This document shows positions 1-61,420 of a stretch of DNA of 61,420 nt, piece after piece. Each line of letters opens with the position of its first letter. Within the stretch, counting starts at the first letter, position 1. The translations under genes and the position numbers were made by a program. The notes under the pieces were generated by a model that searched no databases, was not told where the DNA came from, and worked only from the letters and a program-made list of their open reading frames with translations. The DNA lies in the NCBI GenBank assembly GCA_913060645.1, contig CAJXSW010000003.1:1-61420 (forward strand). Direction: 5' to 3'. This DNA is from an uncultured Dokdonia sp. (GTDB lineage Bacteria; Bacteroidota; Bacteroidia; Flavobacteriales; Flavobacteriaceae).

Positions 1-41
1 GGAGTCCGTCTCGTGGGCTCGGAGATGTGTACAAGAGACAG
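1..41 (+). other. Nextera adapter left on the contig (not genomic)
   Basis: Positions 8-41 match the Nextera read-2 transposase adapter, ending in the 19-base mosaic end, with one difference (C at 32 where the mosaic end has T). Bases 1-7 (GGAGTCC) match the last seven bases of the commonly used i7 index N705. Genomic sequence starts at about 42. Confidence 0.95.
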
Positions 42-199
42 AATTCCTTTATCGCAGGAATTAAAGGCCATTCTTCTTTAGGCATAGTCACTCCCAAAGG
101 ACAACCAGCAGAAATGAAAAAAGATAATGGCTTTTTGTCATTTGATAATGATTGACTTAAAAATTTTATTTGTTTAATTGGGTCGTGCGTGTTTGACAT
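42..199 (-). CDS. 5' fragment of an unidentified protein, possibly SIR2-like NADase
   Basis: An open frame starts at ATG 199-197 and runs off the genomic part of the contig after 52 codons, so only the N-terminus is present. The visible protein has a hydrophobic strand followed by FFISAGCPLGV (residues 27-37), then a PLIPAIKE stretch. This resembles the first strand and Rossmann loop of SIR2-family NADase domains, which usually read FFxGAGxS; here the first Gly would be Ser. Proteins of this kind are often defence effectors or have a C-terminal effector domain, but nothing beyond residue 52 can be seen. The CDS call is fair and the family assignment is weak. Confidence 0.5.
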
Positions 200-514
200 T
201 TTCTATTATAGGTTTACGAGTTCTTTATAATTCAATTTGGCTAATTTATTTTATCTATAATTATCTTGGGTATTGTTTTTTGACACATTCACACTTTGGT
301 GACAATAAATAGTGCTTTCATAGCATTGTTTATTCCGATCAAAGCACCATATCTAATAGTTGGCCAGATAAACCACTAAACCACAGCACCTCAAATCATC
401 AGCCTACTAAAATACACTACTACAACCAATCTCCTTTACGCATTTCCTCATTATAGCCATATTTATACAAGATATTTTTAATAATACCTTGGGAAGTGGT
501 GTGGTTGCTCACAT

Positions 515-524
515 TTTCGCGAAA
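515..524. repeat. TTTCGCGAAA palindrome
   Basis: Perfect core inside the repeat unit just downstream of the terminator's T-run; flanks GCGT on the right match the usual element and the left flank (ACAT) has decayed. Confidence 0.9.
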
Positions 525-532
525 GCGTATCA

Positions 533-568
533 CAAAAAAAATCGGCTACCCTGTGAAGGATAACCGAT
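533..568 (-). terminator. Intrinsic terminator of the GLPGLI/outer-membrane operon
   Basis: Read on the minus strand, ATCGGTTATCCT pairs with AGGGTAGCCGAT (allowing G-U) and is followed by a run of eight T. It lies 34 bases past the stop codon of the gene ending at 602. Confidence 0.85.
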
Positions 569-601
569 GTGATGTAATGAAATAGATTAATGATGTCTTT
601 T

Positions 602-1408
602 TTATTGATCTCCAAAGACTTCTAAGTAATTGTCTCGCTCACTAAACGGGTGTACTGTGATGCCAAATTTTTTTCCTTGTACCTTCATGGCATTATCATA
701 CGCTTGAATATCTTCTTTTTGCAGCTTCTTGTACTGCGTGAATGAGATAAAATCTTGCTCTTTGGTCAATAGTATTTTGTGTGTAGATGGGACTTGTACA
801 TGCTGTACGGGAAACTCAATTCCCTTAAAGATAAATTGTACAAAACGATCATTTGAGCTTGCTTCTAAAATCATCCCTGGGAGTCCCTGTAACTTCCATG
901 GTCCATAAGGTAGCGGTATCTGGGTGGTGTACCAGCAAGTGTATGTTCTCCCTCTAAACGTGGTGGTTGCTTTGAGGCATTGAAACTTGCCTATTTGTTT
1001 GGTGTCATTAGATAGTTGCCACTGCAATTTAGGTAATGATTCCTTTGTGTATAATAAACCTGCTGTTAAGCTAAATGCATTACTAGAATACATACTGTCT
1101 GTACGTTTATTCATATACACTTGTAATCCCTGCTTTCTAGTTTTCTGGACATCACTAAAATTTACAGCTTCTATTATGAGTTCTGCCCCAGCGTTCTGAT
1201 TTTGAACTTTGCTGCCGTCAGATAGGCCTAGAGAATCTTTGGCAGTTACAAAGTGAGCGGTGGTAGGCTCAAAAACTAAGTAAGCGTTATAGCTTTCATC
1301 ATAATGATTATCAATGTGGTCATAATAAATAATGCCCGTTTGAGCATTTTGAGAGGAAGCGAGATGTACACTTGAAATCAAGATTAAAAGGAGTAGTGTT
1401 TTTTTCAT
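602..1408 (-). CDS. GLPGLI family secreted protein
   Basis: A 268-residue protein with a signal peptide (MKKTLLLLILISSVHLASSQ). Near residues 170-182 it has GPWKLQGLPGMILEA, the motif that names the GLPGLI family (TIGR01200), a Bacteroidetes group of exported proteins of unknown function. It starts 18 bases after the 840-residue outer-membrane protein, so the two are probably co-transcribed. GLPGLI genes are commonly found beside such barrel proteins, suggesting a joint envelope role. The gene ends in the terminator at 533-568. Confidence 0.9.
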   Translation of the reverse strand: MKKTLLLLILISSVHLASSQNAQTGIIYYDHIDNHYDESYNAYLVFEPTTAHFVTAKDSLGLSDGSKVQNQNAGAELIIEAVNFSDVQKTRKQGLQVYMNKRTDSMYSSNAFSLTAGLLYTKESLPKLQWQLSNDTKQIGKFQCLKATTTFRGRTYTCWYTTQIPLPYGPWKLQGLPGMILEASSNDRFVQFIFKGIEFPVQHVQVPSTHKILLTKEQDFISFTQYKKLQKEDIQAYDNAMKVQGKKFGITVHPFSERDNYLEVFGDQ

Positions 1409-1426
1409 GGTGATAGTATTGATGGA

Positions 1427-3949
1427 TTAAAATATATACTTAACGCTAGCAAACGTATAGAACGGTACTAGCGGGATTGATGTGATGGATGTAAAAAATG
1501 AATTACGTTGTTGATATAAAAATTGGTTCTCACCCAAAAGGTTATTCACCGTAATTCCATAAGAGAAATTACTCTTATCTGGGGTATAATTTAAGTTGGT
1601 ATTTACAATGTTATAGTAATTATTATCAAACTCATAAAATCCTCCATTGAGGTCAAAGGTGATCTCTTTATTTACATTCCAAGTAAAGTCTGCAATGAGG
1701 TTTTTTGAGTCAAATGCAGAAGAGATATTTTCTGTCTTTTGAGTATTTCTTAGATATTCGGCTTTAATATTAAAGTTAAATGGAGACGAGAAGTAGGAGG
1801 TAAACTCTGCAGTGTATGTACTATTATAAATGTCTGTTTCACTAGAAATAGTCCCATTTAATGGTATGGTAGAGAACGACTGGATGGTTTCAAACTTTAA
1901 GCCAACGGTCTTAATCAATAGTATAAGCTGCTCTTTAAAAGTGTAGTTTTTACCTAATCTAGATACTAGAAACAAATTATTGAAATTGATATTATCTTCT
2001 AGTGAGTAGTTTTCTAATAGAGAGTTTTTTGACTTTGTGTATGTAAATGAGAGTTCGTTGTTATAGGTGTTCTTTTTGTTCTTGTTGTTTAAGCGAAATT
2101 TAAAATACTCGAAGTTAAGAGGTTCAAATAGACGGCCGCCACGTGTGAGTGTATTATTATTAGTTAAGTAGTAATTTTCTAAGAAATTACGGTTAGGTAA
2201 GAACTCTTGTTTTTTTGCATATGATAGCTCAAGCTCGCCGTAGAAGTTGAGAAGAAGCGCTGCATTGTAGTTTAATAATGGTTTTTTGATTTTATCTAGC
2301 TTAAAGTTGTTCTGACTGATTCCTCCTTTCAATTCTATTCTTTTTGAGATTTTATAGTATAGCCGTGAGTCAAAAATGAGTGAGCTTCTTTTAAAACGTA
2401 TGTTGTTTCCTGTGGTACTGGTACTAGGAGGTAATGAGATGTCAAAGTCTTCTGTGTTGTTTTTATAGATAGTCTTAAACGTTCCTTTTAATTTTCTTGT
2501 AAAAAAATAGCTCGCTTCTGTCTGGATATCTATAAATCTAAAGTCACGTTGTATATCTTGATAGATAGCAGCGTCGCTTGTAAAGAACGAACTGAGGTTC
2601 TCAGAGTTGATGGTAATGTCTTCTTTTGACCTTGCATACCCTATGTCTACCAAGTTGTTGAGTACAAGTCCATTTTTTAAGCGGGTAGTGTACAATAAAT
2701 TATTATAGATGGAAGTCCTCTTGCTCTCTATGGCATCTGTGGTATTGCTATCATTAAATAAGGCTGCAGAAGTAGAGGAGGAGGAGCCCAATTTATAATT
2801 GAGAGTGTTTACAAAATAATGATCATCGGTGCCGTCATATTTCAACTCTAGATCACCTTCAAATAACAAATTCCTTTTCTTGTTATTATTAATTTCTGTT
2901 TGAGATTCATCTTGAAATATAAAATCTGTTCTAGTAAATGATTCTTGTTTTTGGGTGTCAATACCAATAAAATTAGAGCTCCTCAACGCAATTTTTTTAA
3001 TTTTCTTATTGATTAAAAAAGTATTGCTGAATCCATCATTGAAGTTTGTGATTTCTGGAGTGAGAGGTACGTCTATATTTTTAACCGAGTATAATGGAAG
3101 GTCATAGGTTTCATTATCATTATTTGAGAAAGAAATAGGGATGGACTTATCACCTAAGGTGGAGAATTCTTGCGCATTGAGAAATTTGATTCTCTTTTTT
3201 ATGAGCGCTAGATTAAGTCGCTCATCTATCTCTTGATTGCTATCAAAACTATCACCATAGCCTGCTTCTATATTACCAAACCAAATATTCTTAAAATCAT
3301 CTTTAACCTTTAAGTTGAGTGCTATTTTATCTGATTTTTGAGTTTTTTTAAGAACGGTATTTTCTTCAAAATTTTTGAGCACCTGTATATCTTTCAGAAC
3401 CATAGATCTCAAGTTTTTTGAGATAAATGTGTACTGATCATCAGCTAGGTCATCACCATCTATTAATATCTTTTCAATTTCCTTATTCCAGTATTTAATT
3501 CTACCCTCATTATCTATAGACATTCCCGGTATTTTCTTGAGAGTTTGCTCTATACTTTCTGTTTTTGTGATGTTATAGTTTTGGATATTAAGGTTTGTAG
3601 TGTCTCTATTTATCCTTTTTGAAACAAGTACTACTTCCTTCAGATTTTCTTTCTTAGGAGTTAAGTTGAACACTATTTCTTCTTGACTAGAGGCATCTAA
3701 AGTTTTCTCTACATCTTCAAAAAATAAGGATGAGATTTTTACATAAAAGCTACCTGGGGTTTTTTTAAATGAAAATTTACCATCATTATCTGTGTACTGG
3801 TAGCTGATGATCGTTTTATCTGAGGAGAGTAATGAGGCAAGTACATTCGATACTGGTTTTTGATCACCATCGAGTACTAGTCCGTTGATTTTAGAACTCT
3901 GCGAAAAGCATGCAAAAGAAATAAATAAAAAGATAAACGTGTATTTCAT
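1427..3949 (-). CDS. Outer-membrane beta-barrel protein with carboxypeptidase-like regulatory domain (TonB-receptor-like)
   Basis: An 840-residue exported protein. After a signal peptide (about 1-17) comes a CarboxypepD_reg-like beta-sandwich (about 20-95, with the INGLVLDGDQKPVSNV start typical of the domain). A plug-like segment follows (about 115-210, containing LKKIPGMSIDNEGRIKYW and ILIDGDDL). The remaining 600 residues alternate aromatic strands and polar loops, as in a barrel, and the protein ends in an aromatic residue (VKYIF). This is the architecture of TonB-dependent-receptor relatives that accompany GLPGLI proteins. No substrate can be named. First gene of the two-gene unit with the GLPGLI gene. 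Confidence 0.85.
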   Translation of the reverse strand: MKYTFIFLFISFACFSQSSKINGLVLDGDQKPVSNVLASLLSSDKTIISYQYTDNDGKFSFKKTPGSFYVKISSLFFEDVEKTLDASSQEEIVFNLTPKKENLKEVVLVSKRINRDTTNLNIQNYNITKTESIEQTLKKIPGMSIDNEGRIKYWNKEIEKILIDGDDLADDQYTFISKNLRSMVLKDIQVLKNFEENTVLKKTQKSDKIALNLKVKDDFKNIWFGNIEAGYGDSFDSNQEIDERLNLALIKKRIKFLNAQEFSTLGDKSIPISFSNNDNETYDLPLYSVKNIDVPLTPEITNFNDGFSNTFLINKKIKKIALRSSNFIGIDTQKQESFTRTDFIFQDESQTEINNNKKRNLLFEGDLELKYDGTDDHYFVNTLNYKLGSSSSTSAALFNDSNTTDAIESKRTSIYNNLLYTTRLKNGLVLNNLVDIGYARSKEDITINSENLSSFFTSDAAIYQDIQRDFRFIDIQTEASYFFTRKLKGTFKTIYKNNTEDFDISLPPSTSTTGNNIRFKRSSLIFDSRLYYKISKRIELKGGISQNNFKLDKIKKPLLNYNAALLLNFYGELELSYAKKQEFLPNRNFLENYYLTNNNTLTRGGRLFEPLNFEYFKFRLNNKNKKNTYNNELSFTYTKSKNSLLENYSLEDNINFNNLFLVSRLGKNYTFKEQLILLIKTVGLKFETIQSFSTIPLNGTISSETDIYNSTYTAEFTSYFSSPFNFNIKAEYLRNTQKTENISSAFDSKNLIADFTWNVNKEITFDLNGGFYEFDNNYYNIVNTNLNYTPDKSNFSYGITVNNLLGENQFLYQQRNSFFTSITSIPLVPFYTFASVKYIF

Positions 3950-4356
3950 TTGTTATGCTTCCTGAATAGGGTGAAATGCATTCATTAGAATTGCCTAGAT
4001 GCTGTTATTTAAAACTGATTTTGAAATGAAGGTACTTGATTTTATTTAAAAAATCGACCTATCTGTTGTTTAATTAGCTGATTTAAAGGTATGTGTATTT
4101 ATTTTTAAAAAAAATGTAAGTTTTGAAATAGTGTGATTTTCATATTTTGAGAGCAAGGCTAAATGATTGTGAAGCTTAATGTTTTTAAGGGTTGTAAGGT
4201 ATTTATTACAAACTAAAATTGAGTGAATTTTAGTTTTAAATAGCCTTATTTTCAACAAGAAAGTAGCGTATAAAACTGTTTTTCAGATTGTTGTGTTTTT
4301 TTTAATTAAAATTAATCTCTACATTGTACACTCAATTAATCTAAAATCTTTTTATT
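3950..4356. other. Intergenic region between divergent genes
   Basis: About 400 very AT-rich bases separating the minus-strand barrel gene from the plus-strand small secreted protein. It should hold both promoters, but I find no perfect TTG/TAnnTTTG pair. A 62-codon minus-strand open frame here (4070-4258) has no recognisable features and is not called. Confidence 0.5.
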
Positions 4357-4629
4357 ATGAAACAATTATTTTATGTGTGTGCAGTATTAATGTTTAGTAC
4401 TTCTATGACATTTGCGTCTACGGGTGAAAAAGTAACTGAAGAAAAAGTCGCTAAGAAAAACTTAGTTAAAATTGAAAAGGTGTCTGAAACTTCTGTAGAT
4501 GGTGTTTTGTTTACAACTTACAGGGGAAGGTGTTTAGATGGAAGGACATTTCTTCTGGAGGCGGATAGTTTAGAGCAAGCTCAAGATTTTGTAAATACTT
4601 TTTGTAGAGCTACTAATGACATGCAATAA
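4357..4629 (+). CDS. Small secreted protein of unknown function
   Basis: A 90-residue protein with a clear signal peptide (MKQLFYVCAVLMFSTSMTFAS; cleavage likely after residue 20). The mature part is short, Lys/Glu rich at first, then VDGVLFTTYRGRCLDGRTFLLEAD and a final FCRATNDMQ. Its two cysteines (in GRC and FCR) could form a disulfide after export. I do not recognise the family. It stands alone, with its own terminator at 4681-4714, so it is likely a monocistronic gene. The signal peptide and terminator make it a real gene rather than a chance frame. Confidence 0.75.
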   Translation: MKQLFYVCAVLMFSTSMTFASTGEKVTEEKVAKKNLVKIEKVSETSVDGVLFTTYRGRCLDGRTFLLEADSLEQAQDFVNTFCRATNDMQ

Positions 4630-4680
4630 GTGAATATCATCAAAAGAAGTGATTTTTTTAATTTTTAGAGCTTATTTTAT

Positions 4681-4714
4681 AATCCAGCCGACTTTTAGTT
4701 GAGCTGGATTTTTT
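4681..4714 (+). terminator. Intrinsic terminator of the small secreted protein gene
   Basis: AATCCAGC (4681-4688) pairs exactly with GCTGGATT (4703-4710), followed by a T-run to 4714. Confidence 0.88.
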
Positions 4715-4781
4715 GTGGTTGCTCACATTTTCGCAAAAGCGTACCACAAAAAAATCGGCTACCCTATGAAGGATAACCGAT
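4715..4781 (-). repeat. Palindrome-plus-terminator unit, copy 2
   Basis: Second copy of the unit at 501-568. The palindrome core has changed to TTTCGCAAAA (one G to A), while the outer arms GTGGT/ACCAC are perfect in this copy. It follows the pnp stop codon on the minus strand and touches the T-run of the plus-strand terminator. Confidence 0.85.
4748..4781 (-). terminator. Intrinsic terminator of pnp
   Basis: On the minus strand ATCGGTTATCCT pairs with AGGGTAGCCGAT and is followed by seven T. It is practically the same hairpin as at 533-568. Confidence 0.85.
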
Positions 4782-4832
4782 TTTCTATTATTGATTAGTG
4801 TAAGTGTTTAATGACTTACAGCTATATGAGAA

Positions 4833-7058
4833 TTAATCTCTCTTACGATCGTCACGTCTGTTATCGCGACCACCACGGTTGTCACGACCACCACGATCGT
4901 TACTGCGCTCTCTAGGAGCTGGTGCAGTATAACCTTCTGGCTTGTCTAGTAATGCCTTGCGAGATACTTTCTCCTTGCGTGTGCGCTTGTCTATACCGAA
5001 GTATTTTACTTCAAGCTCTTCACCCATAGAAAGTACGTCACTAGCATTTTCTGTACGTTCCCAAGCGATCTCAGATACGTGTAATAATACCTCATTACCT
5101 GGAGCGTCAAGATATTCTACTACTGCACCAAAGTCTAGCATCTTGATTACCTTTGCCTTATATGTGTTACCCACAACTGGCTTAAATGTGATAGAGTCTA
5201 TCTTTGCAAGTACGGCGTTGATACCTTCTTGACCTGTTCCTAAGATTTCTACGATACCTTCTTCTGTTACTGGATCTTCGTTTATCACGATGGTAGTTCC
5301 AGTTTCTTTTTGAAGTTCTTGTATTACTTTTCCTCCTGGGCCTATTAACGCACCAATGAATTCATTAGGAATACGTACACCTACCATTTTAGGAGCGTAT
5401 TCTTTTACGTCCTCACGTGGAGCTGCAATTGTTTCTGTAATCTTATCAAGGATATGTAAACGACCTGCACGTGCTTGTTGTAATGCATTTACAAGAATCT
5501 CGTATGACAATCCTTTTACTTTAATGTCCATCTGGCAAGCCGTAATACCGTCTGCCGTTCCTGTTACTTTAAAGTCCATGTCTCCTAAGTGATCTTCATC
5601 TCCAAGGATATCAGAAAGTACTGCATACTTTCCAGAAGCACCGTCAGATATAAGACCCATTGCGATACCAGAAACTGGCTTCGTCATCTGGATACCTGCA
5701 TCCATCATTGCCATAGTACCTGCACAAACTGTTGCCATAGATGAAGAACCGTTTGATTCTAACACCTCAGACACTACACGTACTGTATAAGGACAATCTG
5801 CTGGGATCATTCCTTTAAGACCACGTTGAGCAAGGTTACCGTGACCTACCTCACGACGTGAAGTACCACGTATAGGTCTTGCCTCACCTGTACAGAAAGG
5901 AGGGAAATTATAGTGAAGGTAGAAGTTTTCTTCTCCTTCATATGATGGCATATCTATTTTATTTGCATCTCTAGAAGTACCTAGTGTTACTGTAGCAAGT
6001 GCCTGAGTTTCTCCACGTGTGAAAATTGCAGATCCGTGTACAGATGGTAAGTAATCTACCTCACTCCAGATAGGGCGTATCTCTGTAGTCTTACGACCAT
6101 CAAGACGAAGTCCTTCATTAAGTGTAAGATCACGTATTGCAGCCTTTTCGGCAGCACGGTAATACTTAGATACAAGATCACCAAAGTCTTCAAGTTCTTC
6201 CTCAGAAAAACTTGCTTTGATTTCTTCTTTAATTTCTTTAAAAGCAGCGCTACGCTCATGTTTTGCAGATCCGGCTTGTGCGATTGCATATACCTTATCA
6301 TACGCCATGTCGTGTACCTTTTGCTTAAGGTCTGCATCTTCTCTTTCTGCTGGGTACTCACGTACTTCTTTTTTACCAAAAGCTTCTGCAAGACGAAGCT
6401 GTGCAGCACACTGTACTTTAATGTGATCGTGAGCAAATTTAATTGCGTCTGCCATTTCTTCTTCAGAAATTTCATCCATCTCACCTTCTACCATCATTAC
6501 AGAATCTGCCGAAGCTCCAATCATCATATCGATGTCAGACTCTTCTAGCTGAGCTCTTGTAGGGTTAATAATAAACTCACCGTTTACACGTCCTACTCTA
6601 GCCTCAGAGATAGCACACTCAAATGGGAAGTCAGATAATTGGATAGCAGCACTTGCTGCAAGACCTGCCATTGCATCTGGCATAACGTCATCATCATGAG
6701 ACATTAACTGGATCATCACCTGAGTTTCAGAGTGGTAATCTTTTGGGAATAATGGACGTAGCACACGATCCACAAGACGCATTGTTAATACTTCACCGTC
6801 AGATGGACGAGCTTCTCTTTTAAAGAAACCACCTGGGTAACGACCTGCTGCTGCAAACTTCTCACGGTAATCTACCGTAAGTGGTAAGAAGTCAAGATCT
6901 TTTGCTTCGTAGTTTGATACTACAGTACAAAGCAACATACACTTTCCAGACTGTACTACTACAGATCCGTGTGCTTGCTTTGCAAGTTTTCCTGTTTCGA
7001 TAGAGATTTCTCTTCCATCACCAAGGTCAATGACCTCTTTGTAAACCTTTGGAATCAT
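4833..7058 (-). CDS. pnp: Polynucleotide phosphorylase
   Basis: 741 residues; 3'-5' phosphorolytic exoribonuclease of mRNA decay. Two RNase PH-like core domains span about 1-230 and 310-545, joined by an all-helical linker. A KH domain follows ([20 protein letters not shown], about 560-620), then an S1 domain ([21 protein letters not shown], about 625-700). The tail is unusually rich in Arg, Gly and Asp (repeats of DNRGG/DRGGR), a likely flexible RNA- or partner-binding extension. It lies downstream of rpsO in the same orientation, the common bacterial order, but an rpsO terminator and a 400-base leader lie between, so it can be transcribed or regulated separately. Confidence 0.98.
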
Positions 7059-7125
7059 AAAATTTGTTTTTCACCTCGATCTATGTCGAGATATTCTCAC
7101 GTGCAAAGGATTATTGTAATCCCGC

Positions 7126-7135
7126 TTTCGCGAAA
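7126..7135. repeat. TTTCGCGAAA palindrome
   Basis: Perfect core in the pnp leader, 68 bases upstream of the pnp start; the left arm is extended to CGC and the right arm has decayed. Confidence 0.9.
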
Positions 7136-7423
7136 ATTGTTAATGGTAGAATACCCTTCGTGGGTATTCCATGTGTCGTTGCGTTGTGTAGTTGATGTAT
7201 CTGTAAAAAGATACGGGATGATTAAAGGGTAGTTACTTCCCAAAAATCTGACACCAATGAAAAACTAGCTGTGAAAGCTTTCTCTGCCGTTTTGTTATGA
7301 TGTGTAATCATACAAAAGGACTTATGTAATATGTTTTACCTTGAGGCAAAAATCTGAAAATTTTAGTAACTAACCATTACAGTTTAGTAGTACTGTATTT
7401 TCAGAATGTGATCCGTTTTGAAA

Positions 7424-7433
7424 TTTCGCGAAA
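7424..7433. repeat. TTTCGCGAAA palindrome
   Basis: Perfect core with an intact right flank (GCGTA), just past the rpsO terminator on the minus strand. Confidence 0.9.
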
Positions 7434-7468
7434 GCGTATCTCTCAAAACATCGGTATTCAATATATAG

Positions 7469-7496
7469 AAAAAGGGAGCCGTGAGGCTCCCTTTTT
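7469..7496 (-). terminator. Intrinsic terminator of rpsO
   Basis: GGGAGCC (7474-7480) and GGCTCCC (7485-7491) form a GC-rich stem with loop GTGA and flanking A and T runs, so it could act in either direction. It lies just past the rpsO stop. Confidence 0.9.
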
Positions 7497-7505
7497 AAAA
7501 AATTG

Positions 7506-7775
7506 TTATTTACGGATACCTAGTTCCTTAATAATAGCTCTGTAACGTAAAATGTCTTTCTTGATTAAGTAATCAAGTAATGAACGACGCTTACCTACTA
7601 GCATTACTAGTGAACGCTCTGTAACATAATCTTTACGATTTGTTTTCAGGTGGTTTGATAAGTGTGAGATACGTTGTGTAAAGATTGCGATTTGACCTTC
7701 AGCAGATCCTGTATCGTTCTTTCCTTTACCGTGCTTTGCAAAAAGCTCTTGTTTTTGTTCTTTTGTTAAATACAT
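7506..7775 (-). CDS. rpsO: 30S ribosomal protein S15
   Basis: 89 residues, the usual S15 length. The family signature is clear: GKGKNDTGSAEGQIAIFTQRI near the N-terminus, HLKTNRKDYVTERSL in the middle and RRSLLDYLIKKDILRYR near the end. It binds 16S rRNA early in small-subunit assembly. It is followed by a strong terminator and then pnp. A good promoter lies at 7830-7858, giving a leader of about 50 bases. Confidence 0.98.
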   Translation of the reverse strand: MYLTKEQKQELFAKHGKGKNDTGSAEGQIAIFTQRISHLSNHLKTNRKDYVTERSLVMLVGKRRSLLDYLIKKDILRYRAIIKELGIRK

Positions 7776-7829
7776 TCCAGTATTGTTTTAAATGAAATTC
7801 ATGTATATGATAGCGATTCTATCAGCGTG

Positions 7830-7858
7830 CAAAGATACATTATTCTTTGTATTATCAA
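7830..7858 (-). promoter_or_regulatory. rpsO promoter
   Basis: On the minus strand, TTG (7858-7856), 18 bases, then TATCTTTG (7837-7830). This is a perfect match to the Bacteroidetes -33/-7 pattern TTG-N17-23-TAnnTTTG. Confidence 0.75.
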
Positions 7859-7955
7859 ACTGTTGGGGCTTAATTTGCAGTCAATTCTCTAAATAATAGC
7901 TTCTAGCGTTAGTTTTTCAATGAAATTACAAGGTTATGAGTTGTTTGTAAAACAC

Positions 7956-8001
7956 AAAAATCACGTTAAAGGGTATGGGTAATACCGATTAGCGTGATTT
8001 T
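7956..8001 (-). terminator. Intrinsic terminator of the rhodopsin gene
   Basis: Read on the minus strand, AAAATCACG pairs with CGTGATTTT, enclosing a second small hairpin (GGTAT/ATACC), and a T-run follows. It begins 34 bases past the rhodopsin stop and separates this gene from rpsO. Confidence 0.8.
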
Positions 8002-8034
8002 AATGTTGTTGATGTTTTGAGTTACTCTTTATAA

Positions 8035-8877
8035 TTAACTATTTGCTTCAACCAACTCTTTGTTTTTACTTAGTGTAATTGCAAGGTTACCTAATAATAC
8101 ACCATAGATAACTTTAGAACTTACATCTGCAATAGTGTATACTAGTTGTCGTGCCATCACACCGTCTTCACTGTATAAAAATCCATCTACTCCAGTAAGG
8201 TATGGCATTAGGTAAGCTCCTGGATATAAAGTCCATGATATTAAAAATAAGATCCAGATGTTAGAAAGTATTTTTTGTCCTGCTGGGGAAATCCCCTCTT
8301 TTCCTTCATTAATTACCTTCTTCATAACCCATAAAATATGGAAGAAAAAAGCAGATGAAATAGCTCCCCATACTAAAAAGGCAGTCAAGTTACTTACCTC
8401 ATAAAACTGTCCAATGTACCCAGTAATAATCATCATTGCCCCAGAAAACCAGAATTGGTTACGTACAGAGCTAAATTTTGAAGTAGTTAAACTTACTACA
8501 AATAGAATTTGAAAGAGAAGCATAGGTACATCGATGAGCCAGTTAAGATAGCGATATCCGTTATTAAATAGATCACCACTTGGATCTAGAAAATATCTTC
8601 CTACTTCTTCATTATAGGTGAAACTTGATGTCCAGTTTTGTGCCTGAGCATATAATAGCAAAAATGCCGATACCATTACCACAGCTGATAATATGTTCGA
8701 CATTTGAAATTTTTTATCTACATTTTTGATGGTAAGGATAAAGTATAGTAGCCCTGCAAGCATCACTGCGTACCCTAACGTAAGAATATGTGATGTAAAT
8801 TGATAAGCAATTTCAGAAAATCCTTCTGTAGCTCCAATGAAATTTTCGAAATTGGCATTCCCTAGTTCTTGTGTCAT
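8035..8877 (-). CDS. Light-driven sodium-pumping rhodopsin (KR2 type, NDQ motif)
   Basis: 280 residues, seven membrane helices. The transport triad is N112, D116 and Q123 (read in NWLIDVPMLLFQ), which defines the NDQ sodium pumps and replaces the DTE or DTD triad of proton pumps. K255 (in ADVSSK) is the retinal Schiff-base lysine, with D251 one turn before. The N-terminal helix with N-E-N-F is the cap typical of KR2. From memory the sequence is almost identical to KR2 of Krokinobacter (Dokdonia) eikastus. It pumps Na+ outward in light (protons when Na+ is absent). It appears monocistronic: its own terminator at 7956-8001, and gldA ends 139 bases upstream. Retinal synthesis genes are not in the window. 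Confidence 0.97.
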   Translation of the reverse strand: MTQELGNANFENFIGATEGFSEIAYQFTSHILTLGYAVMLAGLLYFILTIKNVDKKFQMSNILSAVVMVSAFLLLYAQAQNWTSSFTYNEEVGRYFLDPSGDLFNNGYRYLNWLIDVPMLLFQILFVVSLTTSKFSSVRNQFWFSGAMMIITGYIGQFYEVSNLTAFLVWGAISSAFFFHILWVMKKVINEGKEGISPAGQKILSNIWILFLISWTLYPGAYLMPYLTGVDGFLYSEDGVMARQLVYTIADVSSKVIYGVLLGNLAITLSKNKELVEANS

Positions 8878-8960
8878 AGCAATTTTTTTTATGGTTTTCT
8901 TTTTTCCATAAAATTACGACTAACGATTACTTTGTTTAAATTATTTAATATTTAATTAAA

Positions 8961-8968
8961 CAAAATTA
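8961..8968 (-). promoter_or_regulatory. Possible -7 box of the rhodopsin gene
   Basis: TAATTTTG on the minus strand fits TAnnTTTG and lies 83 bases before the start codon. I see no TTG at the matching -33 distance, so the promoter may be weak, activator dependent or misplaced. Confidence 0.3.
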
Positions 8969-9015
8969 AGAAAACAATAAGAGTGCTAGGTGTATATGCG
9001 ACTTATAAGGTCCTT

Positions 9016-9912
9016 TTAGGAGGAAGTGAGTTCTGTAAATAATCCCTCTAGGCTTACGTTTTTTTGATTGAGTTGTAGGATTTTAAGGTCGTTATCATGT
9101 GCAAAGTCAAAGACCTTTGCTCTCATATCATCTTGAGTACTAAAGGTAATTTCATAAGTAAATCCTGTAGTATTTTTTACAGAAGCTACTTTGTCTAGCC
9201 TGCTCAATGCAACTTCTTCTACGCGGTAATCAAATTCGGCTATGACTATTTGCTGCTGTCCATCTCGTAGTTCTGTCATTTTTTTGTCGGCTACTATAGT
9301 TCCTTTATTAATGATAATCACACGATCACAGATGGCTTCTACCTCTTGCATGATATGCGTACTCATTAATATCGTTTTTTCTTTACCTATATCTTTAATC
9401 AGATTTCTAATGTCTAATAGCTGATTAGGATCTAGCCCTGTAGTAGGCTCATCAAGAATCAATACTTCTGGGTCATGTAGTAAAGCAGTAGCAAGACCTA
9501 CACGCTGTCTGTAACCTTTTGATAGTTGGCTTATTTTTTTATGTGCCTCAGAAGTTAGTCCTGTGAGGTTGATAACTTCATCTATGCGTTCTTTTGATAC
9601 CTTATAAACTCCTGCATTAAACGCTAGATATTCTCGCACATACATTTCCACATAAAGCGGATTGTGTTCTGGTAAGTATCCCACAGCGCGACGCACTTCT
9701 TGTACATTGCTTTTTGTGTCGTGGTGATGTACTGTTGCTGTTCCAGAAGTAGGGGTGAGGTAGGTGGTGAGTATTTTCATTAATGTACTCTTACCAGCAC
9801 CGTTAGGACCTAGAAAGCCTACAATCTCACCTTTTTGTAAGGAAAATGAAATGTGATCAAGCGCTTTCTGAGTGCCGTACATTTTTGTGATGTCTGTTAC
9901 TACAATGGACAT
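9016..9912 (-). CDS. gldA: Gliding-motility ABC transporter ATPase GldA
   Basis: 298 residues. It has Walker A (GPNGAGKST, about 34-42), an ABC signature variant (LSKGYRQRVGLA, about 132-143), Walker B (VLILDEPTTGLDP) and the switch His (STHIMQEVEA). The C-terminal 80 residues match the extra domain of GldA. GldA works with GldF and GldG in flavobacterial gliding, and gldFG are often elsewhere, as here. Other ABC-2 type ATPases are similar, but the length and C-terminus favour GldA. Transcription probably starts in the gap before the aromatic operon. Confidence 0.88.
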   Translation of the reverse strand: MSIVVTDITKMYGTQKALDHISFSLQKGEIVGFLGPNGAGKSTLMKILTTYLTPTSGTATVHHHDTKSNVQEVRRAVGYLPEHNPLYVEMYVREYLAFNAGVYKVSKERIDEVINLTGLTSEAHKKISQLSKGYRQRVGLATALLHDPEVLILDEPTTGLDPNQLLDIRNLIKDIGKEKTILMSTHIMQEVEAICDRVIIINKGTIVADKKMTELRDGQQQIVIAEFDYRVEEVALSRLDKVASVKNTTGFTYEITFSTQDDMRAKVFDFAHDNDLKILQLNQKNVSLEGLFTELTSS

Positions 9913-10112
9913 AGAGGAGTATTTAATACTGTAAATGTAAGAATTGATAACGGGAGGAAATATTTAAAAGTGTGATGATCATTTAAGCTAGAGAGATTTT
10001 TAGATATAGGTCTACACCATATTCTCATTTTCATTAGTTTATAAGTCTTTCATTGATAATTCCTCAAAATGTACGCTTAATAAAAAATATTTCATAAAAG
10101 GATATAAATAAA

Positions 10113-10142
10113 TTGGCTCATTAGATATTTTTTCTACTTTAG
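10113..10142 (+). promoter_or_regulatory. Promoter of the aromatic operon leader
   Basis: TTG at 10113-10115, 19 bases, TACTTTAG at 10135-10142 (seven of eight matches to TAnnTTTG, counting the free positions). Transcription should start near 10149, about 11 bases before the leader-peptide start codon. Confidence 0.65.
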
Positions 10143-10159
10143 CAGTCAAATAAGTCAAC

Positions 10160-10240
10160 ATGTTATCAAACGTTTATTATTGGAACAATTTTTTCTATTT
10201 CTTCTTTTACGGGAAGAGATCAGGATTGATATTGTGCTAA
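10160..10240 (+). CDS. Phe/Tyr-rich leader peptide of the aromatic operon
   Basis: A 26-codon open frame, ATG 10160-10162 to TAA 10238-10240, too short for routine gene calling. Residues 6-17 read YYWNNFFYFFFY: ten of twelve are aromatic (five Phe, four Tyr, one Trp). It sits between a good promoter and an intrinsic terminator, directly before the genes that make phenylalanine and tyrosine. By analogy with pheA and trp leaders of Proteobacteria, translation should stall at these codons when charged tRNA-Phe or tRNA-Tyr is scarce. The composition and placement make chance very unlikely. I know of no description of this leader in Dokdonia. Confidence 0.88.
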   Translation: MLSNVYYWNNFFYFFFYGKRSGLILC

Positions 10241-10274
10241 TTTAATAACACTCAATATTTCAATAAGTCCTGAT
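10219..10274 (+). promoter_or_regulatory. Antiterminator pairing of the aromatic attenuator
   Basis: ATCAGGATT (10219-10227) can pair with AGTCCTGAT (10266-10274, one G-U pair), and TATTG (10230-10234) with CAATA (10261-10265), with only GA bulged out. This uses up the 5' arm of the terminator. The first strand begins 9 bases after the last aromatic codon, so a ribosome stalled in the Phe/Tyr run leaves it largely free, while a ribosome at the stop codon covers it. Confidence 0.8.
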
Positions 10275-10299
10275 AAATTTTTATCAGGACTTTTTTTTT
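10265..10299 (+). terminator. Attenuator terminator of the aromatic operon
   Basis: AAGTCCTGATAA (10265-10276) pairs perfectly with TTATCAGGACTT (10281-10292), followed by nine T (10291-10299). It ends only 8 bases before the pheA start codon, which makes sense only as a conditional terminator controlling pheA and the genes after it. Confidence 0.92.
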
Positions 10300-10307
10300 G
10301 CACAATT

Positions 10308-11126
10308 ATGAAAGTAGCAATACAAGGCGTACAAGGATCATTTCATCACAAGGTGGCTCAAGAATTTTTTGGGGTAGATGTCGTTGTGGTGGAGTGCATG
10401 TCTTTTCCTAGACTAGTAGACGCACTAGTAGAAGGCGAAGTACAAGATGCTGTAATGGCTATAGAAAATAGTATCGCAGGAGCAATACTACCTAACTACG
10501 CATTACTAGATAAACATGATTTGCATATAGAAGGAGAGTTTTACCTTGATATCCAGCACCAGTTAATGGCGCTACCAGGTCAAGCAATAAAAGATATAAA
10601 GGAAGTGTGGTCACACCCTATGGCAATCTTACAATGTCGTGAGTTTTTTAGAAACTTTCCAGACATAAAACTTGTAGAAGATACAGATACCGCAGGCGTA
10701 GCCAGAGAGATACAAGAAAAGCAATTACAAGGAATAGCAGCGATAGCCAGTACAGCCGCAGCAAGTATTTATAAACTAAATATTTTACAAGCGTCTATCC
10801 AGACTATTGATGAAAATGCAACCCGCTTCTTTATTTTAAATAAGGATAAAAAACAAGTAGAAGGTGTAATCGATAAGGCATCTCTAAGATTTTCGGCAGA
10901 TCATAAGCGTGGTAGTCTTGCTGCAATATTAAATGTGCTGAGTGATTGCAAGATGAATCTCACAAAAATTCAGTCCATGCCTATTATCGAGAAGCCGTGG
11001 AAGTATGCATTTTTTGTAGATGTAACTTTTGAAAAAATAGAAAGCTTTAATAAGGCAGTACAATTACTAGAGATCATGGCAAATGACTTTAAAGTACTAG
11101 GAGCTTACAAAAACAGAAAGCAATGA
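10308..11126 (+). CDS. pheA: Prephenate dehydratase
   Basis: 272 residues; converts prephenate to phenylpyruvate in phenylalanine synthesis. The catalytic domain (1-180) carries the TRF motif (ATRFFIL, Thr172-Phe174). An ACT regulatory domain (about 192-270) has GSLA (202-205) and QSMP (222-225), equivalents of the GALA and ESRP motifs that bind feedback Phe. No chorismate mutase is fused here; that activity is on the last gene of the operon. First gene after the attenuator; it overlaps the aminotransferase by ATGA. Confidence 0.96.
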   Translation: MKVAIQGVQGSFHHKVAQEFFGVDVVVVECMSFPRLVDALVEGEVQDAVMAIENSIAGAILPNYALLDKHDLHIEGEFYLDIQHQLMALPGQAIKDIKEVWSHPMAILQCREFFRNFPDIKLVEDTDTAGVAREIQEKQLQGIAAIASTAAASIYKLNILQASIQTIDENATRFFILNKDKKQVEGVIDKASLRFSADHKRGSLAAILNVLSDCKMNLTKIQSMPIIEKPWKYAFFVDVTFEKIESFNKAVQLLEIMANDFKVLGAYKNRKQ

Positions 11127-12265
11127 TGCAACCAGCAAATAGGCTACAGGAAACTAAAGAATACTATTTTTCGCGAAAGCTAAAGGAAGTTCGCGCACTC
11201 ATAGCAGACGGTCATCCTGTGATTAATATGGGAATAGGAAGTCCAGATATGCCGGCGCCTCCGGCAGCCGTTGCAGCAATGCTCAAAGGATTGCATGATA
11301 GCGTAGCTCACCAGTACCAGAGTTACACCGGTATTCCTGAGTTGCGAGGAGCCATGGCAGGTTTCTATAAAAAGCAATATGGAGTAATCGCAAATCCAGA
11401 CACTGAGATATTGCCACTTATGGGTTCTAAGGAGGGGATTATGCACATCTCGATGGCATTTTTAAATCCTGGTGATAAAGTCCTTTTTCCTAACCCTGGA
11501 TACCCTAGTTATGCTGCGGTAACAAGACTTGTGGAGGCAGAAGCAATTACATACGATCTTAATGAGGAGAACGGATGGTTGCCAGACTTAAAAGCACTGG
11601 CGGCTCAAGATCTTTCGGGTGTAAAGTTAATGTGGGTAAATTATCCACATATGCCTACTGGGACTAAGGTGCCAGATGGTTTTTTTAAAGAATTGATCGC
11701 TTTCGCGAAAGCGCAACACATACTAGTAATTAACGACAACCCATATAGTTTTGTACTTAATGACCATCCGCAATCACTGCTAGCAGTACCTGGAGCGTCT
11801 GAAGTAGCCTTAGAACTTAACAGTCTTAGTAAGACTTTTAACATGTCTGGATGGCGTGTAGGAATGGTACTAGGAAGTGCCGAAAACATAGGACATGTAT
11901 TGCGTGTAAAATCTAACATGGATAGCGGTATGTTTTACGGCATACAGAAAGGAGCTGTAGCAGCCTTAGGCTTAGGAGATGACTGGTTTGAGCATATCAA
12001 TACCATTTATGGACGCCGCCGTAAACTAGTTTATGAGCTTGCCGAAAGGTTAGGTTGTACATACGACAGAGATGCTGTAGGATTATTTGTCTGGGCAAAA
12101 CTGCCAGAAGGAATCGATGCCGAAGCCTTTATAGATAACATCTTACTAGAGAAATTCATCTTTATTACACCCGGAACCATTTTTGGAACGATGGGGAAAG
12201 GATACATCAGGTTTAGTCTTTGTGTAAAAGAAGAAGAAATTAAAGAAGCAATACGTAGATTTTAA
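11123..12265 (+). CDS. Class I/II aminotransferase, probably aromatic amino acid aminotransferase
   Basis: 380 residues, PLP-dependent fold type I. The PLP lysine is K237 (SLSKTFNMSGWR), with D205 (NDNPY) and the C-terminal Arg in YIRFSLC. Its place between pheA and tyrA suggests it transaminates phenylpyruvate and hydroxyphenylpyruvate; it is often annotated as aspartate aminotransferase. Odd point: the usual NPTG is MPTG (177-180), so the Asn that normally touches the PLP O3' is Met. Two TTTCGCGAAA palindromes lie inside the gene, read as FSRK (16-19) and AFAKA (193-197). It overlaps pheA by four bases. Confidence 0.9.
   Translation: MMQPANRLQETKEYYFSRKLKEVRALIADGHPVINMGIGSPDMPAPPAAVAAMLKGLHDSVAHQYQSYTGIPELRGAMAGFYKKQYGVIANPDTEILPLMGSKEGIMHISMAFLNPGDKVLFPNPGYPSYAAVTRLVEAEAITYDLNEENGWLPDLKALAAQDLSGVKLMWVNYPHMPTGTKVPDGFFKELIAFAKAQHILVINDNPYSFVLNDHPQSLLAVPGASEVALELNSLSKTFNMSGWRVGMVLGSAENIGHVLRVKSNMDSGMFYGIQKGAVAALGLGDDWFEHINTIYGRRRKLVYELAERLGCTYDRDAVGLFVWAKLPEGIDAEAFIDNILLEKFIFITPGTIFGTMGKGYIRFSLCVKEEEIKEAIRRF
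11169..11178. repeat. TTTCGCGAAA palindrome (coding)
   Basis: Perfect core near the 5' end of the aminotransferase gene, read in the F-S-R-K frame. Confidence 0.9.
11698..11713. repeat. CGCTTTCGCGAAAGCG palindrome (coding)
   Basis: Full 16-base element in the aminotransferase gene, read as A-F-A-K-A. Confidence 0.95.
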
Positions 12266-12343
12266 GATAATTAATAGCTGGATATGAGGTGTTTTTGTTG
12301 GTAAGACATTGAATTTGAGTAATTAGAGAGTAATATTTAGATA

Positions 12344-13195
12344 ATGAAAGACATTTACATCATAGGGTTGGGGCTTATAGGAGGATCATTTGCGCGAGAT
12401 TTGCGCGAGCAAGAACCTGCGGCAACTATTTATGGTATAGATGCAAGTGAAGCCCACGTAGCCGAAGCATTGTCATTAGGTTTTATAGATAAAGGCGCCG
12501 TACTAGAAGATATTAAAACAGCAGACCTCGTAGTGCTAGCAATCCCAGTAGATGTTGCTATTCATGTACTACCAGACCTTCTTAATCATATAGGAGAAGA
12601 TACGATTGTAGTGGATATGGGTTCTACTAAGCAAGCAATTTGTGAAGTAGTAGCATCACACCCTAGACGTCGTAACTTTCTTGCCTGTCACCCAATAGCA
12701 GGAACCGAGTTTTCTGGACCTAGTGCAGCGATTACAGGCTTGTATAATGGGAAGACTAATATTATATGCGAGGTAGAGAAAACAGCTTTTAAGCTGCAAG
12801 AAAAGGTGCTCGACCTATTTAAGAATATGGGCATGCGCATACGCTACATGGATCCGGTGTCTCATGATAAGCATATTGCATATGTGAGTCACCTCTCACA
12901 CATAAGTGCATTTATGCTAGGTAAGACGGTCATACAAAAAGAGAAAAATGAGCGTGATATTTTTGACATGGCGGGTAGCGGATTTGCATCTACCGTACGT
13001 TTGGCAAAAAGTAACCCAGTTACATGGACCTCAATTTTTAAACAGAATAAAGAGAATGTCTTAGAGACGTTAACTGAATACATTGCAAATCTCAACGATT
13101 TTAAAATGCTTTTGGAAAATGACGATTTTCAAGGAGTACATGATGAGATGGAAAACACGAACCACATTAAGGAAATATTAAACGGAATTAAATAG
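12344..13195 (+). CDS. tyrA: Prephenate dehydrogenase
   Basis: 283 residues; NAD(P)-dependent oxidative decarboxylation of prephenate to 4-hydroxyphenylpyruvate, the tyrosine branch. N-terminal Rossmann domain with GLGLIGGSFARDL (7-19). The signature HPIAGTEFSGP (about 111-121) holds the catalytic His region, and the helical C-terminal domain includes SHLSHISAFML and DMAGSGF. There is no fused chorismate mutase or ACT domain. It lies 78 bases after the aminotransferase and 59 bases before the revised start of the next gene. Confidence 0.96.
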   Translation: MKDIYIIGLGLIGGSFARDLREQEPAATIYGIDASEAHVAEALSLGFIDKGAVLEDIKTADLVVLAIPVDVAIHVLPDLLNHIGEDTIVVDMGSTKQAICEVVASHPRRRNFLACHPIAGTEFSGPSAAITGLYNGKTNIICEVEKTAFKLQEKVLDLFKNMGMRIRYMDPVSHDKHIAYVSHLSHISAFMLGKTVIQKEKNERDIFDMAGSGFASTVRLAKSNPVTWTSIFKQNKENVLETLTEYIANLNDFKMLLENDDFQGVHDEMENTNHIKEILNGIK

Positions 13196-13200
13196 TTTTG

Positions 13201-13216
13201 CGCTTTCGCGAAAGCG
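13201..13216. repeat. CGCTTTCGCGAAAGCG palindrome
   Basis: Full element in the short gap between tyrA and the DAHP synthase gene. A TTG-initiated upstream extension of that gene would run through it. Confidence 0.95.
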
Positions 13217-13254
13217 TAAATATCAAAAGCCCGAAGCGGCACAAATTAAATGTT

Positions 13255-14337
13255 ATGGAAAATAAGAAAGAACTTAGAAATTGGTTAGACGCTTTTGGCC
13301 TTGATCACCCTCTTGTAATTGCAGGACCTTGTAGTGCAGAGACGGAAGCGCAGGTGCTTAAAATCGCTCACCAACTTAAAGACACAGATGCTACAGTACT
13401 ACGTGCAGGGATCTGGAAGCCTAGAACGCGTCCAGGAAACTTTGAAGGAGTAGGAGCACTTGGACTTAAATGGTTACAAAAAGCCAAAGAAGAAACAGGA
13501 ATGCTTACTACAACAGAGGTTGCAAACGCAAACCACGTAGATCTAGCTCTTGAGGCAGATATTGATATCTTATGGATAGGTGCTCGTACAACAGTATCTC
13601 CATTTATCGTTCAAGAAATTGCAGAAGCTCTTAAAGGAACAGATAAAACGGTGCTTATTAAAAACCCAGTAAACCCAGATCTAGCCCTATGGTTAGGAGC
13701 GGTAGAGCGTTTTTATACTCAGGATATTAAAAATCTAGGTGTAATACACAGAGGTTTCTCTACGTATGAAAAGACACGCTACAGAAATAATCCAGAATGG
13801 CAGATAGCGATTGATCTTCAAAATAAATTTCCAGATCTTCCTTTAATCCTTGATCCGTCACACATTGCTGGACGTCGTGATATTATTCATGATCTATGCC
13901 AGACAGGTCTTGATCTTAACTATGATGGTATCATGGTGGAGACACATTATGATCCAGATAATGCATGGAGTGATGCTGCGCAGCAAATCACACCAGCTAC
14001 GCTCGTACAAATGATGAAGGATTTAAAAATCCGTAAAGAAGAAGGTACAGAGGTAGAGTACAATAATAAATTAAACACATTACGTACTAAGATTGACGTG
14101 ATAGATCACCAGCTTATTGAAAGCTTAGGAAAGCGCATGAAAATCTCTGACGGTATCGGTGAGCTTAAAGCAGAAAATAATGTGTCTATCTTACAAACTA
14201 AGCGTTGGAATGAAATTCTAGGTAAGATGATTCTAGAAGGAGAGCAAAACAATCTTAGTGAAGAATTTATACTACGTGTATTTAAAGCAGTACACCAAGA
14301 GTCTATAAACCACCAGAAGAAGGTGGCGAGGTCGTAA
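13255..14337 (+). CDS. Bifunctional DAHP synthase / chorismate mutase
   Basis: 360 residues from ATG 13255. The open frame extends to a TTG at 13198, but that part crosses the palindrome and has no family similarity, so I use the ATG. Residues 1-250 are a DAHP synthase of the short AroF/KDO8P-like class (AGPCSAE, KPRTRPGNFEG, DPSHIAGRRD), the first shikimate-pathway step. From about residue 262 a helical AroQ chorismate mutase follows (LRTKIDVIDHQLIESLGKRMKI). This fused enzyme links pathway entry with the chorismate branch and is probably feedback controlled through the mutase domain. Last gene of the attenuated operon. Confidence 0.94.
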   Translation: MENKKELRNWLDAFGLDHPLVIAGPCSAETEAQVLKIAHQLKDTDATVLRAGIWKPRTRPGNFEGVGALGLKWLQKAKEETGMLTTTEVANANHVDLALEADIDILWIGARTTVSPFIVQEIAEALKGTDKTVLIKNPVNPDLALWLGAVERFYTQDIKNLGVIHRGFSTYEKTRYRNNPEWQIAIDLQNKFPDLPLILDPSHIAGRRDIIHDLCQTGLDLNYDGIMVETHYDPDNAWSDAAQQITPATLVQMMKDLKIRKEEGTEVEYNNKLNTLRTKIDVIDHQLIESLGKRMKISDGIGELKAENNVSILQTKRWNEILGKMILEGEQNNLSEEFILRVFKAVHQESINHQKKVARS

Positions 14338-14362
14338 GATTTTAGATAGCTATTTATAAAGT

Positions 14363-14393
14363 AAAAGGCTCAACATGATGTTGAGCCTTTTTT
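14363..14393. terminator. Intrinsic terminator after the aromatic operon
   Basis: AAAGGCTCAACAT (14364-14376) pairs with ATGTTGAGCCTTT (14378-14390) and is followed by T. The A-run on the other side lets it also serve the convergent minus-strand gene ending at 14415. Confidence 0.9.
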
Positions 14394-14414
14394 GTTTGTT
14401 GGAAAGTGAATTGA

Positions 14415-15068
14415 TTAATCTTTCTTAGTGTAAGCAAGTCTTCTAGATGCTTTTCTCATTAAGACATTTACTAGGTCCTCAGGAGAGCTACCTAATCCAC
14501 CACGTACTTTTTTGTTGTAGTTCCATAAAAGTTGGCCATCTGCTCCATTATTTACGTTCATGTTTACAATAGCACTATTTGTAGAACCACCAAAGCCTAT
14601 TAATAAAGAAAGTGCAACGCTTGCTCCTTCACTCATAGGTTTGTTGGTCTCATAATCTCCAGATATGATTGCATCTACTTCTAGAATTTTTGCAAGTTCG
14701 TCAGATGTATATTCATAGATATTGTCATAGTCAATACCTTCCTTTTTTAGTAAAGCATTTGTTCTAGAAGGTTGTTGGATTTCTAGTGTTGTAAGTTTCC
14801 CTCTCTTCTTTCTCTTTAGAAACCAAGAAAACATACCAGTTTGTAATCCTTCTCCTTCGGCTTTTTCAAGACGGCTTAGTTGCTCATCTGTCATGTCTTT
14901 CATCTGCCTAGGTCTAAGTTTTACCTGGGTTTTAAAGGGTACGATTGCGATAATTTTATGCTCCTTAGCAATTTCATCAAACGCTGGGTTTTCGTACAGA
15001 CTTGTTTGGGCTGCAAGAAATGGCGTCATCAGAATAAAGGCTGCAATAAAAAGAATTGATTTTTTCAT
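14415..15068 (-). CDS. Exported protein of unknown function
   Basis: 217 residues with a signal peptide (about 1-20, ending FLAAQ). The mature part contains IIAIVPFKTQVKLRP, a LTTLEIQQPSRTNALLKKEGI helix-like segment and VDAIISGDYETNKPM, an order of elements reminiscent of CsgG- or TolB-N-like alpha/beta domains in which a protein of unknown role builds an operon-independent periplasmic complex. That resemblance is loose and I do not assign a family. Single gene, convergent with the aromatic operon and divergent from rsgA. Confidence 0.7.
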   Translation of the reverse strand: MKKSILFIAAFILMTPFLAAQTSLYENPAFDEIAKEHKIIAIVPFKTQVKLRPRQMKDMTDEQLSRLEKAEGEGLQTGMFSWFLKRKKRGKLTTLEIQQPSRTNALLKKEGIDYDNIYEYTSDELAKILEVDAIISGDYETNKPMSEGASVALSLLIGFGGSTNSAIVNMNVNNGADGQLLWNYNKKVRGGLGSSPEDLVNVLMRKASRRLAYTKKD

Positions 15069-15214
15069 TAATATAATTTTTGATTGATTTATAGAGCTAA
15101 AATATTAAAATCTTGCTGTAAATTCCTACAATTCTTAAAATTATGGCAAGTAGTTTTTCTAATATTTCTAGTGAGTAACTAAAAAGAAGGTATTTTTGTA
15201 CCTGACACAAACGT

Positions 15215-16171
15215 ATGACAGGAACTGTATATAAATCTACTGGAAGTTGGTACACCGTAAAAGCGGATGACGGCCAGTGGTTTGAATGTAGAATAAAAGG
15301 AAAATTCCGTATTCAAGGAATTAAGAGTACAAACCCAGTTTCGGTAGGTGATGTTGTAGACTTTGATCTTGACACCAAAAGTGACGTAGAGACAGGAGTA
15401 ATTACAAAAATTCACGATAGAGATAACTACATTGTACGTAAGTCTGTAAACCTTTCTAAACAAACGCACATCATTGCTAGTAACGTAGACACAGTGTTCT
15501 TACTAGTGACGCTTAACAATCCGCCTACTTTTACGGCATTTATAGATCGTTTCTTGGTAACTGCAGAGGCCTATCATATTAAAGCTGTATTGCTTTTTAA
15601 TAAGATTGACACTTATAATGAAGAGGAGATTATTGAGATAAAATATCTTGCGGCAATGTATCGTGAGATAGGGTATGAGTGTGTAGGTATTTCGGCAATT
15701 ACAGGAAAGAATATCGATACTGTAAAGGAGATGATGATGGGGAAGACGTGTATGTTTACAGGTCATTCTGGAGTAGGGAAATCTACGCTGGTAAATGCCA
15801 TTGAACCTACCTTAGATCTGAAAACAAAGCAAATTAGCGTACAGCATAGTCAAGGACAGCACACGACTACTTTTGCAGAGATGTTTGATTTACATTTTGA
15901 TGCACGTATTATCGATACTCCTGGAATTAAAGGTTTTGGAATTGTAGATATGGAACGGGAAGAAATAGGAGACTATTTTCCTGAGTTCTTTGCTTTAAAA
16001 AGTGAGTGCAAATTCAATAACTGTTTACATCTTGAAGAACCTAAATGTGCTGTAAAAGAAGCGCTAGATAATGATGAGCTTCACTGGTCGCGTTATAAAA
16101 GTTATACACAGATGCTAGAAGGAGATGACGAGCAACATTACAGGAAAGATCACTACCCAGAAGAGCAATAA
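15215..16171 (+). CDS. rsgA: Ribosome small-subunit GTPase RsgA
   Basis: 318 residues. N-terminal OB fold (1-75), then a circularly permuted GTPase: G4 NKID (129-132), G5 SAITG (160-164), G1 GHSGVGKST (183-191), G3 DTPG (234-237). A zinc knuckle uses C265, C270, H272 and C278. RsgA checks and releases factors during late 30S maturation. A TATTTTTG box at 15191-15198 lies just before the start, implying a very short leader. dtd follows after 2 bases. Confidence 0.97.
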
Positions 16172-16173
16172 TA

Positions 16174-16626
16174 ATGAAGGCAGTAATTCAGCGAGTAACA
16201 GAAGCCTCTGTCACTATAAATGGAGTTGTAAAATCTGAGATTGACCACGGATTACTTGTATTGCTAGGTGTTACTCATGATGATACCAAAGAAGATATTG
16301 AGTGGCTCACAAATAAAATAATTGGCCTACGAATTTTTAGTGATAATGATGGCGCAATGAATCTTTCTGTGGGTGACGTAGATGGAGATATTTTGGTGAT
16401 TAGTCAGTTTACATTATATGCAAGTACCAAGAAGGGTAATCGTCCTTCATTTTTAGAAGCAGCACGGCCAGATACAGCCATTCCCATGTATGAGGAGTTT
16501 GTGAGTACGCTTTCGCGAAAGCGCAACAAACCCACCTATACAGGAGAATTTGGTGCAGATATGAAGGTTCAATTACTTAATGATGGACCTGTTACGATTG
16601 TGATTGACACAAAAAATAAAAGATAA
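16174..16626 (+). CDS. dtd: D-aminoacyl-tRNA deacylase
   Basis: 150 residues, the normal DTD length. Active-site motif SQFTLYA (77-83) and the Gly-Pro of NDGPVTI (138-139) are both present. It removes D-amino acids (and Gly from tRNA-Ala) from tRNA. A palindrome inside the gene reads LSRKR (113-117). Likely one transcript with rsgA and the MazG-like gene, with gaps of only 2-3 bases. Confidence 0.97.
16508..16523. repeat. CGCTTTCGCGAAAGCG palindrome (coding)
   Basis: Full element in dtd, read in the L-S-R-K-R frame. Confidence 0.95.
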
Positions 16627-16629
16627 TAA

Positions 16630-16956
16630 ATGAACATTTCAGACTCACAACAAGCAGTAGACGATTGGATAAAAGCTCACGGAGTGCGCTATTTTAATGA
16701 ACTTACTAATATGGCTCAGCTTGCTGAAGAGGTAGGAGAGGTGGCGCGCATTATCGCACGTCGCTATGGGGAGCAGAGTGAGAAAGAAAGTGATAAAGGC
16801 AAAGATCTAGGGGAGGAACTTGCAGATGTCATGTTTGTAGTATTATGCCTGGCAAATCAGACTGGAGTTAATCTTCAAGAAGCGTTTGATAAAAAGCTTG
16901 ATATAAAGACTAAACGTGATCACGATCGTCATCACAATAATGAGAAATTGAAATAA
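16630..16956 (+). CDS. MazG-like nucleotide pyrophosphohydrolase
   Basis: 108 residues, all helical. The metal-binding pattern EEVGE (33-37) followed by EELAD (62-66) is that of the MazG/dUTPase-like superfamily, which hydrolyses NTPs or dNTPs to monophosphates and pyrophosphate. The length fits the small single-domain group; the substrate cannot be told. It sits 3 bases after dtd and 6 bases before aroA, so it is part of the rsgA-aroA transcript. Confidence 0.88.
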   Translation: MNISDSQQAVDDWIKAHGVRYFNELTNMAQLAEEVGEVARIIARRYGEQSEKESDKGKDLGEELADVMFVVLCLANQTGVNLQEAFDKKLDIKTKRDHDRHHNNEKLK

Positions 16957-16962
16957 TAGCCT

Positions 16963-18210
16963 ATGCTCTTAAAAGTACAACATACTGCAGCCAGCACTAG
17001 TGGTGAGATACAAATCACAGGGTCAAAAAGTGAGACTAACAGACTGCTTATTTTACAAGCGCTCTTTGATGGAATTGTAGTAAAGAATATTTCAAATAGT
17101 GATGATGCTGCGGTGATGCAAAAGGCACTAGCTTCTATAGATAGCGAAGTGGATATTTACCATGCGGGTACGGCAATGCGTTTTCTTACCGCTTATTTTT
17201 CTATACAAGAAGGTAGAGAGACGTTGCTTACGGGTAGCGAGCGCATGCAGCAACGCCCTATGGCAATATTGGTAGAAGCATTGCAGCAGTTAGGTGCTCA
17301 GGTTTCTTATGTAAAAAATGATGGGTATCCGCCGCTTCATATTAAAGGAAGCAAACTCACAAAAAGTGAGGTTACGCTCAAGGCAAATGTGAGCAGCCAG
17401 TATATCTCTGCACTTATGATGATGGGAGCAGCGCTAGAGAATGGACTTACCATTCATCTTGATGGTAAAATCACTTCGGTGCCTTATATAAACATGACGC
17501 TAGCATTATTACATCAGCTAGATATTGCGGCCACTTTTGAAGGTCAGACTATCACTATTAAGCCAGGAAGAAAGAGTAGCGAGCATAGGGAAATTACAGT
17601 AGAGTCAGATTGGAGTAGTGCATCGTACTTTTATAGTATTGTTGCGCTTTCGCGAAAGCGTACTTTAGACACTTCTATAACCATAAGCAGTTATAAGGAA
17701 GATAGCTTGCAGGGTGATGCGGTATTACAAGATATTTACAGGCAGCTAGGTGTAATTTCTGAATTTAATGGAGATACACTTACCTTGACACTAGCCAAAG
17801 ATTTTGAAGTTCCTGAAACAATCACTTTGGATCTTGCAAATGCGCCAGACATTGCGCAGACTATAGCAGTTACTTGTTTAGGACTAGGAGTAGGATGTCA
17901 TCTTACGGGATTGCATACCCTCAAAATAAAAGAAACAGACAGGCTAGAAGCACTACGAGAAGAGATTACAAAGCTAGGCGGTGGGATTATGGTAACAGAT
18001 ACAGACCTTACGTTACTGCCACAAGAAGCAGCGCTTAACGAGAATATTACGATTGCGACATATCATGATCATCGTATGGCAATGGCATTTGCGCCACTAG
18101 CGCTATCAGTTCCATTGTTGATAGATGATGCGGGTGTGGTGTCTAAGTCATATCCAGATTTTTGGAAAGATTTAGAAACTTTAGGCTTTGGTCAAGAGAT
18201 AATTGGCTAA
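16963..18210 (+). CDS. aroA: 3-phosphoshikimate 1-carboxyvinyltransferase (EPSP synthase)
   Basis: 415 residues; joins shikimate-3-phosphate and PEP in the shikimate pathway. Typical pieces: GSKSETNRLLIL near the N-terminus, GTAMRFLTAYFS (about 68-79), LTGSERMQQRPM (about 88-99), and YHDHRMAMAFAPLAL near the C-terminus. The protein is somewhat shorter than the E. coli enzyme (427). The palindrome in the gene reads LSRKR (229-233). Unlike the other aromatic genes it is outside the attenuated operon, in a transcript with rsgA, dtd and mazG-like. Confidence 0.95.
   Translation: MLLKVQHTAASTSGEIQITGSKSETNRLLILQALFDGIVVKNISNSDDAAVMQKALASIDSEVDIYHAGTAMRFLTAYFSIQEGRETLLTGSERMQQRPMAILVEALQQLGAQVSYVKNDGYPPLHIKGSKLTKSEVTLKANVSSQYISALMMMGAALENGLTIHLDGKITSVPYINMTLALLHQLDIAATFEGQTITIKPGRKSSEHREITVESDWSSASYFYSIVALSRKRTLDTSITISSYKEDSLQGDAVLQDIYRQLGVISEFNGDTLTLTLAKDFEVPETITLDLANAPDIAQTIAVTCLGLGVGCHLTGLHTLKIKETDRLEALREEITKLGGGIMVTDTDLTLLPQEAALNENITIATYHDHRMAMAFAPLALSVPLLIDDAGVVSKSYPDFWKDLETLGFGQEIIG
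17645..17660. repeat. CGCTTTCGCGAAAGCG palindrome (coding)
   Basis: Full element in aroA, read in the L-S-R-K-R frame. Confidence 0.95.
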
Positions 18211-18214
18211 ACAC

Positions 18215-18246
18215 TTGACAACGCCTATCTCAAGATTGTATCTTTG
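18215..18246 (+). promoter_or_regulatory. queA promoter
   Basis: TTG at 18215-18217, 21 bases, perfect TATCTTTG at 18239-18246. The leader would be about 60 bases. Confidence 0.75.
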
Positions 18247-18310
18247 CAATCTTGCAAATGAGCGGTTCATACTGCTTTTGTGAGCACAAAAACTAAAATA
18301 AAAACCCTTT

Positions 18311-19360
18311 ATGAAGTTATCACATTTTAACTTTGATTTGCCAGATGAATTACTAGCAGATCGCCCAGCCGAAAATCGTGACGAGTCACGCCTTATGGTA
18401 CTTAACCGAAAAGAGCAGACTATAGAGCACAAAATGTTTAAAGACATTATTGATTATTTTGAGCCGGAAGATGTGATGGTGCTTAATAATACTAAGGTTT
18501 TTCCAGCACGTTTATACGGTAATAAAGAAAAGACTGGAGCGCGCATCGAAGTATTCTTACTTAGAGAACTTAACTCAGAAACACGCCTATGGGATGTTCT
18601 TGTAGATCCAGCACGTAAAATACGTATAGGTAACAAGCTTTACTTTGGTGACGATGAGAGTCTAGTAGCAGAAGTAATTGATAACACAACATCAAGAGGA
18701 CGTACACTTCGTTTCTTATATGATGGATCTTACGAGGAATTTAGAAAAAAGCTAACGTCACTAGGAGAGACGCCATTACCTAAATATATTAATAGAGAGG
18801 TAGAGCCAGAAGATGAAGATCGCTACCAGACTATTTATGCAACAGAAGAAGGAGCTGTAGCCGCGCCTACTGCAGGTTTACACTTCTCAAAGCACTTATT
18901 AAAGCGTCTTGAGATAAAAGGAGTAGACTTTGCTGAGGTTACACTGCACGTAGGTCTAGGAACTTTCAGCGCAGTTGAGGTAGAAGATCTATCTAAGCAT
19001 AAAATGGATAGTGAAGAGGCATATATACATAAGCCAGCAACAGAGATTATCAATAAAGCGCTAAAGGAAAAACGTCGTATTTGTGCCGTAGGTACAACCT
19101 CGATGAGAGTGATGGAAAGTGCTGTTTCTAGTAACCATACACTTAATGAGTTTGGTGGATGGACTAACAAATTCATCTTCCCTCCATACGATTTTAGTAT
19201 CGCAAACTGTATGATTACAAACTTTCATACACCTAAGTCTACTTTGTTAATGATGGTTTCTGCGTTTGCAGGTCATGATTTTATGAAGAGAGCTTATGAT
19301 GAAGCAGTAAAAGAGAAATACAAATTCTACTCTTACGGAGACGCAATGTTGATTATCTAA
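18311..19360 (+). CDS. queA: S-adenosylmethionine:tRNA ribosyltransferase-isomerase
   Basis: 349 residues, normal QueA length. Recognisable stretches are the N-terminal [30 protein letters not shown] (about 192-199), HVGLGTF (about 216-222) and the C-terminal [18 protein letters not shown]. It transfers the ribose of SAM to preQ1 in tRNA anticodons to give epoxyqueuosine. It has its own promoter and ends at the terminator 19381-19410. Confidence 0.97.
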
Positions 19361-19380
19361 TTTCAGCAGATATAATTATA

Positions 19381-19410
19381 AAAACCCAAACAGCAATGTT
19401 TGGGTTTTTT
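19381..19410 (+). terminator. Intrinsic terminator of queA
   Basis: AAAACCCAAAC (19381-19391) pairs with GTTTGGGTTTT (19398-19408), loop AGCAAT, T-run to 19410. Confidence 0.9.
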
Positions 19411-19470
19411 GTTTTAGGAGCATCACCTTGTGGTATTTGTGGTATCTAGTTTCCCGCTTTCATTGCAATT

Positions 19471-19501
19471 CCTCGGGCCGGCTTCGCCAGGCAGCTGCGG
19501 G
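19471..19501. repeat. GC-rich hairpin patch
   Basis: A short GC-rich stretch in AT-rich surroundings, with GCCGGC (19477-19482) folding onto GCCAGGC (19486-19492) around TTC. CCCGC (19453-19457) and GCGGG (19497-19501) can close an outer stem. It may be a remnant of a dispersed element; I cannot verify this from one copy. Confidence 0.35.
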
Positions 19502-19556
19502 ATTTTCATTACAATCGGGGCTAGGGAGTTAAGCTCGTTTGCGTATGCTAGTGTTC

Positions 19557-21029
19557 TTAATGCTCATCATTAAGTTGCTTCACAATGGCTGCAATTTTTT
19601 TGTTTTTTGAAGTTCGGTCTAAAACCTTAGGTGGAGCTTGTCGCACTTCGCAATCTATAATAGCACAGCGCTCGCAAGTAACTCCTACGTTACGAGTAGG
19701 GATATTTGGATCCTTAAGGAATTTTATTTTGCGCTCGAGTTGTTTGTTTATGAGGAGACCTATGCTTATGCTTCTAAACTTGTTTTCTTTAAAGGGGTCT
19801 TTTGTAGCGGTGGATAGTACCAAGTATCGTACGCCTTCATTTTCATAATTAGAAATTTGCAAGTCAAACTTACTATTCTCGCTACTCTTAGATAGATCTT
19901 TAAGCACTTGTAGTGACACCCATCTTCTGCAGTAGTGTTCATCACTCTCATTTGCTCGTGGAGCATGCTGGTGTGCTAGGTGTAGCTCCTTTGTGAGGTG
20001 AAATTTAGTGTCGTTAAGCTTGTGCGTAAACCGCAAGAAAAACAAATTCTTGATATTAAATTCTTTAGGTAAGATATTTGTAAGTCGCTGATAGAAAGAC
20101 TCAGGTGATGCATTGAACTCATTTGTAATGTGCTCAAAAGTATTTTTTTGAAAAGTACGCTCCTTAAAAATATCTTTGATTTTGGTTGTGAGATTTTTTC
20201 TTGGAATGATCAATGCTCCAGCAAAGTAAGAGGCATAAAAATTATTGAGCACTTGGTCAAAAGTTTCAAAGAGTATCCACGGGAACGTGTATAGCCTTTC
20301 TGTAATGTTTAGATAATTATAGGCTATTTCTTTTGCGTAGATAAACGTGCGTTGTGACTCATCTATATCACCCGCGACTAGTAGCGATCGTGATTTTGGA
20401 ATAAAAACAGATCGGAGGTTATCTAAATCCTCGTGCTTGTCTAGTTCATCATTTTTTATGGTGTAGTTGTACTCTTCTATGAGAATTTCCTCTAGTTCAT
20501 TTGATGAGATACCCTGTCCTTGATTTATTTGATAAGACTTAACAAAGTCGAGCACTTTTTGCTCTACGTTGTCAAAGTAGTTATTGTTTGCCTCTTGAAA
20601 TGATCGCACAGAGGCTAGAAAGAAGCTTTCTCTGCTAAAGTTGTAGTGTTGCGCTATCTCTATAATTGTGCTTATAAAAGCATTGACCTTGGCTGGAGCA
20701 TTCGATACAATATCTATTAAGTCACTTTCCTTAATCCCAAAAAGCTCAAGAGGTATCTCTTTGAGAATCTTTGATTTTAAAATCTCTCCTATAGGAGCAA
20801 GATTTTTATCAAGTTTTAAAGAGACCATCTGGTCATATGGAATGTCTAATTTTTCAGAAAGTGTAACTATCTTATCGGGTTTAGGATATTTTTTTCCATT
20901 TTCAATTTCATTTAAATATGATTTTGAAAGCCCAGTAAGTTTTGATAGTCCAAAAAGTGATAAATTCTTGTCAGTCCTTATCTGGCGTAGCTTTAAGCCA
21001 AATATGAGTTTGATATCTTCTTCTTCCAT
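19557..21029 (-). CDS. XRE-family regulator of the RamB/ScfR (short-chain fatty acyl-CoA regulator) type
   Basis: 490 residues. XRE helix-turn-helix at about 8-65 (LRQIRTDKNLSLFGLSKLTGLSKSYLNEIENG), a middle domain related to ImmA/IrrE (NFYASYFAGALIIPR), and a DUF2083-like C-terminal domain with CERCAIIDCEVRQAPP. This layout is that of RamB and ScfR, which sense short-chain acyl-CoAs and control acetate and glyoxylate genes. It is divergent from aceB-aceA with 125 bases between, so those are the likely targets. A perfect TATATTTG box lies 5 bases before the ATG, suggesting a leaderless transcript. The acyl-CoA ligand is inferred from the family. Confidence 0.88.
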   Translation of the reverse strand: MEEEDIKLIFGLKLRQIRTDKNLSLFGLSKLTGLSKSYLNEIENGKKYPKPDKIVTLSEKLDIPYDQMVSLKLDKNLAPIGEILKSKILKEIPLELFGIKESDLIDIVSNAPAKVNAFISTIIEIAQHYNFSRESFFLASVRSFQEANNNYFDNVEQKVLDFVKSYQINQGQGISSNELEEILIEEYNYTIKNDELDKHEDLDNLRSVFIPKSRSLLVAGDIDESQRTFIYAKEIAYNYLNITERLYTFPWILFETFDQVLNNFYASYFAGALIIPRKNLTTKIKDIFKERTFQKNTFEHITNEFNASPESFYQRLTNILPKEFNIKNLFFLRFTHKLNDTKFHLTKELHLAHQHAPRANESDEHYCRRWVSLQVLKDLSKSSENSKFDLQISNYENEGVRYLVLSTATKDPFKENKFRSISIGLLINKQLERKIKFLKDPNIPTRNVGVTCERCAIIDCEVRQAPPKVLDRTSKNKKIAAIVKQLNDEH

Positions 21030-21034
21030 ATATA

Positions 21035-21042
21035 CAAATATA
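21035..21042 (-). promoter_or_regulatory. -7 box of the acyl-CoA regulator gene
   Basis: TATATTTG on the minus strand, ending 6 bases before the ATG at 21029. No TTG at the -33 position. Start of transcription and of translation should nearly coincide. Confidence 0.6.
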
Positions 21043-21045
21043 CCA

Positions 21046-21097
21046 CTTTTTGCGAATAGCTATTTTTAGTGAAAAGATAAATTTAGCGAACGTTCGC
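21046..21097. promoter_or_regulatory. Candidate operator between the regulator and aceB
   Basis: GCGAACGTTCGC (21086-21097) is a perfect 12-base palindrome lying just after a TAAATTTA box (21078-21085) that could be the aceB -7. A related half-site, TTTTTGCGAA, lies at 21047-21056 next to the regulator's own -7 box. The shared unit GCGAA resembles the TTTGC(A/G)AA half-site known for RamB. Binding is inferred. Confidence 0.5.
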
Positions 21098-21154
21098 TTT
21101 TTTAATTAAAGTATTTTTTTTAACATTGTGCCATAGAATTTTAAAAAGATAATT

Positions 21155-22750
21155 ATGGCTCCTGAAATAAACCAACATGCACTAAGCTTTAGCAACCAAG
21201 TAAAAAGCTATTATTCAGAAATACTCACTGATGAGGCATTAGACTTCATTAAGGCGCTTCATGATAAGTTTAATCCCGCACGTTTAGAGTTATTACGTTC
21301 TAGAGAGCAACAACAGTTACTATTTGATCAAGGGCAAAAGCCTGTCTTTCCTTTAGAAACACAAGAAATAAGAGAGGGTGAGTGGACTGCGGGAGAGATT
21401 CCTCAAGATTTGCAAGATAGAAGGGTGGAGATCACAGGACCTACAGATCGTAAGATGGTTATTAACGCACTTAACTCTGGTGCAAAAACATTTATGGCAG
21501 ACCTAGAAGATAGCACTGCGCCTACATGGAGAAATGTGATGGAAGGTCAGATTAACTTGCGAGATGCAGTAAATAAAACGATATCATATCATCACCCTAC
21601 TAAGGATAAAAAATATACACTCAATGATGCTGTTGCTACATTATTGGTAAGGCCAAGAGGGTGGCATCTGAATGAAAAACATGTTCTTGTAGATGGCGTA
21701 GAAGTGTCTGGGTCTTTGTTAGATTTTGGATTGTATTTCTTTACAAACGTGCGTCAGTTACTAGAAAATGATACAGGACCCTATTTCTACCTAGCAAAGC
21801 TTGAGCATTATAAGGAAGCGAGACTATGGAATGAGGTTTTTAAATTTTCTCAAGATTACTTAAATATTCCTGAGGGAACGATTAAATGTACAGTACTAAT
21901 CGAGACAATCACGGCAAGCCATCAGTTGGATGAAATTATATATGAGTTAAAAGATCATATCGTAGGTCTTAATTGCGGTCGCTGGGATTATATATTCTCG
22001 TATATCAAGAAGTTTAGAAATGATTCAGATTTCTTAGTTCCTAACAGGGATCAAGTAGGAATGACGGCACCTTTTATGGACGCATATTCTAAGTTGGTAA
22101 TTCAAAGATGTCACAAACGCGGAATTCTCGCAATAGGTGGTATGGCTGCGCAAGTGCCTATTAAAAATGACCCTTCGGCAAATCAAGCGGCTTTAGAAAA
22201 AGTAAGAAAAGATAAAGAGCGTGAGGTTCTAAATGGTCATGATGGGACATGGGTTGCTCACCCAGCTCTTGTTCAAATCGCGATGGATGAGTTTGATAAT
22301 CATATATCTACAGCAAATCAACTGCACATTACAAGAGATGATGTTGTTGTGACAGCAGATGATCTAGTCGCAATTCCCGAGGGAACAGTTACAGAAGCTG
22401 GTGTGCGTAAAAATATTAATGTAGGTATTCTCTACCTCAATGCTTGGTTAAGTGGTCAAGGTGCGGTAGCTCTTTATCACTTAATGGAAGACGCTGCTAC
22501 TGCCGAAATATCAAGAACACAAATCTGGCACTGGATAAAAAACAAAGCAGTGCTGGAAGGTGGAAAAGTATTTACAAAAGAGTACTTCAATGAACTTTTT
22601 GATGAAGAAGTTGAAAAAATCATTACTGAAGTGGGTTCTCATAAAATAAAAGAAACTCAGTTTGAGAATGCATTTAACCTCTTTAAAGAGTTGGTCTTAG
22701 CAGAAGACTTTGAAGAGTTCTTAACCACGCCAGCTTATAAATTTCTTTAG
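21155..22750 (+). CDS. aceB: Malate synthase A
   Basis: 531 residues, the usual MSA length. It condenses glyoxylate with acetyl-CoA to malate, the second step of the glyoxylate shunt. Typical stretches: FMADLEDSTAPTW (about 109-121), VRPRGWHLNEKH with the catalytic Arg, VLIETITASHQLDEIIYEL, LNCGRWDYIFSYIK, and AIGGMAAQVPIKND. It is followed by isocitrate lyase after 93 bases and is probably controlled by the divergent acyl-CoA regulator. Confidence 0.97.
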   Translation: MAPEINQHALSFSNQVKSYYSEILTDEALDFIKALHDKFNPARLELLRSREQQQLLFDQGQKPVFPLETQEIREGEWTAGEIPQDLQDRRVEITGPTDRKMVINALNSGAKTFMADLEDSTAPTWRNVMEGQINLRDAVNKTISYHHPTKDKKYTLNDAVATLLVRPRGWHLNEKHVLVDGVEVSGSLLDFGLYFFTNVRQLLENDTGPYFYLAKLEHYKEARLWNEVFKFSQDYLNIPEGTIKCTVLIETITASHQLDEIIYELKDHIVGLNCGRWDYIFSYIKKFRNDSDFLVPNRDQVGMTAPFMDAYSKLVIQRCHKRGILAIGGMAAQVPIKNDPSANQAALEKVRKDKEREVLNGHDGTWVAHPALVQIAMDEFDNHISTANQLHITRDDVVVTADDLVAIPEGTVTEAGVRKNINVGILYLNAWLSGQGAVALYHLMEDAATAEISRTQIWHWIKNKAVLEGGKVFTKEYFNELFDEEVEKIITEVGSHKIKETQFENAFNLFKELVLAEDFEEFLTTPAYKFL

Positions 22751-22843
22751 GTAAATATCCATAGGCTATTTCTCAAATAATCATAACAAAACTATCACCG
22801 CCTTTATAGGCACACATTAAATAAATTTTTAAAACTTAGTATT

Positions 22844-24454
22844 ATGTCAAACTACAATTCGGCTCTTGAAGTTGTTAGATCACTTAAAGCAAAGCATGGA
22901 AACTCTTGGAGTGCCATAAGTCCAGAAAATACAGCTCGTATGGCTGTTCAAAATAGATTTAAAACAGGCCTCGACATTGCAAGATATACTGCGAGTATAA
23001 TGCGCAAGGATATGGAAGAGTACGATGCAAATCCTATGAGTTATACTCAGTCGCTAGGTTGCTGGCACGGGTTTGTAGCGCAGCAAAAAATGATTGCTGT
23101 TAAGAAACATCATGGTACTACTAATAAAAAATACTTATACCTCTCTGGATGGATGGTTGCCGCTTTACGCTCAGAGCTAGGTCCTTTGCCAGATCAATCT
23201 ATGCATGAAAAGACTGCTGTGCCAAAATTAATTGAAGAAATTTATACTTTCTTACGTCAGGCAGATGCCGTAGAACTTAATGATTTGTTTCGTCGTCTTG
23301 ATGCCGGTGAGGATGTGCAAGATCAAATTGATAATTATGAAACGCATATAGTTCCAATTATCGCAGATATAGACGCAGGTTTTGGAAATGAAGAGGCTAC
23401 TTATTTACTAGCAAAGAAAATGATAGAAGCTGGAGCATGCGCACTGCAGATAGAAAATCAAGTATCTGATGCAAAGCAGTGTGGTCACCAGGATGGTAAG
23501 GTAACAGTTCCTCATGAGGATTTTATAGCAAAACTTAACGCACTACGTTATGCCTTTCTAGAGCTCGGAGTAGATGAAGGTGTTATTGTAGCAAGAACAG
23601 ATTCTGAGGGTGCAGGTCTAACTCAGAAGTTACCTGTAAGCCAAGAGCCAGGAGATCTCGCTTCTCAATACCTCGCTTTTGTTGAGGCAGAAGAAGTAGA
23701 TATTAATAGCGCAAATGAAGATGACGTACTTCTTAAAAGAGATGGAAAACTGGTGCGCCCAGTGCGATTACCTAATGGTCTTTATAAGTTTAAGAACGGA
23801 TCAAACATAGATAGGGTAGTGCTTGATTGTATTACAAGTTTGCAAAACGGCGCAGACCTATTATGGATAGAAACCCCTACGCCCAATGTGAAGCAAATCG
23901 CTCATATGGTAAATAGAGTAAGGGCAGTAGAGCCTAGTGCAAAACTAGTTTATAATAACTCTCCTTCTTTTAACTGGACACTTAATTTTAGAAATCAAGC
24001 GTATGATGAAATGGTAGAGGAGGGTGAAAATATGACTGCGTATGATCGTAATAATTTAATGGATGCAGCTTATGATCAGACGGAATTGTCTCATAGAGCA
24101 GATGAAAAAATTAAAACATTCCAAAGAGACGGGGCACTTGAAGCAGGAATATTCCACCATCTCATTACATTGCCTACCTATCATACTACTGCACTGCATA
24201 TGAATAATCTTACAGAAGGTTATTTTGGAGAGCAAGGTATGCTGGCTTATGTGAAAGATGTGCAAAGACAAGAGATACGCAATGGAGTTTCTTGTGTAAA
24301 ACACCAGAGAATGGCGGGTTCTGATCTAGGAGATGATCACAAAACGTTTTATGCGGGAGATAAAGCTCTAAAGGCTGGAGGAGCAAATAATACTAGTAAT
24401 CAATTTCAAGAGAAGAAAACGGTATTAAATAATAATCCTGTTTTGACGGCGTAG
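22844..24454 (+). CDS. aceA: Isocitrate lyase (long form)
   Basis: 536 residues; splits isocitrate to succinate and glyoxylate. The catalytic loop is KQCGH (211-215, Cys213), where E. coli has KKCGH. The protein is about 100 residues longer than E. coli AceA, as in the long (Pseudomonas-like) class. WIETPTPN and YNNSPSFNW are the conserved substrate-binding stretches. Second gene of the glyoxylate operon, ending in the terminator at 24481-24509. Confidence 0.96.
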   Translation: MSNYNSALEVVRSLKAKHGNSWSAISPENTARMAVQNRFKTGLDIARYTASIMRKDMEEYDANPMSYTQSLGCWHGFVAQQKMIAVKKHHGTTNKKYLYLSGWMVAALRSELGPLPDQSMHEKTAVPKLIEEIYTFLRQADAVELNDLFRRLDAGEDVQDQIDNYETHIVPIIADIDAGFGNEEATYLLAKKMIEAGACALQIENQVSDAKQCGHQDGKVTVPHEDFIAKLNALRYAFLELGVDEGVIVARTDSEGAGLTQKLPVSQEPGDLASQYLAFVEAEEVDINSANEDDVLLKRDGKLVRPVRLPNGLYKFKNGSNIDRVVLDCITSLQNGADLLWIETPTPNVKQIAHMVNRVRAVEPSAKLVYNNSPSFNWTLNFRNQAYDEMVEEGENMTAYDRNNLMDAAYDQTELSHRADEKIKTFQRDGALEAGIFHHLITLPTYHTTALHMNNLTEGYFGEQGMLAYVKDVQRQEIRNGVSCVKHQRMAGSDLGDDHKTFYAGDKALKAGGANNTSNQFQEKKTVLNNNPVLTA

Positions 24455-24480
24455 CCTCAAACTCATTGTTAATTATTTAG

Positions 24481-24509
24481 AAGGCGGTGTTCTGTACGCC
24501 GCCTTTTTT
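24481..24509 (+). terminator. Intrinsic terminator of aceBA
   Basis: AAGGCGG and CCGCCTT form a GC-rich stem (with an inner GT/AC pair), followed by a T-run. Confidence 0.9.
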
Positions 24510-24625
24510 GTTCAGCAATAATAATTTCGGTGATAATAGTGTCTAAGTTAGGGTTTTTTTATCCTTACATTTTATTAGATTGCTTTTCTGATATATACTT
24601 ATAGTGGATGATGTTTATTGAGTTG

Positions 24626-24641
24626 CGCTTTCGCGAAAGCG
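24626..24641. repeat. CGCTTTCGCGAAAGCG palindrome
   Basis: Full element in the gap between the aceA terminator and the aminotransferase start, about 75 bases before that start. Confidence 0.95.
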
Positions 24642-24716
24642 TTATTAAAACAAACATTTCACAAGGAAATATGAAAAGGAAGGAAAAAAAATATCATTAA
24701 AAATCTTAGGAAAAAT

Positions 24717-25880
24717 ATGAAAAGTAGAAAATTACTGATGATCCCTGGTCCTATAGAATTTGAGCCAGATGTGTTGCAAGCGATGGCAGCGCCTACTGCG
24801 AGTCATGTTGCGCCAAATTTTATAGAGGTTTTTGGGAATAGTCTAGATATGATGCGTGAAGTGTGGAATGCTCCAAATGGACAGCCATTTGTAGTGGCAG
24901 GAAGCGGTACACTTGCGATGGATATGGCAGCCGCAAATCTACTAGAAAAAGGAGATGCTGCGCTAGTAGTTTCCTCTGGTTATTTTGGAGAACGCTTTAA
25001 GGATATACTAGAAACTTATGGCGCAGATACTACTATATTAAGCGCGCCTATAGGCCAGGTTGTGCCTTTGAGAGAGATAGAAGCGGCTTTTAAAGCAAAA
25101 GAATATAAGGTAGTTACCTTCACGCATGTAGATACATCTACAGGTGTAATGGTTGAACCAGAGCCTCTGTGTAAACTTGCAAAGAAATATAATGTGCTTA
25201 CTATACTTGATGGAGTATGCTCTGTAGCTGGTCAAGAAATCTTGCAAGATGCCTGGGGTGTAGATGTGGTCCTTACAGGATCTCAAAAGGCAATAGGTGT
25301 CCCGCCAGGATTAGCATTACTAGTAGCATCGCAAAAAGCAATAGAAGTGTGGAAAATCCGAAAAACACCTGTTCAAAATTATTATGCATCATGGAATAAC
25401 TGGTTACCCATCATGACAGCATATGAGGAAAGACGTCCATCTTATTTTGGCACCCCACCTGTTAACTTAATTCTAGCACTTGAAAAAAGTCTGCAACTAA
25501 TTTGTAGTGAAGGAATGGTCGCAAGAGTACATAGGCATGAACGCCTTGCTAGTGCTTTTAGGGCTGCAATCCGCTCTTTGAATTTAGATTTATTACCAAA
25601 AACAGAGGAGATTGCTGCGAGTACGCTTACTGCAGTGTACTATCCAAAAGGTATAGACGGAGCTGTTTTAAGGGCAAATATGACGCAAGATGATGTGATT
25701 GTGGCTGGAGGCTTGCTTTCAGAAATCAAAGCCAATTACTTTAGGGTTGGGCACATGGGATCTGTGTCGGCAAATGATTTGCTTTGTGTTCTAGGTGCAT
25801 TAGAGCGCTCGCTATCTGCCTTAAATTATTCTTTTGAATCTGGGGTGAGCTTAAAAGTTTTTCAAGATCGCTTGGATTAA
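24717..25880 (+). CDS. Alanine-glyoxylate (or serine-glyoxylate) aminotransferase, class V
   Basis: 387 residues, class V PLP enzyme. The PLP lysine is K191 (TGSQKAIGVPPGLA); the N-terminal LMIPGPIEFEPDVLQAM and TSTGVMVEP fit the AGXT group. It turns glyoxylate into glycine using alanine or serine. Its position right after malate synthase and isocitrate lyase suggests it drains or supplies glyoxylate, although the terminator and 262-base gap mean it is transcribed separately. The amino donor cannot be told. Confidence 0.88.
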   Translation: MKSRKLLMIPGPIEFEPDVLQAMAAPTASHVAPNFIEVFGNSLDMMREVWNAPNGQPFVVAGSGTLAMDMAAANLLEKGDAALVVSSGYFGERFKDILETYGADTTILSAPIGQVVPLREIEAAFKAKEYKVVTFTHVDTSTGVMVEPEPLCKLAKKYNVLTILDGVCSVAGQEILQDAWGVDVVLTGSQKAIGVPPGLALLVASQKAIEVWKIRKTPVQNYYASWNNWLPIMTAYEERRPSYFGTPPVNLILALEKSLQLICSEGMVARVHRHERLASAFRAAIRSLNLDLLPKTEEIAASTLTAVYYPKGIDGAVLRANMTQDDVIVAGGLLSEIKANYFRVGHMGSVSANDLLCVLGALERSLSALNYSFESGVSLKVFQDRLD

Positions 25881-26036
25881 AAGTGTAATTATTTTATGAG
25901 TTTATAACGCTAGTTTCTCCCTAAGAAGTCTGGCGTTTTTATTTTTATGGAATACGTATAAATAATTGTTTTGATAGTATTGAAAAGCTTTTAATAGCAA
26001 GCTTGTATTCAATGTGAAAACCAACAAACAACTACG

Positions 26037-26044
26037 TACCTTTG
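26037..26044 (+). promoter_or_regulatory. -7 box of rlmN
   Basis: Perfect TACCTTTG ending 5 bases before the GTG start at 26049, so the mRNA would begin at or near the start codon. No TTG at the right -33 distance. Confidence 0.55.
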
Positions 26045-26048
26045 CATT

Positions 26049-27089
26049 GTGAAAACAGATAAGAGAGACATACGTAAATTAAGTAAGGAAGAACTCAGAG
26101 ATTTTTTTGTATCTCAAGGAGATAAACCCTTCCGCGGAAATCAGGTATATGAATGGCTGTGGCAAAAAGGCGCACACGATTTTATAGATATGACAAACCT
26201 GTCTAAGGATACTCGTATACTTCTAGATGAGAACTTCGTGATTAATCACATACGCGTAGATCAAATGCAGCGCAGTAGTGATGGTACCATAAAAAATGGT
26301 GTTGAGCTACATGACGGTCTTATGGTCGAGTCTGTATTGATTCCTACAAAAAATAGAACGACTGCTTGTGTTTCATCACAAGTAGGCTGCAGTCTTAACT
26401 GTAAGTTCTGTGCTACCGCACGTTTAAAGCGTATGCGTAATCTCAATCCAGATGAGATTGTAGATCAAGTTGTAGTGATAGATAGGCAAAGTAGGCTATA
26501 TCACGATAAGCCGCTCTCTAATATTGTCTTTATGGGAATGGGAGAGCCTTTAATGAATTATAATAATGTCATTAAAGCAATAGACAAAATCACAGATCCA
26601 GAAGGATTAGGGATGTCGCCTAAGCGTATTACCGTATCTACCTCTGGAGTTCCTAAGATTATTAAAAAAATGGCAGATGATGACGTGAAGTTTAATCTTG
26701 CCGTTTCATTACACTCTGCACTTGATAATGTGCGTACAGAGATTATGCCTTTTAATGAGCAAATGCCACTTGCAGATCTTAAAGAGGCACTTATTTACTG
26801 GTATGAAAAAACAGGAAAACGCATTACATACGAATATGTAGTGTGGGATGGTATTAATGATCGCCACATTGATATTATGGCACTATTAGACTTTTGTAAA
26901 GCGGTACCTAGCAAAGTAAATATCATTGAGTATAACCCTATTGACGATGGTCAGTTCCAGCAAGCAAATCCTGAAGCAATAGACCGCTATGTGTCGGTTC
27001 TAGAAGCAAATGGTGTGACAGTGACCGTGCGTAGATCAAGAGGAAAGGATATTGATGCAGCCTGCGGACAACTAGCTAATAAGCAATAG
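26049..27089 (+). CDS. rlmN: 23S rRNA (adenine-2503-C2)-methyltransferase RlmN
   Basis: 346 residues, radical SAM enzyme that methylates A2503 of 23S rRNA (and A37 of some tRNAs). The iron-sulfur motif is C114-xxx-C118-xx-C121 (CSLNCKFC). Also present are GMGEPLMNY and the C-terminal VTVRRSRGKDIDAACGQL, which holds the second catalytic cysteine region. It starts with GTG right behind the -7 box. The prenyl synthase gene follows after 33 bases. Confidence 0.97.
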   Translation: MKTDKRDIRKLSKEELRDFFVSQGDKPFRGNQVYEWLWQKGAHDFIDMTNLSKDTRILLDENFVINHIRVDQMQRSSDGTIKNGVELHDGLMVESVLIPTKNRTTACVSSQVGCSLNCKFCATARLKRMRNLNPDEIVDQVVVIDRQSRLYHDKPLSNIVFMGMGEPLMNYNNVIKAIDKITDPEGLGMSPKRITVSTSGVPKIIKKMADDDVKFNLAVSLHSALDNVRTEIMPFNEQMPLADLKEALIYWYEKTGKRITYEYVVWDGINDRHIDIMALLDFCKAVPSKVNIIEYNPIDDGQFQQANPEAIDRYVSVLEANGVTVTVRRSRGKDIDAACGQLANKQ

Positions 27090-27122
27090 GATGCAAAGTA
27101 GTCGTTACTTATCTTTACTATA

Positions 27123-28100
27123 ATGAAAATAGTAGCACAGATTAAAGAACCCATCGCATATGAAATGGAGCTTTTTGAAGAAAAGTTTTCACTTTCTATG
27201 CGCTCTAAGGTGGCGCTTCTCAATCGTATCACACATTACATAGTAAACCGTAAGGGTAAGCAAATGCGACCTATGTTTGTCTTTCTCACCGCAAAGATGA
27301 TGAACAACGGTGAGGTAAACGACCGCACCTATCGTGGGGCTTCGGTTATAGAATTAATCCATACTGCTAGTCTCGTACATGATGATGTAGTAGATGATAG
27401 TAACATTCGTAGAGGTTTTTTCTCGCTTAATGCATTGTGGAAAAATAAGATTGCAGTACTTGTTGGAGACTTTTTATTCTCAAAGGGACTGTTGCTTTCT
27501 ATAGATAATGGCGATACAGATTTATTGCAAATTATATCTGTAGCAGTAAGAGAAATCTCAGAAGGCGAATTACTCCAAATTGAGAAAGCCCGCAAGCTCG
27601 ATATAACAGAAGATTTATATTACGAGATTATCCGTCAGAAAACAGCAACATTAATTGCTGCATGTTGTGCTATGGGGGCTTGTGCTGTTCATGCTAAGGA
27701 TAAAGAAGTAAAACGCATGCATAAGTTTGGAGAGCTTATAGGTATGGCTTTTCAAATTAAAGATGACTTGTTTGATTATGGTACTGCCAAAATAGGGAAA
27801 CCTACAGGTATTGATATCAAAGAACAAAAGATGACGTTGCCGCTCATTTATGTACTGAATACGGTTTCAAAAAAAGATAAAAATTGGCTCATTAATAGCA
27901 TCAAGAATAAGAATACAGATAAGAAGCGTGTAAATGAAGTAATTGCTTTTGTAAGAGATAACGGCGGCCTAGAGTATGCCGTTACCAAGATGAAGGCATT
28001 GCAACAAGAAGCGTTAGAAATCCTAATGACATATCCTAAGTCTGTGTACCGAGACTCTCTCGAGCTTATGGTAAACTATGTGATAGATAGGAAGAAGTAA
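27123..28100 (+). CDS. Polyprenyl diphosphate synthase
   Basis: 325 residues of the trans-isoprenyl diphosphate synthase family. The first aspartate-rich motif is HDDVVDD (about 80-86) and the second DDLFD (about 214-218), with GEL and KTATLIAACC between. Long-chain (octaprenyl/solanesyl-type) synthases that make the menaquinone side chain match best in length; bulky residues before the first motif that set product length cannot be judged with certainty. Note that ubiE/menG is also in this window. Confidence 0.88.
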   Translation: MKIVAQIKEPIAYEMELFEEKFSLSMRSKVALLNRITHYIVNRKGKQMRPMFVFLTAKMMNNGEVNDRTYRGASVIELIHTASLVHDDVVDDSNIRRGFFSLNALWKNKIAVLVGDFLFSKGLLLSIDNGDTDLLQIISVAVREISEGELLQIEKARKLDITEDLYYEIIRQKTATLIAACCAMGACAVHAKDKEVKRMHKFGELIGMAFQIKDDLFDYGTAKIGKPTGIDIKEQKMTLPLIYVLNTVSKKDKNWLINSIKNKNTDKKRVNEVIAFVRDNGGLEYAVTKMKALQQEALEILMTYPKSVYRDSLELMVNYVIDRKK

Positions 28101-28120
28101 TTCAATAATAGTACACATAA

Positions 28121-28154
28121 AAAAAAGGCTAAACATTACGTTTAGCCTTTTTTG
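28121..28154. terminator. Bidirectional terminator between the prenyl synthase gene and accD
   Basis: AGGCTAAAC (28127-28135) pairs with GTTTAGCCT (28140-28148), with A-runs before and T-runs after. It sits between two convergent genes. Confidence 0.9.
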
Positions 28155-28168
28155 GTATTGTAAAAGAT

Positions 28169-29026
28169 TTAAGCTCTCACTGCTCGATTCATAACTAAAT
28201 CTAAGTAGAGATTTACTTTGTTTTTTAATTCTTGACGCGGAGTGATAAAGTCTAAGAAACCGTGTTCTTGTAAGAACTCTGCAGTTTGGAAACCATCTGG
28301 TAATTCCTTTCCAGTAGTATCACGTACAATACGTGGTCCTGCAAAACCTATAAGTGCTCCAGGCTCAGAGATGTTAATATCTCCTAGCATTGCAAATGAT
28401 GCTGTAGTACCTCCGGTAGTAGGGTCAGTACAAAGCGATACATAAGGTATCCCTGCATCTGCAAGTTGAGCAAGCTTAGCACTTGTTTTTGCCAGTTGCA
28501 TAAGAGATAATGCTGCTTCCATCATACGAGCACCTCCAGACTTAGAGATAATCATAAATGGAATATTGTTTTTAAGAGAATAATCTGCAGCACGTGCAAT
28601 TTTTTCACCTACAACACTTCCCATAGACCCACCTATAAAGCTGAAGTCCATACAAGCTATTACAATATCTGCACCCTTAGACTTACCTACGGCAGTTCTA
28701 ATGGCATCTTTAAGTCCTGTTTTTTCTTGAGCAGCAGCGAGACGGTCTACATACTTCTTCTTATCCTCAAACTTAAGAGGATCCTTAGAAGTAAGTTTTG
28801 AGTCTAGCTCTTTAAATTTATTATCATCAAAGAGGATTTCAAAATATTCATTACTCCCTATTCGTACGTGGTATCCATCCTCAGGTGAGATGTAGAAGTT
28901 CTTTTCTAGCTCTTCTGTATCTACTATTTTTCCAGTAGGTGATTTGTACCACAGCCCCTTAGGAGTATCTTTTTTGTCCTCTGTTGCAGTGTGTATTCCT
29001 TTTTCTTTACGTTTGAACCAAGCCAT
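28169..29026 (-). CDS. accD: Acetyl-CoA carboxylase carboxyltransferase subunit beta
   Basis: 285 residues; with AccA transfers carboxyl from biotin to acetyl-CoA, first step of fatty acid synthesis. The carboxyltransferase core is clear ([35 protein letters not shown]). Odd: the N-terminal zinc ribbon, which in E. coli has four Cys in two CxxC pairs, is kept in outline ([19 protein letters not shown], then [13 protein letters not shown]) but every cysteine is gone. From memory this is usual in Flavobacteria, so it is probably a family trait and not damage. Confidence 0.95.
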
Positions 29027-29168
29027 ATTGTGTTTGAATTTGGTTAATGGTATTTATTCCGCTTGCGCGAAAATGTTATAACTATAAATAATCCCTTTCT
29101 ACTATTAGAAAGTAAATCCTAGCATTGTTAGGACTTATTAATTACTAATGCAAGTCGTAAAAATACGG

Positions 29169-29210
29169 AAAACGGATTACATCAAATCAATTTTGATGTA
29201 ATCCGTTTTT
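29169..29210 (-). terminator. Intrinsic terminator of fbaA
   Basis: A long perfect stem: AAACGGATTACATCAAA pairs with TTTGATGTAATCCGTTT, with short A and T runs on both sides. It lies 24 bases past the fbaA stop. Confidence 0.85.
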
Positions 29211-29233
29211 ACAAATTTTATAATGTGTTGATA

Positions 29234-30301
29234 CTATAGTGTATCGATATTATTTAAATCTTCAAAAGCCTTTTTAAGACGAGCTCCCATAGTTTGCTCT
29301 GCCTTACGTAACCATACGCGAGGATCATAGAACTTCTTGTTTGGAGAGTCATCACCAGTAGGGTTACCTATCTGTGTTTTAAGATACTCAGCATTTTCTC
29401 CAAAATAATCACGGATACCTTCTGCCGTAGACCATTGTAAATCTGTGTCAATGTTCATTTTGATAACTCCGTAAGAGATTCCCTCACGTATTTCCTCTAC
29501 TGTAGATCCACTTCCTCCGTGAAATACAAAATCAATGTGGTTGTGCTCCTTACCATACTTCTCAGAGATATGCTCTTGAGAATTTTTAAGAATCTTCGGA
29601 GTAAGCTTTACGTTTCCTGGCTTATAAACTCCGTGTACATTTCCAAAAGCTGCAGCAATCGTAAATTGATCACTTACTTTACTTAGTTCCTCATAAGCAT
29701 AAGCAACTTCTTCTGGTTGTGTGTATAATTTTGAATCATCTACATCACTGTTATCTACACCATCTTCTTCACCACCAGTGATACCTAATTCTATCTCAAG
29801 TGTCATTTCCATCTTAGCCATGCGCTCAAGATATCCTTTGCAGATCTCAATATTCTCTTCAAGTGGTTCTTCACTTAAATCAATCATGTGAGAGCTAAAG
29901 AGTGAATGACCATGTTCTTTATAGTAAGCCTCATTTGCATCAAGCATCCCGTCCATCCAAGGAAGTAATTTTTTTGCACAGTGATCTGTGTGTAAAATTA
30001 CGGTTGCTCCATATGCTTTTGCAAGTTCGTGTACGTGCTTTGCTCCAGCTACAGCTCCTAGTACGGCTGCTTTTTGGTTGTCATTGTTTAATCCTTTTCC
30101 AGCATTAAACTGTGCTCCACCATTTGAAAACTGGATAATTACAGGAGCATTAAGCGCTGCTGCAGTCTCTAGAACCGTGTTGATACTGTTAGACCCAATT
30201 ACATTAACCGCAGGAAGGGCAAAACCTTTCTCTTTTGCATAGTTAAAAATTGCTTGTACTTCGTGGCCCGTGGCTACACCTGGTTTTATAGAATGCGACA
30301 T
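29234..30301 (-). CDS. fbaA: Class II fructose-bisphosphate aldolase
   Basis: 355 residues, class IIA length. Zinc and substrate residues lie in ILHTDHCAKKL (about 107-117), AFGNVHGVYKPGNVKL and FHGGSGST; NMDTDLQ is NIDTDLQWS here. It cleaves fructose-1,6-bisphosphate in glycolysis and joins the trioses in gluconeogenesis; the latter matters for an organism growing on two-carbon units through the glyoxylate shunt. Single gene with its own terminator. Confidence 0.97.
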   Translation of the reverse strand: MSHSIKPGVATGHEVQAIFNYAKEKGFALPAVNVIGSNSINTVLETAAALNAPVIIQFSNGGAQFNAGKGLNNDNQKAAVLGAVAGAKHVHELAKAYGATVILHTDHCAKKLLPWMDGMLDANEAYYKEHGHSLFSSHMIDLSEEPLEENIEICKGYLERMAKMEMTLEIELGITGGEEDGVDNSDVDDSKLYTQPEEVAYAYEELSKVSDQFTIAAAFGNVHGVYKPGNVKLTPKILKNSQEHISEKYGKEHNHIDFVFHGGSGSTVEEIREGISYGVIKMNIDTDLQWSTAEGIRDYFGENAEYLKTQIGNPTGDDSPNKKFYDPRVWLRKAEQTMGARLKKAFEDLNNIDTL

Positions 30302-30397
30302 TGTTGTTGTTTAAAATTAGTGAAGTAAAAATAACAAATATTACTCGGAAAGTAGCCCAGATATGGAGGTTACTACGACAACGTTTTAGCTGGGTTA

Positions 30398-30413
30398 CGC
30401 TTTCGCGAAAGCG
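30398..30413. repeat. CGCTTTCGCGAAAGCG palindrome
   Basis: Full element between fbaA and tamL, about 60 bases past the tamL stop. Confidence 0.95.
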
Positions 30414-30474
30414 AAAAAAAACAATAGAATCTCTAAATAAGTTCTAAGTAGAGAATAACTATCTAAACGGACTA

Positions 30475-33045
30475 CTAGAAAGGATAATTTATCCCCACGT
30501 TATAAACTGCATTTGAGAAGTTGTATTCCTTAAACCAGCGATCACCTTCTGGGAGTGCTGGGTTGTAAGATTTAAAACCTACATCAAAGCGAAGGGCAAA
30601 AAAGTCAAAATCCCACCTTAGTCCAAAACCAGAGCCTACCGCAAGATCTTTTAAACTAGCGATATTGTTAAAACGTGATCTAGGGTCTTCTACATTATCA
30701 AACACATTCCAGATATTTCCAGCGTCCGTAAAGAGTGCACCTTCTATAGGGCCTATTAAGTCAAAACGATACTCAAGGTTGAAAGCAAGTTTCATATTTG
30801 CTTCGTTAAACTCATTAGGACTACCGCTACTTCCTGGACCTAAATCATAAGCTCTCCAAGCTCTGTTGTCGTTAGAACCTCCACCAAAAAAACTACGTAT
30901 AAAAGGGATGCTCGTGGAGTTTCCGTAAGGAATTGCAATACCGCCAAAAGCTCTTGCTGCGATGATGTTATTACCTCCTAAATCCCAGTGACGTGAGTAT
31001 TCTATTTCTGTTTTTACGTATTGAGAAAATACTACACCAAAAAGGCTTTTATTTCCATCCTCGTTTTTCTCAGTATTTGCAATTCCTCCAGCAAGTGCTA
31101 GCGCATTACCAGCAAGTTCGACACGAGTTCTTAGTCGGCTAAAGGTTTCATCAAATAGATTTTCCCTATTGTCATAAATGTGGGAAATGTTTAATGATAA
31201 TATAAGGTTGTCCTCTGTGAGTCGCTCTTGACGCTCACCTATAGCTCGTATGTCATCAATATCATCTTGAACGAGATTGTCTACTTGACTTCGGTTTACA
31301 TCATTTATAAATTGCTCTGCACCTACAGGGATGGAGAGATTTCTATTACCGTTTTCGTCTGTTATAAAATACCCAGGATTAATGTTTGCTTCATTACTTT
31401 GTGCAATAGTATTGAGATCTTCATAACTATTTCTATAAATATTAAAATAGTTGTCTGGGTTAAGATTACGCACATATTGAGCATTGATGAGGTCTACACT
31501 AAAGGTGCGTTTCCACGATGGGCTCCAGTTGTAAGTGAGTCCTGCGGTTACTGTCTGCTTGTCAAGACCTATATTTTGTTGTACTCCAATACCAAGGTTA
31601 AAACGCGTGTTAGGCTGCCATTCGGCTGGAATGAGAGCGCTTGTGCTCACAGGGAAAAATATACGAGGGAATGTGAGTCGTACATCTGCACCTATTTCTG
31701 AAATATTAAAGAAGCTATCATCAGGATTTGCAGCATCGTCTGATGCTCCAATACTTCCACGAGCAGATATTTCTAGCGTTTCTGCTCCTCTAAAGATATT
31801 ACGTATCAATAATGAGCCAAATCCAGCTATCCCAAAATCTTGAATGTTTGATGTAGACACGTCAAAGTCTGCTCTTAATTTATATTTTTCAAGAGGGGAG
31901 AGTCTTATGCTCGCTATAAGATCAGACCTTGTACTATCTGCAGGGTCTTCCATGTATTGAATACTTGGATATTTAAAAGTGCCAAGCCTACTTAGCCTGC
32001 TTAAACTCTGTATGCGATCTCTATCCTTATAAATATCTCCTGGTTTAAGAGGGATGATGTCTGTGAGTGCCTTAGGTCTATAGTTGATTTTGTCATAAGC
32101 ATATATCTTAAAACCGTCTTTTACTAAGGAGTCATTAAAAGGCTTATCTCGATTGGCATAGCTATAGTCGGTAATAATATTTACTTCAGAAACATTGTGA
32201 ACCTTGAACGGTACATCAAAAATAGAATCGTTTATATTTTCCTTAGGATTGTCTATAATGTACTCTAAGTTGGCTTTATGATTTGTATTTACAGTATCCC
32301 CAACCAGGCGTATATATTCTGATTCAAAATGGTACAGACCATTGTTTCTAAAGAGTTCTGTGAGACGCTGCGTTTCGGCATTTATGTTTCCAGTCGCATA
32401 ACGATCTCCAGCTTTAAGTAAGGAAGCACTTTTGTGAACATTATAGATGGAATCTGCAACTGGTGAAGCTATTATAGGTGTAATACTATCTAGAAAATAG
32501 GCTTTACGTTTATTAACCTTATAGTCTACGCTAGCGCGCTGGTTGCTGTCTTTTTTGATTTCATAGTCTACAGTAGCATTAAAATAGCCATTGTTTACGT
32601 AGTAAGAATTAAGACGTTGTGCAGATTTTTGAGTGATTGCATCTGTAACAATAGCCGGAGCTTCACCAGTTTTTTTAATCCCTGTGTTGATACTCTTTTT
32701 AAAGTTGCGGGCAGCTTCTACTTGCTTGCGAGAAAGTACGCGTTCCCAGAAGGTGAATTTATTTTCGCTCGCTGCTCTTTGTGCATCGAGTATAGAATCT
32801 ATGTTAGGTCTAGCAAGATTATAGATATAAAGTCGCAGCGGAATCCCTAAGCCAGGTAAAGTGGTATTGGGTTTTTGATAAAGAAAATTATAAAGCCGGC
32901 TCTCACTTACTTTCTTATCACCATCATAAATAGTGTTTTCTGTGAGCAAATGTCCATCGTCTGGTACGCGCTTTGTTGCGTCACAACTTAATAGAAACAC
33001 CGCCACTAGCAGAATTAGTGATATTTTTGTAAAAGTCGTTTTCAA
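30475..33045 (-). CDS. tamL: TamL-type Omp85 outer-membrane lipoprotein
   Basis: 856 residues. A lipoprotein signal ends at Cys21 (LLSC), then POTRA-like repeats (about 25-400), then a BamA/TamA-type 16-strand barrel with NRAWRAYDLGPG and the final VYNVGINYPF. TamL is the Bacteroidetes lipoprotein form of TamA, thought to place proteins or lipids in the outer membrane. The start codon is TTG (33045-33043): an in-frame stop lies upstream, there is no ATG, and the signal peptide begins there. A good promoter is at 33064-33093, inside the divergent neighbour's 5' end. Confidence 0.92.
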   Translation of the reverse strand: MKTTFTKISLILLVAVFLLSCDATKRVPDDGHLLTENTIYDGDKKVSESRLYNFLYQKPNTTLPGLGIPLRLYIYNLARPNIDSILDAQRAASENKFTFWERVLSRKQVEAARNFKKSINTGIKKTGEAPAIVTDAITQKSAQRLNSYYVNNGYFNATVDYEIKKDSNQRASVDYKVNKRKAYFLDSITPIIASPVADSIYNVHKSASLLKAGDRYATGNINAETQRLTELFRNNGLYHFESEYIRLVGDTVNTNHKANLEYIIDNPKENINDSIFDVPFKVHNVSEVNIITDYSYANRDKPFNDSLVKDGFKIYAYDKINYRPKALTDIIPLKPGDIYKDRDRIQSLSRLSRLGTFKYPSIQYMEDPADSTRSDLIASIRLSPLEKYKLRADFDVSTSNIQDFGIAGFGSLLIRNIFRGAETLEISARGSIGASDDAANPDDSFFNISEIGADVRLTFPRIFFPVSTSALIPAEWQPNTRFNLGIGVQQNIGLDKQTVTAGLTYNWSPSWKRTFSVDLINAQYVRNLNPDNYFNIYRNSYEDLNTIAQSNEANINPGYFITDENGNRNLSIPVGAEQFINDVNRSQVDNLVQDDIDDIRAIGERQERLTEDNLILSLNISHIYDNRENLFDETFSRLRTRVELAGNALALAGGIANTEKNEDGNKSLFGVVFSQYVKTEIEYSRHWDLGGNNIIAARAFGGIAIPYGNSTSIPFIRSFFGGGSNDNRAWRAYDLGPGSSGSPNEFNEANMKLAFNLEYRFDLIGPIEGALFTDAGNIWNVFDNVEDPRSRFNNIASLKDLAVGSGFGLRWDFDFFALRFDVGFKSYNPALPEGDRWFKEYNFSNAVYNVGINYPF

Positions 33046-33063
33046 AATGGCGTTTTCATCATC

Positions 33064-33093
33064 TCAAAAGTACATCTTAATCGTGGTAAGCAA
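33064..33093 (-). promoter_or_regulatory. tamL promoter
   Basis: On the minus strand TTG (33093-33091), 19 bases, perfect TACTTTTG (33071-33064). It overlaps the first codons of the divergent methyltransferase gene. It supports the TTG start of tamL with a very short leader. Confidence 0.7.
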
Positions 33094-33823
33094 AAATACA
33101 ATCAAACGAATAACGAGTTTAGGTCAAAAAAAGTACAGACAGCGTGAGCGCGTCTTTGTGGCTGAGGGAATTAAAGTGGTACATGAGCTGCTCCATTCGG
33201 ACTTAGAACTTGTAGAATTGTATGCAGAAGATGTTTCCGCTTTCGCGAAAGCATTACAAAACAAAAATCAAGCGATAGTAGAAGAAGTGAGTGCTGCAGA
33301 GTTGAAGAAAATCACGTTCTTAAAAACTGCACAAAAAGCAGTGGCAACTTTTAGGATGCCAGAAGCTGCACAGCTAGATAGATCTGGACTTACATTGCTA
33401 CTAGATGATGTGCGTGATCCAGGTAATCTAGGTACCATTATACGTTTGTGTGATTGGTTTGGAATTAAACAACTAGTATGTTCTATTGGAACCGTAGATT
33501 GTTACAACCCAAAAGTGGTGCAAGCAACCATGGGCTCACTAACGAGAGTTGATGTTGTTTATACTAGCCTAGAGGAATATCTTGAAAATGACAGCAGAAA
33601 AGTCTTTGGTACTTTTATGGACGGCACAAATGTTTACACCACAAGTTTACCAGCAGAAGGGATTATCATCATGGGTAATGAAGCAAACGGTATATCTCGA
33701 GAAATAGAATCTTTAGTGTCAGATCGTATTGCTATCCCAAGATTTGGCGAAGTACAGGCTACAGAAAGTCTTAATGTAGCTACGGCAACTGCCATCTGCT
33801 TGAGCGAATTTAAAAGAGGGTAA
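33083..33823 (+). CDS. TrmH/SpoU-family RNA methyltransferase
   Basis: 246 residues from GTG 33083. Upstream in-frame codons reach 32933 inside tamL, with an ATG at 33047, but flavobacterial relatives begin MVSKNxIK, which fits the GTG exactly. N-terminal substrate-binding domain (KKYRQRERVFVAEGIKVV), then a SPOUT fold with LLLDDVRDPGNLGTIIRLCDW, GNEANGIS and IPRFGEVQATESLNVATA. It 2'-O-methylates rRNA or tRNA; the target base is unknown. A palindrome inside reads AFAKA. Confidence 0.92.
   Translation: MVSKNTIKRITSLGQKKYRQRERVFVAEGIKVVHELLHSDLELVELYAEDVSAFAKALQNKNQAIVEEVSAAELKKITFLKTAQKAVATFRMPEAAQLDRSGLTLLLDDVRDPGNLGTIIRLCDWFGIKQLVCSIGTVDCYNPKVVQATMGSLTRVDVVYTSLEEYLENDSRKVFGTFMDGTNVYTTSLPAEGIIIMGNEANGISREIESLVSDRIAIPRFGEVQATESLNVATATAICLSEFKRG
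33241..33250. repeat. TTTCGCGAAA palindrome (coding)
   Basis: Core with 14-base symmetry (GCTTTCGCGAAAGC) in the TrmH-family gene, read as A-F-A-K-A. Confidence 0.92.
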
Positions 33824-33826
33824 ATG

Positions 33827-34531
33827 CTATTGGAAAGTAAAGTTTAAAAATACTCCTCGTGTTTGCATTTTATTGATATTACCTGTCCATGGGCTGTTAG
33901 GTCTGTTATCTCTCACAAGCTCGTCAGAGGTTGCAAATACTCCTTTTATACTTGGGGTAAACTTAAAGTAGTAGAGGTAAAGCTCTATGCCTATAGCCAT
34001 CTCATAAAAGAAAGGGCTAGAAGTAGTACGGAACTGTCCGGCAAAGTTGTCATCTGGATTTTTCTCGTTACTAGAGAGGTTTGTAACCGCAGCGACCCCA
34101 AACTGAACGTAAGGACGCACATTATTAAGTCTTCTAGTATTGAATTTAAGCGCAAGCGGGAGGTATATATAGGTAGATGGTACTTCTCTTAGTAAATCAT
34201 TTTCGCTATCAAAACGAGGATCTGGAGCATACAGTAAATTGCGCTGTGTGTAGACGAGTCCAGGTTCTGTACGTAAGCTTATAAACTCAGAAAGCCTAAG
34301 GTCTCCTACGATACCTACATTAAACCCCACAGAACGTTCTACTTGAATATCTTCTTGATCTGTCTGGTAGTCAAAATTGTAATCCATGGAATTTACGCCA
34401 AAGTAATAACCCCAAGAGATTGGCTTTTTATCAAAATTTTGATCATTTTGTACTCGAGCCCTAGAGAGCCATTGACCATGAACCGTTGAGAAACTTAAAA
34501 CAAGTGCTATTACAGCAATGTATGTACGCAT
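33827..34531 (-). CDS. porT: PorT-like outer-membrane protein (type IX secretion)
   Basis: 234 residues from ATG 34531; the longer frame to 34570 would overlap ubiE and place 13 residues before the signal peptide (MRTYIAVIALVLSFSTVHGQ). The mature part is an eight-strand-like barrel with WGYYFGVNSMDYNFDY near the start, VGFNVGIVGDLRL and an aromatic C-terminus (NFTFQ). The pairing of a PorT/SprT gene with ubiE is common in Flavobacteria and is the main reason for the name; general porin-family barrels look similar. It sits 4 bases after ubiE. Confidence 0.75.
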   Translation of the reverse strand: MRTYIAVIALVLSFSTVHGQWLSRARVQNDQNFDKKPISWGYYFGVNSMDYNFDYQTDQEDIQVERSVGFNVGIVGDLRLSEFISLRTEPGLVYTQRNLLYAPDPRFDSENDLLREVPSTYIYLPLALKFNTRRLNNVRPYVQFGVAAVTNLSSNEKNPDDNFAGQFRTTSSPFFYEMAIGIELYLYYFKFTPSIKGVFATSDELVRDNRPNSPWTGNINKMQTRGVFLNFTFQ

Positions 34532-34535
34532 AAAA

Positions 34536-35264
34536 TTATTTTGTAGCAGTATAAATTGTTGCAACTCCAAAAGTTTGGGGTTTATGTTGCACGTCTTTAA
34601 ACCCAGTTTTGCGTAAAATATTGTTTAACTTCTCGCCAAAAGGAAATGCATTTGCGCTTTCACTTAGGTAGCCGTAAGCATTTTTATCTTTAGAAAAGAG
34701 TTTGCCCACGGTAGGTAAAATCACTTTAGAGTGAAAATTATATCCTTGTTTAAATGGTGTTTTTGTAGGTACAGATGTTTCTAAGATTACAAAGATGCCA
34801 CCTGGTTTAAGTACGCGTAAAATTTCGGCAAGTCCTTTTTCTAGCGTTTCAAAGTTGCGCACCCCAAAGGCTACTGTGATGGCGTCAAAGCTGCTGTCTT
34901 CAAAGGGCATGTTCTCACTGTCTGCCTGCATCATCTCGATGCGGCTATCTAGTTTTTTTGCAGCTATTTTTTTTCTCCCTACAGAGAGCATTCCTTCAGA
35001 AATATCAAGACCCACTAATCTACTAGCATTTGTGCTAGCCATATTAATGATGAGATCTCCAGTACCTGTCGCAATATCAAGAATGGACGTTGGGTTTGTA
35101 TCTGTAACTAGTTGCACCACTTTTTTGCGCCACTTTACATCGATACCAAAAGAGATGACACGATTAAGTCCATCATATTCTCCAGAGATATTATCAAACA
35201 TCTGCTCGACTTGATCTTTTTTTGATTGCTCAGAAGACTTATAGGGTGTTACTTTCTTAGACAT
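34536..35264 (-). CDS. ubiE: Demethylmenaquinone methyltransferase
   Basis: 242 residues from ATG 35264. An upstream ATG at 35315 is rejected because a perfect TATCTTTG -7 box (35278-35285) lies between the two. SAM-binding motif LDIATGTGD (about 60-68), then DISEGML and AFGVRNFE, the UbiE/MenG signature. It adds the last methyl group to menaquinone, the quinone of Flavobacteria. Forms an operon with porT. Confidence 0.95.
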
Positions 35265-35277
35265 TGCCTTTTTTTTA

Positions 35278-35285
35278 CAAAGATA
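35278..35285 (-). promoter_or_regulatory. -7 box of ubiE-porT
   Basis: Perfect TATCTTTG on the minus strand, 13 bases before the ATG; a TTA (not TTG) lies 21 bases further up. Confidence 0.6.
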
Positions 35286-35402
35286 AGGCTTTCGCCAAAA
35301 TGTGATTAACCTCACTTAAGGTCATTTTGATTGTACACATTGAACTATAATTATGACCTTTTAAAGGGATAATGATTGGCTTCTTAGGAAATGCATTCAA
35401 AT

Positions 35403-35412
35403 TTTCGCGAAA
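35403..35412. repeat. TTTCGCGAAA palindrome
   Basis: Perfect core with GCG on the right side, between the divergent ubiE and trkA genes. Confidence 0.9.
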
Positions 35413-35513
35413 GCGAACTAATAAATAAAAGTCCATCAAGAGATTAACGGCTGCATTTTTTTAATCGGCTATCAAAGTATTATCTTTGTAGGCATTTTTG
35501 AGCACACCCATTT

Positions 35514-36863
35514 ATGAAAATAATCATTGCAGGAGCAGGAGAAGTAGGCTTTCACTTAGCCAAATTACTCTCTTATGAATCTCAAGATATTACGTTAATT
35601 GATACCGATAAAGAAAGTCTTTCTTATGCAGATACTCATCTGGATATTAGGACAATAAAGGGCGATGCGACCTCCATATCGATATTGCAAGATTCTCGTG
35701 TAGATGGTGTAGATCTTCTTATTGCCGTGACCGCTAGTGAAACGACTAATATTACAGTTTGTGTACTTGCAAAACAACTAGGCGCAAAACGTACTATAGC
35801 ACGTATTTCTAACACAGAATTCATAGATAACAAGGAATTAGCCGGTTTTCAAAAATTTGGTATTGATGAATTGATATCACCAGAAAGTTTAGCAGCTAGT
35901 GAAATTGAGTTGCTACTCAATCAAAGCGGATTTTCTGATAGTTTTGAGTTTGATAATGGAGCACTTACTATGGTAGGTACTACCTTATCACGTACAGCAT
36001 CTTTTGTAGGTAAAAGTGTTAAAGAAGCTGCTAAAATTTTTCCAAAATTACATTTCATGCCTATCGCAATACAGCGAGAAGGGACACAGTATACACTTAT
36101 ACCTCGCGGAGATACGATTTTCAAGGAAGGGGATCATATTTACTTTGTAACAGTAAAAGGAGGAGTTGAGGAGATTTATAAACTTACAGGTAAAGTAAGG
36201 CAGAATATAAAGAACGTAATGATCTTAGGTGGTAGTAACATCGGGTCAAAAACTGCAAAAGATCTCTGCAGTAACAGATTTAACGTTAAGCTCGTTGAGA
36301 AGAATCGTGAAAAGGCGATAGATCTCGCAGATTTACTTCCTAAGGCATTAATTATAAATGGTGATGGACGTAACGTAGAGTTACTAGATGAAGAAAACAT
36401 ACATGATATGGATGCCTTTATCTCTGTTACAGGAGATAGTGAAACTAATATTATGTCGTGTCTAGTTGCTAAGTCTAAAGGTGTTCAGAAAACCATTGCA
36501 CTAGTAGAAAATATGGATTACTTCCAGCTCTCACAGAGCATAGGAATTGACACCTTGATTAATAAAAAATTACTTGCGGCAAATAACATTTTTAGATATA
36601 TCCGTAAAGGGGAAGTAGTAGCAATGACTAAGCTCAACAATATGAATGCTGAGCTACTTGAGTTTATTGTAAAAAACTCTTCTGAGGTGCAGGGGAAGCG
36701 TATAAAAGATATAGATTTTCCTCGATCTGCTACCATAGCAGGAGTCGTGCGCAATGACCAAGGTCTTATTGCTCTAGGAGATTTTAGAATAGAAGTAGGA
36801 GATCGTGTGGTGGTATGCTGTTTACCGCGATCGATTAAGAAAGTAGAAGAAATGTTTATCTAG
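35514..36863 (+). CDS. trkA: Potassium uptake regulator TrkA
   Basis: 449 residues; peripheral NAD-binding subunit that gates TrkH. It holds two RCK_N/RCK_C pairs: Rossmann motifs GAGEVGFHLA (about 6-15) and GGSNIGSKTA (about 238-247), each followed by a TrkA-C domain (ending in QREGTQYTLIPRGDTIFKEGD and VRNDQGLIALGDFRIEVGD). A TATCTTTG box at 35481-35488 is the likely -7 element, giving a leader of about 20 bases. trkH follows after 4 bases. Confidence 0.96.
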   Translation: MKIIIAGAGEVGFHLAKLLSYESQDITLIDTDKESLSYADTHLDIRTIKGDATSISILQDSRVDGVDLLIAVTASETTNITVCVLAKQLGAKRTIARISNTEFIDNKELAGFQKFGIDELISPESLAASEIELLLNQSGFSDSFEFDNGALTMVGTTLSRTASFVGKSVKEAAKIFPKLHFMPIAIQREGTQYTLIPRGDTIFKEGDHIYFVTVKGGVEEIYKLTGKVRQNIKNVMILGGSNIGSKTAKDLCSNRFNVKLVEKNREKAIDLADLLPKALIINGDGRNVELLDEENIHDMDAFISVTGDSETNIMSCLVAKSKGVQKTIALVENMDYFQLSQSIGIDTLINKKLLAANNIFRYIRKGEVVAMTKLNNMNAELLEFIVKNSSEVQGKRIKDIDFPRSATIAGVVRNDQGLIALGDFRIEVGDRVVVCCLPRSIKKVEEMFI

Positions 36864-36867
36864 CCCC

Positions 36868-38364
36868 ATGCCTAAACTTAATTATAAGATTATATTTCAT
36901 TTAATGGGTGTGCTGCTGCTTTTTAATGGTGGCTTTATGCTTATCGCAGCACTCGTGAGTGTAATTACAAATGATGGTGTTGTGATAGAGGTTTCTGCTG
37001 CAGCATTAATTACTGCCCTTGTGGGTTCTTTACTTATGTATATTACTCGTGGTCACGAGAAAGAATTAAAGAAACGTGAGGGGTATATTATTGTGACTTT
37101 TGGCTGGTTATTCATGTCACTTAGTGGTATGCTACCTTACCTATTTTCTGGATCTATACCAAGTATTACAAATGCTTTTTTTGAAACCATAAGTGGTTAT
37201 ACAACTACTGGAGCTACAATTTTAAGCGAGATAGAAACGCTACCTAAAGGTATCTTATTCTGGCGTTCTATGACGCACTGGATAGGAGGAATGGGTATTA
37301 TAGTACTTGCGATTGCAATACTACCGTTGCTAGGAATAGGAGGTATGCAATTATTTGCTGCCGAAGCTCCAGGTCCTAGTGCAGATAAGCTACACCCAAG
37401 AATAACAGATACAGCAAAGCGTTTGTGGCTGATTTATGTGAGCTTTACTGTAATAGAAACCATCTTGCTTAAACTAGCAGGTATGTCGTTTTTTGACGCA
37501 ATTAATCACGCGTTAAGTACGCTGTCTACTGGTGGTTTTTCTACTAAAAATGCAAGTGTCGCATACTGGAATGACAAGCCACTTATCCAGTATATTATTA
37601 TCTTTTTTATGCTTCTTGCGGGTACAAACTTTGTACTTAGCTACTTTGCTTTCAAAGGAAAGATTCAGAAGATATTGAGAGACGAGGAGTTTCGTCTGTA
37701 CATGGCATTTGTATTTGGATTTGGGATTATCGCTTCCTTAGTAATTTACTTTAATGTTGATTTAGGAGTGTCTAGTATAGAACATCCTATGGTATGGGGT
37801 AAAGCAGAGGCATCTGTTCGTCACGCATTATTTCAAGTGCTAGCAGTAATCACAACTACAGGGTTTATCACTGCGGATTATACGATGTGGACGCCATTTC
37901 TTACTGTAATCTTTTTTGGGTTAATGTTTCTGGGAGGTTCTGCAGGGTCTACTTCTGGAGGTATTAAGGTGGTGAGGCACTTACTTACCATACGAAATGC
38001 GCTCGTAGAGTTTAAAAGAACATTACACCCGAACGCAATATTACCTGTACGTTACAATACAAAATCTGTAGATAGGTCTATCATTTTTAATATACTCGCC
38101 TTTTTCATACTCTACATGCTATCGTGGATAATAGGGGCAAGCGTGCTAGCGTCAATGGGACTAGATTTTAGAACTGCATTAGGAGGCGCAGCCTCTGCGC
38201 TAGGAAACGTAGGTCCTGCCTTTGGAGGTCTAGGTCCAGTAGATAATTATGGATGGCTACCATTAGGAGGGAAATGGTGGATGGCATTTTTAATGCTCAT
38301 AGGGCGTTTAGAGTTATTTACAGTACTTATTTTATTAACCCCATTTTTCTGGAGAAATAGATAA
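36868..38364 (+). CDS. trkH: TrkH-family potassium uptake channel
   Basis: 498 residues, about ten to twelve membrane helices in the four-fold M-P-M layout. Filter loops with the conserved Gly are visible: ISGYTTTGAT (about 109), LSTLSTGGFST (about 218), ITTTGFITAD (about 328) and the last pore loop GNVGPAFGGLGP (about 447). It carries K+ with TrkA in the inner membrane. It overlaps ypdA by one base (TAATG). In an organism with a sodium-pumping rhodopsin, K+/Na+ balance may link the systems, but that is inference. Confidence 0.95.
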   Translation: MPKLNYKIIFHLMGVLLLFNGGFMLIAALVSVITNDGVVIEVSAAALITALVGSLLMYITRGHEKELKKREGYIIVTFGWLFMSLSGMLPYLFSGSIPSITNAFFETISGYTTTGATILSEIETLPKGILFWRSMTHWIGGMGIIVLAIAILPLLGIGGMQLFAAEAPGPSADKLHPRITDTAKRLWLIYVSFTVIETILLKLAGMSFFDAINHALSTLSTGGFSTKNASVAYWNDKPLIQYIIIFFMLLAGTNFVLSYFAFKGKIQKILRDEEFRLYMAFVFGFGIIASLVIYFNVDLGVSSIEHPMVWGKAEASVRHALFQVLAVITTTGFITADYTMWTPFLTVIFFGLMFLGGSAGSTSGGIKVVRHLLTIRNALVEFKRTLHPNAILPVRYNTKSVDRSIIFNILAFFILYMLSWIIGASVLASMGLDFRTALGGAASALGNVGPAFGGLGPVDNYGWLPLGGKWWMAFLMLIGRLELFTVLILLTPFFWRNR

Positions 38365-39338
38365 TGTTAGATAAATCATCATACGATCTCGTCATCATAG
38401 GAGCTGGTCCCATAGGTCTTGCTTGTGGAATCGCTGCTCAAAAAAAAGGACTCAATTATATCATAGTTGAAAAAGGAGTGCTGGTAAATTCTTTATATAA
38501 TTTTCCTGAAAACATGACTTTTTTTAGCACCTCAGAACTTCTAGAAATAGGAGCGGTGCCTTTTGTGTCAGATCGTGATAAGCCAACTCGCAAAGAATCA
38601 CTAGAGTACTACCGTAGAGTCTTAGAAACGTATAAGCTCAATGTGAGCTTATATACTGCTGTAGAAAAAATGACTCCAAAAGACGGTGGTTATGAAATCG
38701 TAACGGGCAAGGGTGATGTTTTTACCAAGGCAGTCGTTGTTTCAACTGGTTTTTATGACATACCTAGAGAGCTCAATGTGCCAGGTGCAGAGTTACCTAA
38801 AGTTAAATATTTTTATGATAGTCCGCACCCATATGTAGATCAGCATGTGGTCGTGATAGGTGCTGCAAACTCCGCTTGCGATGTCGCACTAGAAACCTAT
38901 TATAAAGGAGCCAAGGTGACTATGGTGGTGCGTGGATCAGAAATAAATAGCCGAACAAAATATTGGATCAAACCCAATATTGATAACCGAATTAAGGAAG
39001 GTTCCATAAACGCACACTTTAACTCAGAGGTCGTTGATATCACTGAGAGAGAAGTAACGATTAAGACTCCAGAAGGCTTAGTAACTATAGAAAATGATTT
39101 TGTGCTTGCAATGATAGGTTATAAGCCTAACTACAAGCTTTTTGAGAATTTAAATTTACCTATAGGAAGCGATGATTATAAAACTCCTATTTATAACGAA
39201 GAAACCTTAGAGACCCCTCTTAAAAACGTCTTTATTGCCGGTGTAGCTGCGGGAGGCCTCAAGACTAGTAGATTTTTTATTGAAAATACCCGAGTACACG
39301 CAGAGATGATTATGGATCATTTAGTGACTGAGCTTTAG
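38364..39338 (+). CDS. ypdA: YpdA-type bacillithiol disulfide reductase
   Basis: 324 residues, two-dinucleotide-binding flavoprotein. FAD motif GAGPIGLACG (13-22) and NAD(P)H motif VIGAANSACDVALE (about 158-171); the thioredoxin-reductase CxxC is absent, as expected for YpdA. YpdA reduces oxidised bacillithiol with NADPH in Firmicutes, and homologues occur in Bacteroidetes that make bacillithiol. The start overlaps the trkH stop, so it is translated with the potassium system, an association I cannot explain by function. Confidence 0.88.
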   Translation: MLDKSSYDLVIIGAGPIGLACGIAAQKKGLNYIIVEKGVLVNSLYNFPENMTFFSTSELLEIGAVPFVSDRDKPTRKESLEYYRRVLETYKLNVSLYTAVEKMTPKDGGYEIVTGKGDVFTKAVVVSTGFYDIPRELNVPGAELPKVKYFYDSPHPYVDQHVVVIGAANSACDVALETYYKGAKVTMVVRGSEINSRTKYWIKPNIDNRIKEGSINAHFNSEVVDITEREVTIKTPEGLVTIENDFVLAMIGYKPNYKLFENLNLPIGSDDYKTPIYNEETLETPLKNVFIAGVAAGGLKTSRFFIENTRVHAEMIMDHLVTEL

Positions 39339-39495
39339 AGCTACTTTCACTGTTATTTCTTTCTTAGGCTTTTTGAAAAAAAAGTAAGCCAAATCACGCT
39401 ACTTCATCAAGTTTCAAATTAACTTCGCAATCGATATAGAATTTCCTATTTCTAAGCGACTCATGCGCTAGCTATAATTTAAAGAATATACACTC

Positions 39496-40434
39496 ATGGC
39501 ATTACGACAAATTACCAATACGATCTTGATGATACGCCCTATCCAGTTTAGAATGAACGAGGAAACGGCAGTAAATAATTATTTTCAGGAAGAGCTCAAT
39601 CTCAAAAATGAAGAGATTAATAAAAAAGCGCAACAGGAGTTTGATGATTTTGTAGCGAAACTGAGATTTGTAGGAGTAAATGTTATTGTTGAAAATGATG
39701 ATAAGGAGGGTAATACTCCAGATTCTGTATTCCCTAATAACTGGGTGTCTTTTCATGAAAACGGTGATGTTGCATTGTACCCAATGTTTGCCGAAAACAG
39801 AAGAAGAGAGCGAAGAGAGGAGGTGCTTGTGCGTCTTGAGAAAGAAGGTTTTGAAATTAATAATGTCATAGACTACACAGAGGCAGAGGAGGAAGATTTT
39901 TTCTTAGAAGGTACTGGAAGTATTTTAATGGATCGCCAGAATGAGCGCGCATACTGCGCACTATCTGCAAGAGCAGATGAGCAGCTTTTTATAGAATTCT
40001 GTGAAGATTTTGAATATACGCCTATTGTTTTTACCGCAAATCAAACTGTAAACGGAGAGCGTCTTCCTATTTATCATACTAATGTGATGATGTGCCTTGC
40101 AGAAGAGTTTTGTGTGATCTGTCTTGATACAATAGACGATAAGAAGGAGCGTAAAAATGTGTTGAAGCATTTAAAGGCAACTAACAAAGAGATTATAGCA
40201 ATCACAGAAGATCAAATGCATCACTTTGCTGGGAACATGCTTCAAGTATTAGGGGCAGATGATAAGAAGTATCTTGTGATGAGTGCAGATGCACATCAAA
40301 GCCTTACTTCAGATCAGGTAAAGAAGATAGAAAGACACAGTAAAATATTAAGTAGTGACTTAGGTACTATTGAGACTTGTGGAGGTGGTAGTGCCCGTTG
40401 CATGATGGCAGAAGTTTTTCTACCTAAGAAATAG
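39496..40434 (+). CDS. ctlX: Citrulline utilization hydrolase CtlX-like (amidinotransferase fold)
   Basis: 312 residues of the pentein (arginine deiminase/amidinotransferase) superfamily. Catalytic elements in order: DSVFPNNWVS (about 76), DFFLEGTGSIL with the Glu, YHTNVMMCLAEEF with the His, and GGGSARCMMAE with the nucleophilic Cys near the end. CtlX of Francisella-like and many Bacteroidetes genomes hydrolyses citrulline to ornithine; the exact substrate is inferred from family membership. Single gene. Confidence 0.85.
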   Translation: MALRQITNTILMIRPIQFRMNEETAVNNYFQEELNLKNEEINKKAQQEFDDFVAKLRFVGVNVIVENDDKEGNTPDSVFPNNWVSFHENGDVALYPMFAENRRRERREEVLVRLEKEGFEINNVIDYTEAEEEDFFLEGTGSILMDRQNERAYCALSARADEQLFIEFCEDFEYTPIVFTANQTVNGERLPIYHTNVMMCLAEEFCVICLDTIDDKKERKNVLKHLKATNKEIIAITEDQMHHFAGNMLQVLGADDKKYLVMSADAHQSLTSDQVKKIERHSKILSSDLGTIETCGGGSARCMMAEVFLPKK

Positions 40435-40743
40435 TAATATCTCATAGCTGCTTTATGAAGGCGGCTAGTTGTAAAATCTATGGTTTATCTAATTTTATGA
40501 ATGAACATTGTGTCGTTCATCTAAAGCATTGATGAATCATTGGTTTTTAAAAAATAAGACGTTATATTTATCATATAGGCGTTCTGGATATAAGTTTTGA
40601 AAGTAGCAATTTTAAAAATGTTTGTAGTTTTCATTTTTATAATTTAACTGCGCAAGCAGTACAGGTAATTTTTTTTAGTAGGATTTAAAAAGGAACCATA
40701 TAATCTTTCAATTATACTTTTTCTAGTGCGCCTTTTTTATATG
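40435..40743. other. Intergenic region between convergent genes
   Basis: About 310 AT-rich bases. Only a small inverted repeat is seen (ATGAAC at 40501-40506 with GTTCAT at 40515-40520); no T-run follows, so I do not call a terminator. Confidence 0.5.
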
Positions 40744-42177
40744 CTACTTAAATCTTTTAGTAGCTATATTTCTAATCATACCTCCAAAAATAAAGTAGTG
40801 AAAAGGCAGCATGCTATACCAATATAGCCTGCCAAATAATCCTTTAGGTCTAAAGGTTGCTGTTTGATGTAATACGTCGTTTTCATCTATAGTAAACTCT
40901 AGCCAGGCTTCGCCAGGCACTCTCATTTCGGCAAAGAGTAGTAGTCGTGGTTCTTCTTTACTTGCGAGTAGTACTCTCCAGAAGTCAAGTACGTCACCTG
41001 TGTAAATCTTATTGCTATGTGTTCTTCCGCGTCGCAAGCCTACTCCACCTGCAAGTTTGTCTATATACCCGCGTATTTTCCAGAGCCAGTCTGCATAATA
41101 CCAGCCTCTGTCACCACCTATCGCCCAGATATTTTCAAGAGCAAGTTCTCTGTCTTTAAGCTGTATAGTTTGTCTGTCTTTGAGGCATCCATATGTGGGT
41201 ACTTGTATATACTCTTCAAGATTCGTTTTGAGTCGGCCACTTACGAGGCTATCTTTCCACGAGCTGGCTACTTGGTTTTGTTCAATTTTGGCGAAAGCCA
41301 AATTAATAGCCTCCTCATAAGAAATTGGCGTTATCTGTAGTAAATCTTGCAGCCTAGTATCTTTTGAGACTACTTCTATTTTCATGCTATCTACGAGATT
41401 AAGCGCGAGTTTATAAGATGTAGAGGTTATAAAATACAACCAGTAAGAGGATATTTTTGGACTCATGACTGGTACGGTCAGTATGTATAATTTCAAGCCG
41501 CGCACTTTTGCATATCGTTGCATCATGTCGCGATACGTGAGTACATCTGGACCGCCTATGTCAAACTGGTCGTTATACGTTTGTTCATTCCCTAGTACGC
41601 CTGTGAGGTATTGCATTACATTACGTATGGCTATGGGTTGGCATTTGGTTTGCACCCATTTTGGGGTAATCATCACCGGTAACTTCTCACATAAATCTCT
41701 TATGATTTCAAAAGAAGAGCTTCCAGAACCTACTATAATTCCTGCTCTCAATACGGTAAGCGCAGCTTTACCTTTGCGCAATGTGGTCTCTACATTTTGT
41801 CTCGATTTTAAGTGCTTACTTAGTGTTTTATCATTTGCGATACCACCTAGATAAATGACCTGCTTGCAATTTGTAGGAGCGATGTACTTATTAAAGTTGA
41901 TTGCCGAAAGTTCTTCTTTCTCGTCAAAATCTGATGTACTTGAGCTCATAGAGTGGAGCAAGTAATAAGCCGCATCTATATCTACAGGTATTTTTGAAAT
42001 ATCTGGTTCGTCTAGAAAGTCAATTTCTACAACGGTGATTTGCTCTCTTATTTTTTTTGATACAGAAAGTCTAGCTTCATTGCGCACCGCACAAATAACC
42101 TCATGTTTTGCTTCTAGTAACATGGAGAGCAAGCGCATCCCGATATAGCCATTTGCTCCTGTGAGTAAGATTTTCAT
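40744..42177 (-). CDS. SDR-family oxidoreductase with DUF2867 domain
   Basis: 477 residues. N-terminal NAD(P)-binding domain of the NmrA/extended-SDR kind (LLTGANGYIGMRLL, 4-17; YLLHSMS; LRAGIIVGSGS). From about residue 330 comes a DUF2867 domain of the START-like fold (WAIGGDRGWYYADWLWKIRG, VLDFWRVLLASKE, FRPKGLFGRLYWY). This two-domain protein is widespread in Bacteroidetes; no substrate is known to me. It follows the 143-residue gene on the same strand after 5 bases. Confidence 0.88.
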   Translation of the reverse strand: MKILLTGANGYIGMRLLSMLLEAKHEVICAVRNEARLSVSKKIREQITVVEIDFLDEPDISKIPVDIDAAYYLLHSMSSSTSDFDEKEELSAINFNKYIAPTNCKQVIYLGGIANDKTLSKHLKSRQNVETTLRKGKAALTVLRAGIIVGSGSSSFEIIRDLCEKLPVMITPKWVQTKCQPIAIRNVMQYLTGVLGNEQTYNDQFDIGGPDVLTYRDMMQRYAKVRGLKLYILTVPVMSPKISSYWLYFITSTSYKLALNLVDSMKIEVVSKDTRLQDLLQITPISYEEAINLAFAKIEQNQVASSWKDSLVSGRLKTNLEEYIQVPTYGCLKDRQTIQLKDRELALENIWAIGGDRGWYYADWLWKIRGYIDKLAGGVGLRRGRTHSNKIYTGDVLDFWRVLLASKEEPRLLLFAEMRVPGEAWLEFTIDENDVLHQTATFRPKGLFGRLYWYSMLPFHYFIFGGMIRNIATKRFK

Positions 42178-42182
42178 ATGGT

Positions 42183-42614
42183 TTAAAGGTCGTCTATGTT
42201 AGTAGGAGCTTGTGCAGCTTTTTCTTGAAGAATACGTTTGATAAAGTTATGTACTTTTTTATCCTTTGCTTTTGCCTCTATCTTAATGAAATAACTGTCA
42301 CGATAGATGCTATATTCCTCGGCGCGTCCTTTATATAAGTTTAATTTCCAGTATGGGATTATGAGCGCATAACTGTCTAGCAATGCTCTAAAGCCTACGA
42401 TAATTCCTCGTGGTCGCAACTCTATGTTACACTTGTTGCGATATTTATCTAGCGCAAGAAAATTTTGAATCTGTACACTTGATTCTGTGATCACTAGGTG
42501 GCCTATTCCTATGCCGCCTTGTTTGATGCGCTCGCGTAGTCCAAAGGCTTCACCCACCTCGGCATCTATTTTACGTTTTACATCTGGGTTGTTGTAAGAT
42601 ACATTTAATAGCAT
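42183..42614 (-). CDS. Conserved protein of unknown function
   Basis: 143 residues, no signal peptide or membrane helix. Visible parts are an N-terminal helix-rich segment (VKRKIDAEVGEAFGLRERIKQ), a central beta-rich part (HLVITESSVQIQNFLALD, ELRPRGIIVGFRALLDSYALIIPYW) and a helical basic tail. It is probably cytoplasmic. It forms a two-gene unit with the SDR/DUF2867 gene. I do not recognise a family with a known role. Confidence 0.75.
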   Translation of the reverse strand: MLLNVSYNNPDVKRKIDAEVGEAFGLRERIKQGGIGIGHLVITESSVQIQNFLALDKYRNKCNIELRPRGIIVGFRALLDSYALIIPYWKLNLYKGRAEEYSIYRDSYFIKIEAKAKDKKVHNFIKRILQEKAAQAPTNIDDL

Positions 42615-42737
42615 TTTTTCTTTTAAAGATACGAGTTTCGCTATGGATTCTGTGCGCTAACTTTCAATTTTCACATATCTTTGTGCTTCACGTAATACCC
42701 GTAAATAGGGGATTTTTACGTTTTATAAATGTTTCTA

Positions 42738-42759
42738 TTACGCTTTCGCGAAAGCGTAA
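42738..42759. repeat. Extended 22-base palindrome around TTTCGCGAAA
   Basis: The longest perfect copy: TTA and TAA are added to both ends of ACGCTTTCGCGAAAGCGT. It lies 32 bases before the argS start, downstream of a TATCTTTG box (42676-42683), so it would be in the argS 5' leader and could fold in RNA. Confidence 0.95.
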
Positions 42760-42791
42760 CAAACCCAACTAGTACCAATCATTAAGAATCT

Positions 42792-44570
42792 ATGTCTTTA
42801 CAATCTACCATTGAAACTCACGTAAAAACGGCAGTAAGCCAACTATTCAACGCAACGCTTCCTGAAGTGGAATTTCAAGCAACGCGGAAAGAATTTGAAG
42901 GAGATATTACGGTGGTAGTCTTCCCAATGCTTAGAGTGGTAAAAGGAAACCCTGTGCAAATAGGCACACAAATAGGGGAATACCTTGTGGAGCATGTGGC
43001 AGAGATCACTGCATTTAATGTGGTTAAAGGTTTCTTGAACCTTGTAATTGCAGATAGCTTTTATATGTCTTCATTTGCAGATATACAAGCAGCCGAAAAC
43101 TTTGGAATAACACCAGAGTCTGGAAAGGCAGTAATGGTGGAGTACTCATCACCTAACACAAATAAGCCACTTCACTTAGGTCATGTGCGTAATGTATTAC
43201 TAGGATACTCTGTGTCTGAAATTATTAAAGCTGCAGGATCAAAAGTGTATAAAACGCAGATCATTAATGATCGTGGGATTCACATTTGTAAATCCATGCT
43301 TGCTTGGGAGCGTTTTGGTAATGGCGAGACGCCAGAATCTACAGGTCTTAAAGGAGATAAGTTGGTCGGGAATTATTATGTGAAGTTTGACCAAGAATAT
43401 AAAAAGCAAATAGCAGATTTAGTTGCTGCTGGAAAAACTGAAGAAGAAGCAAAGAAGGAAGCGCCGCTTATTCTTGAAGCACAAGAAATGCTTCGCAAGT
43501 GGGAAGCAGGAGATGCAGAGACTGTTGCACTATGGAAAAAAATGAACCAGTGGGTGTATGACGGTTTTGAAGTAACTTATAAAAATATAGGAGTAGATTT
43601 TGATAGCTACTACTACGAGAGTAACACCTACCTACTAGGAAAAGACAATATAGAAGAAGGTCTAAAAAAAGGCGTTTTTGAAAAAGATCCAGATGGTTCT
43701 GTATGGTGTGACCTTACAGAAGACGGCCTAGATAGAAAAATTGTATTGCGTGCAGATGGTACTGCAGTATATATGACGCAAGATATTGGTACTGCAATAC
43801 AACGTGTAAAAGACCATCCAGATGTAGGTGGTATGATTTATACAGTAGGAAACGAGCAGGATTATCACTTCCAGGTATTGTTTTTGATTCTTAAAAAACT
43901 AGGATACGACTGGGCAGAGAACCTATTTCACCTAAGTTATGGAATGGTAGATCTTCCTTCTGGTAAAATGAAATCTCGTGAAGGAACTGTAGTAGATGCA
44001 GATGATCTAATTAACGAAGTTGCACAAACAGCAGGTGAAATCTCTGAGGAGCTAGGTAAGCTAGAAGGCTACTCTGATGAAGAGAAGAAAGCACTTTATA
44101 AAACGATAGGTCTTGGAGCTCTTAAATACTACATATTAAAAGTAGATCCTAAGAAGCGTATTTTATTTGACCCTAAGGAGTCTGTAGACTTTCAAGGGAA
44201 TACAGGTCCATTTATTCAATATACTTATGTACGTATCCAAGCAATCTTGCGTAAAGCAAAAGAGATGGGTGTACCTGTGGATGTTGCTCAAGAGAGAACA
44301 TTACATCCTAAAGAAAAGGAATTACTTAAAATTATTCAAGAATATCCTGCAACCATACAGCTTGCTGCAGCACAGAAGAGTCCTGCAATCATAGCCAACT
44401 ATACCTATGATTTAGTGAAAGAATATAATTCATTCTTCCAGCAAGTGCAGATTCTAGGTACAGATAATATAGAGGATCAAAGTTTCCGTGTAGCCCTAAG
44501 TAAAGAAGTAGGGCAGGTCATAGAAAGTGCCTTCAGCTTGCTTGGGATTGAGGTTCCAGAGCGTATGTAG
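42792..44570 (+). CDS. argS: Arginyl-tRNA synthetase
   Basis: 592 residues, class I synthetase. The ATP motifs are HLGH (128-131) and KMKSR (392-396, for KMSKS). N-terminal Add-1 domain (1-100) and C-terminal DALR anticodon domain (about 470-592, ending GIEVPERM). Likely transcribed from the TATCTTTG box at 42676-42683 with a leader of about 100 bases holding the extended palindrome. Ends in the terminator at 44585-44619. Confidence 0.98.
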   Translation: MSLQSTIETHVKTAVSQLFNATLPEVEFQATRKEFEGDITVVVFPMLRVVKGNPVQIGTQIGEYLVEHVAEITAFNVVKGFLNLVIADSFYMSSFADIQAAENFGITPESGKAVMVEYSSPNTNKPLHLGHVRNVLLGYSVSEIIKAAGSKVYKTQIINDRGIHICKSMLAWERFGNGETPESTGLKGDKLVGNYYVKFDQEYKKQIADLVAAGKTEEEAKKEAPLILEAQEMLRKWEAGDAETVALWKKMNQWVYDGFEVTYKNIGVDFDSYYYESNTYLLGKDNIEEGLKKGVFEKDPDGSVWCDLTEDGLDRKIVLRADGTAVYMTQDIGTAIQRVKDHPDVGGMIYTVGNEQDYHFQVLFLILKKLGYDWAENLFHLSYGMVDLPSGKMKSREGTVVDADDLINEVAQTAGEISEELGKLEGYSDEEKKALYKTIGLGALKYYILKVDPKKRILFDPKESVDFQGNTGPFIQYTYVRIQAILRKAKEMGVPVDVAQERTLHPKEKELLKIIQEYPATIQLAAAQKSPAIIANYTYDLVKEYNSFFQQVQILGTDNIEDQSFRVALSKEVGQVIESAFSLLGIEVPERM

Positions 44571-44584
44571 GAGGATAATGATAT

Positions 44585-44619
44585 AAAAAAAAAGCGAGAC
44601 TGAAAGTCTCGCTTTTTTT
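44585..44619. terminator. Bidirectional terminator between argS and the DUF721 gene
   Basis: AAAGCGAGACT (44591-44601) pairs with AGTCTCGCTTT (44605-44615) around GAA, with A-run and T-run at the sides. It lies between convergent genes. Confidence 0.92.
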
Positions 44620-44640
44620 ATGCCTATCTATTACGGATGA

Positions 44641-44934
44641 TTACCGCAACACAATCTTCTTCACAACCTCTCTGCCTAATTCTTCATTAATCATTTTGAG
44701 AATTTTTTCCTTTCCATAAGAGAGTTCTTCTCTAAAGACAGAAGAGCTTAGATTTACAAATAGTGTTTCTCTTTCAAAGCGAATTGAAGTGGTGTAGGTC
44801 TCAAAAGCAGGATTGAGTGCAAACCATGCGCCTGTAACATCTACTTTATCCATTCCTTTGTTGAGTTTATTCTTTTCAACAAATTCTCCTAAGGCTTGAC
44901 TTATGGAAATAGGGTCAGTGTTTCTTTTTGCCAT
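44641..44934 (-). CDS. DUF721 (DciA-like) protein
   Basis: 97 residues, DUF721 family: ISISQALGEFVEKNKLNKGMDKVDVTGAW near the start and LFVNLSSSVFREELSYGKEKILKMIN in the middle. DciA proteins of this family load the replicative helicase in bacteria lacking DnaC. Its neighbour recF (across a lipoprotein gene) is also tied to replication, which agrees with that role. The start overlaps the lipoprotein stop by one base. Confidence 0.88.
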   Translation of the reverse strand: MAKRNTDPISISQALGEFVEKNKLNKGMDKVDVTGAWFALNPAFETYTTSIRFERETLFVNLSSSVFREELSYGKEKILKMINEELGREVVKKIVLR

Positions 44935-45350
44935 TAATCGAGTGCTAGGGGTGTGTATTTTCTGTAAGTATATATGAGTCCATCTTCATTGATTAAGACA
45001 AGCTCATCTGTAGTTGCTTTCTTTACGGTTTCTTGCCAGGTGTCCATCGGGGTAGCATATTCTAGTAGTAATAAATCATCCTTGTAAACTACATTGATGT
45101 TTTCGCTAGATTGAGACGTTGTAAATTCTCCTACTACGTTAGGTTGTACTTTTTTACGAACACCCTTTCCGTCTGCATTTACCTCAAAGAAGTCAATATT
45201 CTGACTCATGCTGAACTCTTTTACTTGTCCGTTAGGATTTTCTATAGAAGCAATTTCCCAATAACCGCTTATGTGGCTTAGTTTTTCCTCATTAGACTGT
45301 GTGCAGCCTAGAGTGAGAGCTAGAATGAGTAGTAGATATAAATTTTTCAC
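44934..45350 (-). CDS. Lipocalin-like lipoprotein
   Basis: 138 residues. Lipobox with Cys16 (LTLGC), then a small beta-rich domain starting HISGYWEIASIENPNGQVKEF, the opening usual in lipocalin-like (DUF4923/lipocalin_4 style) Bacteroidetes lipoproteins. The ligand and partner are unknown. It is the middle gene of recF-lipoprotein-DUF721. Confidence 0.8.
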   Translation of the reverse strand: MKNLYLLLILALTLGCTQSNEEKLSHISGYWEIASIENPNGQVKEFSMSQNIDFFEVNADGKGVRKKVQPNVVGEFTTSQSSENINVVYKDDLLLLEYATPMDTWQETVKKATTDELVLINEDGLIYTYRKYTPLALD

Positions 45351-45397
45351 GAAAGTGTACTAAAAGTTGAAATGCAAAATACGATAAAAAGAATGTC

Positions 45398-46489
45398 TTA
45401 TTGAGCGCGTTCCAGATGAAAAAGCTCATAACTCTGATGAATATTTTTAACCACACTTTCCGTGCGTTCCGGATGGGTGTCACTTATGAATAGTTGGCCA
45501 AAATCATTGGTGTTTACTAGTTCAATGATGTGTTGCACTCGACTTTCATCTAGCTTGTCAAAAATATCATCGAGTAGCAGTAGCGGCGTGGTGCCACTTT
45601 CTTGCTTTATAAAATCAAACTGTGCTAGTTTTAAGGCGATGAGATATGATTTTTGCTGACCTTGACTTCCAAACTTTTTTACGGGATGACCATTAATTTC
45701 AAACTGCAAGTCGTCTTTATGAATACCTACGCTTGTGTATTGTAAGGAGCGATCTTTTGCTAGTGCATTAGTAAGTGAGTGCTTGAGTGGCATTTCGCTT
45801 AGGGTACTGCTGTAAGTGAGAGTGACGTGTTCTGTACCGCCACTTATCGCTTTGTAGCGCTCGTTAAATATAGGAGCAAAGCGTTCTAAAAACTGTTTGC
45901 GCTTTTCAAAAATAGGAGTTCCAAAGCCCTCTAGTTGCTCATTGTAAACGGCGAGTGTATCTGCATTAAAGGTGCTATTTGCTGCAAAATATTTAAGCAG
46001 CGCATTTCTTTGGGCAAGTATTTTGGTATATCCTAGTAGGTTAGATAGGTAACTTTTATCACTTTGTGAGATTACGCCATCTATAAATTTACGGCGGGTG
46101 TCGCTTCCTTCGGTAATAAGATCTCTATCTGCTGGTGAGATAATAACAAGTGGTAAAAAGCCTATGTGATCTGCAAAACGCTCGTATATCTTAGCATTGC
46201 GTTTTATTACTTTCTTGCTACCTTTTTTTGCGCTAACCACGACTTTCTCATCACGGCCTTCTTTTTCATAAACACCGTTTACTACAAAGAAATCTGCATC
46301 GTGATTTATATTCTGACTAGTAACGGGATTAAAGTAGCTTTTACCAAAGGATAAATGGTAAATCGCATCGAGTATATTAGTCTTCCCCACGCCGTTATTT
46401 CCGACGAAACAATTTATTTTTGCATCAAAGGTAAAGTCCTTGGACTCAAAATTCTTGTAGTTGATAAGGGAGAGAGATTTCAGAATCAT
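45398..46489 (-). CDS. recF: DNA replication and repair protein RecF
   Basis: 363 residues from ATG 46489. The frame extends to 46561, but the family starts with MxLKxLxLxNYKNF, which matches the inner ATG. Walker A is GNNGVGKTN (about 33-41), the ABC-type signature FGSQGQQKS (about 275-283) and Walker [13 protein letters not shown]. RecF helps RecOR load RecA at gaps. It lies upstream of the lipoprotein and DUF721 genes on the same strand. Confidence 0.96.
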
Positions 46490-46632
46490 AGGGTGGTGTA
46501 GGTGTGCAACGCTTTTGCAAAAGCTTAGTACATCTAGTAATAGTGCTTTATTAGTCTTCAAAATTAAGCATTAATTTCCCTTTCATAATTCAATAAATAT
46601 TATATTTTTGCCCGACTAATAAACGACGAAAT

Positions 46633-47418
46633 ATGGCAACATATAATAAAAGAGGATATAAATCGAAAACGAAGCCTGAAAAGGAAGAAGTTGAAGAGTT
46701 TATAGATGATAGCGAAAGCACAACGGCAGAGGTCTTTGGATCACTAGATGAAGGAGCGAATAAAGCAGAGGAGTGGTTTGAAAAAAACCAAAAACCTGTG
46801 ATAGGAGTTATCATAGCTATCCTTGTGATTGCTTTATTGTATCTAGCATACAGTAAATTTGTTGCAGAACCTGCAAGAGCAGAAGCAGCAAATGAGCTTG
46901 TAGTTGCTCAAGAAAGCTTTACAACAGCACTAGAAGCAACAAATACTTCTGTTAAAGATTCACTTTACATGGTGGCACTTAATGGAAAGAACGGTAAATA
47001 TGGTCTTCTAGACGTGGCAGATAACTATGGAGGTACTCCTTCTGGTAACCTTGCTCACTATTATGCTGGAATGTCTTACCTTGAGATTAAAGATTATCAA
47101 AACGCAATTACTCACTTGCAAGATTTTTCTAGTGATGATAAAATGCTAGCGCCACTTGCAAAAGGAGCAATAGGTGACGCATTCATGCAACTAGGTCAAG
47201 CAGATGAGGCTCTTGATTATTATGAGAAAGCAGCAGGGATGAACGCAAATGACTTTACAACACCGCGTTTCTTATTTAAAGCAGGTGTAGCGGCAATCGA
47301 TCTAGGAAAGATGGATGCAGCAGTAAAGCATCTTACTCGTATTAAAGAAGAGTATGCAACATCTGAGTATGCAAGTCAAGTAGACTTATACTTAGGTCGC
47401 GCGCAAGCAGCAAAATAA
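46633..47418 (+). CDS. Membrane-anchored tetratricopeptide protein (YfgM-like)
   Basis: 261 residues. An acidic cytoplasmic N-terminus (about 1-52), one membrane helix (VIGVIIAILVIALLYLAYSKF, about 55-75), then TPR-like helix pairs (LAHYYAGMSYLEIKDYQNAI, AIGDAFMQLGQADEALDYY, FKAGVAAIDLGKMDAAVKHL). This layout is that of YfgM, an inner-membrane helper of periplasmic chaperones. A TATTTTTG box at 46603-46610 lies 23 bases before the start. Followed by ribH after 50 bases. Confidence 0.85.
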   Translation: MATYNKRGYKSKTKPEKEEVEEFIDDSESTTAEVFGSLDEGANKAEEWFEKNQKPVIGVIIAILVIALLYLAYSKFVAEPARAEAANELVVAQESFTTALEATNTSVKDSLYMVALNGKNGKYGLLDVADNYGGTPSGNLAHYYAGMSYLEIKDYQNAITHLQDFSSDDKMLAPLAKGAIGDAFMQLGQADEALDYYEKAAGMNANDFTTPRFLFKAGVAAIDLGKMDAAVKHLTRIKEEYATSEYASQVDLYLGRAQAAK

Positions 47419-47468
47419 CATAGTCTAGCGCATTTATAATGCACTATACTATAACATAAATTACTATT

Positions 47469-47966
47469 ATGGCAACAGCAGGTAACAACCTCTCGGCCTA
47501 TGATAAAGCAACCATCCCAAACTCGAAAGACTTCAAGTTTGGGATTGTTGTTTCTGAGTGGAACGATGAGATCACAGAAGGACTCTTTAAAGGCGCATTT
47601 GACGCTTTAAAGGATTGTGGAGCGATTAACGACAACATTGTGCGCTGGAATGTTCCAGGAGCATTTGAGCTCATCTATGGAGCTAAAAAGATGACACAAG
47701 CATATGATATGCTAGATGCTGTCATCGTTATCGGTACCGTAATTCAAGGTGAGACTAAGCATTTTGATTTTGTATGTGAAGGAGTGACTCAAGGAATTAA
47801 GGACCTAAACTTACAACAAGATATTCCCGTGATTTTCTGTGTGCTTACAGATAATAACATAGAGCAGTCCAGAGCTCGTAGTGGCGGTATACATGGCAAT
47901 AAAGGAACAGAAGCAGCGATTGCAGCTATAAAAATGGCGCAATTGAGAAAAGATGCAAAGTTCTAA
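47469..47966 (+). CDS. ribH: 6,7-dimethyl-8-ribityllumazine synthase
   Basis: 165 residues, normal for lumazine synthase. VPGAFELIYGAKKM (about 57) and GTVIQGETKHFDFVCEGV (about 88), which holds the catalytic His, are unmistakable, as is the C-terminal GNKGTEAA. It forms 6,7-dimethyl-8-ribityllumazine, the riboflavin precursor, in a 60-subunit or pentameric shell. It follows the TPR gene. Confidence 0.97.
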   Translation: MATAGNNLSAYDKATIPNSKDFKFGIVVSEWNDEITEGLFKGAFDALKDCGAINDNIVRWNVPGAFELIYGAKKMTQAYDMLDAVIVIGTVIQGETKHFDFVCEGVTQGIKDLNLQQDIPVIFCVLTDNNIEQSRARSGGIHGNKGTEAAIAAIKMAQLRKDAKF

Positions 47967-47979
47967 ATTTTGTAGGGTC

Positions 47980-47997
47980 ACGCTTTCGCGAAAGCGT
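47980..47997. repeat. 18-base palindrome around TTTCGCGAAA
   Basis: ACGC and GCGT arms both present; it lies 14 bases past the ribH stop, with no T-run, so it is not a terminator. Confidence 0.95.
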
Positions 47998-48146
47998 AAT
48001 AAACAAACAACAATCTATTATATCACATAGTGGTTGTCGTGCTATTTGTGGTTCCTTTTGATATGATTGTTCTTAATTCTCTAGGGAGAATCAATGGAAC
48101 GGTACGCTTTTTGGATACGAAATTGTATCTTTGAAACAATAGTATT

Positions 48147-48434
48147 ATGGGAATTATAAAACGCACAAATAAGAAGTATAGTTACGAGCCGCGCTATTAT
48201 AATAGCGATAAGGAAGGGAGCCCTTTTAAGATAGAAGGACGCTTTGATGAGCACCGTAAAACGCTCGACTACAACGGTGGACTAAAGAAAAAAATTACTA
48301 CTGCGTGGGACGAGCTCCAAGAAAGTCGTAAAGGTGGATATAACCGTACAATCGCCATTATATTCATTCTCATGGTATTATTATTTCTTTGGATTATAGA
48401 CTTCGACTTATCCATATTTACAAATCCGCTATAA
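48147..48434 (+). CDS. Small single-helix membrane protein of unknown function
   Basis: 95 residues. The first 70 are charged (MGIIKRTNKKYSYEPRYYN, then KIEGRFDEHRKTLDYNGGLKKKI), followed by one membrane helix (TIAIIFILMVLLFLWIIDF) near the C-terminus, so it is probably a tail-anchored inner-membrane protein. The gene is often found between ribH and mutL in Flavobacteria and has been labelled a riboflavin synthase subunit because of its position; nothing in the sequence supports that. A TATCTTTG box lies at 48126-48133. It is 12 bases before mutL. Confidence 0.8.
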   Translation: MGIIKRTNKKYSYEPRYYNSDKEGSPFKIEGRFDEHRKTLDYNGGLKKKITTAWDELQESRKGGYNRTIAIIFILMVLLFLWIIDFDLSIFTNPL

Positions 48435-48446
48435 CCGTAAGTCCTA

Positions 48447-50321
48447 ATGGCAGACATTATTAAACTCTTACCCGATCACGTAGCAAACCAGATCGCTGCG
48501 GGAGAAGTTGTGCAGCGCCCAGCTTCTGTGGTTAAGGAATTACTTGAGAATGCTATAGATGCAGGAGCATCTACCATTAAACTTATAGTAAAAGATGCTG
48601 GTAAAACCCTGATCCAAATCATAGATGATGGAAAAGGAATGAGTGACACCGATGCTCGCATGAGTTTTGAACGTCACGCTACATCTAAGATTACTACAGC
48701 AGATGATTTATTTAATTTAAATACAAAAGGTTTCCGTGGGGAAGCACTTGCATCTATTGCCGCAGTTGCTCATGTAGAACTTAAGACGCGTCCAGAAGGA
48801 GCAGAGGTAGGAACGCGCATAGAGATAGAAGGGAGTAAGATTAATGCACAAGAGGTTTGTGCTACGCCTAAGGGAACTTCACTTTCTGTAAAAAACCTGT
48901 TTTTTAATATTCCAGCGAGACGTAATTTTTTAAAATCTAATAGTGTTGAGCTGCGTCATGTAATTGACGAGTTTCAACGTGTTTCACTTGCACATCCAGA
49001 TATTGCTTTTGCAATGTATCACAATGAGGGTGAGTTGTTTCAATTGCCTCAAGGGAATCTTAAACAGCGTATTGTGGCTATTTTTGGAGGTAAGACTAAT
49101 GAGAAATTAGTTCCTGTTCAAGAAGAGACAGACATTCTTACCATAAACGGATTTGTAGTAAAACCTGAGTTTTCTAAGAAGACACGAGGAGAGCAGTTTT
49201 TCTTTGTAAACGACCGTTTTATAAAAAGCGCTTATCTTAACCATGCTGTAACCGCAGCTTTTGATGGTCTCTTGCCAGAAAGAGCTAGAGCGAGTTACTT
49301 TTTATACCTCAAGGTAGATCCAAGTACGATTGATATCAATATACATCCTACTAAGACGGAGATAAAGTTTGATGACGAGCATGCATTATATGCAATGCTG
49401 CGCAGTACTATCAAGCATAGTTTAGGGCAATTTAGTATTGCGCCGGTGCTTGATTTTAATCGCGATAGCGAACTTGATACTCCTTACGATTATAAAAATA
49501 AGGGCATTGTCACACCTAAGATAGAAGTAGACCGGACATTTAATCCTTTTGAAAACGTAGCACCACCAAAACGTGGAGCGCAACGTCCAGAATTTGAGAA
49601 GCCTAGTGCTGCTGGGTGGGAGAATATGTATGAAGGGATGGAATCTCAAGCAACTGCCGTAAGTACCATGACTTTTGAAAAAGAGGTAAGTACTCCAGAT
49701 ATGTTTGAGAGCGGACTTAACGGTGCGATGCAAAATATATCGACTTCACCTTCTCAAGATGAATCATCTACGTACCAACTTAATAATAAATACATAGTTA
49801 GTACCATCAAAAGTGGGATGGTGATTATAGATCAGCATAGAGCGCATCAGCGTGTCCTTTATGAAGAGTTCTTGCGTAACATCACAGTAAAGGAATCTGT
49901 GAGTCAGCAGTTGTTATTTCCTTTAACGTTAGCGTACAGTACTACAGAACTAGCACTTATTGAAGAACTCAAAGCTGGACTAGAAAACACAGGTTTTATC
50001 TTTGGAACTATAAGTGGAGATATTCTTGAAATAAATGGAATTCCTACATCTATCACAGAGAGCCAAGTGCCGGTTGTGATAGACCAATTATTGAGTGATC
50101 TTGAAAACGAGGTGCCAGATAGTGGCTTTAGTCAAACGGACACACTAGCCAAGAGTATGGCAAAAAGTCTAGCTGTAAAAGGAGGAGTGTCTTTAGATAA
50201 TATGTCAAGAGAGCATCTTGTAAATAGTCTTTTTGCTTGTAAAGAACCGAGTATTTCACCTACTAATCGCAAGACGTTTGTGACCATGACAAGTGAAGAC
50301 TTAGAAAGAAAATTTAAGTAG
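48447..50321 (+). CDS. mutL: DNA mismatch repair protein MutL
   Basis: 624 residues. N-terminal GHKL ATPase (ENAIDAGAS, DDGKGM, TKGFRGEALASI), then a linker rich in Pro, Ser and Thr (about 350-440) and a C-terminal dimerisation domain. Where endonuclease-type MutL has DQHA-x2-E-x4-E, this reads DQHRAHQRVLYE: Ala is Arg and the first Glu is Gln. The C-terminal CPHGRP motif is also missing. Nicking activity is therefore doubtful. Probably one transcript with the two rhomboid genes (3- and 10-base gaps). Confidence 0.95.
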   Translation: MADIIKLLPDHVANQIAAGEVVQRPASVVKELLENAIDAGASTIKLIVKDAGKTLIQIIDDGKGMSDTDARMSFERHATSKITTADDLFNLNTKGFRGEALASIAAVAHVELKTRPEGAEVGTRIEIEGSKINAQEVCATPKGTSLSVKNLFFNIPARRNFLKSNSVELRHVIDEFQRVSLAHPDIAFAMYHNEGELFQLPQGNLKQRIVAIFGGKTNEKLVPVQEETDILTINGFVVKPEFSKKTRGEQFFFVNDRFIKSAYLNHAVTAAFDGLLPERARASYFLYLKVDPSTIDINIHPTKTEIKFDDEHALYAMLRSTIKHSLGQFSIAPVLDFNRDSELDTPYDYKNKGIVTPKIEVDRTFNPFENVAPPKRGAQRPEFEKPSAAGWENMYEGMESQATAVSTMTFEKEVSTPDMFESGLNGAMQNISTSPSQDESSTYQLNNKYIVSTIKSGMVIIDQHRAHQRVLYEEFLRNITVKESVSQQLLFPLTLAYSTTELALIEELKAGLENTGFIFGTISGDILEINGIPTSITESQVPVVIDQLLSDLENEVPDSGFSQTDTLAKSMAKSLAVKGGVSLDNMSREHLVNSLFACKEPSISPTNRKTFVTMTSEDLERKFK

Positions 50322-50323
50322 GT

Positions 50324-51058
50324 ATGGGAAGAATAACTGAAACAGTAAAAATACTACTGATAGTTAATGTGATTTTCTATCTAGGATCTTTGTTTATTAT
50401 AAAGCCAGATCCAGCAATGCAATTATTTGCATTGTGGTTTGTTGAAAATCCTAGCTGGCAAGTATGGCAGCCACTCACGCATATGTTTATGCATGACATG
50501 GGAAGCCCTATGCACATACTTTTTAATATGTATGCGCTTTGGATGTTTGGAAGCCCTATAGAAAATGCACTTGGACAAAAGCGATTTATATTCTTTTATT
50601 TTTCGGCAGGTCTTGGAGCAGCTCTGATACATACACTGGTTAACTATTATCATTTTAATAGCGCAAGTGATGCTATAATGGCTTTAGGCTTTAATGCTGG
50701 CGATATAAAAAGTATTCTAAGTACAGGTTCATTTAGCGAAGTTATACCCAGAGAAACCGCCCAAGAGTTATATGAATCTTTTGCTGTGCCTGCAGTTGGT
50801 GCATCTGGTGCAATAATGGGATTACTTGTAGCGTTTGGGATGTTATTTCCTAATGCCTCATTGGGATTACTATTTATTCCTGTACCTATCAAGGCAAAAT
50901 ACTTTATCCCTATCATTGTAGGGATAGATTTATTTTCTGGAGTAACAGGCTTCTCAATTTTTGGGGCAAACATTGCACATTGGGCTCACTTTGGTGGTGC
51001 TTTATTTGGATTTGTAATGATGTTTTACTGGAAGAAAAAAGGATTAGGTCAATATTGA
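50324..51058 (+). CDS. Rhomboid family intramembrane serine protease 1
   Basis: 244 residues, six to seven helices. The catalytic Ser is in GASGAIMG (about 164-171, GxSG) and the His in NIAHWAHFGGALFG (about 220). HMFMHD-x-GSPMHILFNMYALWMFG carries the H-x-x-x-N pattern of the oxyanion side. It should cut membrane protein helices. It includes an insertion (about 110-145) between helices. Substrate unknown. First of two rhomboids in tandem after mutL. Confidence 0.93.
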   Translation: MGRITETVKILLIVNVIFYLGSLFIIKPDPAMQLFALWFVENPSWQVWQPLTHMFMHDMGSPMHILFNMYALWMFGSPIENALGQKRFIFFYFSAGLGAALIHTLVNYYHFNSASDAIMALGFNAGDIKSILSTGSFSEVIPRETAQELYESFAVPAVGASGAIMGLLVAFGMLFPNASLGLLFIPVPIKAKYFIPIIVGIDLFSGVTGFSIFGANIAHWAHFGGALFGFVMMFYWKKKGLGQY

Positions 51059-51067
51059 TATTTACAT

Positions 51068-51952
51068 ATGGCAAATACATCACTAGCATATAAATATAGT
51101 ACCGCAAACATTGCAATCAAATTGATTGTAATCAATGTAGCTGTGTACTTGCTTTTTAATATCGTTCCATGGATATCTGGTTTAGGATCAGATTTTTTTA
51201 GTAGATACTTTGTATTGCCATCAGACTTTGTGAGATTCTTACAGCAGCCGTGGAGTATACTTACGTATGCTTTTTTACATGCTGGTTTTGGGCATTTGTT
51301 CTGGAATATGGTCTGGCTTTATGTCTTCTCAAGGTTTGTGTTAAACATCTTTTCTGAAAAGAAATTTATTGCAATTTACCTTCTGGGTGCTATCGCTGGA
51401 GGTACACTTTTTGCATTACTATACAATGTTCTCCCAGCGTTTAGAGGTACAGGTGTGTTGCTAGGTGCAAGCGCAGCTGTAAATGCAATTGTGGTTTTCA
51501 TAGGGACATATACACCTAATGCAGAGATAAGGATATTTACATTTAACATCAAGCTCTGGTGGATTGCTGTGTTTGTAGTGCTTAGAGATCTATTAATGTT
51601 AGATTCTGGAAACGCTGGCGGATTAATATCTCACTTAGGTGGTGCGGCCTTTGGATTTATATATGCAAAGCAATTACTTAAAGGTAATGACATTGGATTG
51701 TGGTTTGAAAAAATCATGGATTCAGTAACGGGCTGGTTTACTAAAACACCTAAAAAAGAAAAGAAATCTCCACTTCGTACGGTACATAGAACAGCAAAGA
51801 ATGCGGGATCTAAAACAAGAAGTACTGCAACTGGATCAAAATCTGAGCAGCAACAACGCATAGATGCTATTCTAGATAAGATTAGTAAAAGCGGTTACGA
51901 TAGTCTGTCTAAGGCTGAGAAGGATTTTTTATTTAAAGCCGGTAAGGAATAA
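51068..51952 (+). CDS. Rhomboid family intramembrane protease 2
   Basis: 294 residues. Again six helices; FLHAGFGHLFWNMVWLYVFS, GTGVLLGASAAVNAIVVF (Ser of GAS, but with A where the usual GxSG has a final Gly) and LISHLGGAAFGF with the His. A C-terminal soluble tail of about 75 residues is basic and Ser/Thr rich, ending with a helix-turn segment (RIDAILDKISKSGYDSLSKAEKDFL) often seen in Bacteroidetes rhomboids. The substitution in the Ser loop leaves its activity uncertain. 10 bases after rhomboid 1. Confidence 0.9.
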   Translation: MANTSLAYKYSTANIAIKLIVINVAVYLLFNIVPWISGLGSDFFSRYFVLPSDFVRFLQQPWSILTYAFLHAGFGHLFWNMVWLYVFSRFVLNIFSEKKFIAIYLLGAIAGGTLFALLYNVLPAFRGTGVLLGASAAVNAIVVFIGTYTPNAEIRIFTFNIKLWWIAVFVVLRDLLMLDSGNAGGLISHLGGAAFGFIYAKQLLKGNDIGLWFEKIMDSVTGWFTKTPKKEKKSPLRTVHRTAKNAGSKTRSTATGSKSEQQQRIDAILDKISKSGYDSLSKAEKDFLFKAGKE

Positions 51953-51955
51953 GAG

Positions 51956-52981
51956 ATGAAAAAGCTCGAATTCTTCGGTAAGATCATCTTCTTTATAAAT
52001 AGCATATTTGCCGTACTCCTACTAGCTAGTTATTTATTACCATTTATACCTCCACATATCTTTCCAGCACTTTCAGTGCTTAGCCTTGTGCTTCCTGTAT
52101 TGCTTATCATCAACTTCTTGTTCTTGATGTATTGGCTTTTCAGAGGAAGGAAGCAATTGTTATTATCTGCTATTATTCTAGCCTTAGGGATTACACATAT
52201 TTTCTCTCTTGTACGTATAGGTGGAGGTGAAGATATAGATGATGGAACCACATTAAAAGTGCTTACCTATAATGTGCGACAGTTTAATATTCATGGTTGG
52301 TCTGATGAGGTGAAAGTAGGTGAACGTACCATACAGCTAATCTCAGATAAAAACCCTGATGTCATTTCTTTCCAAGAATATTACCCAGGATTTAAACCTG
52401 ATGAGAAGGTTTATCCTTATGAGTACAAAGTGATGAAATCACCTAGTAAATCTTTTGGTCAGGTAATTTTTTCAAAATATCCAATTATCAATAGTGGTTC
52501 ATTGGATTTTGAAAATACTGGTAATAATGGGATTTATGCAGATATAGCGACTGCTACTGATACAGTAAGAGTGTATAATATGCATTTTCAATCTTTCAGT
52601 TTATCTCCTAATCTAGCAAACTTGCAAAAGGAGAACTCAAAAAAATTACTGGGTAGATTGGGTCAAGCTTTTGAAAAGCAAGAAACTCAGGTTGCTAAGT
52701 TTTTAAATAACGAAGCTACATCTCCCTATCCAGTTATCGTAACTGGCGATTTTAATAATAGCGCTACTTCTTATATGTATCGCAAGGTGAAAGGTGATAA
52801 GGTTGACGCTTTCGCGAAAGCGGGATCAGGAACGGGAGCAACCTTCTGGTTTGACATCATTCCTTTACGCATAGACTTCATCTTAGTAGACGAGTCGTTG
52901 CCAGTCACAAACTTTGAAACCTACGATGTAGATTTAAGCGATCACAAGCCTTCTATGGCGACTCTTATGCTAGCTCGTTAG
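51956..52981 (+). CDS. Membrane-bound endonuclease/exonuclease/phosphatase family protein
   Basis: 341 residues. Three membrane helices at the N-terminus (about 10-30, 38-62, 68-85) are followed by an EEP domain with TYNVRQFN, SFQEYYPG (metal Glu), GDFNNS and SDHKPSMATL (catalytic His near the end). The substrate could be a phospholipid, a nucleic acid or another phosphodiester; the active site faces the cytoplasm or periplasm depending on topology. A palindrome reads AFAKA (about 285-289). Its end overlaps the convergent WbqC gene by 17 bases. Confidence 0.88.
   Translation: MKKLEFFGKIIFFINSIFAVLLLASYLLPFIPPHIFPALSVLSLVLPVLLIINFLFLMYWLFRGRKQLLLSAIILALGITHIFSLVRIGGGEDIDDGTTLKVLTYNVRQFNIHGWSDEVKVGERTIQLISDKNPDVISFQEYYPGFKPDEKVYPYEYKVMKSPSKSFGQVIFSKYPIINSGSLDFENTGNNGIYADIATATDTVRVYNMHFQSFSLSPNLANLQKENSKKLLGRLGQAFEKQETQVAKFLNNEATSPYPVIVTGDFNNSATSYMYRKVKGDKVDAFAKAGSGTGATFWFDIIPLRIDFILVDESLPVTNFETYDVDLSDHKPSMATLMLAR
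52807..52822. repeat. CGCTTTCGCGAAAGCG palindrome (coding)
   Basis: Full element in the EEP-family gene, read as A-F-A-K-A. Confidence 0.95.
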
Positions 52982-53600
52982 ATAGATCAACCTTTGCTAG
53001 ATAATCTTGTGCGCTAGGGCCTAAATTGAATAGTAAGTCAAGAATGGTTAGGTTAGATAAATACCCGTGATTCTCGTTAAAGAGTTGGTGATATTCTGGT
53101 AAAGGATAGCTCGGTTCTTTTTTTGCTTGAACGAGATCTCTATAATCTAATTGTTCAGGATTTTTAAAAAACTCTTCAGTAAGAATAGGTGTGATTTCTA
53201 GTTGCAAGCACTCCATAATAACAGCATGACAAGCGTTGTTAAAGTCTATAAGACTATCATAAGTGGTATGATATAAATGCTCAAAATCATCCTCATAATA
53301 CTCAAAATATGGTGAGGTTTGATATGCAATTTTTAGAGACCTCCAGTGATCACGCTGCCAGTGAAATTTATTCTCAATCTTCACATCATAATACTGCTGG
53401 CGCTCTGTTTTATCCTTTCGGTGAAGAATAGGAACAATGAGTGTTAACTCACCAGTAGATGTAGCAATCTTCATACGCGTGCGGTACGATTGCTTTTGAA
53501 AATTTCCTTTGGCTTCAATGTGAAGTTGTTCGGTTTGATAAATTACTGCGTATTGTATAATAGGAGCACAGTAGCCTACGGTAATAAGAGCTGGTTTCAT
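52965..53600 (-). CDS. WbqC family protein
   Basis: 211 residues, WbqC-like: GYCAPIIQYAVIYQ near the start, then SYRTRMKIATSTGELTLIVPI and FHWQRDHWRSLKIAYQTSPYFEYYEDDFEHLY, the conserved core. Members are found in polysaccharide clusters and in many Bacteroidetes genomes near lepB; their activity is unknown to me. Last gene of the parA-lepB operon, 3 bases after lepB, and overlapping the convergent EEP gene by 17 bases. Confidence 0.85.
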   Translation of the reverse strand: MKPALITVGYCAPIIQYAVIYQTEQLHIEAKGNFQKQSYRTRMKIATSTGELTLIVPILHRKDKTERQQYYDVKIENKFHWQRDHWRSLKIAYQTSPYFEYYEDDFEHLYHTTYDSLIDFNNACHAVIMECLQLEITPILTEEFFKNPEQLDYRDLVQAKKEPSYPLPEYHQLFNENHGYLSNLTILDLLFNLGPSAQDYLAKVDLSNELA

Positions 53601-53603
53601 AAA

Positions 53604-55223
53604 TTACTTCTTAGCCTGTTTTTTCTTTCTAAAGAAAGACCATCCTATGTATAATAATAAGGCTCCTAAAAACCAGTAGCGATAACTTACTAAAGGTCCA
53701 TTACCACCTACGGTTGTAAATACACGATCCCATCGTATTCCGTTAAAACCAGGAACGTTTGCGTCTTTACTAAACCATACAAACACAGGCTTACCTACTA
53801 CGTGATTAAAAGGAACGTAACCCCACGCTCTCGCATCTTGCGAGTTGTGACGGTTGTCACCCATTAACCAGTAATAATTTTGCTCAAAAGTATACTCGGT
53901 AAGAGGTTCGCCGTTCATTAATATCTGATTACCATTAACTGTGATTTCACGTTCTCTACCCATTTCATAACCTTCATACACTTCAATGATGCGTTGGTAA
54001 TAAGGTAGACTTTCTGAGTTTATCGCTACTGTCGTACCCTCTTCTGGAATGTAAATAGGTCCAAAGTTATCTACACTAGAAGCTCGGCCTGGCATAGCTC
54101 CAAAGATCCCTGTGTTATTTTCTCTAGCCTCATATCGTGTGCGTTCAATACTTATGATATTGGCATTGTTTTTTAATTTTTCAATGGCTGCTTCACTCGC
54201 GTGTGCCATGTGCTCATAAGGTCCGTTTGGTCCTTCTGCTCCAGATAAATAAATATCAGAAATCTCATAACGACCATTTACCAGATCTGTAGGTACTACA
54301 TAATTCCCATTTGCATCTGTAGCCCGTTTTACGAGTAGCTCTTTAGACACAATCTTATAGCTAAACTGTATACGAGCACGATCTGGAAGATCATTTTGCT
54401 CTCCATTGATATATACATAACCATCGCGTACCTCAAGAGAATCTCCAGCTATTCCTACAGCTCTCTTAACATAGTTAGACTTCTTGTCAATAGGTTTACG
54501 CACACTACCACGCATGTGCCCAGGTGTAATATCTGTAAGCGTATCAACTGGCCAACTAAATACAACAATATCATTACGTTTGATATCTTGAAAACCAGGA
54601 AGTCTAAAGTAAGGTAATTGTGGTCGTGTTAAGTAACTTTTTGTTTTTGTACCGTAGATGGTGTCATGTAGCATAGGTGTTGCTACGGTAGTGATAGGTG
54701 TTCTCGCTCCATAATGAAATTTACTTACAAACAACCAATCGCCTACAAGTAATGTTTTTTCTAGTGATGAAGACGGGATTACAAATGGCTGCATGAAATA
54801 TGTATGCACTAATGTGGCTGCTACTATTGCAAATAGCAGTGAGCTTGTCCACTCACCGCTAGGCGATTTTGGATTAATATCTCTGTCGCGTTTGTATGGA
54901 GCGTCTGTGGCGTAGTTGATATAGTATAAATACAAGCCTCCTGTGAGCACCGTAAGTGCTGTATCCTTAAATGTGTTAAAGCCAAATGATCTAGCAGTTT
55001 CTACCCATACTACAGGTATCATAATAAGGTTTACAATAGGTACAAATAGTAAAATTGTCCACCACTTAGGACGATTTATAATACCCATGAGTACTACTGC
55101 ATTGTAAACTGGTACTGCTGCTTCCCATGCTTTACGACCAGCACGTACGTAGAGTTTCCAAGTTCCAGCAAAGTGTACTGCTTGAACGATTAGGAAAAAT
55201 ATAAACCATTGTATAAGTGTCAT
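53604..55223 (-). CDS. lepB: Signal peptidase I (long Bacteroidetes form)
   Basis: 539 residues, nearly double the E. coli enzyme (324). It starts with two or three membrane helices and a DUF-like hydrophobic region (about 1-125). The catalytic domain follows: QPFVIPSSSLEKTLLVGDW with the nucleophilic Ser (about 145), KSNYVKRAVGIAGDSLEV with the general-base Lys (about 250), a 160-residue insert, and GDNRHNSQDARAWGYVP (about 457). A last helix (YRYWFLGALLLYIGWSFF) lies near the C-terminus. It removes signal peptides at the outer face of the inner membrane. Confidence 0.95.
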   Translation of the reverse strand: MTLIQWFIFFLIVQAVHFAGTWKLYVRAGRKAWEAAVPVYNAVVLMGIINRPKWWTILLFVPIVNLIMIPVVWVETARSFGFNTFKDTALTVLTGGLYLYYINYATDAPYKRDRDINPKSPSGEWTSSLLFAIVAATLVHTYFMQPFVIPSSSLEKTLLVGDWLFVSKFHYGARTPITTVATPMLHDTIYGTKTKSYLTRPQLPYFRLPGFQDIKRNDIVVFSWPVDTLTDITPGHMRGSVRKPIDKKSNYVKRAVGIAGDSLEVRDGYVYINGEQNDLPDRARIQFSYKIVSKELLVKRATDANGNYVVPTDLVNGRYEISDIYLSGAEGPNGPYEHMAHASEAAIEKLKNNANIISIERTRYEARENNTGIFGAMPGRASSVDNFGPIYIPEEGTTVAINSESLPYYQRIIEVYEGYEMGREREITVNGNQILMNGEPLTEYTFEQNYYWLMGDNRHNSQDARAWGYVPFNHVVGKPVFVWFSKDANVPGFNGIRWDRVFTTVGGNGPLVSYRYWFLGALLLYIGWSFFRKKKQAKK

Positions 55224-55277
55224 CTGTAGTATTTTGAATCTGTAAGTTGGTCTTACGTTATTAGATATTGTTACAAG

Positions 55278-55982
55278 TTAAAGACCTAAAACGTCTCTCA
55301 TAGTGAAAACTCCTTGTTTTCCTTGTAACCATTCTGCTGCAACTACGGCTCCTAAAGCAAATCCTTGTCTAGAATGAGCTTCGTGGCTTAAGGTAATCGT
55401 GTCTATCTCACTTTTGTAGTTGATAATATGTGTGCCGGGTACAGTTCCTTCTCTCTCGGCAGTGATTGGAAGGTGATTTTCTTGTATGTTCTGTCCTTCA
55501 TTAAGATCCCAGCTTGTATAGTCTGATGCTTCAATAACACCTTCTGCTAGTGTGATAGCGGTCCCGCTAGGTGCGTCTAGTTTTTGAGTGTGGTGTATCT
55601 CGGTCATATCGACTTTATAGTCTTTATGAGGTGCCATGATAGCTGCGAGTTTTCTATTAAACTCAAAAAATAAATTAACGCCTACGCTAAAGTTTGAAGC
55701 GTATATAAATCCACCTTTGTTTTTAGTACAAAGAGTAACCATATCTTGATAGTTGTCTAGCCAGCCTGTCGTTCCAGAAACAACAGGTACTCCTGCTTCA
55801 AAACATTTTGTGAGATGGTCTACAGCGCTATCTGGGATGCTAAAGTCAATCGCAACATCTGCATCTGCTAGTGTAAAGCTCTCAGGAGAGTTTACTCTTG
55901 CTACAATCTCGTGACCTCTATCTGTGGCAATGCTTTCGATGGTTTTACCCATTTTTCCATAGCCTAGGAGTGCTATTTTCAT
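55278..55982 (-). CDS. dapB: 4-hydroxy-tetrahydrodipicolinate reductase
   Basis: 234 residues. NAD(P) motif GYGKMGKTI (7-15) and the substrate motif HHTQKLDAPSGTA (about 134-146), with the catalytic His and Lys. It is shorter than E. coli DapB (273), as in other Bacteroidetes. Lysine and diaminopimelate synthesis. In the operon it sits 3 bases after the DUF5683 gene and 54 bases before lepB. Confidence 0.96.
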   Translation of the reverse strand: MKIALLGYGKMGKTIESIATDRGHEIVARVNSPESFTLADADVAIDFSIPDSAVDHLTKCFEAGVPVVSGTTGWLDNYQDMVTLCTKNKGGFIYASNFSVGVNLFFEFNRKLAAIMAPHKDYKVDMTEIHHTQKLDAPSGTAITLAEGVIEASDYTSWDLNEGQNIQENHLPITAEREGTVPGTHIINYKSEIDTITLSHEAHSRQGFALGAVVAAEWLQGKQGVFTMRDVLGL

Positions 55983-55985
55983 ATA

Positions 55986-56588
55986 CTAAAACTTGTAATT
56001 AAAAGAGAGTCCATAATTAATGGTCTGCCCTAAGTCGTCAAAATAGAGTGCTGGACCAAAGGTCAAGTCATCATCCACATCATATTGCGATAAGTGAGCA
56101 TCTACATTTGCCTCTATAATCTGGAGAATATAAACCCCAGCAGAGACAAGGATAAAAAGGTCTCTTCTTTTTCTAAATTGTTCTTGACCATTAAGAAGTG
56201 CATCATCAGAAAAGATTTCGGTGGTGGTGCCATCTTCATTTATTGTGGTAAACTCGTCTATACGACCAGCAAGTCTTTCCTTAAAAGCTGTTCTAAAACG
56301 TTCTGACTGATTACCATTAAAGGATACACCATATATCGTAGAGCCTAGAGCTCCGTATACTAATGGAAGTTTCCAGTAATCTTTATTATAAATTTGACCT
56401 AGACCTGGAAGTACGGCACCATAAAATGCGGCTTTAGCCGGTCTCAATGGGTCGTAAGGTTCTTTGCTAGATGCACCTTCTACCTTGTCTGCATCTATGA
56501 TAGCTTCTGCAGGAGCGTCTTGTTGCGCTTTCGCGAAAGCGTAAAAACACAATAAAAAAACCAGTAAGAGGTATTTGTTACTTTGCAC
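55986..56588 (-). CDS. DUF5683 exported membrane protein
   Basis: 200 residues, start GTG at 56588 (no ATG in frame upstream without entering parB). Signal peptide (about 1-21) ends YAFAKAQQ; the AFAKA part is encoded by a palindrome. DPLRPAKAAFYGAVLPGLGQIYNKDYWKLPLVYGALG is the DUF5683 signature and holds hydrophobic helices. Flavobacteria keep this gene between parB and dapB. Function unknown. It overlaps parB by 11 bases, implying translational coupling. Confidence 0.9.
   Translation of the reverse strand: MQSNKYLLLVFLLCFYAFAKAQQDAPAEAIIDADKVEGASSKEPYDPLRPAKAAFYGAVLPGLGQIYNKDYWKLPLVYGALGSTIYGVSFNGNQSERFRTAFKERLAGRIDEFTTINEDGTTTEIFSDDALLNGQEQFRKRRDLFILVSAGVYILQIIEANVDAHLSQYDVDDDLTFGPALYFDDLGQTINYGLSFNYKF
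56527..56542. repeat. CGCTTTCGCGAAAGCG palindrome (coding)
   Basis: Full element encoding the end of the DUF5683 signal peptide (A-F-A-K-A on the minus strand). Confidence 0.95.
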
Positions 56589-57483
56589 TATTGATTAATT
56601 TCTGTAAGCGATTAAAGTCCTCTTCTGAAGAAAAGGGAATAGAAATTTTTCCGCGACCATTTTTTGCTACTTTGATATCTACTTTAGCTCCAAAATACTC
56701 GGCAAACTCTTTAGTTCCTTTTTTAATGAACTTAGGAGTTTCTTCCTTTTGCTCTGTAGGTGTTTCAATAATAGAGGTGGCATGATAATTCTTTACCAGT
56801 GCCTCAGTCTGTCTTACCGAAAGTTTTTCTTGTAAGATTTTTTCATAGATATCCAGTTGGTCACTAGTATCATCTACATTGATGAGTGCACGACCATGTC
56901 CCATAGACAAGAAGCCATCACGCATTCCCGTTTGTACAATAGGATCAAGCTTTAATAAGCGTAAGTAATTTGTGATTGTAGATCTATTTTTACCCACGCG
57001 GTCACTCATTTGCTCCTGCGTTAGGTTAATCTCATCTATTAATCGCTGGTATGAAAGTGCGATTTCTATAGGATCAAGATCTTGTCTCTGTATATTTTCA
57101 ACAAGAGCCATCGTAAGACTCTCATTATCATTTGCGATACGTATGTATGCAGGAATGGTAGCGTTGCCTATTAACTTTGAAGCTCTATAACGACGCTCTC
57201 CAGAAACCAATTGGTACTTACCAAAACTCATCTTACGCACAGTAATTGGCTGTATAACGCCTAGTTCACGTATAGATGAGGCAAGCTCTCTTAAAGTTTC
57301 CTCATTAAAACTTGTACGGGGTTGAAAAGGATTGACATCAATATCACCTAGATCTAGCTCAATGATATTACCTACAACCTTGTCTGCATTTTTATCTTCG
57401 GCGCTCTTAATGTCGTTTTCTGGATCTTTCAGTAATGCCGAAAGTCCGCGACCTAGCGCTTGTTTTTTTGTTGCTTTAGCCAT
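56578..57483 (-). CDS. parB: Chromosome partitioning protein ParB
   Basis: 301 residues. N-terminal motif LGRGLSALL, then the CTP-binding ParB-N domain (NPFQPRTSF, GERRYRASKLIG), a helix-turn-helix (EQMSDRVGKNRSTITNYLRLL) and a C-terminal dimer domain. ParB binds parS, slides as a CTP clamp and works with ParA. I saw no good parS (TGTTTCACGTGAAACA) in the window. It begins 1 base after parA. Confidence 0.97.
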   Translation of the reverse strand: MAKATKKQALGRGLSALLKDPENDIKSAEDKNADKVVGNIIELDLGDIDVNPFQPRTSFNEETLRELASSIRELGVIQPITVRKMSFGKYQLVSGERRYRASKLIGNATIPAYIRIANDNESLTMALVENIQRQDLDPIEIALSYQRLIDEINLTQEQMSDRVGKNRSTITNYLRLLKLDPIVQTGMRDGFLSMGHGRALINVDDTSDQLDIYEKILQEKLSVRQTEALVKNYHATSIIETPTEQKEETPKFIKKGTKEFAEYFGAKVDIKVAKNGRGKISIPFSSEEDFNRLQKLINSAK

Positions 57484-57484
57484 T

Positions 57485-58252
57485 CTAGCTATTATTTTTT
57501 GTAATAAGTTCTTGAGCTAGGCTCAAGTAATTAGTTGCTCCTTTACTTGCTGCATCGTAGTTAATAATGCTTTCGCCATAACTAGGTGCCTCACTTAAAC
57601 GTACGTTACGTTGTATGATTGTCTCAAAAACCATTTCACTAAAATGTTTTTGAACCTCTTCAACTACTTGATTAGATAATCGTAGTCTTGAATCAAACAT
57701 TGTGAGCAAAAGTCCTTCGATATCTAAATCTGGGTTGTGAATTTTTTGAACACTTTTTATAGTATTTAATAATTTTCCTAATCCCTCTAGCGCAAAATAC
57801 TCACATTGAATTGGGATAATTACAGAATCTGCCGCTGTAAGCGCATTAAGTGTAAGTAAGCCCAGTGACGGTGCGCAATCTATAAGAATATAGTCATATT
57901 GCTCTCTCAAATGCCCTATAGCTTTCTTCATCATGTACTCACGAGATTCCTTATCTACAAGTTCTATTTCTATAGCAACAAGGTCAATGTGTGCAGGTAT
58001 GATATCAAGATTAGGGGAAGACGTTTTTATAATCGCTTCCTCTGCATTGTTAGTATGTTCTAGCAGTTGGTAAGTTCCTATCTCTACACCTTCTACATCA
58101 ATGCCTAGTCCAGAGGTTGCATTAGCCTGAGGATCTGCATCAATAAGGAGTACTTTTTTCTCTAGCACGCCTAGTGAGGCAGCGAGATTAACAGAAGTAG
58201 TGGTCTTGCCCACACCACCTTTTTGGTTTGCAATAGCAATTATTTTACCCAT
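57485..58252 (-). CDS. parA: Chromosome partitioning ATPase ParA (Soj)
   Basis: 255 residues. Deviant Walker A KGGVGKTT (10-17), Walker A' LLIDADPQANAT (about 37-48) and Walker B YILIDCAPSLGLL. It has no N-terminal HTH, so it is the chromosomal Soj type. It is the first gene of the minus-strand run parA-parB-DUF5683-dapB-lepB-wbqC. Confidence 0.97.
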   Translation of the reverse strand: MGKIIAIANQKGGVGKTTTSVNLAASLGVLEKKVLLIDADPQANATSGLGIDVEGVEIGTYQLLEHTNNAEEAIIKTSSPNLDIIPAHIDLVAIEIELVDKESREYMMKKAIGHLREQYDYILIDCAPSLGLLTLNALTAADSVIIPIQCEYFALEGLGKLLNTIKSVQKIHNPDLDIEGLLLTMFDSRLRLSNQVVEEVQKHFSEMVFETIIQRNVRLSEAPSYGESIINYDAASKGATNYLSLAQELITKNNS

Positions 58253-58319
58253 AAAATTTGAGGACGATTAGGAGGTAAAAATACAATTTAAAATGGGTTA
58301 TTGAAATGGATTAGAAATG

Positions 58320-58346
58320 AAAAAGCCGAGAAGAATATTCTCGGCT
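58320..58346 (-). terminator. Intrinsic terminator of the dehydrogenase-cytochrome operon
   Basis: On the minus strand GCCGAGAA pairs with TTCTCGGC (58325-58332 with 58338-58345), then TTTTT. It separates this operon from parA. Confidence 0.85.
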
Positions 58347-58430
58347 CATCGATATTTTAAAAAGTAGTGGCTTACAGTGATAAAATCAGGACTACTATTT
58401 TTAATAATTATAAAATAAAATCACATATTT

Positions 58431-58856
58431 TTATTTTGAGATAGCTTTTACTTCTTCTTCGGTAATCATTTCTTTTTGAGTGTTCCCCCAATTATTCATA
58501 ATGTAGTTCATTACATCTGCCACCTCGTCTTCATAAAGTTCTAGGTTTGCCATCACGCCATTATAGTCAATACCGTTTACAGTTATAGGACCTTGTTGTC
58601 CATATTTTACAGCTTTTATTGCCTCTTTATAACGATCTTCTGTGAGCCAGTCTGAACCTGCCAGCGGCGGGAAAGTTCCTGCTACACCTTCTCCTTTGCC
58701 TAAGTGACATTGTATACAAAAGTCTTGATATACCTCTGCACCACGTTCTATTGATTCGGCAAGTGGGTCTTGTGATGTGTAAACTTCTTTTTCCGCTTTC
58801 GCGAAAAATAAAAACACACTAACTCCTGCCGTATATAAACTTATAAGTAGCTTCAT
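58431..58856 (-). CDS. Periplasmic c-type cytochrome
   Basis: 141 residues. A short N-terminal signal (about 1-20, ending FFAKAEKE, with FAKA from a palindrome) precedes a single haem site, C47-IQ-C50-H51, with GTFPPLAGSDWL and VMANLELYEDEVADVMNYIMNNW supplying the distal Met region. It is a class I cytochrome of the kind paired with periplasmic dehydrogenases. It overlaps the dehydrogenase gene by one base (TAATG), so it is its likely electron acceptor. Confidence 0.93.
   Translation of the reverse strand: MKLLISLYTAGVSVFLFFAKAEKEVYTSQDPLAESIERGAEVYQDFCIQCHLGKGEGVAGTFPPLAGSDWLTEDRYKEAIKAVKYGQQGPITVNGIDYNGVMANLELYEDEVADVMNYIMNNWGNTQKEMITEEEVKAISK
58797..58806. repeat. TTTCGCGAAA palindrome (coding)
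   Basis: Core copy at the signal-peptide end of the cytochrome c gene (minus strand, F-A-K-A frame); the outer right arm has decayed. Confidence 0.9.
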
Positions 58857-59971
58857 TATTTCTTAACTAGTTTAAGGATTCCTTTTCCTTCTACACCTAC
58901 ATAGATAGTGCCATTGTGATTAATCACATTACGCACACGACCTACATCTTCTAGTAACTTCTCACGAGCAACTACCTTGTCATTTTCTAAAATGGCAAGT
59001 TCTAGGTATTCAAATTTAAGCGAACCTATTAATAAGTTACCGTCAAGTTTTGCATCACCAGTATTGTTTGCAAAAGCCATCCCAGAAGGAGCGATAGAAG
59101 GAACCCAATAATACACCGGCTGCTCCATTCCCTCTTTTTCTGAAATCTCTGTAAATGTGGTTCCACTATAATTAATTCCATAAGAAATTACTGGCCACCC
59201 AAAGTTCTTGCCAGCTTCTGGAATATTAATTTCATCGCCTCCACGTGGTCCGTGCTCGTGTATCCATATCTTACCTGTCTCAGGATGCACAGTCATTCCT
59301 TGCGGATTACGATGTCCATAAGAGAAGATAGCTTCTTTTGCTCCGTCTTGACCTACAAAAGGATTATCTGCAGGGATGCTACCATCTGCATTAAGTCTAT
59401 AAATTTTACCTCCATCACGCGTAATATCTTGAGGGTTCTCATCTCTCTCACCACGATCCCCTATAGAAAAATACACATAACCATCCTTGTCAAATCGCAC
59501 ACGACTCCCAAAGTGATGTCCCTTTCGCGTGTTTGGGCTTCCTTTGTATAATACCTTCTTTTCGGTAAGCGCGCCGTCTTTTAATTTTGCTCTCATAAGT
59601 GCCGTCATCGCACCATCTTTTTCGCCTTCTGGTGATGAGTACGTAATGTAAATCCAGCCATTAGTCGCATAATCTGGATGCAAGCGTATGTCAAGTAAAC
59701 CACCTTGATTACGCGTTACCACCTCTGGAGCTCCAGTAATCATTGTCTTCTTGCCATCCTTAAAGTGTATGAGCTCTCCACTTTTTTCAGTGATAAGCAT
59801 AGACTCATCTGGCAATACCGCCAGTCCCCAAGGGTTAGTAAGTTCTGGAACAATAACCTCATAGGTATAATCTAGGTTTGAGGTTAGTGTGACATCATTT
59901 TCTCTAGTTTCTTGCGCGCAAGCCACACTTGTTACTAGCAATATGAGTATATGAGTAATGCGAATTTTCAT
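58856..59971 (-). CDS. PQQ-dependent sugar dehydrogenase (soluble, beta-propeller)
   Basis: 371 residues from ATG 59971; a slightly earlier ATG (59992) would put seven residues before the signal peptide (MKIRITHILILLVTSVACAQ). A six-bladed propeller of the GdhB/Asd family: NPWGLAVLPDESMLITEKSG, GLLDIRLHPDYATNGWIY, HHFGSRVRFDKDGYVYFSIGDRG, YGHRNPQGMTVHP and EHGPRGGDEIN are the conserved blades, the His of the first being the usual catalytic base. It would oxidise aldose sugars in the periplasm with PQQ. PQQ genes are not in the window. Confidence 0.92.
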   Translation of the reverse strand: MKIRITHILILLVTSVACAQETRENDVTLTSNLDYTYEVIVPELTNPWGLAVLPDESMLITEKSGELIHFKDGKKTMITGAPEVVTRNQGGLLDIRLHPDYATNGWIYITYSSPEGEKDGAMTALMRAKLKDGALTEKKVLYKGSPNTRKGHHFGSRVRFDKDGYVYFSIGDRGERDENPQDITRDGGKIYRLNADGSIPADNPFVGQDGAKEAIFSYGHRNPQGMTVHPETGKIWIHEHGPRGGDEINIPEAGKNFGWPVISYGINYSGTTFTEISEKEGMEQPVYYWVPSIAPSGMAFANNTGDAKLDGNLLIGSLKFEYLELAILENDKVVAREKLLEDVGRVRNVINHNGTIYVGVEGKGILKLVKK

Positions 59972-60144
59972 AAGATTTAATTTTAATGGCAAATTACAGA
60001 ATAATCACCACACTCTATGATGTATTAACAATTTGCAAACACTTGTTATAAGTTAGAATCTTATCTTTAATCTATGCAAGAGTAAGCTTGTAGTCAGTTA
60101 TATCACTTTTAGTGATAAAGCCATTCGTTTTCTTGATAACTTGC

Positions 60145-60176
60145 TTGTAAGGTTTGGCTTGTAAAACCTACTTTTG
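60145..60176 (+). promoter_or_regulatory. trxB promoter
   Basis: TTG (60145-60147), 21 bases, perfect TACTTTTG (60169-60176). Leader of about 72 bases that includes a palindrome. Confidence 0.75.
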
Positions 60177-60224
60177 TAAAGTAAATATTAATAAGAATTG
60201 TGCTATTGTAAAAGTGTTAATTAC

Positions 60225-60238
60225 GCTTTCGCGAAAGC
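60225..60238. repeat. GCTTTCGCGAAAGC palindrome
   Basis: 14-base perfect element in the trxB leader, 17 bases before the start codon, flanked by TTA and TAA as in the 22-base copy at 42738-42759. Confidence 0.92.
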
Positions 60239-60254
60239 TTAAAAATAATATAGT

Positions 60255-61262
60255 ATGTCAGTAGAAAAAGTAAAATGCCTTATCATAGGTTCAGGTCCAG
60301 CGGGATATACCGCAGCAATTTATGCGGCACGTGCAAATATGGCACCAGTTCTTTACCAAGGGCAGCAGCCAGGAGGACAGCTCACCACGACTAACGAGGT
60401 GGAGAACTTCCCAGGTTATGTAGATGGTGTGACTGGACCAGAAATGATGGTGCAGTTAATGAAGCAAGCACAGCGTTTTGATACAGATGTACGTGACGGA
60501 TGGGTGACTAAAGTAGATTTTTCTGGAGACGTGCATAAAGCGTGGATTAATGGAGAAAAGGAAATACACGCAGAATCAATCATCATCTCTACAGGAGCAA
60601 GTGCAAAATATTTAGGATTACCTTCTGAGCAGAAGTATCTTAAAATGGGTGGAGGTGTATCTGCCTGTGCCGTTTGTGATGGATTCTTTTATAGAGGTCA
60701 AGAGGTTGTAATCGTAGGTGCTGGAGATAGCGCCTGTGAGGAGGCGCACTACCTTTCTAAACTATGTAAAAAAGTAACGATGCTAGTACGTCGTGACGAG
60801 TTTAGAGCATCAAAAATTATGGCTGCTCGTGTTAAGAAAACAGAAAATATTGAGATCCTTTTCAACACAGAAACTGTTGAGGTGCTAGGTGACGATGTAG
60901 GTGTGACAGGAGCAAGAGTAAAGAATAATGTAACTGGTGAGGAACACGATATTGCTGCAACAGGATTTTTTGTAGCGATAGGGCATAAGCCTAACACAGA
61001 TATATTTAAAGAATATTTAAAGTTAGATGAAACTGGATATATTATCAATACTCCAGGAACTTCTAAAACAAACGTACCAGGCGTATTTGTATCTGGAGAT
61101 GCAGCAGATCACGTGTACCGTCAAGCAATCACCGCTGCCGGAACAGGATGTATGGCAGCCCTAGACGCAGAGCGATACCTAGCGTCAAAAGACGAGCTTC
61201 CACAAGATGAGCCAGGAGTAGGTTCTACTTATGTGGATGAAGTTCCAGCAGCACGACAGTAA
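60255..61262 (+). CDS. trxB: Thioredoxin-disulfide reductase
   Basis: 335 residues. FAD motif GSGPAGYTAAIYAARA (11-26), redox pair C138-AV-C141 (ACAVCDG), NADPH motif VIVGAGDSACEEAHYL, and the C-terminal VFVSGDAADHVYRQAITAAGTGCMAALDAERYL. It is about 15 residues longer than E. coli TrxB, ending in an acidic tail (DEPGVGSTYVDEVPAARQ). Transfers electrons from NADPH to thioredoxin. Own promoter at 60145-60176 and terminator at 61288-61317. Confidence 0.97.
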   Translation: MSVEKVKCLIIGSGPAGYTAAIYAARANMAPVLYQGQQPGGQLTTTNEVENFPGYVDGVTGPEMMVQLMKQAQRFDTDVRDGWVTKVDFSGDVHKAWINGEKEIHAESIIISTGASAKYLGLPSEQKYLKMGGGVSACAVCDGFFYRGQEVVIVGAGDSACEEAHYLSKLCKKVTMLVRRDEFRASKIMAARVKKTENIEILFNTETVEVLGDDVGVTGARVKNNVTGEEHDIAATGFFVAIGHKPNTDIFKEYLKLDETGYIINTPGTSKTNVPGVFVSGDAADHVYRQAITAAGTGCMAALDAERYLASKDELPQDEPGVGSTYVDEVPAARQ

Positions 61263-61287
61263 AGGACACACCTAATATAGAATTTAA

Positions 61288-61317
61288 AAACGACAGCGGG
61301 AGCTGTCGTTTTTTTTT
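61288..61317 (+). terminator. Intrinsic terminator of trxB
   Basis: AACGACAGC (61289-61297) pairs with GCTGTCGTT (61302-61310), loop GGGA, followed by a T-run to 61317. Confidence 0.92.
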
Positions 61318-61386
61318 GTTTGTTATACTTGTGGACATCTCCCGTCTAGTGACTTTATCTTCTCTTTGCAGGCATCTCCCTGACTC

Positions 61387-61420
61387 CTGTCTCTTATACA
61401 CATCTGACGCTGCCGACGAA
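61387..61420 (-). other. Nextera adapter left on the contig (not genomic)
   Basis: 61387-61405 is the reverse complement of the 19-base mosaic end and 61406-61419 continues into the Nextera read-1 adapter; the last base would be the start of the index region. Genomic sequence ends at about 61386. Confidence 0.97.

Follow-up and report, generated by a model that had tools for sequence, protein, structure and literature searches.

The enterobacterial pheA (pheL) and trp (trpL) attenuators are the classic systems of their kind, and classic attenuation requires a ribosome that follows closely behind the polymerase. The attenuation mechanism of the trp/phe type is described in the available part of PMC1183508. 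In Bacteroidota, a putative attenuator before the B. thetaiotaomicron operon pheA>hisHb>aroAIb-aroQ>tyrA appears in Table 7 of PMC1173090 (2005), taken from Merino's prediction database. It comes from the same phylum and the same kind of operon as the locus analysed here and is probably the same kind of element (the sequences were not compared), but it is a database prediction, and the accessible part of that paper gives no leader peptide, codons or conservation. As far as the text of PMC9723704 (2021) is available, it reports a structured 5′ element before F. psychrophilum pheA that was found in other genera and had no Rfam hit, together with 'strong clues' of leader-peptide attenuation at amino-acid operons. 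That element shares the bacterial family and the gene with ours, but the same part of the paper gives no pheA leader sequence, pairing or covariation. Leader-like short ORFs were described in B. thetaiotaomicron (PMC7366714, available part). The Corynebacterium ilvB-II uORF attenuator (PMC10272879, available part) is also a leader-peptide attenuator found by comparison and has covarying pairs, but it belongs to another phylum and uses branched-chain codons.

Here we analysed a stretch of 61,420 bases (the window, to which all coordinates refer) and the element that precedes its pheA gene. Like pheL and trpL, this element has control codons in a leader peptide, an antiterminator and a terminator that exclude each other, and a biosynthetic operon behind it. 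It differs from them in having no match to an Rfam leader family, in its TAnnTTTG-type promoter with no Shine-Dalgarno use, and in a single operon that spans both branches and DAHP synthase; moreover, Phe and Tyr codons (with Trp in 48/76 loci) stand together in the leader. TAnnTTTG is the sigma A -7 consensus in F. psychrophilum, according to the available part of PMC9723704. The earlier note on this DNA knew of no report for Dokdonia, a statement that has to be narrowed because at the family level a 5′ element before pheA had already been reported in F. psychrophilum (PMC9723704, same part). Attenuators of this kind are known, and one before pheA had already been predicted in the phylum; the present work adds the mechanism in detail, the extent of the element, its co-variation and the codon swaps. 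Lopatovskaya et al. 2010 may also contain predictions for Bacteroidetes. That study (PMID 20198868) is cited in the available parts of PMC4833913 and PMC10272879.

The pheA leader and its operon

The features of the locus are collected in Table 1. Base-by-base reading located the promoter-like element TTG-N19-TACTTTAG that the earlier note had described, and translation bore out its 26-codon leader frame with aromatic residues 6-17. Its perfect 12-bp terminator with nine T, 8 bases short of the pheA ATG, was found as claimed, as was the competing pairing of segment 2 with the core of the terminator arm plus an AT extension. The AT extension lay at 10253-10259 in the truncated fold, while 10261-10265 is the register given by the earlier note. 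Two of the nine T belong to the stem. The leader stop codon starts at 10238, and the gene upstream of the leader lies on the opposite strand. In the full-length fold, hairpin 1:2 reaches into segment 2.

Table 1. Features of the pheA leader and of the genes behind it (window coordinates)
Feature	Position	Strand	Details	Evidence
Putative promoter	10113-10142	+	TTG 10113-10115, 19-nt spacer, TACTTTAG 10135-10142	Read from sequence
Leader peptide ORF	10160-10240	+	26 codons + TAA, MLSNVYYWNNFFYFFFYGKRSGLILC	Translation; relatives
Control codons	10175-10210	+	YYWNNFFYFFFY, residues 6-17: 5 Phe, 4 Tyr, 1 Trp	
Hairpin 1:2	10199-10218	+	10199-10206/10211-10218, separates control codons from segment 2	Folding
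Segment 2 (antiterminator 5′ half)	10219-10234	+	Within leader tail	Folding, pairing tests
Antiterminator 3′ half	10253-10274	+	Core 10266-10274; AT extension 10253-10259 or 10261-10265	
Intrinsic terminator	10265-10299	+	Stem 10265-10276/10281-10292, 12 pairs, 4-nt loop, T-run to 10299	
pheA, prephenate dehydratase with ACT domain	10308-11126	+		Pfam PDT and ACT
Class I/II aminotransferase	11123-12265	+		Pfam Aminotran_1_2
tyrA, prephenate dehydrogenase	12344-13195	+		Pfam PDH_N and PDH_C
DAHP synthase fused to chorismate mutase (DAHPS-CM)	13252-14337	+	Start ATG 13252 assumed	Pfam DAHP_synth_1 and CM_2
Terminator-like hairpin	14363-14391	+	13 pairs, T-rich tail, after DAHPS-CM gene	

We assign the element with high confidence to the ribosome-mediated transcription attenuators of the trp/phe type; as judged from sequence, it is very probably a real, working attenuator of the classic kind. 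RNA polymerase would start near 10147, the predicted transcription start, and the ribosome would enter at 10160. With Phe-tRNA or Tyr-tRNA scarce, the ribosome would stall in codons 6-17 and leave segment 2 free; segment 2 would then pair with 10266-10274, no terminator would form, and pheA-aminotransferase-tyrA-DAHPS/CM would be read. With plentiful amino acids, the ribosome would reach the stop at 10238 and cover segment 2, the terminator would form and transcription would end near 10299. We infer in vivo transcription and translation of the leader as well as a response of termination to Phe and Tyr; for Trp, sensing through its single codon is possible but weak.

Pfam searches confirmed the operon of pheA, aminotransferase, tyrA and DAHP synthase-chorismate mutase that had been claimed, and by these assignments the downstream genes make the amino acids that would be sensed, Phe and Tyr. 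The hairpin behind the last gene is likely the end of the operon. The aminotransferase gene directly followed pheA in 18/18 loci of the genus, 28/28 of the family and 80/80 named loci (best 80 of 121), and in 18/29, 9/15 and 3/21 loci of the order, class and phylum searches, respectively. The window's aminotransferase scored best against LL-diaminopimelate aminotransferase models, below their cut-offs; its presumed substrate is assigned from the operon context only.

A joint rule asked for an ATG frame with at least six F/Y/W in a stretch of 13 residues and, no more than 75 nt away, a hairpin with a T-run. Counted over both strands, the window has five leader frames and 256 terminator calls, and the single joint match was the pheA leader site. 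The scan of the whole window gave no Rfam family at gathering score for this leader; a search of 10000-10330 at E values up to 5 found no T-box or amino-acid leader family, and neither kind was found at gathering score in seven loci of relatives. Elsewhere in the window, the Rfam S15-Flavobacteria ribosomal protein leader RF03161 matched 7773-7837 on the minus strand with 57.5 bits, directly before an 89-residue frame (7506-7775, also minus strand), and there was a weak Thr-rich short ORF at 19423-19509 (minus strand).

In the same genome, a His leader (MNNNNTHHHHTSIIAQAR) with a terminator precedes hisG (L132, 1202-1258 and 1282-1314), and a Trp leader (MKNNTVHTWWWITQQSLS) with a terminator precedes a chorismate-binding gene taken as trpE (L135, 751-807 and 833-853). 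No leader with a terminator was found upstream of ilvD in this genome.

Conservation and coupled change in relatives

Loci of relatives were the best or listed matches rather than a random draw. The joint rule was matched before pheA in 18/18 genomes of the genus (the window's own included), in the 28/28 best-scoring other loci of the family and in 18/20 family genomes picked at intervals from the list of matches, where L102 could not be placed and L099 gave no hit. The order search gave 15/29 loci, made up of 6/6 from the window's own family and 9/23 from other families (L069 not placed), and the class search gave 10/15. Three of the 21 new loci of the phylum search matched, two labelled as the same class (L111, L112) and one as the same phylum (L113); outside the class the rule matched 1/19 loci. 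Among the named relatives (best 80 of 121), leader and terminator were present in all 78 loci with sufficient upstream DNA, L155 and L186 being left out as too short; the carriers include Dokdonia, Flavobacterium, Polaribacter, Tenacibaculum, Algibacter and others. The pheA loci without a match to the rule were L052-L054, L058, L060, L061, L064, L065, L070, L071, L073-L076, L079, L080, L084, L090, L099 and L114-L131. By eye, L052-L054 and L080 have short leaders with five aromatics, which the rule missed. Upstream of pheA in L084, also inspected by eye, the terminator and a promoter-like TACATTTG are kept and the leader is apparently lost. Two leader-terminator units stand in series before pheA in L072, L112 and L087; in L072 and L112, each unit has its own segment 2 (by eye).

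The sequence TAnnTTnG occurred at most 45 nt before the leader start in 63/75 loci (6.3 in shuffles), with TTG 17-21 nt above it in 46/75. In the 26 leaders that align from the stop, compared as pairs of related sequences that are not independent, nonsynonymous change per site was 0.38 of synonymous change for the aromatic run and 0.24 for the tail, which is under constraint from RNA structure too.

A covariance model of the pheA leader (R1) matched 83/100 family genomes at E values up to 0.01, a count that is only an upper bound for aromatic attenuators because some of the inspected matches have no aromatic gene behind them. Eleven matches were inspected: four lay before pheA (L239-L241, L243), one before DAHP synthase (L234) and one before phenylalanine hydroxylase (L236), L233 was a leader at a contig end in an assembly with 6% contamination, and no aromatic gene was seen behind four weak matches (L235, L237, L238, L242). 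In the window's own genome, R1 found the window site (94 bits) and otherwise only matches with E 0.26 and 0.93; the former (L244) has no leader or long frame and was rejected.

Of 109 loci, 76 satisfied a strict automatic rule (unbroken stem and T-run) and were used for the pairing analysis; some of the 33 loci dropped have no element and others an imperfect stem. As this rule demanded an unbroken stem, complementarity of the two terminator arms (arm 3 and arm 4) is no independent result. In a MAFFT alignment (A1), segment 2 was one column off between clades, so the covariation count made on it was dropped and replaced by a search for ungapped helices with foreign-arm and shuffle controls. A perfect 6-bp helix between segment 2 and arm 3, with at least three GC pairs, was present in 71/76 loci, compared to fractions of 0.358 with arms of another core and 0.088 with shuffled regions; it was missing in L049, L050, L081, L085 and L087. 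Segment 2 changes together with the terminator, as in the following arm 3/segment 2/arm 4 combinations: GTCCTG/CAGGAC/CAGGAC, GTCTCG/CGAGGC/CGAGAC, TCCCGC/GCGGGA/GCGGGA, GTTCCG/CGGAAC/CGGAAC and GACCGC/GCGGTC/GCGGTT. An antiterminator that excludes the terminator is backed by these coupled changes. The median distance from the start of the helix to the stop codon is 16 nt, and the matching spacing across loci is partly due to common ancestry. By RNAduplex energies, at most 3/60 shuffles were as good in 66/76 loci. In only 13/76 loci did the own tail outperform every foreign tail of another core, and on average 10.8% of the foreign tails of another arm core paired more strongly by energy. The earlier note had proposed an alignment with other Flavobacteriaceae; leader peptide and both pairings do recur in relatives, with the antiterminator 5′ half changing with the terminator. 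The analysis shows the anatomy of the element, its conservation, the coupled change of segment 2 and terminator, and the geometry described below.

Folding, ribosome position and alternative explanations

The full leader of the window folded as hairpin 1:2 plus terminator (z -4.55, 0/200 shuffles equally stable). When the 3′ arm of the terminator was absent, the antiterminator pairing appeared in the minimum free energy structure, and when it was present, the terminator formed. The truncated fold as a whole was unremarkable (z -1.01, 32/200 shuffles as good), and at the window locus alone 5/60 shuffles of the leader tail paired equally well with the terminator arm; support for the pairing comes from the relatives.

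Ribosome geometry was modelled with an assumed leading edge 13 nt past the start of the A site and a polymerase that has made arm 3 and not arm 4. Across the 76 loci, the mean probability of pairing between segment 2 and arm 3, P(2:3), was 0.92 with aromatic codons in the A site, 0.62 without a ribosome and 0.000 at the stop, the last being fixed by construction, as segment 2 then lies under the assumed footprint. In 75/76 loci, three or more aromatic codons had P(2:3) of at least 0.5, so that the stall geometry proposed by the earlier note works there, as computed with the assumed footprint. At the window locus, P(2:3) is 0.98 with Tyr17 in the A site and 0.03 with Gly18. In 57/76 loci, the aromatic run ends exactly at the final codon from which segment 2 is still free, not counting aromatics more than three codons beyond the switch point; if the edge is set to 10 or 16 nt, this agreement moves by one codon and is again seen in 57/76. 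Before the switch point 676/1169 codons were aromatic vs. 44/588 after it (76 loci). Equilibrium folding of the untranslated state still favours the antiterminator on average, and not uniformly termination. A role of hairpin 1:2 as a protector that would give termination without translation is not established in this model, because P(2:3) without a ribosome averages 0.62 even though the hairpin is present.

Four other explanations were weighed. A fixed terminator that lowers pheA constitutively, with the aromatic ORF as a by-product of a U-rich stretch, would profit from the fact that U-rich DNA makes Phe codons cheap, and L084 is a case of a terminator without a leader. We consider it very improbable, as the upstream gene lies on the opposite strand with a conserved promoter in between, the peptide shows less nonsynonymous than synonymous change, segment 2 tracks the terminator arm, and U-richness leaves the WW or YYYY leaders before other genes unexplained. 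Less probable again is translational control, in which the hairpin would hide the pheA start site and not end transcription. The T-run of the window, ending 8 nt before the ATG, suits this idea, but in the 76 loci (where a T-run was part of the selection) the gap between stem and pheA ranges from 12 to 245 nt, in many of them too wide for the start to be hidden, and F. psychrophilum mRNAs have no Shine-Dalgarno sites (PMC9723704, available part).

The two remaining explanations rank lowest, and equally so. Control by T-box or TRAP regulates aromatic operons of other phyla, which speaks for a T-box, riboswitch or protein-binding leader that would sense uncharged tRNA or a metabolite directly, as do the best sub-threshold Rfam matches at the leader (search at E up to 5; VrrA with E 0.0012 and the PyrR binding site with E 0.017, neither reaching its gathering score). 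Against such a leader, no Rfam family reached gathering score, no T-box appeared even at E up to 5, and the conserved part is a coding frame whose codons vary with the downstream gene. In tnaC-type leaders, arrest is caused by the nascent peptide, and a peptide core kept at the amino-acid level would agree with such arrest in place of stalling at hungry codons. The order and number of F, Y and W differ between clades, though, and other genes are preceded by WW or YYYY leaders; this variation fits codon reading and not a single arrest peptide.

Classic attenuation by codon reading, if true, would imply tight transcription-translation coupling in a phylum that starts translation without Shine-Dalgarno sites. 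To our knowledge, coupling of such kind has been little tested in Bacteroidota. The recurrent leader geometry in many Bacteroidia makes it directly testable, and the leader could become a new Rfam leader family.

Control codons before other genes

Bacteroidia probably hold widespread aromatic attenuators, belonging to no Rfam family, whose codons are re-set with the pathway: Phe and Tyr where pheA-tyrA follows; Phe without Tyr, in two serial units, where pheA follows and tyrA is missing from the operon; Tyr where the gene is phenylalanine hydroxylase; and Trp where it is DAHP synthase in a genome with no detectable pheA. Such natural swaps from Phe/Tyr to Trp or Tyr act like mutants made by evolution and hint at the amino acid that counts as the product for the cell. 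In the open-licence literature searched, as far as its texts were available, neither the Tyr leaders of phenylalanine hydroxylase nor the Trp leaders of DAHP synthase were mentioned.

No pheA match was obtained in 31/299 family genomes, and the 20 of these that were listed were searched for DAHP synthase; 16/20 have a close relative of the window's gene. After exclusion of L245 (behind tyrA) and L260 (contig edge), 14 loci were left. A leader and terminator stand directly before a stand-alone DAHP synthase-chorismate mutase gene in 7/14, with Trp-Trp in six leaders (L247-L251, L258) and a single Trp in L246. No leader was accepted before DAHP synthase in the other seven (L252-L257, L259); the script's proposal for L256, a frame of 10 residues and a weak hairpin, was rejected.

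For phenylalanine 4-hydroxylase, 26 genomes were searched and three close relatives were found (matches of about 30% identity aside), of which that of L236 passes the NCBIfam cut-off. All three (L236/L275, L276, L277) are preceded by a Tyr-rich leader and a terminator. The leaders are MKNLNNTYYYYPILTRRIGQ, MNNNCTYYYYYTDPNWN and MKTNRIYTIYMYTFYHRWRAR, the third also with one Phe and one Trp. If true, a Tyr leader would make phenylalanine hydroxylase a tyrosine biosynthesis enzyme in these genomes. Codon identity follows the downstream gene, as codon reading predicts. Evidence for the segment 2 pairing is weaker in the ten loci with Trp or Tyr leaders, where at most 10/100 shuffles were as good in 7/10. 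L246, L249 and L251 miss this level; the script took the wrong hairpin in L246 and L249, and by eye a 7-bp and a 5-bp pairing exist there.

The claim that one leader senses both Phe and Tyr fits the wider set, in which Tyr codons occur in 75/76 pheA leaders. The exception, L072, belongs to one of the three hydroxylase genomes (G338), which also has pheA. Both of its serial leaders hold Phe and no Tyr, and they precede the operon pheA-aminotransferase-DAHPS, which does not include tyrA.
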